IMG/VR virus record: IMGVR_UViG_3300032241_002495
Span: 1 to 35,698 of that record
Length of the DNA stretch: 35,698 nucleotides
Reading direction: 5' to 3' (one strand)
DNA from: a virus
Shown here: positions 1 through 35,698 of the stretch, piece after piece
How positions within the stretch are numbered: the stretch's first letter is position 1
How the letters are laid out: every line of letters starts with the position of its first letter
The notes under the pieces: generated by a model
Databases searched by the model: none
What the model was told of the DNA's origin: nothing
Seen by the model: the letters and a program-made list of their open reading frames with translations, nothing else
Position numbers and translations under genes: made by a program

Positions 1-2
1 AC

Positions 3-1130
3 AATACAAATCTTCCAGAATGGGTTCAATTAAAAATTACTTTGGGCGCAGATTATATTGAAACTGCTGCCGATTATATGGAAGCTACTATGAATGAAGA
101 ATACTTTGCAGAAGCTGATAATCCAGCCGGTGGTGCTGCAGCTACATCAGATAGCCCGGGCGGAGCTCAACCAGCAGCCGGTTCAGTAAATGATGTTGGT
201 CAACACTTCAATAATAATCCAACTAAAGTCAAGGGTGTAATGTCAGAGGCCAAGTCTCTTCTAGAAAATATTGCTATGCAATCTGCAGAGCTTTATGATG
301 AACTTGCTGAAGATCAACAATTAGATACTGATACACAACAAAAGCTTCGTGAAACTAAGGGTGCTTTAGATGAAATCTATGAGACCGTAATGAATTCTAA
401 TTCTCAAAATTCTCCAAACGTAGCTGCACCAACTTCAAAGTCTTCAGAAAAGAAAGAAGAATTTGAAGCAGATGACTACTATGAAATATTTGAAGAAGTA
501 GAAGATCTAGAAGAAGCTACAGTTAAGGATTCTTCTGGCAAGATTATCGGCACACATAAACCAGAAGAAGGTTTCAAGCCAAATGCTGAAGGTAAGCGTT
601 TAGGCCACAAGCCACATGCAACAGATGTTCCAAAAGGAGCTACAATTGCTCGCCGCGGCCGTCCAGTCGGTTCTTTATCTTCTGGTGCTTCTAAATTAAG
701 AACTAAAGTAATTAAGAAGACCGGAGAAGTTATGCATGGCGTGTCTTCTTCAGAAGCCGGTGGAGCATCAGAAAAACCATCATTTACAGATCAATTAATT
801 CGTGCTCATGGACATCGTGATGGTGGTCGTGTAGAATTTAAAAATGGCGAAACAAAGCAAATTCCAAAGACACATGCAGCTCAAGCCCTTGTTCATTTTT
901 CTAAACCAGAATATGCTAAGCCAGCTGATAAGGAACGTTTAAGAACATATATGTCATCATCACATAAAAACTTTATTCATGCTATGACAACAGGCAAAGC
1001 TCCGGCAGAAATAAAGCGCGATCCAGATGCGGCAATTAAGGCAAGAACAAAAGCAATTGTATCTGGTCGTACAGTTCGTCATAAAGAACTTGCTCAAAAG
1101 ATTCTTGCTAAAAGAAAGGCGGGTAAGTAA
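3..1130 (+). CDS. Partial (5' cut) virion or prohead-associated protein of unknown function
   Basis: The reading frame is open to the left edge of the window, so the true start lies outside; 375 residues are visible. A TTG at 42 is the first possible internal start but has no ribosome site. The visible N-terminus reads LPEWVQLKITLGADYIETAA, a pattern I associate with small virion genes of T4-like marine phages. Residues 30-160 are acidic and rich in Ala, Ser and Glu. The second half is basic, with an AT-hook-like RRGRPVGS, suggesting nucleic-acid contact. It sits directly before the gp21 protease cluster and its stop codon overlaps the next start (TAATG), so it belongs to the capsid operon. 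In T4 this place holds small prohead core proteins; a similar role is inference. No enzymatic motif was seen. Confidence 0.75.
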   Translation, partial: NTNLPEWVQLKITLGADYIETAADYMEATMNEEYFAEADNPAGGAAATSDSPGGAQPAAGSVNDVGQHFNNNPTKVKGVMSEAKSLLENIAMQSAELYDELAEDQQLDTDTQQKLRETKGALDEIYETVMNSNSQNSPNVAAPTSKSSEKKEEFEADDYYEIFEEVEDLEEATVKDSSGKIIGTHKPEEGFKPNAEGKRLGHKPHATDVPKGATIARRGRPVGSLSSGASKLRTKVIKKTGEVMHGVSSSEAGGASEKPSFTDQLIRAHGHRDGGRVEFKNGETKQIPKTHAAQALVHFSKPEYAKPADKERLRTYMSSSHKNFIHAMTTGKAPAEIKRDPDAAIKARTKAIVSGRTVRHKELAQKILAKRKAGK

Positions 1131-1474
1131 TGGCCATTATGCAAAATAGATCTCTCGGCCACGCCGTTACGATCGACACAGCTAACAATACATATAATCC
1201 ATCAGATTTTGCTGTTCCAAATTCTTCAATTGAAACAGTAAATACATTAGGTATTACTAAGATTATCTGGACTGGTGACTGGGTAATTAAGCGCGGTGGT
1301 GTTGTTGTTTGGCAAACAGCAAATAATACTGGATTCTTTGATTTAAATAAAGCTGGTATCTCTATTACTGTAGGAAATACTGCTGCAAATATTCAGATCA
1401 ATACAACTTCGAGCTCTGCTACATTGATTCTTGGAGTCAGCAAGCAGAGCTCTACAACTGCTAATACTTGGTAA
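1130..1474 (+). CDS. Small hypothetical virion protein
   Basis: A 114-residue protein, rich in Asn, Thr, Ser and beta-forming residues, with no Cys and no membrane segment. Its ATG overlaps the upstream stop codon by one base (TAATG), indicating translational coupling in the capsid operon. The C-terminal half (TVGNTAANIQINTTSSSATL) looks like alternating beta strands, compatible with a head decoration or neck protein. No family was recognised. Location between an acidic/basic structural protein and the gp21 protease supports a structural role. Confidence 0.7.
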   Translation: MAIMQNRSLGHAVTIDTANNTYNPSDFAVPNSSIETVNTLGITKIIWTGDWVIKRGGVVVWQTANNTGFFDLNKAGISITVGNTAANIQINTTSSSATLILGVSKQSSTTANTW

Positions 1475-1483
1475 GGAATTGCA

Positions 1484-2155
1484 ATGAGACTTATTTGCGA
1501 AACACTCGAAGATGTTACAGTTCTTAAAGAACAAAGGGAAGACGGTAAGAAGAATTACTTCATTGAAGGTCCATTCCTAATGGGCGATCGTCCAAACCGC
1601 AATGGCCGTATTTATGAAAGCCGTATTCTTGCTAAAGAAGTAGCACGATATAAAGAAAATTATATTGATCAAAATAGAGCATTTGGTGAATTGGGTCATC
1701 CAAATGGACCAACTATCAATTTAGATCGTGTATCACATCTTATTACAAAGCTAGAACAAGATGGTTCAAACTTTATTGGTAAGGCTAAACTTACAGAAAC
1801 ACCAATGGGTGATATTGCCCGTGGCATTCTAGAATCAGGTGGTAAGCTTGGCGTATCATCAAGAGGTATGGGTTCTGTAACAAAGAATAAAGATGGAATT
1901 ATGGCAGTTGGAGAAGATTTTACTCTAGCTACTGCGGCCGATATTGTTGCTGATCCATCTGCCCATATTGCATATGTTAATGCAGTTATGGAAAATGTCA
2001 ATTGGATCTATGATGCTGCCTCTGGAAATTGGCTAGCTCAAAAAGAACTAGAAGAAACAAAAAAAGAAATTAATTTAATGACACTTCGCCAAATCCACGA
2101 GCAAAAGCTATCTATGTTTGACAGATTTTTGAATTCATTAATCTTGAAATCTTAA
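1484..2155 (+). CDS. 21: Prohead core protease (T4 gp21-like)
   Basis: A 223-residue protein matching the gp21 prohead protease family (serine protease of the herpesvirus-assemblin-like fold). The N-terminal part holds GPFLMGDRPNRNGRIYES, typical of the family. The likely catalytic His is H72 in GELGHPNG and the likely nucleophile is S125 or S126 in GVSSRGMG; an Asp follows in ADIVADPSA (about 153-157). In T4 this enzyme matures the prohead by cutting scaffold, capsid and internal proteins after Glu, then digests itself. Length matches T4 gp21 (about 212). ATG at 1484 follows an AGGA ribosome site overlapping the previous stop. It lies just before the scaffold and capsid genes, as in T4. Confidence 0.95.
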   Translation: MRLICETLEDVTVLKEQREDGKKNYFIEGPFLMGDRPNRNGRIYESRILAKEVARYKENYIDQNRAFGELGHPNGPTINLDRVSHLITKLEQDGSNFIGKAKLTETPMGDIARGILESGGKLGVSSRGMGSVTKNKDGIMAVGEDFTLATAADIVADPSAHIAYVNAVMENVNWIYDAASGNWLAQKELEETKKEINLMTLRQIHEQKLSMFDRFLNSLILKS

Positions 2156-2158
2156 TTT

Positions 2159-2166
2159 TATAAATA
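2159..2166 (+). promoter_or_regulatory. T4-type late promoter (TATAAATA) upstream of gp22
   Basis: An exact TATAAATA lies 30 bases before the gp22 start and just after the gp21 stop. In T4 this octamer is the sole late promoter element, read by the gp55 sigma factor with the sliding clamp. The ribosome site GAGGAG follows before the ATG. Confidence 0.8.
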
Positions 2167-2196
2167 TAACTATATATTTCCTAGAGGAGTAGAGAA

Positions 2197-3324
2197 ATGA
2201 GTAAGAAAAAGGAACTTCTAGAGTTCAATGCTTCTGATGGCCAAAGCGTTACAGCAGAACCACATATTGGTGGATCTGCAGCACGTGGTGCTGATAAAGG
2301 TGGTGGTGAGTCTTCATACTCATTCTCTACAAAATCAGAAGTACTAAGCGCAATCATGAGTCAAATTGCTGGTCTAGATAAAGAAAATCTAGCAGATGTA
2401 TTCAAGGGTCTGCAGCATGCTTCTGGTTCAGCAGCACGCGCTGCTGATAAGCACGGCGGTGAAGGTGCTGCATTAAGACTAAGTCCATCTGAAGTTAACC
2501 TAAAGATTGGTACAACATATGCTCATCCAACAATGAGTTCAAAGACTGGTAAGGGTGAACAACCACTTCGTATTTCTCCTACAGATGCTCATAGTTATAA
2601 AGAAGATGTAGAAGAAATTTTTGCTGGCGATGAACTATCAGAAGAAATTAGAGATAAGGCAGTAATTGTATTTGAAGCTGCTATTAATGCTCGTTTAGTA
2701 TCAGAAGTAGCTCGTCTAGAAGAAGCTTTTGAAGAAAAGCTAGATGAAGCTATTGAAGAAGTTCGTACAGAAATTACTGAAAACATCGATAAGTATCTTT
2801 CTTACGCAGTAAAAGAATGGGTTGAAGAAAATACACTTGCAATTGATAGTGGCCTAAAGGTAGAAATGGCTGATGAATTTATTTTAGGTCTAAAGAGCCT
2901 ATTTGAATCTAACTACATTGCAATTCCAGAAGACAAGATTGATGTTGTGGCTGAAATGTCTGAAGAAGTAGAATATCTAAAGAAAAAGCTAAATGAAAAA
3001 ACAACAAAGATTGTTAAGCTTAAGGAAGAAAAGCAAGTTCTTAAGGCAGAAAAGATCTTTACTAAAATGACTGAAGGTCTAACTAAGACTAATGTAGAAA
3101 AGCTTCGCACATTATCTGAAGGTCTATCATTTGATAATGCTGAAGATTATAAGAAGAAGTTTGGATTAGTAAAGGAAACTTACTTTCCAACTAAGAAGAC
3201 TTCAGCTGCAGTATCTACTCTAACTGAAGAAGTAGATCTAGATGACTCAGATGAAACACCAGCTTCTGGTCCAATGGCTGCATATATCAATGCCGCTTCA
3301 AGATTATCAAAAACAAATATTTAA
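2197..3324 (+). CDS. 22: Prohead core scaffolding protein (T4 gp22-like)
   Basis: A 375-residue acidic, helical protein between protease and capsid genes, the place and character of T4 gp22. The middle (about 135-215) is a Glu-rich helix. A second coiled coil spans about 255-295 (EEVEYLKKKLNEKTTKIVKL), followed by the family-like segment LRTLSEGLSFDNAEDYKKKF (about 303-322). The N-terminal 100 residues are low complexity and contain a duplicated element, GGSAARGADKGGGE (25-38) and SGSAARAADKHGGE (76-89). The scaffold is known in T4 to be degraded by gp21; several I/L-x-E sites are available here. The start has a strong GAGGAG ribosome site and an exact late promoter upstream. Confidence 0.92.
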   Translation: MSKKKELLEFNASDGQSVTAEPHIGGSAARGADKGGGESSYSFSTKSEVLSAIMSQIAGLDKENLADVFKGLQHASGSAARAADKHGGEGAALRLSPSEVNLKIGTTYAHPTMSSKTGKGEQPLRISPTDAHSYKEDVEEIFAGDELSEEIRDKAVIVFEAAINARLVSEVARLEEAFEEKLDEAIEEVRTEITENIDKYLSYAVKEWVEENTLAIDSGLKVEMADEFILGLKSLFESNYIAIPEDKIDVVAEMSEEVEYLKKKLNEKTTKIVKLKEEKQVLKAEKIFTKMTEGLTKTNVEKLRTLSEGLSFDNAEDYKKKFGLVKETYFPTKKTSAAVSTLTEEVDLDDSDETPASGPMAAYINAASRLSKTNI

Positions 3325-3330
3325 TAAATA
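3323..3330 (+). promoter_or_regulatory. Possible variant late promoter (AATAAATA) before gp23
   Basis: AATAAATA, one mismatch from the T4 late octamer, overlaps the gp22 stop codon and lies 33 bases before the gp23 start. The same TAATAAATA form occurs upstream of other late genes here (near 15620, 16690 and 19715). AT-rich DNA makes chance matches likely. Confidence 0.35.
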
Positions 3331-3362
3331 AAACGACCCATTAAGGAAAGGGAGACAAAAAG

Positions 3363-4724
3363 ATGTACCTTAACGAAGAAATTCAAAAGAAGTGGAAGCC
3401 ACTACTAGATCATGCCGATCTAGCTCCAATTAAGGATTCGCATAAGCGTTCAGTAGTTGCTCAAGTTCTTGAAAATACAGAAGCAGCAATGGTTCAAGAA
3501 TCAGGAGCAACTGGTTCTCTTCAATCATTGCTAGAAACAACAGGCAGCGCACCAACCTCTATAACAGGTGGTTCACAAAACTATGACCCAGTACTTATCT
3601 CACTAGTACGTCGTGCAATGCCAAACCTAATCGCCTATGACATCTGCGGCGTTCAGCCAATGACTGGTCCAACAGGCCTAATCTTTGCCCTACGTCCACA
3701 ATACGATTCACAGTCTGGTGCAAATGCATTCTACTATGAACCAAATACTGGACAATCAGGTCAAGGTACCGGCGGTTATGGTAACCCATCTAACACCCAA
3801 GTTGTTGGCGGGGCCAACTCTAACTGGGGTGGTATCTATGGTGTTAACACATCTACTATTGTTTCTGGTAACTCACAAACATATAACTTTGCAGCCGGCA
3901 TGAACGTAGCTTCTGCAGAATCTCTAGGTTCTACAACAGCTAATGCTGACTTCAACCAAATGGCCTTCTCAATCGATAAGGTTACAGTAACAGCTAAGTC
4001 ACGTGCTCTAAAGGCTGAATATTCAATTGAACTAGCACAAGACCTAAAGGCAATCCATGGTCTAGATGCTGAAACAGAACTTTCAACTATTCTATCAGCT
4101 GAAATTCTTTCAGAAATCAACCGCGAAATTGTTCGTACAATCAACCTAACAGCTACAACCGGTGCTGCTGATACTACATCAGCCGGTACTTTCGATCTAG
4201 ACGTTGATTCTAACGGACGTTGGTCAGTTGAAAAGTTCAAGGGCCTAATGTTCCAAGTTGAGCGTGAAGCTAATCTAATTGCCAAGAATACACGTCGTGG
4301 TAAGGGTAACATCCTAATTTGTTCTTCAGATGTTGCTTCTGCTCTACAAATGGCCGGTGTTCTTGACTATGCCCCAGCTCTAAACTCTAATAACCTACAA
4401 GTAGATGACACAGGCAATACCTTTGCTGGTGTTCTAAATGGTCGTATTCGCGTTTACATCGATCCATATGCTGCTGGTCATTATATGACTGTTGGCTATA
4501 AGGGTGCAAGCGCATTTGACGCCGGTCTATTCTACTGCCCATATGTTCCACTACAAATGGTACGCGCAGTTGGTCAAGATACCTTCCAACCAAAGATTGG
4601 ATTCAAGACACGTTACGGCGTTGTAGCAAATCCATTCTCACGTGGTGCAACTGGTTCAGACGGTTCTCTAGTACAGAACGTAAACGTCTACTACCGCAGA
4701 GTGCTAGTAAACAACATTCTATAA
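3363..4724 (+). CDS. 23: Major capsid protein (T4 gp23-like)
   Basis: A 453-residue HK97-fold major capsid protein of the T4 type. Diagnostic stretches are RRAMPNLIAYDICGVQPMTG (about residues 80-99), ALKAEYSIELAQDLKAIHGL (about 215-234), and the C-terminal region with YIDPYA, VGYKGASAFDAGLFYCPYVP and the ending VYYRRVLVNNIL. The N-terminal 60 residues form the expected cleavable delta domain, removed by the protease encoded at 1484-2155. T4 gp23 is longer (about 521). Codon use is tidier and more C-rich than in neighbours, as expected for the most abundant phage protein. The ribosome site AAGGAAAGGGAG is strong. Confidence 0.97.
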   Translation: MYLNEEIQKKWKPLLDHADLAPIKDSHKRSVVAQVLENTEAAMVQESGATGSLQSLLETTGSAPTSITGGSQNYDPVLISLVRRAMPNLIAYDICGVQPMTGPTGLIFALRPQYDSQSGANAFYYEPNTGQSGQGTGGYGNPSNTQVVGGANSNWGGIYGVNTSTIVSGNSQTYNFAAGMNVASAESLGSTTANADFNQMAFSIDKVTVTAKSRALKAEYSIELAQDLKAIHGLDAETELSTILSAEILSEINREIVRTINLTATTGAADTTSAGTFDLDVDSNGRWSVEKFKGLMFQVEREANLIAKNTRRGKGNILICSSDVASALQMAGVLDYAPALNSNNLQVDDTGNTFAGVLNGRIRVYIDPYAAGHYMTVGYKGASAFDAGLFYCPYVPLQMVRAVGQDTFQPKIGFKTRYGVVANPFSRGATGSDGSLVQNVNVYYRRVLVNNIL

Positions 4725-4761
4725 TATTTTCTGGACAAATAAAAAAAATCTAGATTGACTT

Positions 4762-4790
4762 GGGGAAGGCTTCGGCCTTCCCCTTTTTTT
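4762..4790 (+). terminator. Rho-independent terminator of the capsid operon
   Basis: A perfect 9-bp GC-rich stem (GGGGAAGGC and GCCTTCCCC) closed by a TTCG tetraloop and followed by seven T residues. It lies 38 bases after the gp23 stop and 3 bases before the end of a convergent gene. Confidence 0.95.
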
Positions 4791-4792
4791 GT

Positions 4793-4906
4793 TTAATCGT
4801 GGTCGTATTTGTTTACGTAATTCTCATCCTTAGTTAGGACAATACAATCAACCACGATAAAATAAATTAACTGTTCAGCAGTAAGATCATTTGTATATTT
4901 GCTCAC
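4793..4906 (-). CDS. Small hypothetical protein (37 aa)
   Basis: A short open frame starting with GTG at 4906, with the ribosome site AGAAGG eight bases upstream and an in-frame TGA just before it, so no longer start is possible. The product begins MSKYTNDLTAEQLIYFIVVD and ends in a charged tail NKYDHD. No domain was recognised. It follows the 4950-5351 gene by 43 bases and ends three bases from the capsid terminator, so it is probably the last gene of the early unit starting at 5596. Confidence 0.5.
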   Translation of the reverse strand: MSKYTNDLTAEQLIYFIVVDCIVLTKDENYVNKYDHD

Positions 4907-4949
4907 GAAATAGCCTTCTTCAAATCATCGAAAAAATGTATTTGTTATT

Positions 4950-5351
4950 TTATGTCCATAGCGATCTATAATATTTGCCAAAAAGCCTTAGTCCATTATC
5001 AATTTTAGCAGAATGAGCCTCATAAGCTTCGTTATCAAGTTCCCATTCAGCATCAACAATTTCGCCAAATGCCCATGTCATTTCAGCCAAAACCCATTTC
5101 CAACGAGAATGCCAATTTGAATCTATATCCCAATCGAATTCTTTAGGTTCAGAATTGGTAGAACGAAGTTCTTCTGGAACATCCTCATCATCAACTGCAG
5201 GTGAACCATGCTTAGCATTTACTATCTTTTGCAGAAGGGGGTAAATAATTAGAGCTAGTGTATGGTCAGCATTCCACAAATCTTGATCGTCAATTTGAAC
5301 ATTGACCCTACGTGCAGCAGTCTTTGGATATTTACCAATCTTAACTTTCAT
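4950..5351 (-). CDS. Conserved phage protein of unknown function (HGSP-VDDEDVP motif)
   Basis: A 133-residue acidic protein. The stretch WNADHTLALIIYPLLQKIVN followed by KHGSPAVDDEDVPEELRST, then a Trp-rich segment (HSRWKWVLAEMTWAFGEIVD), is a pattern I recognise from many phage proteins, often early genes, with no known function. The ATG at 5351 has a GGA ribosome site. It lies in the short early unit 5538-4793 behind a sigma70-like promoter, so an early host-takeover or nucleotide-related role is possible but unproven. No signal peptide or membrane helix. Confidence 0.75.
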   Translation of the reverse strand: MKVKIGKYPKTAARRVNVQIDDQDLWNADHTLALIIYPLLQKIVNAKHGSPAVDDEDVPEELRSTNSEPKEFDWDIDSNWHSRWKWVLAEMTWAFGEIVDAEWELDNEAYEAHSAKIDNGLRLFGKYYRSLWT

Positions 5352-5367
5352 AACAAAATTTCCAATA

Positions 5368-5538
5368 TTAATATGCGTCGGAAGTCATAATAATTGTATT
5401 AGCCCAATCCATATAATCGAGTTCCACGGGATCAAGCTTTCCCTGATCGCGATACTTTGCATAAAGCTCGCAAAGCTTTTGCTCAACGCTGGCAATGCCA
5501 TCGTTTTCAGTTGGGAAATTGTATAGCTTGTAATCCAT
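5368..5538 (-). CDS. Small hypothetical early protein (56 aa)
   Basis: The product begins MDYKLYNFPTENDGIASVEQ and is acidic overall. The ATG at 5538 is preferred over an upstream in-frame start because the strong AGGAG ribosome site lies seven bases before it. It is the first gene after the promoter at 5568-5596 and precedes the conserved 4950-5351 gene by 16 bases. The first 40 residues look helical (VEQKLCELYAKYRDQGK). No known family recognised. Confidence 0.65.
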   Translation of the reverse strand: MDYKLYNFPTENDGIASVEQKLCELYAKYRDQGKLDPVELDYMDWANTIIMTSDAY

Positions 5539-5567
5539 AATGGTTCTCCTTTCAAAACTATATATTA

Positions 5568-5596
5568 ATAATACCACAGTTTTGAATTAAAGTAAA
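5568..5596 (-). promoter_or_regulatory. Sigma70-like early promoter
   Basis: On the minus strand TTTACT and TATTAT are separated by exactly 17 bases; the first base of a transcript would lie about 20 bases before the AGGAG of the 56-residue gene. The promoter sits just after the GIY-YIG gene stop. Confidence 0.7.
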
Positions 5597-5599
5597 CCA

Positions 5600-6001
5600 T
5601 TATTTTTTTATTGATTTTAAATGTGTCTCTGTTATCTTACATGATACCCAATGATTATAAAAATCTTCTCTTAATAGAGCATCATTGTCAAAGATATATT
5701 TTGTTTCATAATAAGAGCACTCCGTTCTATTTTTACATAGACGGAGTATCTCTCTTTTGAATTGTTTTTTGCCATATTTTTTTATATCAGATTGGAGATG
5801 TTTAGAAGAACCCCAGTAATCTTTCCAGTCGGATTCTTTTCTTATTCTCTTTTTTTTACCTTTTACTTGCTTTGTAGCGCTAAGTGTAAAATACTTTCTT
5901 CCAATATATTGTCTTCCAGTAGGAATATGTGTTATCTTATAGACAAATCCATAATACCCTGTGGGATCGATAAACTCTAATCCCATAAATTTCCAGCCCA
6001 T
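5600..6001 (-). CDS. GIY-YIG nuclease domain protein, probable homing endonuclease
   Basis: A 133-residue protein with the two hallmark segments of the GIY-YIG nuclease fold near its N-terminus: GFVYKI (about 18-23) and QYIGRKYF (about 31-38). It continues with SDWKDYWGSSKHLQSDIKKY and a helical region ending near KYIFDNDALL, as in small phage GIY-YIG proteins. Single-domain GIY-YIG nucleases in T4-like phages (the Seg type) are mostly free-standing homing enzymes that spread by cutting related phages. Position next to nrdB, a frequent homing target, fits. The ATG at 6001 overlaps the previous stop (TGATG). A repair or host-DNA role cannot be excluded. Confidence 0.75.
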   Translation of the reverse strand: MGWKFMGLEFIDPTGYYGFVYKITHIPTGRQYIGRKYFTLSATKQVKGKKKRIRKESDWKDYWGSSKHLQSDIKKYGKKQFKREILRLCKNRTECSYYETKYIFDNDALLREDFYNHWVSCKITETHLKSIKK

Positions 6002-6156
6002 CACTCTTTGTAATCATTAAATTCTTCTTCATCATCATCAGAAATATCAGAACCACAGAAAGGACAAAAGATAACTTCTTGATTATGTGAAATAGAACTT
6101 ACGACCTTATACTCAGAATCACAGGATGAGCATGTAGTCCAGTGATCAATTTGCAT
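6001..6156 (-). CDS. Small zinc-ribbon protein (51 aa)
   Basis: A short gene read from ATG 6156, which overlaps the nrdB stop by one base (TAATG), to a TGA that overlaps the next start. The product begins MQIDHWTTCSSCDSEYK and contains two Cys pairs, C9-x2-C12 and C31-x2-C34 (CPFCGSD), a classical zinc-ribbon pattern, followed by an acidic tail of Asp and Glu. Such mini zinc ribbons often bind nucleic acid or RNA polymerase; that is inference. It is inside the early nucleotide operon and is translationally coupled at both ends, which supports a real gene. Confidence 0.75.
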   Translation of the reverse strand: MQIDHWTTCSSCDSEYKVVSSISHNQEVIFCPFCGSDISDDDEEEFNDYKE

Positions 6157-7262
6157 TATAGTGTAAATCCTTTAAATGTTGTTTCATCAACATCTTTATT
6201 TATACCACCAATAATGTATGAAGTAATTTCAGTTTCTTGTGGAGCTACTTGAACTTCAGCACCAGAAATCCACTTTTGAGTCCATGGTAAAGGATTAGAT
6301 CCTACTGACCTACCATTTAGACCAATTGAAGCCATTCTCTTATGAGCAATCCAGTCGATATAATCACACAAAAGCTTTTCATTTAGACCAATCATTGATC
6401 CGTCTTTGAATAAAAACTTTGCCCAAGTCTTTTCTTGTTCAATCACGGAGTTGAATAGGTTAACCATTTCTTCACGTGTTTCTTCTGCGATTTGCGCAAA
6501 ATCTGGATCTTCTTTTGGAAGAATTTTGATGAGTTGCTGAGTTGCGGCAAGATGAAGGTTCTCATCACGAGCAATAAGCTTAATGATCTTAGCATTACCT
6601 TCCATCTTCTTGACTTCAGCAAATGCCCAAGAGCAAGCAAATGAAACATAGAAACGAATACCTTCAAGAGCATTAATTGCATTGAGGCAGAGCCATAATG
6701 CTTTTTTATGATTAAAAGAACCACCATATTGCATAGCCGCATAATTATATGTTTCAATTACACTAGATATATTATTTTGAGCAATCAAATCATCGTAATA
6801 CTTACTAATATCACCAGCACATTCTACAATCTCTGGGATATCAAGCATCTCATCAAAAATCTTAGATGGATCTGAATAGATATTACGAATGATGTGAGTA
6901 TATGAGCGTGAATGAATAGTTTCAGAGAAAGTCCAAGTTTGAATCCATGTTTCTAATTCTGGTAGAGAACAGATTGGAAGCAAAGCTAGAGATGGCGCTC
7001 TACCTTGAACTGAATCGAGAAGGATTTGGCGCTTTAGATTAGAGGTAAAGATATGTTTTTCATGATCTGTTAGATTCTTGAAATCTTTTGTATCACGAGA
7101 TAACTCAACTTCTTCTGGACGCCAGAAGAAAGATAATTGCTTTTCTGTTAGCTTTTCAAATGCAGGATACTTTATATTTTCATATCGTGCAATATTTACT
7201 GGACTTCCAAAAAAGCAAGTTTGATTTATGTGATTTACTTTATTAGTATCGAATACTGTCAT
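6156..7262 (-). CDS. nrdB: Ribonucleoside-diphosphate reductase, class Ia beta subunit
   Basis: A 368-residue radical-generating subunit of aerobic ribonucleotide reductase, which with NrdA makes dNDPs for phage DNA. All iron ligands can be placed by comparison with E. coli NrdB: D83 (LLDSVQG), E114 and H117 with the radical tyrosine Y121 in SETIHSRSY, E200 (NALEGIRF), E234 and H237 (RDENLHLA). The enzyme therefore looks active and of the Tyr-radical type. The C-terminus (KDVDETTFKGFTL) is acidic and aromatic, as needed to dock on NrdA. It is separated from nrdA by a 64-residue gene, and both junctions are overlaps. No intron or intein seen. Confidence 0.97.
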   Translation of the reverse strand: MTVFDTNKVNHINQTCFFGSPVNIARYENIKYPAFEKLTEKQLSFFWRPEEVELSRDTKDFKNLTDHEKHIFTSNLKRQILLDSVQGRAPSLALLPICSLPELETWIQTWTFSETIHSRSYTHIIRNIYSDPSKIFDEMLDIPEIVECAGDISKYYDDLIAQNNISSVIETYNYAAMQYGGSFNHKKALWLCLNAINALEGIRFYVSFACSWAFAEVKKMEGNAKIIKLIARDENLHLAATQQLIKILPKEDPDFAQIAEETREEMVNLFNSVIEQEKTWAKFLFKDGSMIGLNEKLLCDYIDWIAHKRMASIGLNGRSVGSNPLPWTQKWISGAEVQVAPQETEITSYIIGGINKDVDETTFKGFTL

Positions 7263-7456
7263 TAACCAACTTTCTTTATAATATTTCTAGATACAACCAT
7301 ATCATAATTTTTTCCTTCTAATCTGAGAAGGACACCATTTTTTGAACCCTTATACCATTCAGCATGAAGAACCTTTAAATTTGTATTTAATTTTAAATGC
7401 CAATATTCGCTATCAATGTTAATGATATCACCTTCTTTAATATCTAGATCTTGCAT
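7262..7456 (-). CDS. Small hypothetical protein between nrdA and nrdB (64 aa)
   Basis: The product begins MQDLDIKEGDIINIDSEYWH and consists mainly of predicted beta strands, suggestive of an SH3-like barrel. Its start overlaps the last 13 bases of nrdA and its stop overlaps the nrdB start (TAATG), so expression is tied to both reductase subunits. No family recognised. The fixed place suggests an accessory or regulator of the reductase, or simply a passenger; neither can be decided from the sequence. Confidence 0.7.
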   Translation of the reverse strand: MQDLDIKEGDIINIDSEYWHLKLNTNLKVLHAEWYKGSKNGVLLRLEGKNYDMVVSRNIIKKVG

Positions 7457-9714
7457 GATTCACAGAGCTCTGTATCTTCTTCACCTTTAGCCAATTCTTC
7501 AATCTTTACTTCACCTGCACCATCATTTGTATTATTATAATAAAGAGTTTTGATGCCATACTTATAACACATTAGAATATGTTTTAGCATTTCAGATAGA
7601 GGAATTTTTTCTTCTGGATAAAACCTTGGATTATAGGAAGTATTAGTAGAAATAGATTGATCAATCCATTTTTGCAAAACTGCCATAATCTTTAAATATC
7701 CTTCTGGTGATCTTTGGTCCCATAGCAATTCATATTTATTCTTATAACGACGAACTTCTGGAACAACTTGCTTTAGTACACCATCTTTTGATGTTTTAAC
7801 AGACACTAAAGCTCTTGGAGGTTCTACACCATTTGTTGAATTGCTTACTTGAGCTGAAGTCTCAGCAGGCATTAGAGCCATTAGAGTAGAATTACGAATA
7901 CCATAAATCTTAGCTTCATTACGAAGTGTTTCCCAATCCATTGATGGAATGCGAGAAGTTAGTTCATTTACTTCTTTTTTATAAGTATCCACAGGCATTT
8001 GACCATAGCCATACTTAGTTTCATTCCACTTTGTACAAGCACCCTCTTCCTTAGCTAGATCAATAGAAGCTTTGATTAGATAATAGGACCAAGCCTCAGA
8101 ATATTCATCAATTAGATCTAGATTGGGATTAGTATAGGTCATATCGTTCTTAGCCATCCAATATGCTAGATTGATAATACCAATACCTAAAGGGCGACGA
8201 TTCATTGTCGATAGTTGTGCGGCTAGAACAGGATAGCTTTGATAGTCAAGTAGAGCATCTAAAGCGCGAACTGCTAGAGTACATGGCTTTTCAAAATCAG
8301 ATGGCTTTCTAATCTTGCCCCAGTTAATTGCAGATAGAGTACAAAGAGAGATTTCACCATCAGCATCAAATAAATCATTTAATGGCTTTGTTGGAAGGGT
8401 AATTTCTGCGCAAAGATTTGATTGGCGAATTGGTGCGACTTCAGATAAAAATGCGCCATGTTCATTCACGTGATCGACATTCATTAGATAGATACGACCA
8501 GTGTCTTTTCTTTCTTGAACAAATATAGAGAATAAATCGATAGCCTTTATGGTCTTCTTTTTGATCTTAGTATTCTTTTCTGCTTTTTCATAAAGTTCAC
8601 CGAAACGATCAGTATCTTTAAAGAAAGCATCATATACTTCTGGAACATCATGTGGACTGAATAAAGTAATATTTCCGCCAGAGATTAGACGTTCATACAT
8701 TACCTTATTAAACTGTACGCCATAATCTAAATGACGAATACGGTTATCTTCAGTTCCCTTATTATTCTTTAGAACTAAAAGATCTTCTACTTCATAGTGC
8801 CAAATTGGATAATATAGAGTAGCTGCACCACCACGAACACCACCTTGTGAACACGACTTTACCGCAGATTGGAAATACTTATAGAATGGAATAACACCAG
8901 TATGTGATGCATCACCGTGGCGAATTGGTGATCCTAATGCTCTAATTCTACCACCACCAATACCAATCCCGGCTTTTTGTGATACGTATTTTACTATAGC
9001 AGAAGCTGTTGCGTTGATGGAATCCAACGAATCGTCTGTTTCGATAAGAACACAAGAACTAAATTGGCGTTGAGGCGTACGTACTCCTGCCATAATTGGA
9101 GTAGGTAGAGAAATGTCAAAAGTAGAGATTGCATCATAGAAGTCTTTTACCCATTTTTGTCTGTCTTTAGTGTAATTGCCAAAGAGTGTCATAGAAATAT
9201 ACATAAATGACATCTGAGGAGTTTCGTAAAACTTTCCAGTGACTCTGTTCTTTACAAGATACTTACCACGAAGTTGCTCCATTGCAGCATAAGTAAGTAG
9301 TTCATCACGTTCATGATCAATATACTTATTTAAATCATTCCATTCTTCTGGAGAATACTTTGTAAGCAATTCTGCGTCGTAATAACCGGCTTCAACAATT
9401 TTATTATAATGATTAAGAATATGTTCTGGATCAAACTTACCATATACTTCTTTACGAAGATTATAGTTGATAAGTCGTCCAGCTACATATTGATAATTTG
9501 GAAATTCTTCAGAGATAAGATCTGAAGAAGCCTTGATTAGAGTTTCTTGAATATCAATAGACTTAATATTATTGTAGAACTGAATTTGAGACTTAATTTC
9601 AATTTCTGATACTGATACGCCAGATAATCCTTCACAAGCTTGTTCTACTACTTTATGGAACTTGTTAAGATCGAGCGGTTCTTTTTGCCCATTTCTCTTT
9701 ATTACATTAATCAT
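7444..9714 (-). CDS. nrdA: Ribonucleoside-diphosphate reductase, class Ia alpha subunit
   Basis: A 756-residue catalytic subunit. An N-terminal ATP-cone (VIKRNGQKEPLDLNKFHKVV) provides allosteric activity control. Catalytic residues are recognisable: the first redox Cys in QFSSCVLIETDDSLDS, the N-x-C-x-E active-site triad in RQSNLCAEITLP, the partner Cys in GEISLCTLSAIN, and the paired tyrosines of the radical path in KTLYYNNTND. The protein ends in CESCKI, the C-x2-C tail that is re-reduced by glutaredoxin or thioredoxin. The length equals E. coli NrdA, so the gene is complete. The start overlaps the thyX stop by one base (TAATG). Confidence 0.97.
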   Translation of the reverse strand: MINVIKRNGQKEPLDLNKFHKVVEQACEGLSGVSVSEIEIKSQIQFYNNIKSIDIQETLIKASSDLISEEFPNYQYVAGRLINYNLRKEVYGKFDPEHILNHYNKIVEAGYYDAELLTKYSPEEWNDLNKYIDHERDELLTYAAMEQLRGKYLVKNRVTGKFYETPQMSFMYISMTLFGNYTKDRQKWVKDFYDAISTFDISLPTPIMAGVRTPQRQFSSCVLIETDDSLDSINATASAIVKYVSQKAGIGIGGGRIRALGSPIRHGDASHTGVIPFYKYFQSAVKSCSQGGVRGGAATLYYPIWHYEVEDLLVLKNNKGTEDNRIRHLDYGVQFNKVMYERLISGGNITLFSPHDVPEVYDAFFKDTDRFGELYEKAEKNTKIKKKTIKAIDLFSIFVQERKDTGRIYLMNVDHVNEHGAFLSEVAPIRQSNLCAEITLPTKPLNDLFDADGEISLCTLSAINWGKIRKPSDFEKPCTLAVRALDALLDYQSYPVLAAQLSTMNRRPLGIGIINLAYWMAKNDMTYTNPNLDLIDEYSEAWSYYLIKASIDLAKEEGACTKWNETKYGYGQMPVDTYKKEVNELTSRIPSMDWETLRNEAKIYGIRNSTLMALMPAETSAQVSNSTNGVEPPRALVSVKTSKDGVLKQVVPEVRRYKNKYELLWDQRSPEGYLKIMAVLQKWIDQSISTNTSYNPRFYPEEKIPLSEMLKHILMCYKYGIKTLYYNNTNDGAGEVKIEELAKGEEDTELCESCKI

Positions 9715-10385
9715 TAGTTATCCTTAGAAAAATAATCTGCAAGTGTAGGGAAACTATTTAATACTACATTTTTACACTGTTCTGCTACTTCTCTGTGTTC
9801 TTTTTGAGTTGCTTTATCTGTACGAATTTCAATAAAATGAATCCATGATCTTAGAGTTCCGGCCATGTATAATGTAGAACCGGTTAAACCTTCTGGTAGA
9901 ACAGATCTAGCCTGTTCTTTAGCAATACCTTTACTTAATGCCCAATCATATGTGTCTTTAATTTCATTTAATAGTCTTACTTGACGCATACGAAAATCTT
10001 CATTTAATCGTCTTTGAGCTTCATCTTTATTATTAATATCGATTGAATTTTGTCGATTCTTTTGATCTTGAAGACGAGCTTCTCTAAATTCAAAATTATC
10101 TGCTACAGCATAACGCTGAGAGAATTCCTGAAATGAGAAAGATCGGTGACGCAAAATCTGTCTAACAATATCTCTTGTAGTTTTGATTTCCATCGTTAAT
10201 GATACCATTTCAAATGGCGACCAATGCGAATTATGAATTAGATAATTTACCAAACGTGGAGCAGTTTCAGTATTCATCTGATTAGATGGATTTGAAACTC
10301 TAGCAGCATAAGCTACTAAGTCATTTGCATCTTTAACTCCTTCAATAATTGGCTGTGTAATACCGATCAATCTCACTTCAGGCAT
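9714..10385 (-). CDS. thyX: FAD-dependent thymidylate synthase
   Basis: A 223-residue ThyX. The signature R-H-R-x3-S/x-x-Q-x2-S-x-R-Y is present at residues 79-92 (RHRSFSFQEFSQRY), and a second conserved block lies near 160-190 (ARSVLPEGL, SWIHFIEIR). ThyX makes dTMP from dUMP using methylene-tetrahydrofolate, FAD and NADPH, and replaces the unrelated ThyA of T4. The insert at about 103-125 is charged and likely a surface loop. The gene has a good AAGGAG ribosome site, lies 11 bases after the secreted nuclease gene and overlaps nrdA, so dNTP synthesis genes are co-expressed. Confidence 0.97.
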   Translation of the reverse strand: MPEVRLIGITQPIIEGVKDANDLVAYAARVSNPSNQMNTETAPRLVNYLIHNSHWSPFEMVSLTMEIKTTRDIVRQILRHRSFSFQEFSQRYAVADNFEFREARLQDQKNRQNSIDINNKDEAQRRLNEDFRMRQVRLLNEIKDTYDWALSKGIAKEQARSVLPEGLTGSTLYMAGTLRSWIHFIEIRTDKATQKEHREVAEQCKNVVLNSFPTLADYFSKDN

Positions 10386-10396
10386 AATATAACTCC

Positions 10397-11224
10397 TTAG
10401 TCGTGCTTACAAACTGCTTTTTTATTTGCGGCTACTGCCTTAAAGTCTACTGGCCATAAAGCTGGCTTTGCAGTCTTTGAAGCTTGAGCTGGAATTGGGA
10501 AAGTAGCATTAGTAGCCTTTTCAATATCTGCGACAGTTGATTCGACTACTGTTAGATCATTTCCTTGATTTTCCTTATGTGGGAATAAGAAAGCAAGTAC
10601 TTCATTTGTATTTTCATCAATAACAATCTTATAGAATGCAGTTGGAACATCGACCTTATCGGCTCCAATCTTCTTATCTGTATCTACATTATAGATTGAA
10701 CCAGCATAGATCAATAGAGTATGCTGACGAGAGAAAGTCCAAGCGCCAGTTGATGTTTCTAAAAGCTTCCAGATACCACGATTTAGACCTGGAAGTTGTG
10801 GAGCCATATTTGACATTAGGAAACTTTCATATTCCACTTGTTGATCATATGATTGATGTGCATCATTTGCAATATGACCTTGATCATATCCATTACCGGC
10901 ATAATCCTTGGGATCTGATCTCTTAGCAGCTGGAAGTGATTGATCAGCCGCAAAAGCATTTGAACGTGGAACACAACCATTTACTGTTTGTGGAGTGATA
11001 GTCCAAGCAGTCCAAACTGGAACCTTAGCTTGGTTATCATGTAGTGTAATATAACCTTGACGGCAAAGTAGAGTTGCATCTGGCTTTGTTACTGCAATCT
11101 TTCCATACTTTTCATATGCTGCACATGAAGCTTCTGGAAATGGAGCTCGTTGAGTCCATGCGTGTGCTGTTCCTGTTGATAGTAAACATAGAGCAGCTAC
11201 TGTTGATAGAATATATTTAATCAT
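10397..11224 (-). CDS. Secreted DNA/RNA non-specific endonuclease (NUC1/EndoG type)
   Basis: A 275-residue nuclease of the beta-beta-alpha metal family. The catalytic motif, usually DRGH, is here DQGHIAND with H117; the metal-binding Asn is likely N148 in LNRGIW, and SNMAPQ (138-143) is typical. Residues 1-22 form a clear signal peptide (MIKYILSTVAALCLLSTGTA, cleavage after AHA), so the enzyme should act in the periplasm or outside the cell; four Cys could form disulfides. The ATG at 11224 overlaps the primase stop (TAATG), which fixes the start and leaves the signal peptide at the N-terminus. It is unusual to find an exported nuclease inside an early primase/dNTP operon. Confidence 0.88.
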   Translation of the reverse strand: MIKYILSTVAALCLLSTGTAHAWTQRAPFPEASCAAYEKYGKIAVTKPDATLLCRQGYITLHDNQAKVPVWTAWTITPQTVNGCVPRSNAFAADQSLPAAKRSDPKDYAGNGYDQGHIANDAHQSYDQQVEYESFLMSNMAPQLPGLNRGIWKLLETSTGAWTFSRQHTLLIYAGSIYNVDTDKKIGADKVDVPTAFYKIVIDENTNEVLAFLFPHKENQGNDLTVVESTVADIEKATNATFPIPAQASKTAKPALWPVDFKAVAANKKAVCKHD

Positions 11225-12225
11225 TAGTTTCTCTTCCATTCATTAAATTTGACAAGGGCAATCATTCCAGAATATGTATTAGATTTGATGATCTTTAATA
11301 CTTCATCTGTAGTTAGACCAGACATGATCATATCATTGATATCTTTACATTTCATATCTTGTGGCCAAATACAAGCAGAATAACCATTAGCAAGAACTTT
11401 ATTAATTCTTTTAACAATATCTGGATTTCTTGGTTCGTTGTCATATACGAAAATTGCATTTTCATTTACGACATCTATATTTATATCCGCTCCGCCCATT
11501 GCAATGGCATTGGGAAGAAACATAGAATCAATTGGGCCTTCTGTAATATAATATGGAATATTACGATTACATGAATCTAAACCAAAAGCTTTTACTTCTT
11601 TATCTTCTAACATGATGGTGATATAACGGATTTTATCATTTGGATCAAAGCTTCTGCCTTGATAACCAAATAGATTACCATCTGCATCTAGGAAAGGAAT
11701 TATAAGTCTAGGAGAATCTTTATCTTCCTTAAGCTTTCCAGGAATCATAGTATTAGTCCATTTTGCAAACTTTGGACAATAAAATAATCTATGGTGCTGA
11801 TTAGTAGGAATTTTTCTAGATTGTACGTATAACTTTGCTGGATGATCTGGTTTAAGTTGTGAAATTTTCTTTAACTTAAGCAAAGGAGAACCCAAGCGCA
11901 AATGCTTTGGATGCTCATATGTTGGTTCTATAATCTTTTGTTCTTTATCTAGGAAAGATTCGACGCAATAATCTTTATAGAGCATTGGATCTAGATCGCG
12001 GAGAAACGATGCAATATTTCTTGCAGCACCGCAATTAAAACACTGAAATAAAATTGATTGTTGCTTTTGATAGAAATTACCGCGAGCTTTGATTTTGCTC
12101 TTTTGACTATCGCCGCAAATAGGACAACGAAATGTTGCTGAATATGGATTATACTTTTTAATCTTAAATCTCTCGAGCCGAGGAGAGATTAGATTAGCGT
12201 ATTTAATATCAATATAACTACTCAT
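11224..12225 (-). CDS. 61: DNA primase (T4 gp61-like, zinc finger plus TOPRIM)
   Basis: A 333-residue primase. The N-terminal zinc finger has C34-x2-C37 (CPICGDS) and C62-x2-C65 (CFNCGAA). A TOPRIM-type catalytic core follows: YYITEGPIDSMF with E229, and VYDNEPRN with D262 and E264 as metal ligands. It would make RNA primers for lagging-strand synthesis together with the gp41 helicase encoded at 27562-28938. It is the first gene after a perfectly spaced early promoter, with a GGTGG ribosome site, and heads the long nucleotide metabolism unit. Confidence 0.92.
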   Translation of the reverse strand: MSSYIDIKYANLISPRLERFKIKKYNPYSATFRCPICGDSQKSKIKARGNFYQKQQSILFQCFNCGAARNIASFLRDLDPMLYKDYCVESFLDKEQKIIEPTYEHPKHLRLGSPLLKLKKISQLKPDHPAKLYVQSRKIPTNQHHRLFYCPKFAKWTNTMIPGKLKEDKDSPRLIIPFLDADGNLFGYQGRSFDPNDKIRYITIMLEDKEVKAFGLDSCNRNIPYYITEGPIDSMFLPNAIAMGGADINIDVVNENAIFVYDNEPRNPDIVKRINKVLANGYSACIWPQDMKCKDINDMIMSGLTTDEVLKIIKSNTYSGMIALVKFNEWKRN

Positions 12226-12250
12226 GAGTCCACCATAACAACTTTTAGTT

Positions 12251-12279
12251 ATTATACAATGGTCTCTATTTTTTGTAAA
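12251..12279 (-). promoter_or_regulatory. Strong sigma70-like early promoter of the primase-nrd unit
   Basis: On the minus strand TTTACA and a perfect TATAAT are separated by 17 bases. The promoter lies four bases after the stop of the upstream membrane-protein gene and 26 bases before the primase start, marking the border between late lysis genes and the early unit. Confidence 0.85.
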
Positions 12280-12282
12280 CAG

Positions 12283-12663
12283 TTAAGTGTGAATAAAAAA
12301 CCTTATTATTAGCACCGCTAAATTTATAATGACTCCCAATACAACTGAAGCACCCAGCATAGTCCACATCCACTTTTCTAAACCAGTAATGCGTTCACTC
12401 ATTTTTGTATGTTGATTTGAAGATTCAGTTCTCAAAGCTCTTATTTCTTGAATCAAATCTGTATATATTTTGTCATGATAACCAAGTTTAGTTTCATGAA
12501 CAGCTAAAAGCTTTGAGATTCCATTTGAAAATTCAGTAAGTTTTTCAATAGTAGTATCTAACTTATCAACTAAAGCAGCAATTTTCAGCATATCTTGTTG
12601 GAGATACGTGATATCATCTGTAAGTTTTTGAACATTGTTACGCTGTAATTGAGATTGAGCCAT
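12283..12663 (-). CDS. Coiled-coil membrane protein, XhlA/holin-associated type
   Basis: A 126-residue protein made of a long coiled coil (about 10-95; LTDDITYLQQDMLKIAALVD) and a single C-terminal membrane helix (about 99-123; MLGASVVLGVIINLAVLIIR). This layout is that of XhlA-like proteins, which cooperate with holins in lysis. It follows the Rz-like i-spanin gene and is coupled to it by a TAATG overlap, strengthening a lysis role. A tail or injection role remains possible. No enzymatic motif. Confidence 0.65.
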   Translation of the reverse strand: MAQSQLQRNNVQKLTDDITYLQQDMLKIAALVDKLDTTIEKLTEFSNGISKLLAVHETKLGYHDKIYTDLIQEIRALRTESSNQHTKMSERITGLEKWMWTMLGASVVLGVIINLAVLIIRFFIHT

Positions 12664-13202
12664 TAGAAAATACCAAATCTCTTTTTGCTAGTAGTTTCTT
12701 TCTTAGCATTAGATTCATCGACTGCTTTCTTATTGTCGATAACCCATTGTTCTAATCCTTTTAGTTGCTCGGAGTTTTCGTGGCAGATTGAGTAGTTGCC
12801 GAGGATTGTGAGGAGGGCTTCATTGTCTTTAATGCCTGAGGGGGACGCGTCAGAACTTCTGGTGGCGTCGGCATCACCGCTTGTGGCACTAATGTCGTGT
12901 GTGTACACCCAACCATTAGAAAGGATAGACTGAGAAGGTACATTGTTTTTCGCAGCATCAACATAAACTTTTTCCTTTTCATGAATAGTATTAACACGGT
13001 CTACATATTGCGTTACAACTTTATTTGAAATCTTTGCATTCATATCTTCTAGTTCATGAATTTGCCTTTCAGAATCAGCTTTAAGATTTGCAATTGCAAT
13101 CTTACCGGCTTCAGATCCTTTCATATATCCAAATCCAACTGCTCCACCTAGAAGCATGACTATCATTATTATCTTATATGGAAGTGGAATAAGACTAAAC
13201 AT
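12663..13202 (-). CDS. Rz: i-spanin (Rz-like inner-membrane lysis protein)
   Basis: A 179-residue protein with an N-terminal membrane anchor (about 10-27; IIMIVMLLGGAVGFGY), a periplasmic helical stretch, and a C-terminal half with the pattern GWVYTHDISA...PSGIKDNEALLTIL...CHENSEQLKGLEQWV that I recognise from phage Rz-like proteins. i-Spanins join an outer-membrane lipoprotein (o-spanin) to fuse the two membranes at lysis. A matching o-spanin frame is embedded in this gene at 12761-12964, which strongly supports the call. The ATG has an AAGGA ribosome site 10 bases upstream. Confidence 0.85.
   Translation of the reverse strand: MFSLIPLPYKIIMIVMLLGGAVGFGYMKGSEAGKIAIANLKADSERQIHELEDMNAKISNKVVTQYVDRVNTIHEKEKVYVDAAKNNVPSQSILSNGWVYTHDISATSGDADATRSSDASPSGIKDNEALLTILGNYSICHENSEQLKGLEQWVIDNKKAVDESNAKKETTSKKRFGIF
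12761..12964 (-). CDS. Rz1: o-spanin lipoprotein (Rz1-like) embedded in the i-spanin gene
   Basis: A 67-residue frame lying wholly inside the Rz-like gene in another frame. It begins MLMLRKTMYLLSLSFLMVGC, a lipoprotein signal with the lipobox ending at C20, followed by a proline-rich part (MPTPPEVLTRPPQALKTMKP) as in lambda Rz1. ATG 12964 is chosen because AGGA lies eight bases upstream; an earlier ATG at 12982 is also possible. The mature lipoprotein would sit in the outer membrane and bind the i-spanin. Nested Rz/Rz1 genes are known in lambda-like and T7-like phages. Confidence 0.85.
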   Translation of the reverse strand: MLMLRKTMYLLSLSFLMVGCTHTTLVPQAVMPTPPEVLTRPPQALKTMKPSSQSSATTQSATKTPSN

Positions 13203-13383
13203 TTGGTGGCTTCCTTACTACCATAGCCATTACTGGTGTAGTCTTCTTTTTACGAAATACTGGAACTATCTTTTGAGGATTATCTCCAGCTCCTGCTACA
13301 CCACCAGTTCCTGTTGCTGGAGCTGCACCCGATCCGGCACCACCGCCTCCACCTTCTTCAGTAAATTCTATATAACTTTTCAT
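13195..13383 (-). CDS. Small Gly/Ala-rich protein with capsid-targeting-like N-terminus (62 aa)
   Basis: The product starts MKSYIEFTEE, which resembles the T4 capsid targeting sequence MKTYQEFIAE at M-K-x-Y-x-E-F-x-x-E. It continues as a Gly/Ala-rich linker (GGGGGAGSGAAPATGTGGVA) and a basic tail (FRKKKTTPVMAMVVRKPPNV). Start at 13383 is fixed by a TAATG overlap with the previous gene. It overlaps the i-spanin start by eight bases. It is probably a small internal head protein; this is inference from the N-terminus and basic composition. Confidence 0.6.
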   Translation of the reverse strand: MKSYIEFTEEGGGGGAGSGAAPATGTGGVAGAGDNPQKIVPVFRKKKTTPVMAMVVRKPPNV

Positions 13384-13805
13384 TAGCAATGCCACCTTTT
13401 TAGAGACATGGCCTTACGTGTAGGCCTACCTTTTTCATCCTTCATCGGACCTTTCATACCCGACATACGGGCACAGAAAGATTTACGACGCTTCCAGGCT
13501 TTACCGCCTTTTTTTAGTTTACTTGGCTTAGCTGTAACTGCTGTTTTTAATTTACTGCCAGGATTTTGACTACGAAAATGCGCCGCACCTTTTGCGGTCA
13601 GCCCAGCACCAGATTCTGTTGAGCGAAAATAACCTTTTGAATCTGCTCCACGCTCATCTAATTGCTCTACTTCTTCTTTAGTAGGAACGCAATTTGGTAC
13701 TTCTCTACCATTTTTTTTCTTTTTGCCAACCATTTCATAGCCCTTCCAACATGGATCAGGGCCTTTCATTTTGGCTTCATGAACAAATTTAGAAAAACTT
13801 TTCAT
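13383..13805 (-). CDS. Conserved basic Cys-containing phage protein, possible internal head protein
   Basis: A 140-residue very basic protein. It begins MKSFSKFVHEAKMKG, again like the T4 capsid targeting sequence, then PDPCWKGYEMVGKKKKNGRE with PNCVP. The C-terminal block KSFCARMSGMKGPMKDEKG followed by RPTRKAMSLKRWHC is shared by many phage proteins of unknown function. Five Cys suggest a metal site or disulfides. Its position in the late region and high Lys/Arg content fit a DNA-associated packaged protein. Junctions on both sides are TAATG overlaps. Confidence 0.7.
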   Translation of the reverse strand: MKSFSKFVHEAKMKGPDPCWKGYEMVGKKKKNGREVPNCVPTKEEVEQLDERGADSKGYFRSTESGAGLTAKGAAHFRSQNPGSKLKTAVTAKPSKLKKGGKAWKRRKSFCARMSGMKGPMKDEKGRPTRKAMSLKRWHC

Positions 13806-14197
13806 TATAGATTCTTTAGAGCCTCTTCTATAAATGCATCAGAAATAATTTCTTTATTATTTATTTCGTATGGTATAAATCCAATATTACTTACTTTATC
13901 TGGCATATGCCCTAGAAACTCAAGAAACGGCTTTAGATATGAATCTAAATTTTTAAGCTTAAAGAACAATATTCTACTAGCATGAACTGGACCAAATACA
14001 TTACAAAGAACTACTATATGGTTTAATATAAGTCGTTCTTTTAAATCACCTGTTTCAATATATTTATTTAAAAGACGCTTAATATATTTTATACGACTTA
14101 AATCATCATAAAATTCTTGCGTATCAAAGCATTGTGGGTTGTCATAATACTTTGCACAATATAATAAAAAGTTAGTCTCATCTAATTTTTCAAGCAT
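13805..14197 (-). CDS. Conserved T4-like phage protein of unknown function
   Basis: A 130-residue mainly helical protein: TNFLLYCAKYYDNPQCFDTQ, then FYDDLSRIKYIKRLLNKYIE and ERLILNHIVVLCNVFG. I recognise this arrangement from T4-like marine phage genomes, where it is conserved but without assigned function. No membrane segment, no catalytic motif. Coupled by TAATG to both neighbours within the late structural stretch, so a virion or assembly role is likely. Confidence 0.7.
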   Translation of the reverse strand: MLEKLDETNFLLYCAKYYDNPQCFDTQEFYDDLSRIKYIKRLLNKYIETGDLKERLILNHIVVLCNVFGPVHASRILFFKLKNLDSYLKPFLEFLGHMPDKVSNIGFIPYEINNKEIISDAFIEEALKNL

Positions 14198-14451
14198 TAT
14201 ACCAATCTAATATGTATTAATCCACTAGTATCATAGTAGAGAGATTTTAAAGCAACATTTGCTGCTGCAGCACTTGCATCATTAGAATATGGTCCAGAAA
14301 GAGAACTACCAATACCTAACATTACAGTTGATAATGTTGCAGTATTGGTAGTCGGAGAACTATTTGGACTGCGAACTACCACAAACAAATCTGTATTTGC
14401 CATACTAGATGTTTGTGGTAGTTCAGAAGTTTTAATATCAGTGTTAGCCAT
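14197..14451 (-). CDS. Small putative virion protein (84 aa)
   Basis: Begins MANTDIKTSELPQTSSMANT and continues DLFVVVRS; the pattern K-x-S-E-L-P then D-L-x-V-V is common at the N-termini of phage tail and decoration proteins. The rest is Ser/Ala-rich with a beta C-terminus (LIHIRLV). The Shine-Dalgarno is weak, but the gene is placed 6 bases after the large beta-rich protein and coupled by TAATG to the next one. Confidence 0.6.
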   Translation of the reverse strand: MANTDIKTSELPQTSSMANTDLFVVVRSPNSSPTTNTATLSTVMLGIGSSLSGPYSNDASAAAANVALKSLYYDTSGLIHIRLV

Positions 14452-14457
14452 ACTTAA

Positions 14458-15591
14458 TTATCTTATGTTAGGATATGCAAAAGTATCTGCATTATTTTCA
14501 GAAGCCATATGCACAAAAGCTAGTGTTTCATGTTGAATACGACCAGCACGACCACCAAGAGTATTAACAGTTACCGATCCACCAGTTGATGTTACTAGAT
14601 TAGCTGTAGTAAATGTTGCACCAGTACCAAGAGAAGCACCACCAGTTGAGTTAGCAATTGTAATAACTACTGAGTTGTTTGCTGCTGTATTTGAGAATAA
14701 ACCAACATTAGTAATGGTAAAGGTTAATGAACCGCCGGTAGCATTTGTTGAAACTGAAGCAGTAGCATTTGTAATACCATTAGCAACTGTTACAACGTCT
14801 GTATTATTATATCCAGTAGCTGTACCAGTATAGTTAATTGCTACGCCGCTATTAGCAACATGTTTTTCGCGGTTAAATGCTACTACTACGTTTGTATTAA
14901 CATCAAATAATCCACCAGAAGTGATTGTAGCAGATACTAGATTTGATGTTGCATTAGTTACTAGTGTAAGCACACCCTTAACTGATCCATTTGAAAGTGC
15001 AACAGTTTCGCCATTAGCAAAACTAACTCCGGCAGTGGCAGTAGCACTTGTTACTGGTCCCTCACCTACTTTACGAAGAACCCAACCTTGTTGTATCTTC
15101 CTTGAATAAGTAGTATTTGATACTTCATTAGCTGATACACCAAATACGCCAAAAGCAACACCATTAATAAATGCGCCTGGTGTAGCATTTCCGTATAGTT
15201 CTGCACCAGAAACGCGTTGATCTACTGTAGCAGTAAATCCAGTAACTGTTGTATTACCAGAAGCTGTACCATATGAAGAATTTGTAATTGAGAATGATAA
15301 AACACCGGCTACAGTATTTGAACTGAATGAACCTGGTGTAATTTTACCAACTGACTGAATATAGCCGGTTGCATTTGTACTTAAAGCATAAGCAGCATTT
15401 GAATATGTAGTGGATGTTCCAGCATTTACAACTAGAATATCTGTGTTATTATATCCAGCCCCAGATGGAAATACAACCTTAGATGCTGGTCCGGCGTGAT
15501 TGTAGTTTCTGTCGTAGTTTACTGTACCAGCAAGTACACCCTTAAACTTTGGTGCGTTATTTGCTTGGTCTAAATTACCCCATAGTGGCAT
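14458..15591 (-). CDS. Beta-repeat virion protein (probable decoration or fibre-like protein)
   Basis: A 377-residue Thr/Ser/Asn/Gly-rich protein. The N-terminus MPLWGNLDQANNAPKF and the C-terminus GGRAGRIQHETLAFVHMASE are a pair I associate with structural proteins of T4-like marine phages. The interior contains repeated beta units, for example GYNNTDILVVNAG with LSTNATG and GYNNTDVVTVANG with VSTNATGG, spaced by about 200 residues. No Cys and no catalytic motif. The CAGGAG ribosome site is strong; an AATAAATA sequence upstream may be a weak late promoter. Confidence 0.75.
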   Translation of the reverse strand: MPLWGNLDQANNAPKFKGVLAGTVNYDRNYNHAGPASKVVFPSGAGYNNTDILVVNAGTSTTYSNAAYALSTNATGYIQSVGKITPGSFSSNTVAGVLSFSITNSSYGTASGNTTVTGFTATVDQRVSGAELYGNATPGAFINGVAFGVFGVSANEVSNTTYSRKIQQGWVLRKVGEGPVTSATATAGVSFANGETVALSNGSVKGVLTLVTNATSNLVSATITSGGLFDVNTNVVVAFNREKHVANSGVAINYTGTATGYNNTDVVTVANGITNATASVSTNATGGSLTFTITNVGLFSNTAANNSVVITIANSTGGASLGTGATFTTANLVTSTGGSVTVNTLGGRAGRIQHETLAFVHMASENNADTFAYPNIR

Positions 15592-15612
15592 TGTGATTTC
15601 TCCTGTTTATTT

Positions 15613-15762
15613 TTATTTATTGTTATCAGAGAACTTATGATTCTTAACATTATATACTGGTATTGGTCTGACTCTAACAGAAAATGTTTGTCCAGACTTT
15701 AATTCTTTAGTTGGACGACCACTAGAGTCTAATAATACAATTTCTCTAGCGATCTTATCCAT
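15613..15762 (-). CDS. Small hypothetical protein (49 aa)
   Basis: A short frame starting at ATG 15762, four bases after the previous stop, with GAGAGTAAAG as ribosome site. It begins MDKIAREIVLLDSSGRPTKE and ends in a basic tail (KNHKFSDNNK). The core VLLDSSGRPTKELKSGQTFSVRV reads like a small beta unit. No family recognised. Tight spacing with the flanking late genes supports expression. Confidence 0.6.
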   Translation of the reverse strand: MDKIAREIVLLDSSGRPTKELKSGQTFSVRVRPIPVYNVKNHKFSDNNK

Positions 15763-15766
15763 TACT

Positions 15767-16660
15767 TTACTCTCTACTTTTAAATTCTTGTTCTTTAGCT
15801 GTTTGGCGAAGATTTAAATTCTGTGACATGATTTTACGAATTGAATGCTCAACTGCTTCATTGCGCATTTCTGCAGAAGCTGGAGTTACATTTTTATTCT
15901 TAAGAGCTGACTTCTTAACCAACTTCTTTACTAAAGCCTTATCTTCAGCTTCATCTGGATGCTTATTCTTTGGCATATCTGTACAAGATGCATCATAATT
16001 TTCCATATGTTTCTTGCTACGAAGCTTTTTAAAATCTTCTGCATCGATCTTATTTGGATTTCCACCCATCTTTGCAATCTTCTTTTGCTTCTTTGAAAGC
16101 TTCTTTGCTTTCTTTGATTCTACTTCTTCACCATATACTTCGGCGCCGGTTCCACGACCACCAATCTTCTTTTGCTTCTTTGAAAGCTTCTTTGCTTTCT
16201 TTGATTCTACTTCTTCACCATATACTTCGGCGCCGGTTCCACGACCACCAATCTTCTTATCCTTAATATCCTTAGCAAGAGAATTCTTATGAAGTGGATC
16301 AACCTGCTTAGCTACTACTTTAGATGTAGATTCTGATCCCTGTTCAACTTCAACTGCTTCTGCGTGGTGCTTATTACGGAGCTTCTTAAGAATTGCACCG
16401 GCAACTCTACCACCAGCTTCCTTAGAACCATAGGCCTTAGCGGCCTTACTAGCAATCTTCTTAAAATTCTTACCTGGCTTGCCAATATCCATTCCCTTAT
16501 GGGCTTTTTTAGCAGAATATGTCAATTCAAGTAGTGGAAGGCTTTGTTCAATTCCATGTTCAAAGATAACGTCTGCAGAAATAATAGCGCCTTCAGCATT
16601 TAGTTGTTCTGTTGAATTGACTATACGGCCTTTGCCAAACTCTGTGTGATAAACTTTCAT
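15767..16660 (-). CDS. Lys-rich late protein with Tudor/SH3-like N-terminus and an exact internal repeat
   Basis: A 297-residue protein. The first 50 residues (MKVYHTEFGKGRIV, then ADVIFEHGIEQSLPLLEL) resemble the small Tudor/SH3-like barrel found at the end of UvrD/PcrA helicases. The remaining 240 residues are extremely Lys-rich and probably disordered. Inside them a 29-residue unit (IGGRGTGAEVYGEEVESKKA and then KKLSKKQKK) occurs twice in a row with no base change. The start at 16660 has a TAGGAG ribosome site. A DNA-binding packaged protein is plausible given the charge and late context; function is otherwise unknown. Confidence 0.7.
   Translation of the reverse strand: MKVYHTEFGKGRIVNSTEQLNAEGAIISADVIFEHGIEQSLPLLELTYSAKKAHKGMDIGKPGKNFKKIASKAAKAYGSKEAGGRVAGAILKKLRNKHHAEAVEVEQGSESTSKVVAKQVDPLHKNSLAKDIKDKKIGGRGTGAEVYGEEVESKKAKKLSKKQKKIGGRGTGAEVYGEEVESKKAKKLSKKQKKIAKMGGNPNKIDAEDFKKLRSKKHMENYDASCTDMPKNKHPDEAEDKALVKKLVKKSALKNKNVTPASAEMRNEAVEHSIRKIMSQNLNLRQTAKEQEFKSRE
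16075..16258 (-). repeat. Exact 87-bp tandem duplication inside a coding gene
   Basis: The unit 16075-16161 is followed directly by an identical copy at 16162-16248 and 10 bases of a third. The period is a multiple of three, so the frame is kept and the protein gains 29 residues. Zero differences between copies point to a recent duplication or ongoing slippage/recombination. Confidence 0.95.
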
Positions 16661-16687
16661 ATTGATCTCCTAAAAGTAGTGTTTTTA

Positions 16688-16864
16688 TTATTTATTAAAT
16701 TTTTTTTTCTTCTTGCTAATGGTCACTTTTGTATCACTTAGATCTTTATATGGATATTGATCTGGAGCCGGATCGCCAGAAGGATAGTTTGGTGAACCAT
16801 TTAGATTGACTGGTTCGCCAAATAATTCATTCATTTGATTTACAAATTCTCTAAATGTAGTCAT
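16688..16864 (-). CDS. Small protein with capsid-targeting-like N-terminus (58 aa)
   Basis: Starts at ATG 16864, overlapping the stop of the upstream gene (TAATG). The N-terminus MTTFREFVNQMNE resembles the T4 capsid targeting sequence (aromatic at 4, E-F at 6-7). A Pro/Asp-rich middle (GSPNYPSGDPAPDQYPY) is followed by a strongly basic end (KKKKKFNK). No family recognised. Probably packaged or scaffold-associated, by analogy only. Confidence 0.6.
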   Translation of the reverse strand: MTTFREFVNQMNELFGEPVNLNGSPNYPSGDPAPDQYPYKDLSDTKVTISKKKKKFNK

Positions 16865-17190
16865 TAGTAAAATCTTTTTCTTGTCAATTTTGCTTTAGTT
16901 TCTTTATATTCAGAATGAGGCATAACTTTAAATCCATATTTGCCTTGAGGATCAATTGTGCTTACTTTTTTCTGAGCACCTTCTCTATTCTTATGCATAG
17001 TAATTACAGTATGATTCTTATTAACTACAACGTGTTTTTCGTCTTCTTCAGTAACTTTTAACTTTTTAGTTTTTACTGGAGTAGATACTACAGGTGTTGA
17101 AAGTTGTGCTGATAGATTTACTGAAGGTTTATCACTTCCTCCATAGACATCTCCATCCATTCCTTCTCTAAAAGCTTTAAATAGCTTCAT
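16864..17190 (-). other. In-frame internal start: probable second product of the nucleotidyltransferase gene (108 aa)
   Basis: Within the nucleotidyltransferase gene, ATG 17190 is preceded at exactly seven bases by AGGAG (17198-17202, in AAAAGGAGAAAATCT), as good a ribosome site as any in the window. The product would begin MKLFKAFREGMDGDVYGG, again like the capsid-targeting-type N-termini. The region therefore looks like a former separate gene now fused to the enzyme, or a gene with two nested products. Confidence 0.6.
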
Positions 17191-18204
17191 AGATTTTCTC
17201 CTTTTAAGCTGATCTTTTGTATCTTCATCATCTGTATTTTTAAGATCTCTATCTTTTCCTATGTTTACAATAGAATATCCTGTATCTCTCTTGAATAAAG
17301 ATGGAATAACTGATTCATATGGATTTTGCTGCATATCAGCTGGAAGTTCAGATCTATGGTGCTGCAATTTTATTGTCTGTGGCTTTGGCTTTCTAGTAGA
17401 AATTTGTTGACCTAAACGATCTTCATGCTCAGAGCTATCAAGTGTTTTTTCTTTTTTCTTTTGAATATTAGAAATTCTATCAGATACTTCTACTTGTTCT
17501 TTTAAACCCATATGGCCACGAACTGAATTATATAAAGCTTGAGCGTGTTGAGGCTGTGGAACACCTTTAGAGAATTCTTTAAAATTACCGGCCATAGCGT
17601 GTGAACGAAGCTTTGATGCTGACATTCCTTCTACACCTTGTGCATCTGGATCACGATGGCCAGCCGATACTACACTGAGATGTGGAATATAAAAATGCTT
17701 CTTTGGATCATAATCTGGAGAAGATGGATGCTTATTGTATTTAGATAGAAGATTATGCAATTCATCTACTCTATCTGAACCAACGACAAGAGTCCCGTGA
17801 GTTACTCCACGAGATTGAAGATATTTAGCTGCATCTAGAACATTCTTTACTGTGTCGCTAGAATGAATATTTGTTTTTGGATAAAGCTTCTTCATAAATC
17901 CTACCTTTTCTTGATAAGGTAATGGATTCTTCAATTTATCTTGCGAATGAGAAGCAAAGATATGATGCTCAGCATTTTGTGTCTCTGCACGGTTTTTTAC
18001 TGCATCAATAAGCTTTTGATGGCCAGTTGTTGGCGGATTAAAGCGGCCAAATGTAAACACGGCATGCTTTTCAGTCTCTTCTTTTACTGATTTTCTATTT
18101 TGGCCATATACAATAATTTCATCTGCTGGCTCACCAGTTATAGTTAGACCATTCTTTTTAGAAAATTCTATTCTATTACTGATTCTATCTAATAAACTGG
18201 CCAT
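16864..18204 (-). CDS. HxGH-type nucleotidyltransferase (NMNAT/cytidylyltransferase fold) with long C-terminal extension
   Basis: A 446-residue protein. Residues 47-215 form a Rossmann-type nucleotidyltransferase: VFTFGRFNPPTTGHQKLI (49-66) carries the nucleotide-binding motif with H62, TLVVGSDRV (138-146) follows, and GMSASKLR (193-200) matches the second motif (ISSTxxR type). NMN adenylyltransferases such as NadM/NadR have this GRFxPxTxGH pattern, so NAD metabolism is possible; substrate is not certain. Residues 225-446 are charged and likely disordered. An internal ATG (codon 339) has its own perfect ribosome site, see separate entry. Upstream is an exact late promoter and an AAAGGA ribosome site. 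The next upstream gene is ligase-like. Confidence 0.8.
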   Translation of the reverse strand: MASLLDRISNRIEFSKKNGLTITGEPADEIIVYGQNRKSVKEETEKHAVFTFGRFNPPTTGHQKLIDAVKNRAETQNAEHHIFASHSQDKLKNPLPYQEKVGFMKKLYPKTNIHSSDTVKNVLDAAKYLQSRGVTHGTLVVGSDRVDELHNLLSKYNKHPSSPDYDPKKHFYIPHLSVVSAGHRDPDAQGVEGMSASKLRSHAMAGNFKEFSKGVPQPQHAQALYNSVRGHMGLKEQVEVSDRISNIQKKKEKTLDSSEHEDRLGQQISTRKPKPQTIKLQHHRSELPADMQQNPYESVIPSLFKRDTGYSIVNIGKDRDLKNTDDEDTKDQLKRRKSMKLFKAFREGMDGDVYGGSDKPSVNLSAQLSTPVVSTPVKTKKLKVTEEDEKHVVVNKNHTVITMHKNREGAQKKVSTIDPQGKYGFKVMPHSEYKETKAKLTRKRFY

Positions 18205-18225
18205 AGTAATCCTTTAATTTTTAGT

Positions 18226-18233
18226 TATTTATA
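18226..18233 (-). promoter_or_regulatory. T4-type late promoter (TATAAATA)
   Basis: Exact octamer on the minus strand, 21 bases before the nucleotidyltransferase start; it overlaps the stop codon of the ligase-like gene. Confidence 0.75.
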
Positions 18234-19689
18234 ATCTAGTATTTTGGATTTTTTGCTTGGCAGTACGTCCTCTACTATTATCAATTCCTTTAGTGGAAGT
18301 AGATAATCCAGTTTTATCGCTACCAAGTTTAGATAATGGCGAATCTGCATTTGATACATGATGCATATCATTGTGGTCATCAATATCACCTTTTAATTGA
18401 TCATCTCTTGTATCAGCATTAGCTTGATTTGAATTAATATACTGTGTTACATCATCATCTGATAGATCGTTTATTTGAATATTTCCACCACCGATTAGAG
18501 TGTGTTCTGCAACAGGTGTTTTTGCAGCAAAGTTTGCCTTAGAGAATTCTGCACGATCTACAAATTTGGTTGGTCTATTACCACGAACTACTACAAATCC
18601 TTCTGGCTTAGTCTTCTTTCCATTAATGGTATGGCCAAATTCAGAATGACTAGATAGAGCATTTGTTAGCACATCTTTAGCCTTTTGTAGATGACTATGA
18701 ATTTGGAATAATCTATCAAAATGCTTTTCATTTCTTACTACATCTGTAATTCTAGAATTATGAATAGTTCTTTTTCTGTCTTGTGCAGCCGGAGTTTTTA
18801 CACTTCCAACATCTTTATCGCGCTGGCCTTCTAGATAAGAAACAAAATCTTTATGATTTGGAACTGTACCATTTCTTACAGTCTGATTAATATACTGTTT
18901 AATGTGTGCTGTATGAGGAGCAGTAGCATTATATGTTTCTGTATTTGCTCCACCAGCAGCTTTAGATGCAGCATTAATGTGTTGATTAAATTCTGCTTGT
19001 TGCTGTGGAGTATATTTTACTTTATTTACATCATGATCAGTAGAAATCATATGCACATCTGGATGCTTAGTAAATTCATTTAGCTTTGGAGCATATTGTG
19101 CTTTCATAGATTCTAGAGTTGGTCCATGATAAGCAGTATGAACTGCAATACCAATCTTAGAATTTAAAGCTTGCTTTCCTGACTTAGTATCAGCTGGAGC
19201 AGAATATGTAATTGTGTTTGGCTTAAAACTAGCCTTACCGTTGTGGTACTGTACATCTCCGGAAGTATGCATAATATCTCCTTGATAAATTCCATGTGAA
19301 GGAGTTACCTTTGGTAGATGCTCAAGCGCAGCTTTAAGTTTTGCTACTAGACCGGGAGCATGACCATGATTGCGTTCAATATCTTCTGGAGTATAATTAA
19401 TCTTTGGTTGGGCATTAAATGCTGACTTAGATGCCACAAAGAACTTACCATTATCAGGATTAGTTCCAAAAATAACAGAAGGTGAACCATCATATTTCAT
19501 GGTCACTTTTGTATCATTCTTATTTCCAAGAAGCTTATTATGAACATCCATTAAGTTATTATATGCATGGTGAAATCCTTCTGCACCAGCATTAACAACA
19601 TGATCTTCTGCATGTTCTAAGTGTGTAAGCTTTTCTTCGTTTGCTTCACGCGATTCATTAAGTTGAAGAAATGTGTTAAATTTAAACAT
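18229..19689 (-). CDS. Ligase-like nucleotidyltransferase protein (KxDG motif), conserved in T4-like phages
   Basis: A 486-residue protein. Motifs typical of ATP-dependent DNA/RNA ligases and capping enzymes appear in order: KYDG at 65-68 (MKYDGSPSVIFG, motif I with candidate AMP-accepting K65), GKFFVASKSAF (81-91), YQGDIMH (135-141, like motif III), PEGFVVVRG (362-370, like motif IV), and TKFVDRAEF (374-382, like motif V with K375). The spacing between III and IV is longer than usual because of an inserted helical region (about 200-350). The N-terminus MFKFNTFLQLNESRE resembles other capsid-targeting-like starts here. The family is known in T4-like phages as uncharacterised. Ligase, capping or another nucleotidyl transfer activity is inference. 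Ribosome site CGGAG at 19700. Confidence 0.7.
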   Translation of the reverse strand: MFKFNTFLQLNESREANEEKLTHLEHAEDHVVNAGAEGFHHAYNNLMDVHNKLLGNKNDTKVTMKYDGSPSVIFGTNPDNGKFFVASKSAFNAQPKINYTPEDIERNHGHAPGLVAKLKAALEHLPKVTPSHGIYQGDIMHTSGDVQYHNGKASFKPNTITYSAPADTKSGKQALNSKIGIAVHTAYHGPTLESMKAQYAPKLNEFTKHPDVHMISTDHDVNKVKYTPQQQAEFNQHINAASKAAGGANTETYNATAPHTAHIKQYINQTVRNGTVPNHKDFVSYLEGQRDKDVGSVKTPAAQDRKRTIHNSRITDVVRNEKHFDRLFQIHSHLQKAKDVLTNALSSHSEFGHTINGKKTKPEGFVVVRGNRPTKFVDRAEFSKANFAAKTPVAEHTLIGGGNIQINDLSDDDVTQYINSNQANADTRDDQLKGDIDDHNDMHHVSNADSPLSKLGSDKTGLSTSTKGIDNSRGRTAKQKIQNTRL

Positions 19690-19726
19690 TAATTGGCTCC
19701 GAAGTAATAATCATATTTATTATAAT

Positions 19727-20644
19727 TCACCATGGCTCACCAGAAAGCTTTATTGTAGAAGCTAATTTCTGAGACTCAAATTTAAATCTGATTTTCATAA
19801 TTTTTTTAGTACCAGCCATAACTCCAATAGATTCATTTCCAACTTTTTCTAATATTATTTTATATTTACTAAGAGCAGATAACTTTTCATTTGCAAGTGG
19901 ATCCATAATCATAGCAGAATAAGGAGGTTTATTACCCATTCCAGTTACTTTGATATATGGAGGAAGAGATATATCAGCATCCATCCAGTCAGTAATCAAA
20001 TACTTTACAAGATCAGATTGACTCATTTTTTGCAATCTAGGCAAAAGCTTATCTCTCATATTAGAAAGAAGTTTAGAACCTAGTTCTGTAGTTTTAGCAT
20101 TAATTATAGGATTAGCTCTAATCTGTTTCTTGCGCGTAGAAGCATTTGGAGATAATTCAAACTTTTTTACTATTTCATCAACCGCCTTTTTATGTTCATC
20201 AGACAAATTAATTTTTAAACTAGCTTCTAAAGTTCCTAAACCAGGGTTTTTAAATCCAATGTCGGTTTTTCTTTTTGTTGCTTTAGCTGAAGCACCTAAA
20301 AAGCCGCCATTTGGACCTGAAGAAAATTTAACTAATATATCTGTAGGATTTTTAGATTGGTCTACTTTATAACCAACAGCAGAAGACATTGATCCAGGTC
20401 TAGCAGTCCACCAAACATTTTTTACATTTGAAGAGTAACCATTTTTTGAAGCCCACTTTATAAATTCTTGAGCCATAATTTTTGCTTTTGCAACAGCATC
20501 TTCAACTTCAGTTGGTAAAGCCTGTTTAACTCGCATTTCATATTGCGATTTGGCTTCATTCCCTAATTTTGACCATGAATTTCCTGCTAAGAAATATCCT
20601 AGCATAATTTCATTAATATCGGATAAAACCGTATTTTGAGTCAT
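19727..20644 (-). CDS. Conserved phage protein of unknown function, possible nuclease fold
   Basis: A 305-residue basic protein with a conserved look: IMLGYFLAGNSWSKLGNEAK at the start, KNVWWTARPGSMSSAVG (76-91), NPTDILVKF then GGFLGASAKATK (99-124), DIGFKNPGLGT, and the C-terminal KVTGMGNKPPYSA and GNESIGVM. I recall similar proteins in T4-like marine phages without function. The D102...SAK (119-121) arrangement next to beta strands is faintly like PD-(D/E)xK nucleases with a changed acidic residue; this is speculative. The gene has its own late promoter and a ribosome site that can pair with an upstream CTCCT. Confidence 0.65.
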   Translation of the reverse strand: MTQNTVLSDINEIMLGYFLAGNSWSKLGNEAKSQYEMRVKQALPTEVEDAVAKAKIMAQEFIKWASKNGYSSNVKNVWWTARPGSMSSAVGYKVDQSKNPTDILVKFSSGPNGGFLGASAKATKRKTDIGFKNPGLGTLEASLKINLSDEHKKAVDEIVKKFELSPNASTRKKQIRANPIINAKTTELGSKLLSNMRDKLLPRLQKMSQSDLVKYLITDWMDADISLPPYIKVTGMGNKPPYSAMIMDPLANEKLSALSKYKIILEKVGNESIGVMAGTKKIMKIRFKFESQKLASTIKLSGEPW

Positions 20645-20653
20645 TGAATATCT

Positions 20654-20668
20654 CTCCTCATTTAGGAG
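20654..20668 (-). promoter_or_regulatory. Hairpin that can cover the ribosome site of the 20644 gene
   Basis: On the minus strand CTCCT (20668-20664) can pair with the ribosome site AGGAG (20658-20654) across a 5-base loop. The late promoter ends directly before CTCCT, so a transcript starting about seven bases downstream lacks the covering arm. The stem is only 5 bp. Confidence 0.5.
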
Positions 20669-20676
20669 TATTTATA
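20669..20676 (-). promoter_or_regulatory. T4-type late promoter (TATAAATA)
   Basis: Exact octamer on the minus strand, 24 bases before the start of the 19727-20644 gene, placed between an upstream terminator and a ribosome-site hairpin. Confidence 0.8.
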
Positions 20677-20682
20677 AAGCAA

Positions 20683-20708
20683 ATAAGGCCGGATAACTCT
20701 GGCCTTAT
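20683..20708 (-). terminator. Terminator after the 20735-21082 gene
   Basis: An 8-bp stem (ATAAGGCC and GGCCTTAT) with a 10-base loop, followed on the minus strand by a T-rich stretch that runs into the late promoter at 20676. It would stop read-through from the 115-residue gene. Confidence 0.7.
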
Positions 20709-20734
20709 GCTATAGAATATTTAAATTATCAATA

Positions 20735-21082
20735 TTAGATGCTATATGAAGTATCACCGATTTCATGATCTGGATCATATACTCTTTTAATCCATTTATC
20801 AACATGTGCACGGCCTTTAGGATGCCCTATATGAAGCACTGCCGCGCCTCCACCAGGGCCGTGATATGTAGCTACTTTAGCATGAAAACCCTGTTTCTTT
20901 AGCTTTGAAACCATTGCATCGGTGCCCTCTTCATGCGCTTTTCGAGTGACCGCTGCCCACCCATGAGGATGGACATCGATTTCGTGAGTATAAGTTTCTT
21001 TGGCTTCATTGAGGTGTCCGCGAGTTACTAATTGCTTGTTTTGCTCTGTCATAAACTTTGCGTACTTATCTACTGCTGTCAT
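20735..21082 (-). CDS. Hypothetical late protein (115 aa)
   Basis: A His- and Gly-rich protein beginning MTAVDKYAKFMTEQNKQ, with predicted beta-alpha-beta order: THEIDVHPHGWAAVTRKAHE, DAMVSKLKKQGFHAKVATYH and AVLHIGHPKGRAHVDKWI. The pattern 'strand - helix - strand with a C-terminal helix' suggests a small ferredoxin-like fold. No family recognised. AGGAG lies eight bases before the ATG and an exact late promoter 38 bases upstream; a terminator follows, so this is a single-gene transcription unit. Confidence 0.65.
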   Translation of the reverse strand: MTAVDKYAKFMTEQNKQLVTRGHLNEAKETYTHEIDVHPHGWAAVTRKAHEEGTDAMVSKLKKQGFHAKVATYHGPGGGAAVLHIGHPKGRAHVDKWIKRVYDPDHEIGDTSYSI

Positions 21083-21120
21083 AATTTTCTCCTATAATCC
21101 TTAATAGGTAAACCCAATAT

Positions 21121-21128
21121 TATTTATA
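21121..21128 (-). promoter_or_regulatory. T4-type late promoter (TATAAATA)
   Basis: Exact octamer on the minus strand in the gap between the 21140-21613 gene and the 20735-21082 gene. The 38-base leader contains CCTAT and ATAGG, a weak pair that could touch the ribosome site. Confidence 0.75.
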
Positions 21129-21139
21129 AATTTATAGAT

Positions 21140-21613
21140 CTACCACCATTCGGGATAATTGCCGTGCTTCCAGACAGCGATGTCTTGTTTTGCACCGATA
21201 TAATAGTTGCGATAGGCTTGAACTACGTCATCGCACTTGTATTCATCTGGCATACACTGTGGAATAGGAGTCTTGTGGCCAATGGGAATATAACGAGGTG
21301 GATTGCTAAGCTTCTGCAGCATCTTAGTCTCGGTAGCATGAATCTTACCGTACCGCTTTGTGTATTCCTTACATAGGCCATCCATGAGACACCAAGCCCA
21401 CATATAGTTATTATTAGATTCACGAACCCACTTGGCGCTGGGATGGTTTTTGTGAGTTACCTTGTATAGTCCATCCATAGCAAATTCACCGTCATGGATA
21501 TGATGTGCCGTGGATAGAAGCTGAGCCGTCTCGAGAATCATCTTAACGACGTGTTTGTCGCAGTGCATTTCTGCGGCACGATATGGATCCGAATGCAACG
21601 CAAATATATTCAT
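21140..21613 (-). CDS. Conserved phage protein of unknown function (CDKHVVKM family)
   Basis: A 157-residue protein with features shared by many phage proteins: MNIFALHSDPYRAAEMHCDK, HVVKMILETAQLLSTAHH, then GLYKVTHKNHPSAKWVRES, PQCMPDEYKCDDVVQAYRNY and a C-terminal PEWW. Many His, Cys, Asp and Trp residues are conserved-looking, suggesting an enzyme or metal site, but I know no assigned activity. GC content is slightly higher and codon use differs from its neighbours. It has its own extended -10 promoter and an AGGAGG-like (GGAGGT) ribosome site, so it may be an early gene inserted between late units. Confidence 0.75.
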   Translation of the reverse strand: MNIFALHSDPYRAAEMHCDKHVVKMILETAQLLSTAHHIHDGEFAMDGLYKVTHKNHPSAKWVRESNNNYMWAWCLMDGLCKEYTKRYGKIHATETKMLQKLSNPPRYIPIGHKTPIPQCMPDEYKCDDVVQAYRNYYIGAKQDIAVWKHGNYPEWW

Positions 21614-21640
21614 AGTACCTCCATAATCATTGATAATATC

Positions 21641-21668
21641 ATTATATCAACTCATGGATTATTGTACA
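21641..21668 (-). promoter_or_regulatory. Sigma70-like extended -10 promoter
   Basis: On the minus strand TGATATAAT gives a perfect -10 with the TG extension; TGTACA lies 16 bases upstream as a 4-of-6 match to the -35 box. It lies directly after the cyclase gene stop and before the 21613 start. Confidence 0.6.
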
Positions 21669-23699
21669 CTATTTTGTTGTGGCTCTGTAGACTCCATCCC
21701 AACCTTCTGGTGGTACGTTGCCATCCATTCGATCTAACATCAAATCATAGTACTTTGAGAGAGTTCCCTTCCAATGGACCTTAAGTATCTTACCTAATGA
21801 TATGGCCTCTACCCAATCACCTTTGCGATATAGAGTTAAAAAGTCTTCGTGTAGTTTTGGAGCTTGGTGATCAAAGAAATCTAGAACGGTATAGATTCTT
21901 ACAGGTTCGGTTTTACCTTTAACAGCCAATAAATCTAATTCTACTGTTTGATAGCGTTCTTTTACTGCATCTGCTGTTTTTGGCCCGATAACAATTTTAA
22001 CGCCATATGGTTTAGATTGTCCTTCCAATCTGGATGCCAGGTTAACACCATCACCAAGACAAGTATAGTCAAACCTTTGGTCAGAACCCATGTTCCCAAC
22101 AACCACGGTATCCGTGTTGATGCCCAACCCCATGCCAAATGCAGGGATTCCTTCTTTAGAAATTTCATGATTAAAATCTTTCAAATCGTTTAACATTTTA
22201 AATGCGGTTTGTATTGCGTTTAGTGCATGTTCTTGATCATCCAAAGGGGCATTCCAAAATGCCATCTGAGCATCACCAATATATTTATCTAGTGTACCAT
22301 TATTATCTATAATAGCTTTAGTCATTTTGGTCATATAGCGATTCATGATCTTTGTAAGACCTTGAACATCTTTGCCGTAATGTTCAGAAATAGTAGTAAA
22401 TCCACGAACATCTGTAAACATAATAGAAAGTTCTCTAGAATCACCTCCAAGTTGTAATAGTTCTGGATTCTTTTGTAATTTTTCAACCATAGCTGGAGAT
22501 AGATAAGTTCCAAATTGCTTTTTGATTTGTTGCTTCTGTAAGAATTCTGAGATAAACTTGATTGTATAAATGTGCAAATAAAGTATCATTGCAATAAGTG
22601 CATTAAATGTTACATCTATTAAAATATGATTATGATTAAACATATAAACGGGGAAGTAAAGATAAACACCAATAAGAGCTATAATCCAAACTACAGAGAA
22701 TCTTACTTTAGATAACAAAATGATTCCGAGAGCCAATACTACTAAAAGTGCATAATCCAATATTCCAGCCCAGTTTGGAATAGAAACTGTATCTCCATTA
22801 ATTAGAGTTTGAAGAAGACTAGCTTGAACTGCTTGTGGAAATTGTGCACCAACTGGAGTAGCTACTGGATTGGCCACACCTGAAGCAGTTACACCAAGAA
22901 TTACAATTTTATTAAGCAAATCTGGAGTTTTGTCTCCAATATCAAATTGAGTAAACTTATAGTTCCAGTTCACAAATACTCTAGAGTACTCATCTGTTTT
23001 AATAGTATTGAATGATGGAATTCTTAAAGCTTCCACACCAGTCTCGTTAATCTTAGCTTGATAAGATGGATCACCGGAAATTGCTCTTAACATTTCCATA
23101 GAAAAAGATGGATAGTATTCACCTTGAGACATTGATAATAAAGGTACACGGCGAACAACACCATCAGATTCCGGTAAAGTAGAAGTTACACCAATACCAA
23201 CAGCAGCATCTTGAAATTCTGAAATATTATTAAGAACTGAAGGATAATTTGGCAAAAACTGTGTAGTTTTACCATCTCCAATTATAGCCACACCAGTTTT
23301 ACGAATATTTTGATTTGGCTTAGATTGCGTCGATAGTGTCTGAGATAAAATTATTGGATGCTGTTTTAAAGTAGCAGTAAGATTTTTGTCTGTATTAAAT
23401 CTATCTGGTTCAGAAAAGATTATTGTATTTCCAATTACACCAACACGATGTAAATACAAATCGTTGATTATTTTAGAATAAGTTTCTCTTGGAAAAGGAT
23501 ATTGTCCATATTTCTCTATAGTCTTATCTGATATATTTGCAATTACAATCTGTTCAGACTGTTTTGCTGGACCACGCATAAGATAATCATAGTATTTTAA
23601 TTTGATTGCATCTACCAAAAATGGATTGGATATTTTAATAGTAAGTAATAGAGCAAAAGTAATAATCGCAAGCCAGGGCGATAGAAGAATCTTTTTCAT
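21669..23699 (-). CDS. CHASE2-domain membrane adenylate cyclase (class III)
   Basis: A 676-residue cyclase with bacterial CHASE2 architecture: one N-terminal membrane helix (8-26), a periplasmic CHASE2 sensor (about 30-305; YYDYLMRGPAK, FSEPDRFNTD, ILGVTASG), three membrane helices (about 313-380), the linker FGTYLSPAMVEKL, and a class III catalytic domain (about 420-600). All key residues are present: metal Asp D430 (FTDVRGF) and D476 (YIGDAQ), adenine-selecting K472 and T546, transition-state N553 and R557 (GVNLASRLEG). ATP to cAMP conversion at the inner membrane is therefore predicted. It ends a unit with a periplasmic FecR protein, a pairing common in bacteria. The only ribosome site is a modest GGGA. 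A cyclase of this size in a phage is highly unusual. Confidence 0.95.
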   Translation of the reverse strand: MKKILLSPWLAIITFALLLTIKISNPFLVDAIKLKYYDYLMRGPAKQSEQIVIANISDKTIEKYGQYPFPRETYSKIINDLYLHRVGVIGNTIIFSEPDRFNTDKNLTATLKQHPIILSQTLSTQSKPNQNIRKTGVAIIGDGKTTQFLPNYPSVLNNISEFQDAAVGIGVTSTLPESDGVVRRVPLLSMSQGEYYPSFSMEMLRAISGDPSYQAKINETGVEALRIPSFNTIKTDEYSRVFVNWNYKFTQFDIGDKTPDLLNKIVILGVTASGVANPVATPVGAQFPQAVQASLLQTLINGDTVSIPNWAGILDYALLVVLALGIILLSKVRFSVVWIIALIGVYLYFPVYMFNHNHILIDVTFNALIAMILYLHIYTIKFISEFLQKQQIKKQFGTYLSPAMVEKLQKNPELLQLGGDSRELSIMFTDVRGFTTISEHYGKDVQGLTKIMNRYMTKMTKAIIDNNGTLDKYIGDAQMAFWNAPLDDQEHALNAIQTAFKMLNDLKDFNHEISKEGIPAFGMGLGINTDTVVVGNMGSDQRFDYTCLGDGVNLASRLEGQSKPYGVKIVIGPKTADAVKERYQTVELDLLAVKGKTEPVRIYTVLDFFDHQAPKLHEDFLTLYRKGDWVEAISLGKILKVHWKGTLSKYYDLMLDRMDGNVPPEGWDGVYRATTK

Positions 23700-23718
23700 A
23701 GTATAATCCCAGTTTTAA

Positions 23719-24858
23719 TTATTTATTTGCTATATTAGTTTGAATTATAGTTATATGACCATTTGGTCTACCGGTTCCTGATGTTGGCCATTTCTGCTCA
23801 GAGAAGTTATAATAATCATAAGATCCGTCTTGTATTGTTGTAATATCTACACCAGTTGCTTTTGGTAAAACCACAGTAACAACTTCTAGTTTAGCTTGAG
23901 ATAATAAAGAATATGCCCAACCAATTTGAATTTGTTTTTTCAAAAGTGGAGAAATATCTGTATATAAAGTCTGTTTTAATGGAGCATCAGAATTATATTC
24001 TTCATATACTTGTAATAATTCTGACGGAGTTGGAGTTCTTTGAAGAGCAGCAAACACTTGATTTAAATCATCCGTTCCAGTATCAGGATCTTGGTTATTG
24101 TCTGCGGCCGCCTCAGCTGGATTTACTTTATTCTTAATATCTTTTCTAGCTTGTGTTAATAGATTAGCTCCTCCTTCAAGAGAAGGAGTTGAAAGTTGAA
24201 TATTATTATCTGCAGATCTTCCTTCCATACTAATTACTGATGGAGTGCTTGGGGGACCAGAAGATGTTTCTACGACTGTAGCCTGGAATGGTTTATCCAT
24301 TTTAACTACTCCAGCAGCAGTAGCTACTTCAATAGCTCCAGTTTCACATTCTTTATCCATTCTAATCTCACCATTATTCATAAAGCATTCTGGAACTAAA
24401 ATTACTGTAGTTCTTCCTACTTCATCTACAGACATAAGGAAATCTGTTCCACGAACAGCTATGGTGGCAGTTGGAGTTCTAATATCTACTGAATTTGGAT
24501 TGTTGTGAGCAATTGCTCCGGAGGTATATCGTACTGTTCCTAAAGCTACTTTAAGTCCAAGTTTTCCTTTAGATTTCGCATTATCATCATATACAAAATC
24601 ATCAATGACTAATTTACTATTTTCAGTAATGTAAACTTTAGTCTGATCATTAAATGTAATTCCAAACTTACCCTGACTATTAGTTATGACGGTGTCCATC
24701 TTCTCTATACCTGAACTTTTATTTGCCGGTATAGTAGAAGATGAACGTTTTATTTGTCCGCCGCCTTTAAAATCTGTTATTGCACCAATACTAGCAAAAG
24801 CTGGAGTAGCTAACAGAAGAAAAAAACTAGTGGCCAGTCTTAATGTTAATGTTACCAT
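23719..24858 (-). CDS. Periplasmic FecR-domain protein
   Basis: A 379-residue protein starting at ATG 24858 (GGA just upstream; an earlier TTG at 24870 is less likely). Residues 1-22 are a signal peptide (MVTLTLRLATSFFLLLATPA, cut after AFA). A FecR domain covers about 50-155: DTVITNSQGKFGITFNDQTK, KLGLKVALGTVRYTSG, and the highly typical VDIRTPTATIAVRGTDF (124-140). The rest is low complexity with a helical part (about 265-335). Unlike regulators such as FecR of the citrate system, there is no membrane helix or sigma-factor partner; secreted FecR proteins of this type are usually found beside CHASE2 cyclases, as here. It overlaps the curlin-like gene by 32 bases and is 19 bases before the cyclase. 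Confidence 0.9.
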   Translation of the reverse strand: MVTLTLRLATSFFLLLATPAFASIGAITDFKGGGQIKRSSSTIPANKSSGIEKMDTVITNSQGKFGITFNDQTKVYITENSKLVIDDFVYDDNAKSKGKLGLKVALGTVRYTSGAIAHNNPNSVDIRTPTATIAVRGTDFLMSVDEVGRTTVILVPECFMNNGEIRMDKECETGAIEVATAAGVVKMDKPFQATVVETSSGPPSTPSVISMEGRSADNNIQLSTPSLEGGANLLTQARKDIKNKVNPAEAAADNNQDPDTGTDDLNQVFAALQRTPTPSELLQVYEEYNSDAPLKQTLYTDISPLLKKQIQIGWAYSLLSQAKLEVVTVVLPKATGVDITTIQDGSYDYYNFSEQKWPTSGTGRPNGHITIIQTNIANK

Positions 24859-25633
24859 TATTTCCAACACTTGTCACATTAATAACAGTTTCAGTAGCTC
24901 CATATTGTTGTGTAGTAATAGCATTTCCAGTTCCTGTTAGATTTACATATAGACTGTGCCCATATGTGCCACCAAGATCTGTTTGTGTAGTATTTAAAGT
25001 ATTGTAATCACCAGATACTAAGATTGTTTGAGAAGCATTTGGTGAAATTGCAGACATTGTTAATGAGTTATTTCCACCAGTAATATCAAGGGTAGTTGTA
25101 ATATTAGCACCTGCACCATGATAATTTAGAGAATTACTATCACCTGTAAATCTAGCATTAAAGTTTAGACCGGTACAACTCGCGTCGCTTAAACTACTTC
25201 CACAACGAATTAGAGCATAGTTGCTATTTCCAATTTGTTGAAGAGATAATGAAGCATTATCTGTTCCAGCAGTACCAGATACAACTGAGATTAGGGCTTC
25301 ATTATTATTACCAGTTTGAATACCAATAATAGATTGGTTAGCTCCTCTCAAATATACAGGATCTGTAAAAGTACCAAAGATATTTGTCTGGCCAGTTTGT
25401 TTAATATTAATATTAACATTATCACCAGATTGATTAATATAAACATCATTTGTCGTTGACATACTATCAGCATTATTTTGATTTGGTGAAGTTGCTATAA
25501 TAGATGGTGCTGATGGCGCACCAGGTAATGCCGCAGTTGCTGGAGTTGCGGGACCAGTTGGCGATGCAGTTTGAGCTAATGCTGGTGTAGTAAATAGCAT
25601 CGCCATTATTGCTAGTGTTTTTAATAGTTTCAT
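24827..25633 (-). CDS. Secreted curlin-like repeat protein (candidate CsgA/CsgB-type substrate)
   Basis: A 268-residue protein with a signal peptide (MKLLKTLAIMAMLFTTPALA, cut before Q21), a Pro/Ala/Thr linker (22-50), and an Asn/Gln/Gly/Thr-rich region of about nine strand-turn units. Units resemble curlin repeats with Q-x-G-x-x-N turns: INQSGDNVNINIKQTGQTN (66-84), IQTGNNNEALI (105-115), SLQQIGNSNYALI (130-142), VNLTGTGNAITTQQYG (230-245), VTSVGNNGNINI (253-264). Two Cys (144, 153) are unlike E. coli CsgA. It overlaps csgG by 4 bases (ATGA), so it is the natural cargo of the CsgG pore. It could be a major fibre, a nucleator or an adhesin. Confidence 0.75.
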   Translation of the reverse strand: MKLLKTLAIMAMLFTTPALAQTASPTGPATPATAALPGAPSAPSIIATSPNQNNADSMSTTNDVYINQSGDNVNINIKQTGQTNIFGTFTDPVYLRGANQSIIGIQTGNNNEALISVVSGTAGTDNASLSLQQIGNSNYALIRCGSSLSDASCTGLNFNARFTGDSNSLNYHGAGANITTTLDITGGNNSLTMSAISPNASQTILVSGDYNTLNTTQTDLGGTYGHSLYVNLTGTGNAITTQQYGATETVINVTSVGNNGNINIKTGH

Positions 25634-26451
25634 TTGTGTTGCTCCTGTGTGGTTTTATAATGCCATAGCCCTCTTTTTTCACCACTCTTTATTAATTCAA
25701 CAACACCTGTTTCTATGGCAGATCGAATAGCATAATTTCCCGGCTCATTCTTAGTTTGTTGTGAATCTATTTCAAAAGCATTAGTTCCCTGATTAAAGAA
25801 AGTAAATGCGCTAATGCCTTCAGAAGTAGACAGTAGATTCTTTTCTACAGATACTGAAGTAAGTACTTCTCCAGTCTGTACAGACACCAATCTCATATTA
25901 ATTGTTACTTGATCTTGGATATACTGCGTGTTTGGTCCAATACCAAGATATCTAGCACCATTTCCTCCAGTTTTTATAGAAGAATTATAATCTATAATTG
26001 CACCTTCTAGCAATACTCCTGCAACTAAAAGTGGAGGAAGAGCTTGAGCCTTATCGCCTTGTTCTTGCTCTCTCATTTGACGAATAAGTTGGCGCTCTTT
26101 TACTAAATCATCTAATCCTACTCTTTCAACTGGCTTAAACCATTTCCCATTTCCAGCTTCATAAAGTGCTTTTACAACGTAAGCATCTGCTCCCTGAGTT
26201 ACTGCAGTAGAAAATGAACTTACAGTTTGAGAAGGTTTTCTTTGACCAGTTTTATCAATAAATGAATATACCGCAATTGGAATAGGTGTACCATCTAATT
26301 CTGGAATATTATCAAATATATGCGGTTGAGCTGTATGAGTTATCTTTGGTGAATCTTTTTGAAGAAAAGACTGGTTTAATGCCGGAATAGATCCACCTAA
26401 ACAGCCAGATAGAAATACACAAAGAAATGGAACTATAATTATTCTCTTCAT
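25630..26451 (-). CDS. csgG: CsgG-type outer-membrane secretion pore lipoprotein
   Basis: A 273-residue lipoprotein (lipobox LSGC, lipidated C17) with clear similarity to E. coli CsgG along its length: IPIAVYSFIDKTGQRKP, FSTAVTQGADAYVVKALYEA, GKWFKPVERVGLDDLVKERQ, GGNGARYLGIGPNTQY, TINMRLVSVQTGEVL, AIETGVVELI and RGLWHY. CsgG forms a nine-fold outer-membrane channel for curli subunits. In the constriction loop, the E. coli Tyr-x3-Asn-Phe is replaced by S-Q-T-V-S-S-Phe with one extra residue, so F80 is kept but the Tyr and Asn are not. It is coupled to csgF by a TGATG overlap and to the curlin-like gene by ATGA. Confidence 0.96.
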   Translation of the reverse strand: MKRIIIVPFLCVFLSGCLGGSIPALNQSFLQKDSPKITHTAQPHIFDNIPELDGTPIPIAVYSFIDKTGQRKPSQTVSSFSTAVTQGADAYVVKALYEAGNGKWFKPVERVGLDDLVKERQLIRQMREQEQGDKAQALPPLLVAGVLLEGAIIDYNSSIKTGGNGARYLGIGPNTQYIQDQVTINMRLVSVQTGEVLTSVSVEKNLLSTSEGISAFTFFNQGTNAFEIDSQQTKNEPGNYAIRSAIETGVVELIKSGEKRGLWHYKTTQEQHK

Positions 26452-26894
26452 CAGAATGCAAACGTTGCTATTGGAACAGTAACTATAGTTTGATTTCCAT
26501 TTGTATCTACAACTGTAAGTGTTACACTGGTTCCAGATTTAACATATGATATTGTATCACCAGACAAATTAAACATTCCGGAATTAGAAGAACTAGTTCC
26601 AGAGAATAGATTATTTGATAGCTGTGTAGCTAATTGAGAATATACTTGGCTTGTGAACAAAGCTATAAATTTTGCGGTTGGAGTACTGGCAGCAGCATTT
26701 TGTTGAGCTATTATAGAATTTTGTTTTGCGGTAGCTATAGTTTGTTTAGCTGATTCTTCTTGTTGATATATAGAAGTAGCAAACGTGCTATAGTTGACCC
26801 CATTAAATATAGGATCTTTAAATTGTTGAACTAGTTCTGCTGCATATGCTGGACTACTTAGAAATAGAATCAGACTTATTAATAACTTCTTCAT
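26451..26894 (-). CDS. csgF: CsgF-type curli assembly factor
   Basis: A 147-residue secreted protein. ATG 26894 gives a signal peptide (MKKLLISLILFLSSPAYA, cut before A19); an earlier TTG would bury it. The mature N-terminus AELVQQFKDPIFNGVNYSTF matches the E. coli CsgF pattern (FQFRNPNFGG...), the part known to insert in the CsgG channel. A helical neck follows (EESAKQTIATAKQNSIIAQQ) and a beta C-terminal domain ending in TIVTVPIATFAF. In curli systems CsgF couples secretion to nucleation at the cell surface. It is directly upstream of csgG. Confidence 0.9.
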   Translation of the reverse strand: MKKLLISLILFLSSPAYAAELVQQFKDPIFNGVNYSTFATSIYQQEESAKQTIATAKQNSIIAQQNAAASTPTAKFIALFTSQVYSQLATQLSNNLFSGTSSSNSGMFNLSGDTISYVKSGTSVTLTVVDTNGNQTIVTVPIATFAF

Positions 26895-26956
26895 TCTTTG
26901 GCTCTTTACCTTTATTTGAGGATACAATGAGCTCAAGAGTAAAGATTTTGAATAAA

Positions 26957-27220
26957 CTAATCTTTAGATTGATGTACATTGTGATCCTCTCTAAATTGCA
27001 AAATGACATTCACTTTTTGTTGTAATCTAATGAGATCATTGTCAAGCATTCTAATACGATCAATCAAAGCAATCAAAATAACATTAGTCTCTCCAATGAG
27101 AGGCATAAGTTTATTAGTAACAAACATATAAATGAAATATACAAAATAACCCATTCCAACTGAAGCTACAATTGGAAAACCATATTGTTTAATTAAAACT
27201 ATTAATTGGTTAGCATCCAT
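26957..27220 (-). CDS. Small membrane protein, second of a tandem paralogous pair (UviB/BhlA holin-like)
   Basis: An 87-residue protein with one N-terminal membrane helix preceded by QYGFPI (about 13-37; VASVGMGYFVYFIYMFVT) and a C-terminal coiled segment (LIALIDRIRMLDNDLIRLQQ). The same plan and wording occur in its upstream neighbour, so the two arose by duplication. Proteins of this plan resemble UviB/BhlA-like holins, but that is a loose resemblance. Start overlaps the previous stop (TAATG). It precedes csgF by 62 bases in the same late unit. Confidence 0.7.
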   Translation of the reverse strand: MDANQLIVLIKQYGFPIVASVGMGYFVYFIYMFVTNKLMPLIGETNVILIALIDRIRMLDNDLIRLQQKVNVILQFREDHNVHQSKD

Positions 27221-27507
27221 TAATCACGTCTTGCGTCGTTTTTACCATCTGCTCTGGCTATTCTATCCATATCAGGTCTAAGACCTAAAGCAGAACTAAC
27301 TACAGTATCAACACGAATAATATCATGATTCATAGTTTTAACACGATTATCTAGACCCATAATAATACCTTGCATACCTTTGATAGCTTTCAAAACACTT
27401 TCAAGAATATAATTAATAGCAAAATAAACAAAAACACCGGCCATAATAGCAGCTGCAATTGGAAATCCTACTTCAGATATCAAAGAAAATACTATATTTG
27501 GGTTCAT
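27220..27507 (-). CDS. Small membrane protein, first of a tandem paralogous pair (UviB/BhlA holin-like)
   Basis: A 95-residue protein beginning MNPNIVFSLISEVGFPIAAA, with one membrane helix (about 14-35) and a C-terminal amphipathic part (IIMGLDNRVKTMNHDIIRVD). ATG 27507 is chosen over an upstream TTG because GAGGA lies seven bases before it. It shares GFPI, FVYF and the D-x-I-R helix with the next gene. As first gene behind the late promoter at 27535 it heads the csgF-csgG-curlin-fecR-cyclase unit. Holin, pore accessory, or inner-membrane partner of the export system are all open. Confidence 0.7.
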   Translation of the reverse strand: MNPNIVFSLISEVGFPIAAAIMAGVFVYFAINYILESVLKAIKGMQGIIMGLDNRVKTMNHDIIRVDTVVSSALGLRPDMDRIARADGKNDARRD

Positions 27508-27527
27508 AACAATCCTCAACTTTTTAG

Positions 27528-27535
27528 TATTTATA
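27528..27535 (-). promoter_or_regulatory. T4-type late promoter of the curli/FecR/cyclase unit
   Basis: Exact TATAAATA on the minus strand, 20 bases before the first membrane-protein gene. It directly follows the T-run of the gp41 terminator, cleanly separating early replication genes from this late unit. No other promoter of this quality was seen down to 21669. Confidence 0.85.
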
Positions 27536-27559
27536 AAAAAAAGGTCCCGAAGGACCTTT
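27535..27559 (-). terminator. Terminator of the polymerase-uvsX-gp41 region
   Basis: On the minus strand an 8-bp stem (AAAGGTCC and GGACCTTT) closed by a TTCG tetraloop, then a T-run shared with the late promoter. It lies two bases after the gp41 stop. Confidence 0.92.
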
Positions 27560-27561
27560 AG

Positions 27562-28938
27562 TTAAATTCTAAGCTTTGAGAAATCTTTCTTACCATTTCG
27601 ATTTAGATCATCTCCAAATCTTCCTTGGTCCATTACTGGGGTGTCGTGTTTATTTGCACTTGATTCCACATCATATAATCGCATCTTAGATCTGTCAACA
27701 CCAATACAGAATGTTCTATGTGTTCCAAGATCGTTATAACGATTCTTCAATTGCTTGACCATAAGTTGGCCAAGATCTTCAAGTTCTTCTGTTGAGATCA
27801 AAGCAAACATAAAGTCAGCAGTAGCTGGAAGACCAAAACTTTCTGATGTATTTGTTAGATCAACATCAGAACTATTATAACCATCACGATTAGTTTGGGT
27901 TGCAGTAATTAATGGAATATTAAATTCCACAGATAGACCGCGAAGTTCTTCTGCAATAGCTTTGATGTAGGTATAGCTATTGACCGAATTGCCCATCTTC
28001 ATACGAGAAGAAGCACAAATGTTTAGATAATCAATGTAAATGATATCTGGTGTAAAGTTCTTTTTAATCTTTAGTTCTTGAATAAGATGCCTAAAGTGAG
28101 AAGAACCGGCTGACGATGTAGGATATTCCTTAATAATAAGTCTACCCTTACACTTATCCTTGATACGATTAATCTTCTTATCATAAACATCACGTGGCAT
28201 GATCTGTAGTTCATCCACGGTCACATTTAGAAGATTTGAATCAATGCGTTCGGCAATTCTTTCCTCTGCCATTTCCATGGTAATATAAAGAACATTATAA
28301 CCCGCAGATAGATTTGCAGCTGCAGCATGACACATGAATAGAGTCTTACCAACACCAGTACCAGCCAGAGCCACATTCAAAGTCTTACGAGGTAAACCAC
28401 CACGAGTAATTACATTAAAGTAATCGAGATCAAATTCAATCTTTTCTTCCTTACGATGATAGAATTCATATCTTGAAGCAGTATCACCTAGAAAATCATG
28501 ACCAACAGAATTATCAAATGAAATGGCAAGAGCCTCAGATAGGATCTGTGGAATAGATCCACGCCCCTTCTGTTGAGACTTACCATCGATAATGGAAATA
28601 GATTCCATAATCGCATTATATACTGCTCGATCTTGACAATAAGTTTCCGTTTGGTCTAGTAACCAATTCATATCGGTATTATTATCAGCGTCAAGAGTCT
28701 TAACAGTCTCAGTGATCTTTTGATATGTTTCTGTCGATAGACTTGGAATTTTATCTACATCAATAAGTAAAGCTTCTGTTGAAGGTATAGCATTATACTT
28801 GTCAAAATAATGACGAATAACTTCAAAGATTACTTTATTTGAAGTATCAGAAAAGTACTCTGACTTAATAAATGGAAGTACTTTTCTGACATAAGCTTCG
28901 TTAGATACTAGATGTGCTAGGATCTTTTGTTCAATCAA
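27562..28938 (-). CDS. 41: Replicative DNA helicase (T4 gp41/DnaB type)
   Basis: A 458-residue DnaB-family helicase. The N-terminal domain (1-120) is helical; the RecA-like domain shows Walker A at 193-199 (GTGVGKT), the ITMEMAEERIAERI segment after it, Walker B with D303 (IIYIDYLN), and the sensor ITATQTNRDG. It would unwind the fork and work with the gp61 primase. The start is a TTG at 28938 that overlaps the uvsX stop (TTGA); no ATG is available nearby and AAGGAG lies seven bases upstream, so TTG with translational coupling is the best choice. A terminator follows. Confidence 0.93.
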   Translation of the reverse strand: MIEQKILAHLVSNEAYVRKVLPFIKSEYFSDTSNKVIFEVIRHYFDKYNAIPSTEALLIDVDKIPSLSTETYQKITETVKTLDADNNTDMNWLLDQTETYCQDRAVYNAIMESISIIDGKSQQKGRGSIPQILSEALAISFDNSVGHDFLGDTASRYEFYHRKEEKIEFDLDYFNVITRGGLPRKTLNVALAGTGVGKTLFMCHAAAANLSAGYNVLYITMEMAEERIAERIDSNLLNVTVDELQIMPRDVYDKKINRIKDKCKGRLIIKEYPTSSAGSSHFRHLIQELKIKKNFTPDIIYIDYLNICASSRMKMGNSVNSYTYIKAIAEELRGLSVEFNIPLITATQTNRDGYNSSDVDLTNTSESFGLPATADFMFALISTEELEDLGQLMVKQLKNRYNDLGTHRTFCIGVDRSKMRLYDVESSANKHDTPVMDQGRFGDDLNRNGKKDFSKLRI

Positions 28939-29972
28939 TCATTTTCTCCTTGAAGAATAGCACTATGTCCAACTTGATAGCGCTTTACAATATATTCATT
29001 AAACTTATCTGACTCTAGGATTGGTTCCCAAAAGGCAGCTTTGTTCGTATCTTTCTCACGAACCTTTTCACTTGAAATTTCACCTGTCTCCTGATCGACT
29101 TTTGAGTACCATCCGGGTGAAGGTTTTGCCACAAAGTTACCTTCGAGGGCCACATCAAGTAGACCAGACCACTTAGAAATACCACCGTTGTGAGAAACGG
29201 TAATTGGGATTTTTGACTTTTCTTTAACATACCTTGACTTCTCAACATTAATGACAAAATGGTAACCGACAATTTCTTGGCCTTGCTTATCTTGCTGACG
29301 GCCAATAATAAAGATGTTATCAGCGGAATAATAAGAACCAGTACCACCAGAGACAATGTCCTTTGGGAATAAAGACATTTCCTTGTAGGTATGATTCACA
29401 ACAACCATTGGAATATCCTTCATGGTTAAGTGTGGTGTAACCATTCGGAATAGAGACTTAATCTGCTTTGCACGAGACATATCAGCTGTAGACTTTTGAT
29501 CTAGAGCATCTTCAACTTCCTTTTTAGAAGCTAGATTGCCAATAGAATCTATAATGATAATTACTCTATCACTACGTTGAAGATTATTAATTTGGGCCAT
29601 AACGTCAAACTTTAGCTTTTCGATGTCAGTAATTGGAGTATGAAGTACCCGTTCCATATCAATATTGAATGCTTGGAAATAAGACTTAGGAGTACCAAAT
29701 TCTGAGTCATAAAATAGTAGAACAGAATCTGGATACTTATCCATATATGACTTAGCCATCAAGAGTGAGAATGCAGTCTTGAAGTGCTTTGACGGACCAG
29801 CCCACATGGTAAGGCCGGGTGTTAGACCGCCGGTTAGAGAACCGGACAATGCCACATTAATCATAGGAACTGGCGTGGCAACCATATCTTTCTTGTTGAA
29901 GAACTTTGATTCAGCAAGAATATCTGTTTCTTGAATAGTAGAATTTTTCTTAAGTTTAAGTAATAGGCTCAT
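28935..29972 (-). CDS. uvsX: UvsX recombinase (RecA-like)
   Basis: A 345-residue recombinase. ATG 29972 has GGAG seven bases upstream; a longer frame from 30023 would start in the promoter and is rejected. The Walker A loop GPSKHFKT (59-66) is the UvsX form rather than the bacterial GxxxxGKT. Walker B is in VIIIIDSIGNL, followed by MSRAKQIKSLFRMVTPHLTM and VVVNHTYKE. UvsX catalyses strand exchange for recombination-dependent replication and repair. It is transcribed from its own near-consensus promoter and coupled to gp41. Confidence 0.95.
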   Translation of the reverse strand: MSLLLKLKKNSTIQETDILAESKFFNKKDMVATPVPMINVALSGSLTGGLTPGLTMWAGPSKHFKTAFSLLMAKSYMDKYPDSVLLFYDSEFGTPKSYFQAFNIDMERVLHTPITDIEKLKFDVMAQINNLQRSDRVIIIIDSIGNLASKKEVEDALDQKSTADMSRAKQIKSLFRMVTPHLTMKDIPMVVVNHTYKEMSLFPKDIVSGGTGSYYSADNIFIIGRQQDKQGQEIVGYHFVINVEKSRYVKEKSKIPITVSHNGGISKWSGLLDVALEGNFVAKPSPGWYSKVDQETGEISSEKVREKDTNKAAFWEPILESDKFNEYIVKRYQVGHSAILQGEND

Positions 29973-29994
29973 GTATATCTCCATATATTTAAGT

Positions 29995-30023
29995 ATTGTA
30001 CAACGTATAGCGTAAAATGTCAA
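29995..30023 (-). promoter_or_regulatory. Near-consensus sigma70 promoter of uvsX
   Basis: On the minus strand a perfect TTGACA and TACAAT are separated by 17 bases. The TTGACA box contains the TGA stop of the polymerase gene, so promoter and coding sequence overlap. Confidence 0.9.
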
Positions 30024-32497
30024 CTAAAGAAAGCAGAAAGCGTAGCACGTTTTTCTACTTCATAACCAATGACATCTAGAATGATCTTGAGTGGATCTAA
30101 GAATGCCTTAGAAAACTGAGTTTCATAATCAATATACTTGTCAAGATCTAATTGCCTTGGTAAGGTATTTACCACAGATACAACGTTTTCACGCAAAGGA
30201 TTTGGCAGTTTTAGATAACTAAATTTAATCTTTTCACCTTCTTTTACCGGTTCAAATTTAGTATCAAGATTGCGTTCTGCAAGAAGATTATTATAAACTA
30301 GAGCACCACGAACCTGAATTGGTGTACCCTTCTTATAAATCATAGTCTTATCGCGATAGTCAAGTATTCCATTACAGCTTCTTGGGAAAGCTATTTCTTC
30401 AAATGAAAGCTTTGAAAACTCTTCACGGAAATTGGCAATGTATGTTTGTACATCAATTTCAGTTCCTGACATGATAAGCTTTAAAACATGCTTAATCTTA
30501 TCACGGCATACACTTGGAGTAGATGACTTTACAGCTTCAATACCCATGATCTTAAGCTTTGGCTCGGCATAACGTACACCTTCATTATCATAGACATTTA
30601 GAATATATCTCTTCTTTGCAGTCCAGATACCCTTGTCCGCAATAGCTTCACGCTTCATTTTTAGAAATGGAGTATAAGCATTAGTATATTCTACAAGAGA
30701 AGCAAAGCTTTTATCAATCTTTGGTGTAATGATCTGTTCACACACTTTATCCAAATAATCAATTGGATTAGGTTGAGTTGAATCAACTAGATCTTGTAGA
30801 TTTAGATAAACTGAATCCGTATCAATTGCAATTACTCTATCCTTATCACTTGTAAGAAGCTTATTTAAGAATGAATTTACATTACGCTCAGTCCAACGAA
30901 TAGCCAATTGGCCAGTTAGAGTAATAGCTGTGGCAAAATCAAGTTCAAACCACCTAAAGTATTGATTGCCTAGAGCACCATAAAGAGAGTTTAGAGCAAT
31001 CTTTCGAGCCATTTGAAGGTTATCGTACTTAGCAATCTTATTTTTGATTTCTATTGAAGGATTCCTTTCATATTCTTGCTTTGCTTCAAGCATAATCTTC
31101 TTATACTTTTTACGATCGCCCATCATTTTTTCGACAAGCTGAGGAAATACACCCCTGATGTCACGATCCCAGAGACAACCATTAGCAGTTAAAGCAAGAT
31201 TGCTTTCCTTAAGTTTAAGTGGAATATCTGTCGACATAAGAACATTATCCAAGTATTGATCAATAGAGAAATGTCTATTAATCTTACCACGATAAGTTTC
31301 TGGAGAGATATTATATTGTACAATGATTGATGGGTATAGAGATTCAACATCAAATGAAGCAACGTATTTGTGCATTCCAATAATTGGATCTTTTACATAT
31401 GCACCGACAAATTCATCGCTTTTAGAACTTCGCTTTTCCATTGAGATTACAATATTATTATCCATAAGATGATTATGGATAATTGTATCCCATAAACGAA
31501 TTGGAGAATAAACATCTCCAAAGTTAATTTTAGCATCATAAGCTAGAGTAATAGCTAGAGAAATTAGATTTAACTTTTCATCTAACTTATCTACAAGAAT
31601 AACGTCGTGAACATTATATGCCATATACTTTTGGTGATTCTTTTTATAAAAATCATCTAGACTTTCATATTCAGAATAATCTAACTTCTTTTCACCAAGT
31701 TCTATGAAAGCAATATGATCTAGTTTATAAGATTCTTGAGTTACATAAGTAAACTTCTTATACAGACGAATATAGTCTAGAACAGCAATACCCTTTGGAA
31801 GGTATGTCTGCTGATCACGCCCATTAATCTTTACAGTATTTTCATATAGAATATTCCATGGTGAAAGCTTTTTTGCAGCATCTTCACCTAGAACTATCTT
31901 AATTCGATTAATCAGATATGGAAGATCGAAGAATTCAATATTCCAGCCAGTAATAATATCTAGATCAAGTTGATCCCAGACTTCAATAAACTTTCGAAGT
32001 AGACGCGTCTCATCACTAAACTTTAGATAGATAACTCCATCTTGTTCAAAGTCTCCATAACCAAAGGATACAATAGTATCTTTCTTTTTAAGAGTAATTG
32101 CGGTAATTGCCTTATCGGCAAGTTGAATATCCGGAAAACCACCTTCAGAATCAACTTCAATATCAATTGTGCCGACATTAATCTTTGTCGGATCAAAGTT
32201 AACTTCACCCGGATAGTTATCATTAATGAATGTATATTCATATTTGTTTAGACCAAAGATTTGAAAACCTGAAACATCATCATACTTCTTTGTAAATTCG
32301 CGTGCATCATAAACACTATCAAATTCAATCTTACTTAATTGCTGTCCAAATAGAGAATGATACCCATCATTTCCAGTCTTAGATGGAATGAATAGATATG
32401 GTTTATAATCAATTTTGCGACAAATTCTCTTGCCATTTTCACGACCTCGAAGAAAAATTTGACCGCGATGCAAAGTTACATCAGTATAAAATTTCAT
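30020..32497 (-). CDS. 43: Family B DNA polymerase (T4 gp43-like)
   Basis: An 825-residue replicative polymerase. The 3'-5' exonuclease motifs are present: Exo I D112-x-E114 (GTIDIEVDS), Exo II (ITGWNIEFFDLPYL), Exo III (YNVHDVILVD). Polymerase motif A is SFDVESLYPSIIVQYNI, motif B KIALNSLYGALGN, and motif C IAIDTDSVY with the two catalytic Asp. A KMKREAIADKGIW stretch matches the thumb-proximal KxY region. It is shorter than T4 gp43 (898) but complete, ending in a hydrophobic tail (ATLSAFFS) that may bind the sliding clamp. The start follows TGGGAG and an early promoter. Confidence 0.97.
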   Translation of the reverse strand: MKFYTDVTLHRGQIFLRGRENGKRICRKIDYKPYLFIPSKTGNDGYHSLFGQQLSKIEFDSVYDAREFTKKYDDVSGFQIFGLNKYEYTFINDNYPGEVNFDPTKINVGTIDIEVDSEGGFPDIQLADKAITAITLKKKDTIVSFGYGDFEQDGVIYLKFSDETRLLRKFIEVWDQLDLDIITGWNIEFFDLPYLINRIKIVLGEDAAKKLSPWNILYENTVKINGRDQQTYLPKGIAVLDYIRLYKKFTYVTQESYKLDHIAFIELGEKKLDYSEYESLDDFYKKNHQKYMAYNVHDVILVDKLDEKLNLISLAITLAYDAKINFGDVYSPIRLWDTIIHNHLMDNNIVISMEKRSSKSDEFVGAYVKDPIIGMHKYVASFDVESLYPSIIVQYNISPETYRGKINRHFSIDQYLDNVLMSTDIPLKLKESNLALTANGCLWDRDIRGVFPQLVEKMMGDRKKYKKIMLEAKQEYERNPSIEIKNKIAKYDNLQMARKIALNSLYGALGNQYFRWFELDFATAITLTGQLAIRWTERNVNSFLNKLLTSDKDRVIAIDTDSVYLNLQDLVDSTQPNPIDYLDKVCEQIITPKIDKSFASLVEYTNAYTPFLKMKREAIADKGIWTAKKRYILNVYDNEGVRYAEPKLKIMGIEAVKSSTPSVCRDKIKHVLKLIMSGTEIDVQTYIANFREEFSKLSFEEIAFPRSCNGILDYRDKTMIYKKGTPIQVRGALVYNNLLAERNLDTKFEPVKEGEKIKFSYLKLPNPLRENVVSVVNTLPRQLDLDKYIDYETQFSKAFLDPLKIILDVIGYEVEKRATLSAFFS

Positions 32498-32523
32498 ATA
32501 TTACTCCCAATGACTATTCTTTA

Positions 32524-32551
32524 ATTATATCATGTAAAAGATTAAAGTAAA
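32524..32551 (-). promoter_or_regulatory. Sigma70-like early promoter of the polymerase gene
   Basis: On the minus strand TTTACT and a perfect TATAAT are separated by 16 bases, 26 bases before the polymerase start. Its -35 box directly abuts the plus-strand late promoter. Confidence 0.75.
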
Positions 32552-32559
32552 TATAAATA
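32552..32559 (+). promoter_or_regulatory. T4-type late promoter of the endolysin gene
   Basis: Exact TATAAATA on the plus strand, 37 bases before the endolysin start. It is immediately next to the -35 box of the divergent polymerase promoter. Confidence 0.8.
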
Positions 32560-32596
32560 ATGCATATAGCATGGTGCTAAAATAAAGGAATGAAAA

Positions 32597-33214
32597 ATGA
32601 GTTTAGTAGATTTACAAAAGAAAATTGGTGTAACTGCGGATGGTGCTTGGGGCCCTGGTACTCTAAAAGCTGCAGCAAAAGCATATGGATTCTCTCCTTC
32701 TAAGGCTGCTCACTTTTTTGGACAAACCGGCCATGAAACTGGTGGATTCAAGACATTCAGTGAAAATCTAAATTACTCTGCTGAAGGCCTAGTATCAATT
32801 TTCCATAAGTATTTCCCAGATGCCGCAGCAGCTGCTGCTTATGCTCGTCAACCAGAAAAGATCGCAAATAAAGTATATGCTGGTCGTATGGGAAATGGTC
32901 CAGAATCTTCAGGTGATGGTTGGAAGTATCGTGGACGTGGTGCTCTTCAACTTACAGGACACGACAACTATCTTGCATTCTCAAATTCAATTAATCGGCC
33001 AGATGTTATGTCTAATCCAGATCTAGTAGCTGGTGAGTTAGCATTTGATTCCGCTGGTTACTTTTTCCAAAAGAATGGACTATGGGAACTAGCAGACAAG
33101 GGAATTGGTGATGATATTATTCTTGCCATTACAAAGAAGATTAATGGTGGAACAATTGGTCTAGACGACCGCACGGCCAAGACTCACCAATATTATACTT
33201 GGCTTACTACTTAA
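32597..33214 (+). CDS. Endolysin, glycoside hydrolase family 19 (chitinase-like) fold
   Basis: A 205-residue lysozyme-like enzyme. Likely catalytic acid E47 lies in GQTGHETGGF (42-51), the second acid E56 in FSENLNYSAEGL (54-65), and the substrate-cleft block is YRGRGALQLTGHDNY (about 111-125). Phage GH19 enzymes cut peptidoglycan between the sugars. The first 22 residues (VDLQKKIGVTADGAWGPGTL) look like a shortened peptidoglycan-binding unit. There is no signal peptide, so a holin must release it. It is the only + strand gene after the capsid operon, with ribosome site AAAGGA, and its end overlaps the convergent ParB-like gene by eight bases. Confidence 0.92.
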   Translation: MSLVDLQKKIGVTADGAWGPGTLKAAAKAYGFSPSKAAHFFGQTGHETGGFKTFSENLNYSAEGLVSIFHKYFPDAAAAAAYARQPEKIANKVYAGRMGNGPESSGDGWKYRGRGALQLTGHDNYLAFSNSINRPDVMSNPDLVAGELAFDSAGYFFQKNGLWELADKGIGDDIILAITKKINGGTIGLDDRTAKTHQYYTWLTT

Positions 33215-33677
33215 TTCTCATCTTTTTAATGTTCTTAGGGGAGAATTTACCTTTGGTGTTCTCCCCACCATTATAATACTTTACAACTGCCTTAAGCCAC
33301 TTTACTCCATGGTTGTATGCAAAACCTATTCTGTGGTTTCCATCCATAATAAAAGCCTTACCTTCTTTATCAACTCCAATTGTAATTGGATTAACTACAT
33401 TATGAAAATCATGAGGCTTTTTAATTACTTGAATGAGTAATTCAGCTTGTGGCGTATTAGTATGAGTGCGATTACGCTCTTCTCCATCCGCCCCCGGAAT
33501 CTTAATTAACTTTTTTACTGGAAGCTTAATTGGTTTTGAAAAATGCGCGGTAACTTCTCCAACTAAACCTTTTGACTTTGAATCGTCTTTTTTAGATATT
33601 TTGAAATCTAGGTTTGGCGGAATATTTCCTTTTACTAATTTACATTTTTCTTCTAAATATTCAGAAAAAGATTCCAT
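33207..33677 (-). CDS. ParB/sulfiredoxin-like domain protein
   Basis: A 156-residue protein starting at ATG 33677 (GGAG upstream; the earlier TTG at 33689 is rejected). The N-terminus MESFSEYLEEK resembles the capsid-targeting-like starts seen elsewhere here. The C-terminal half has the ParB-type core: ITIGVDKEGKAFIMDGNHRI (about 98-117), then GFAYNHGVKWLKAVVKYYNG. In ParB and sulfiredoxin folds this DGxHR segment binds a nucleotide. Whether it is a nuclease, CTPase or ADP-ribosylation-type enzyme cannot be told. It is preceded by a late promoter buried in a terminator. Confidence 0.75.
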   Translation of the reverse strand: MESFSEYLEEKCKLVKGNIPPNLDFKISKKDDSKSKGLVGEVTAHFSKPIKLPVKKLIKIPGADGEERNRTHTNTPQAELLIQVIKKPHDFHNVVNPITIGVDKEGKAFIMDGNHRIGFAYNHGVKWLKAVVKYYNGGENTKGKFSPKNIKKMRIK

Positions 33678-33691
33678 TGCCGACTCCAAAA

Positions 33692-33719
33692 AAATAGGGG
33701 GAATTGCTTCCCCCTATTT
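33692..33719 (-). terminator. 12-bp terminator hairpin overlapping a late promoter
   Basis: The arms AAATAGGGGGAA (33692-33703) and TTCCCCCTATTT (33708-33719) pair perfectly around TTGC. On the minus strand seven T residues follow, so it ends the Hsp20 transcript. The plus-strand side is T-rich too and may stop endolysin read-through. Confidence 0.9.
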
Positions 33720-33722
33720 ATA
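33715..33722 (-). promoter_or_regulatory. T4-type late promoter overlapping the terminator arm
   Basis: Exact TATAAATA on the minus strand, 37 bases before the ParB-like start. Five of its bases belong to the 5' arm of the terminator hairpin, so a transcript started here would not form that hairpin. Confidence 0.8.
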
Positions 33723-33726
33723 ATTT

Positions 33727-33831
33727 TTATTTACCAGCAATGCATGCCACTAAAGCGACACTCTGTAAAACAAAGAGCATTGCAAATAAGCCTGAATAAA
33801 CAATCTTATTAATTTTATCTGCGTACAACAT
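33727..33831 (-). CDS. Small membrane peptide (34 aa)
   Basis: A short frame from ATG 33831, one base after the hsp20 stop, to TAA at 33727. The product begins MLYADKINKIVYSGLFAMLF and ends VLQSVALVACIAGK: a basic head and one membrane helix (about 12-32). Its placement immediately after hsp20 and before the terminator supports a coupled gene. No family recognised; a lysis or membrane-stress role would be speculation. Confidence 0.55.
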   Translation of the reverse strand: MLYADKINKIVYSGLFAMLFVLQSVALVACIAGK

Positions 33832-33832
33832 T

Positions 33833-34300
33833 TTACTTCTTCTTTTCTGTATGAGAATCTTCAATATCAATCTTTCGCGGCTTCTTTGATTCTGGAATAA
33901 TGGCTTCTAGCCAAATCTTAAGCATTCCATTAATCATATCAGCACTTTGAATCTCTACATTATCAGCAAGTGTAAATGTACGAGTAAATGCACGTTCAGA
34001 AATTCCCTTATAAAGATAATTGTTTTCAGTTGAATCTTTTTCAACATTTCCTTTAATAAGGAGCTTTTGATCTTCTAGAGTAATTTCTAGATCTTGCTTA
34101 CCAAAACCAGCAATTGCCATTTCTACGACGTACTTATTTTCGTCTACTTTCTTGATATTATATGGAGGATACTTTGAAACTACCTCAGCGGTCTGGGTAG
34201 CTAGATCTTGCATCTTTTTGAAATGCTGATCAACTCCAATAAAATACTTATCAAACTTTGCTAGATCAGCAAATGTGTGGTCAAACTTCCATGTAGTCAT
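33833..34300 (-). CDS. hsp20: Small heat shock protein (Hsp20/IbpA type)
   Basis: A 155-residue chaperone with an alpha-crystallin domain (about 45-142): YPPYNIKKVDENKYVVEMAI, GFGKQDLEITLEDQKLLIKG, ISERAFTRTFTLADNVEIQS, and the conserved strand NGMLKIWLEAIIPE. A C-terminal I-x-I type tail (RKIDI) is present. Hsp20 genes are widespread in T4-like marine phages and are thought to help virion protein folding. It has a TAGGAG ribosome site and a late promoter, so it is made with the structural proteins. Confidence 0.95.
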   Translation of the reverse strand: MTTWKFDHTFADLAKFDKYFIGVDQHFKKMQDLATQTAEVVSKYPPYNIKKVDENKYVVEMAIAGFGKQDLEITLEDQKLLIKGNVEKDSTENNYLYKGISERAFTRTFTLADNVEIQSADMINGMLKIWLEAIIPESKKPRKIDIEDSHTEKKK

Positions 34301-34328
34301 ATGATTTCTCCTATTAAGCGAGCAATAA

Positions 34329-34361
34329 AATAGTACCAGCCCGTTAGGCGCTGGTACTATT
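34329..34361 (-). terminator. 12-bp terminator hairpin adjoining a late promoter
   Basis: Arms AATAGTACCAGC (34329-34340) and GCTGGTACTATT (34350-34361) pair perfectly around a 9-base loop; on the minus strand it continues TTTTATTG. It ends the upstream coiled-protein transcript. Confidence 0.85.
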
Positions 34362-34368
34362 ATTTATA
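34361..34368 (-). promoter_or_regulatory. T4-type late promoter of hsp20
   Basis: Exact TATAAATA on the minus strand touching the base of the terminator hairpin. Initiation about seven bases downstream would fall inside the 5' arm, removing the terminator from the new RNA. Confidence 0.8.
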
Positions 34369-34391
34369 CTATAAAATGTAATTAATGTCAA

Positions 34392-34799
34392 TTAGGTATT
34401 TGCAGCAGCCTTTGGCTTTCTGCCGCGGCTCTTAACAATAGAAATTACTTGTGCTTTAACATTCTTTACTTCAGCAGCAACTGTTTCTACTTCTTGTTTT
34501 ACTTCATTTACTATAGCTGTGACTTCAGTTTCAACTTGCTTTACATCAGCTGTAATAATTTGTTCAATCTTTTGAACTTCTGTTTCTGCTTGTGCTACAT
34601 CAGCTGTAACTGCAGTTTCTGTTTGAGCAACATTTTCTTCAGCTGTAGATACTACATTTTCAATTGTAGTTGCAGCCTGTTCTACTGAGGTAACTACAGT
34701 ATTAGCATCTTGAGATACTGTATTTTCAACTGTAGTTGCAACTTGATTTACTTCATAAACTTTCTTTTTTAGAAATAGATTGAATAGAAAATCTAACAT
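34392..34799 (-). CDS. Val/Thr/Glu-rich helical repeat protein with AT-hook-like tail
   Basis: A 135-residue protein starting MLDFLFNLFLKKKVYEVNQV. The rest is an almost pure amphipathic helix made of degenerate 11- to 14-residue repeats such as TADVAQAETEVQKIEQIITA and ADVKQVETEVTAIVNEVKQE, reminiscent of apolipoprotein- or LEA-like helices. The end KSRGRKPKAAANT contains an AT-hook-like RGRKP. ATG 34799 follows the previous stop by one base. Function unknown; a membrane-associated or scaffold-like helix is plausible. Confidence 0.65.
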   Translation of the reverse strand: MLDFLFNLFLKKKVYEVNQVATTVENTVSQDANTVVTSVEQAATTIENVVSTAEENVAQTETAVTADVAQAETEVQKIEQIITADVKQVETEVTAIVNEVKQEVETVAAEVKNVKAQVISIVKSRGRKPKAAANT

Positions 34800-34800
34800 A

Positions 34801-35139
34801 TTATTGACTCTCATCTAAGAATTGTGGCTTTGGTTCTGCTTCTGGTTCTGGTTCTGGTTCTGGCTCAACTATTGGAGTTGGAGCTGGAGTTGGAATTTGT
34901 GGTAGTGATGCATCACGTTGAGGACCATTGACAGATAGACCGCCAAGTAAACCAACAAAAGCACCGATTACTGTATTGAAGGCTGGACCAATTAGAGCTA
35001 AAATATCTTTATTATCAATTTGCTCATTTGGTAAGAAAATTCCGATTAGTAGTACACCAATTACGGCAACCATAATACTAGCTAATACAATTACTGTTAC
35101 TCTTAAAATCCAATTAATTAACTTTTCTCTTGGGTCCAT
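34801..35139 (-). CDS. Two-helix membrane protein with Pro-Glu repeat tail (holin-like)
   Basis: A 112-residue protein with membrane helices at about 11-35 (ILRVTVIVLASIMVAVIGVL) and 47-70 (ALIGPAFNTVIGAFVGLLGG), and a cytoplasmic or periplasmic tail of Pro-Glu repeats (EPEPEPEPEAEPKP) encoded by short DNA repeats. Two helices and a charged tail fit a class II holin, and the window has no other clear one, but other membrane roles are possible. Ribosome site AAGGA. Confidence 0.65.
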   Translation of the reverse strand: MDPREKLINWILRVTVIVLASIMVAVIGVLLIGIFLPNEQIDNKDILALIGPAFNTVIGAFVGLLGGLSVNGPQRDASLPQIPTPAPTPIVEPEPEPEPEAEPKPQFLDESQ

Positions 35140-35156
35140 TATATTACATCCTTATA

Positions 35157-35567
35157 TTATGAAACATTCACATTCTTATTTATTCTTTTACGTAATTCAG
35201 ATGAACTATAAGAATGATTACGTTCTATATATTTAATTGGGATATTTAAATTAGAGCCAGTAAAACTAGCTTTATCAGAATAATCTGTTCCTAAAAATCT
35301 TATATCAATTTTATGTGTTGTTAAAAGATTATATAAATCTTCTTCTGTATCATAAGGAATAATTTCATCTACAAATTTACAGCCTTTAAGTTGTACTTGC
35401 CGCTCAAATGTAGATTGAATTGGTTTATTCTTTGATGGTCTATCAATAGTTGGATTTGTGTGCAACCCAACAATCAAATAGTCACATTGACTTCGGGCTT
35501 CAGCTAACATTAATACATGGCCAGCATGTAATAAATCAAAGCTAGAAGCAATGAAGCCAATGATCAT
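35157..35567 (-). CDS. Glycerol-3-phosphate cytidylyltransferase-like protein (TagD type)
   Basis: A 136-residue single-domain nucleotidyltransferase: GFIASSFDLLHAGHVLML contains the HxGH motif (H14, H17), RPSKNKPIQSTFERQ matches the RxxxKxP-type loop, FLGTDYSDK follows, and HSYSSSELRKRI carries the second motif. Length equals TagD/ethanolamine-phosphate cytidylyltransferases. CDP-activated sugar alcohols or lipids head groups could be the product, perhaps for surface modification. No strong ribosome site; the gene starts four bases after the upstream stop, suggesting coupling. Confidence 0.88.
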   Translation of the reverse strand: MIIGFIASSFDLLHAGHVLMLAEARSQCDYLIVGLHTNPTIDRPSKNKPIQSTFERQVQLKGCKFVDEIIPYDTEEDLYNLLTTHKIDIRFLGTDYSDKASFTGSNLNIPIKYIERNHSYSSSELRKRINKNVNVS

Positions 35568-35571
35568 ATTA

Positions 35572-35698
35572 TTAGAACTTAATCTTTAGATAACCACCAA
35601 GTTGGTTATTCTTTGAATCACCAGTAGTATTATAATATACTACACCAACAGAATACTTCTTTGTTAAAGCATAGTCTGAAGAAGCTTCAATGCGCTTA
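35572..35698 (-). CDS. Partial (5' cut) C-terminus of a likely outer-membrane beta-barrel protein
   Basis: The frame is open to the right edge and ends at TAA 35572. The visible 42 residues (KRIEASSDYALTKKYSVGVV, then YYNTTGDSKNNQLGGYLKIKF) read as two amphipathic beta strands joined by a polar turn, ending in an aromatic residue (YLKIKF). A terminal Phe after alternating residues is the usual signature for insertion of barrels in the outer membrane. Only the end is visible, so the identity is open. Confidence 0.55.
   Translation of the reverse strand, partial: KRIEASSDYALTKKYSVGVVYYNTTGDSKNNQLGGYLKIKF

Follow-up and report, generated by a model that had tools for sequence, protein, structure and literature searches.

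Why should a T4-type late-promoter octamer, TATAAATA, adjoin a long hairpin at two places around the hsp20 gene of a phage, and does the combination both end transcription and restart it? The window, that is the whole 35,698-base IMG/VR record IMGVR_UViG_3300032241_002495, carries T4-like phage genes (NrdA, DNA polymerase, UvsX, helicase, gp21 and gp22), and all the features under discussion lie on its minus strand. The genes concerned follow one another along that strand in this order:

34392-34814, minus strand: gene upstream of hsp20
33833-34300, minus strand: hsp20, encoding a small heat-shock protein of 155 aa (PHROG 432, E 7.5e-42)
33727-33831, minus strand: 34-aa ORF with a hydrophobic stretch, beginning 1 nt past the hsp20 stop
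33207-33677, minus strand: gene of unknown function, 156 aa, downstream of the element at 33722

An endolysin gene is convergent with this series, approaching it from the other side. ORFs of 31-34 aa with a hydrophobic stretch also lie directly 3' of hsp20 in several relatives (L002, L004, L008 and L016), their sequences being little conserved, and in C48C1 and Mosig a short ORF of about 31-35 codons is annotated after hsp20. The protein encoded at 34392-34814 contains repeated A/V/E/T-rich segments and shares only 27% identity with its syntenic counterpart in L004. Comparisons were based on 80 viral loci related to the window's Hsp20; a search of genome contigs with the single protein for bacterial relatives of the phage Hsp20 returned none.

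Octamers and hairpins across the window

The octamer occurs on the minus strand at 33722-33715 and 34368-34361. Its overall number in the window, 10 against an expected 5.3, is unremarkable. Two of the ten, compared with 0.1 in dinucleotide shuffles, have a stem of at least 7 bp whose 5' arm begins upstream of the predicted start. Start sites are predicted throughout, either as the sixth base after the octamer by the T4 rule, in which the octamer occupies positions -13 to -6 (PMC1524935), or as the fifth by the sigma70 rule. The initial annotation had described both overlaps as late promoters built into perfect 12-bp terminators. Both are indeed real and above chance, but they proved to be two different kinds of element. 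The stem at 33692-33719 is a perfect 12 bp, the hairpin at 34329-34361 is of 12+2 bp with a bulge. On the minus strand, a terminator scan passes the former with just its shorter inner stem and fails the latter.

A compact element that ends and restarts transcription was also considered as a general scheme. Counted against shuffled sequence and in relatives, the overlap is enriched in the window yet not genome-wide. In G007, the 171,566-base contig holding the hsp20 relative L016, 2 of 24 octamers qualify, one strong case at its own hsp20 promoter and one with a weak 7-bp stem; in T4 the sole overlap is at gene e, the textbook case of a late promoter inside a ribosome-binding-site hairpin (PMC3014915). 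Since the counts in both genomes are this low, the overlap is no general design of these genomes, and a genome-wide octamer-hairpin scheme was rejected.

Two further sites on the same strand combine octamers with terminators:

27528-27559, minus strand: terminator (27559-27540), then TATAAATA (27535-27528) in its T-run, a tandem of ordinary arrangement
20654-20708, minus strand: terminator, TATAAATA (20676-20669) and a CUCCU pairing with the AGGAG Shine-Dalgarno, like T4 e/soc/I-TevI

The first had been put forward as a third case of the fused element. Its octamer does lie in the terminator T-run, but the hairpin arm is not overlapped and the site is an ordinary tandem such as T4 possesses, where 7 of 32 octamers follow a terminator in this way (1.2 expected). 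The same tandem is present in L095 and L099. At 20676, the predicted start falls 3' of the CUCCU arm, so that the Shine-Dalgarno is predicted to be hidden in read-through RNA only.

The octamer-hairpin element downstream of hsp20

The element preceding the 156-aa gene is composed as follows:

33715-33722, minus strand: TATAAATA, candidate late promoter of the 33207-33677 gene, predicted start 33709
33688-33719, minus strand: terminator-like hairpin, perfect 12 bp (AAATAGGGGGAA/TTCCCCCTATTT), with T-run; -18.4 kcal/mol, z -3.7
33675-33687, minus strand: ribosome-binding site GGAG (33687-33684) and ATG (33677), directly after the T-run; layout identical in L004

In the stem, 33719-33708 pair perfectly with 33703-33692, and the octamer overlaps the 5' arm by 5 nt. 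It is accompanied by no -35 match of 4/6 or better. The idea that the RNA start decides whether the hairpin forms finds support at this site: computed folding of read-through RNA yields -18.4 kcal/mol, RNA from the predicted start at 33709 cannot form the 33719-33692 hairpin, and the fusion is conserved in L004. This relative, whose DNA polymerase is 74% identical to that of the window and whose gene order is identical, has TATAAATAAGGGGGAGCAATCCCCCTTATTTTTTGGAG in the syntenic place, again with 12 bp and -18.4 kcal/mol and again leading into GGAG-ATG. The ORF behind it is 57% identical to the 33207-33677 protein; the latter has no PHROG match, and peptide patterns gave no relatives of its gene, the ortholog having been reached through synteny in L004. 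We consider a promoter-in-terminator mechanism at 33722 plausible.

A plainer origin would have both hairpins as ordinary, perhaps bidirectional, intrinsic terminators whose A/T-rich flanks read TATAAATA by chance, 33722 being no promoter. The scan reports the 12-pair stem of 33692-33719 on the plus strand only, which makes that strand terminator-like as well, and the GGGGGA following the 33722 octamer is atypical of late promoters, those of T4 usually being AT-rich just downstream (PMC2988020). Furthermore, a similar terminator, lacking the octamer, follows hsp20 in relatives in the range L005-L010 (L005, L006, L008 and L010). In these, however, the next gene apparently lies on the opposite strand, so that no same-strand gene would follow, whereas the window and L004 retain a perfect TATAAATA, the 12-bp stem and the ribosome-binding site with ATG, even though the proteins downstream are only 57% identical. 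A pattern search of virus contigs returned 25 distinct promoter-terminator-like elements with the octamer and 22 with the reversed octamer, which thus precedes such hairpins almost as often; this control is flawed in containing ATAAATA, itself late-promoter-like, and the fusion appears weakly enriched in virus contigs over it. Taken together, we regard plain terminators with a chance octamer as possible yet doubtful. Because the L005, L006, L008 and L010 terminators lack the octamer, the terminator was probably there already and its A-rich arm either acquired the octamer or lost it.

The pattern search also brought up this design in many marine T4-like contigs, 3' of the major capsid gene and ahead of the structural gene that follows it. 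In L346 (4196-4250), L348 (2074-2130) and about 15 similar contigs, a late octamer is followed by a GGGGGAGC/GCTCCCCC terminator, a T-run and GGAG-ATG, the hairpin arm beginning 2 nt past the octamer.

Promoter and leader of the hsp20 gene

Upstream of hsp20 the following features were identified:

34386-34391, minus strand: -35 element TTGACA of the hsp20 promoter, a 6/6 match 17 bp upstream of TATAAA
34361-34368, minus strand: TATAAATA, sigma70 -10 (TATAAA) and possible T4-type late octamer, predicted start 34356-34355
34329-34361, minus strand: hairpin I, with outer 6 bp, inner 6 bp, a bulged G at 34349 and CC-UAAC-GG
34308-34322, minus strand: hairpin II, CUCGCUUAAUAGGAG, with ROSE-type UYGCU/AGGA pairing over the hsp20 Shine-Dalgarno

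The octamer doubles as the -10 of a perfect consensus sigma70 promoter (TTGACA, 17 bp, TATAAA) and is followed by an AT-rich segment (ATAGTA). Most freshwater relatives carry TTGACA, TTGACT, TTTACA or TTGATT at the identical 17-bp spacing, and the -35 is kept also in those having TATATATA in place of the octamer. These phages probably use sigma70-like promoters, since G007 has 88 such sites compared to 46-57 in its shuffles. The initial label of late promoter holds in so far as the octamer is present at both sites, but with TTGACA exactly 17 bp upstream we would class the 34368 promoter as sigma70-type or dual rather than as an established late promoter.

The same leader is present upstream of hsp20 in a smaller pelagiphage, the 54-kb HTVC103P (L089), with a perfect TTGACA-17-TATAAT promoter, as if leader and hsp20 travel together. 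Cultured phages with the leader include Melnitz (EXVC044M), Mosig (EXVC030M), S-CRM01 and S-SM1. In the marine phages Melnitz and Mosig (L084 and L085) an extra hairpin, GGTAGTTT...AAACTACC and GGGGTTGT...ACAATCCCC respectively, ends right before the hsp20 late octamer.

The stem of hairpin I pairs 34361-34350 with 34340-34329 and continues past the bulged G into CC/GG, with a computed fold of -20.6 kcal/mol (z -5.8). It is not called by the terminator scan, the U-run there being moderate. The octamer touches the stem by one base, and the outer half, comprising that A and the next 5 nt, lies upstream of the predicted start. RNA from the 34368 promoter would thus retain the inner 6 bp and CC/GG, a 6+2-bp hairpin.

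This anatomy (stem, bulged G, C or CC, loop, G or GG, stem) recurs in nearly all leaders. The loop is usually of 3-4 nt (UUCG, UAA, UAAU, UAAC and others) and a linker of roughly 10-30 nt leads to CUYGCUU...AGGAG. Covariation was counted on the hairpins alone, because the variable linker is mis-registered when entire leaders are aligned with MAFFT. In the core of hairpin I, 96% of cells in 23 sequences are paired and 58 cells show two-sided changes, a result reached by 0 of 500 shuffles, and a pairing-based parser recognises the bulged-G hairpin in 98% of the leaders retained compared to 0.7% of their shuffles; the alignment rows were picked by this parser, which inflates the core-stem percentages. 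The outer helix was not required by the parser, and its 6 pairs are formed in all 13 aligned sequences (100%), with two-sided changes at 5 of the 6; none of 500 shuffles reached its pairing.

In the window's clade the stem is exactly 12 bp and extends back to the last A of the octamer, the predicted start dividing it 6+6. The predicted start is the first base of hairpin I in L034, L037 and L043; the majority of octamer-bearing marine leaders have the stem beginning at this base or up to 4 nt before it. The ROSE-like hsp20 leader also occurs without the outer half. Hairpin I is missing in the freshwater locus L009, and in about ten more distant marine loci a clear bulged-G hairpin is absent or the leader could not be parsed. 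A U-run follows the hairpin in L004, L015, L021, L026, L051, L069, L074 and L080, is weaker in the window, and is poor or lacking in L003 and L005-L008. In L016, the corresponding hairpin passes the terminator scan.

Folding of the outer 6 bp in read-through RNA appears to be selected. Since RNA from the hsp20 promoter lacks the outer arm, selection would act on RNA that enters from upstream, unless the inverted repeat has another use; where a U-run follows, the simplest reading is that hairpin I acts as a terminator. The proposal that a new start abolishes the hairpin therefore survives in part at 34368. The outer 6 bp are fully paired and changed on both sides at 5 positions of 6, but a 6+2-bp hairpin still forms in RNA started there, the octamer doubles as a sigma70 -10, the U-run is missing from several relatives, and the hairpin is part of a ROSE-like leader. 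The larger finding at 34368 would be this leader itself, a ROSE-type leader of a phage hsp20 with the promoter built onto its first hairpin.

ROSE elements have otherwise been known as bacterial switches, and the hsp20 leader looks like a ROSE-type RNA thermometer of a phage. It lies in the 5' UTR of a small heat-shock gene (hsp20, PHROG 432). Hairpin II sets UYGCU imperfectly opposite the Shine-Dalgarno with a bulged G, as CUCGCU...AGGAG at 34322-34308 and likewise in most relatives, and the two-hairpin arrangement is found in most distinct hsp20 leaders examined, from T4-like freshwater and marine phages alike. The U(U/C)GCU motif pairing with the Shine-Dalgarno defines ROSE, of which a short two-hairpin form occurs in Pseudomonas ibpA (PMC3669281). 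For comparison, the UYGCU..AGGA pattern accompanies 1 of 15 ORF starts with AGGA in the window, 2 of 69 in G007 and 0 of 102 in T4. The Rfam model ROSE_3 (RF02523) matches phage leaders at 38.2, 37.4, 37.3 and 34.1 bits (E 1e-4 to 6e-4) and L005, a freshwater relative with the window's spacer, at 27 bits, all below its gathering cut-off of 43 bits. Rfam at gathering thresholds finds nothing across the window, and ROSE_3 reports nothing for the window's own leader even at E 10; it is consequently the series of relatives, and no score of its own, that speaks for ROSE membership of this copy. The enterobacterial ibpA leader (ROSE_2, E 1.9e-22) has the same bulged-G hairpin upstream. Computed melting shows little opening for the window's leader and likewise for the known ibpA ROSE, and is uninformative on thermosensing.

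In passing, an enterobacterial ibpA gene was noticed together with its ROSE_2 element in L090 (MG065691, Campylobacter phage A11a, labelled UNVERIFIED), a record that therefore probably includes host or contaminant DNA.

The hairpins might instead form a protein-binding or mRNA-stabilising structure, hairpin I being a 5' stabiliser or repressor site and the Shine-Dalgarno pairing incidental. Hairpin I is the more conserved and more stable part of the leader, its bulged G is invariant, and in marine leaders it begins at the predicted 5' end or a few nt upstream; a stable 5' hairpin has, moreover, been suggested to protect Pseudomonas ibpA mRNA (PMC3669281). We nevertheless judge this reading unlikely, given that UYGCU/AGGAG with a bulged G defines ROSE, lies over the hsp20 Shine-Dalgarno and is rare at other ORF starts, and that the ROSE_3 model matches several phage leaders. 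Less likely still is a main hsp20 RNA that begins further upstream, with the full 12-bp stem as a normal and hence conserved part of the leader: covariation is as strong in the outer pairs as in the inner and the upstream gene on the same strand makes read-through RNA plausible, but the stem base coincides exactly with an intact and conserved TTGACA-17-TATAAA, and the stem begins at the predicted start in L034, L037 and L043 and within 4 nt of it in most marine leaders.

A joint reading and its known counterparts

We favour, with fair though not high confidence, a joint reading in which a promoter is fused to a ROSE-type hsp20 thermometer at one site and a late octamer sits on the terminator of the hsp20 operon at the other. 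At the first, a sigma70 promoter whose -10 is the late octamer, giving overlapping early and late promoters, would start RNA in the middle of the 12-bp stem. The hsp20 mRNA would then open with hairpin I in its 6+2-bp form with the bulged G; by analogy, this hairpin may lend 5' stability and support folding, and the weak UYGCU/AGGAG hairpin II would conceal the Shine-Dalgarno until warming. RNA from upstream would add the outer 6 bp to form the 12-bp hairpin, which could terminate read-through where a U-run is present. At the second site, the intrinsic terminator closing the hsp20 operon would bear a late octamer on the 5' arm, which is A-rich; RNA reading through would fold and halt, and RNA started at the octamer, having no such arm, would continue into the ribosome-binding site. 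The structures, covariation, synteny, conservation and promoter match are shown by computation; start sites, termination and thermosensing are inferred.

More tentatively, T4-like phages may possess an hsp20 ROSE of their own in which the RNA start sets the jobs of a single stem, the 12-bp form terminating read-through RNA, the half stem capping and protecting promoter-started mRNA and the adjoining hairpin opening translation on warming. If so, viruses of abundant aquatic bacteria would tune a chaperone to temperature by RNA alone. The putative promoter-in-terminator at 33722 would likewise extend the T4 rule that the RNA start decides hairpin formation from translation to termination.

Among known systems, the short ROSE of Pseudomonas ibpA (PMC3669281) resembles the phage leader in its two hairpins, the stable 5' one and the 3' one with U(U/C)GCU/Shine-Dalgarno pairing, and in preceding a small heat-shock gene. 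Thermosensing by the phage leader would follow by analogy with ROSE. Unlike Pseudomonas ibpA and ROSE_3, the leader belongs to phages of bacteria, has a promoter -10/late octamer at the stem base, gains in one clade 6 bp of hairpin I upstream of the predicted start, and scores below the Rfam cut-off. The hsp20 promoter recalls RB49 and S-PM2, for which early promoters overlapping late ones have been proposed (PMC2984593): these too, being phages without MotA, combine a late octamer and an early sigma70-type promoter at the same gene. Here, unlike there, octamer and -10 are one and the same element, and a structured leader is attached to it.

The tandem at 27528 and the terminator upstream of 20676 are akin to the terminator-late-promoter tandems of T4, in which hairpin arm and octamer share no bases, and the 20676 promoter itself resembles the classical T4 e/soc type. 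In T4 e, soc, 49 and I-TevI, a late promoter lies in the 5' arm of a hairpin that hides the ribosome-binding site (PMC3014915, PMC2988022). As at those genes, the 5' arm at 33722 lies upstream of the predicted start, so that the inhibitory hairpin belongs to upstream RNA and octamer-started RNA lacks the arm; at 34368 only the outer half of the arm does, and RNA started there keeps a hairpin. The difference is that the hairpin at 33722 is predicted to end transcription rather than to hide a ribosome-binding site.
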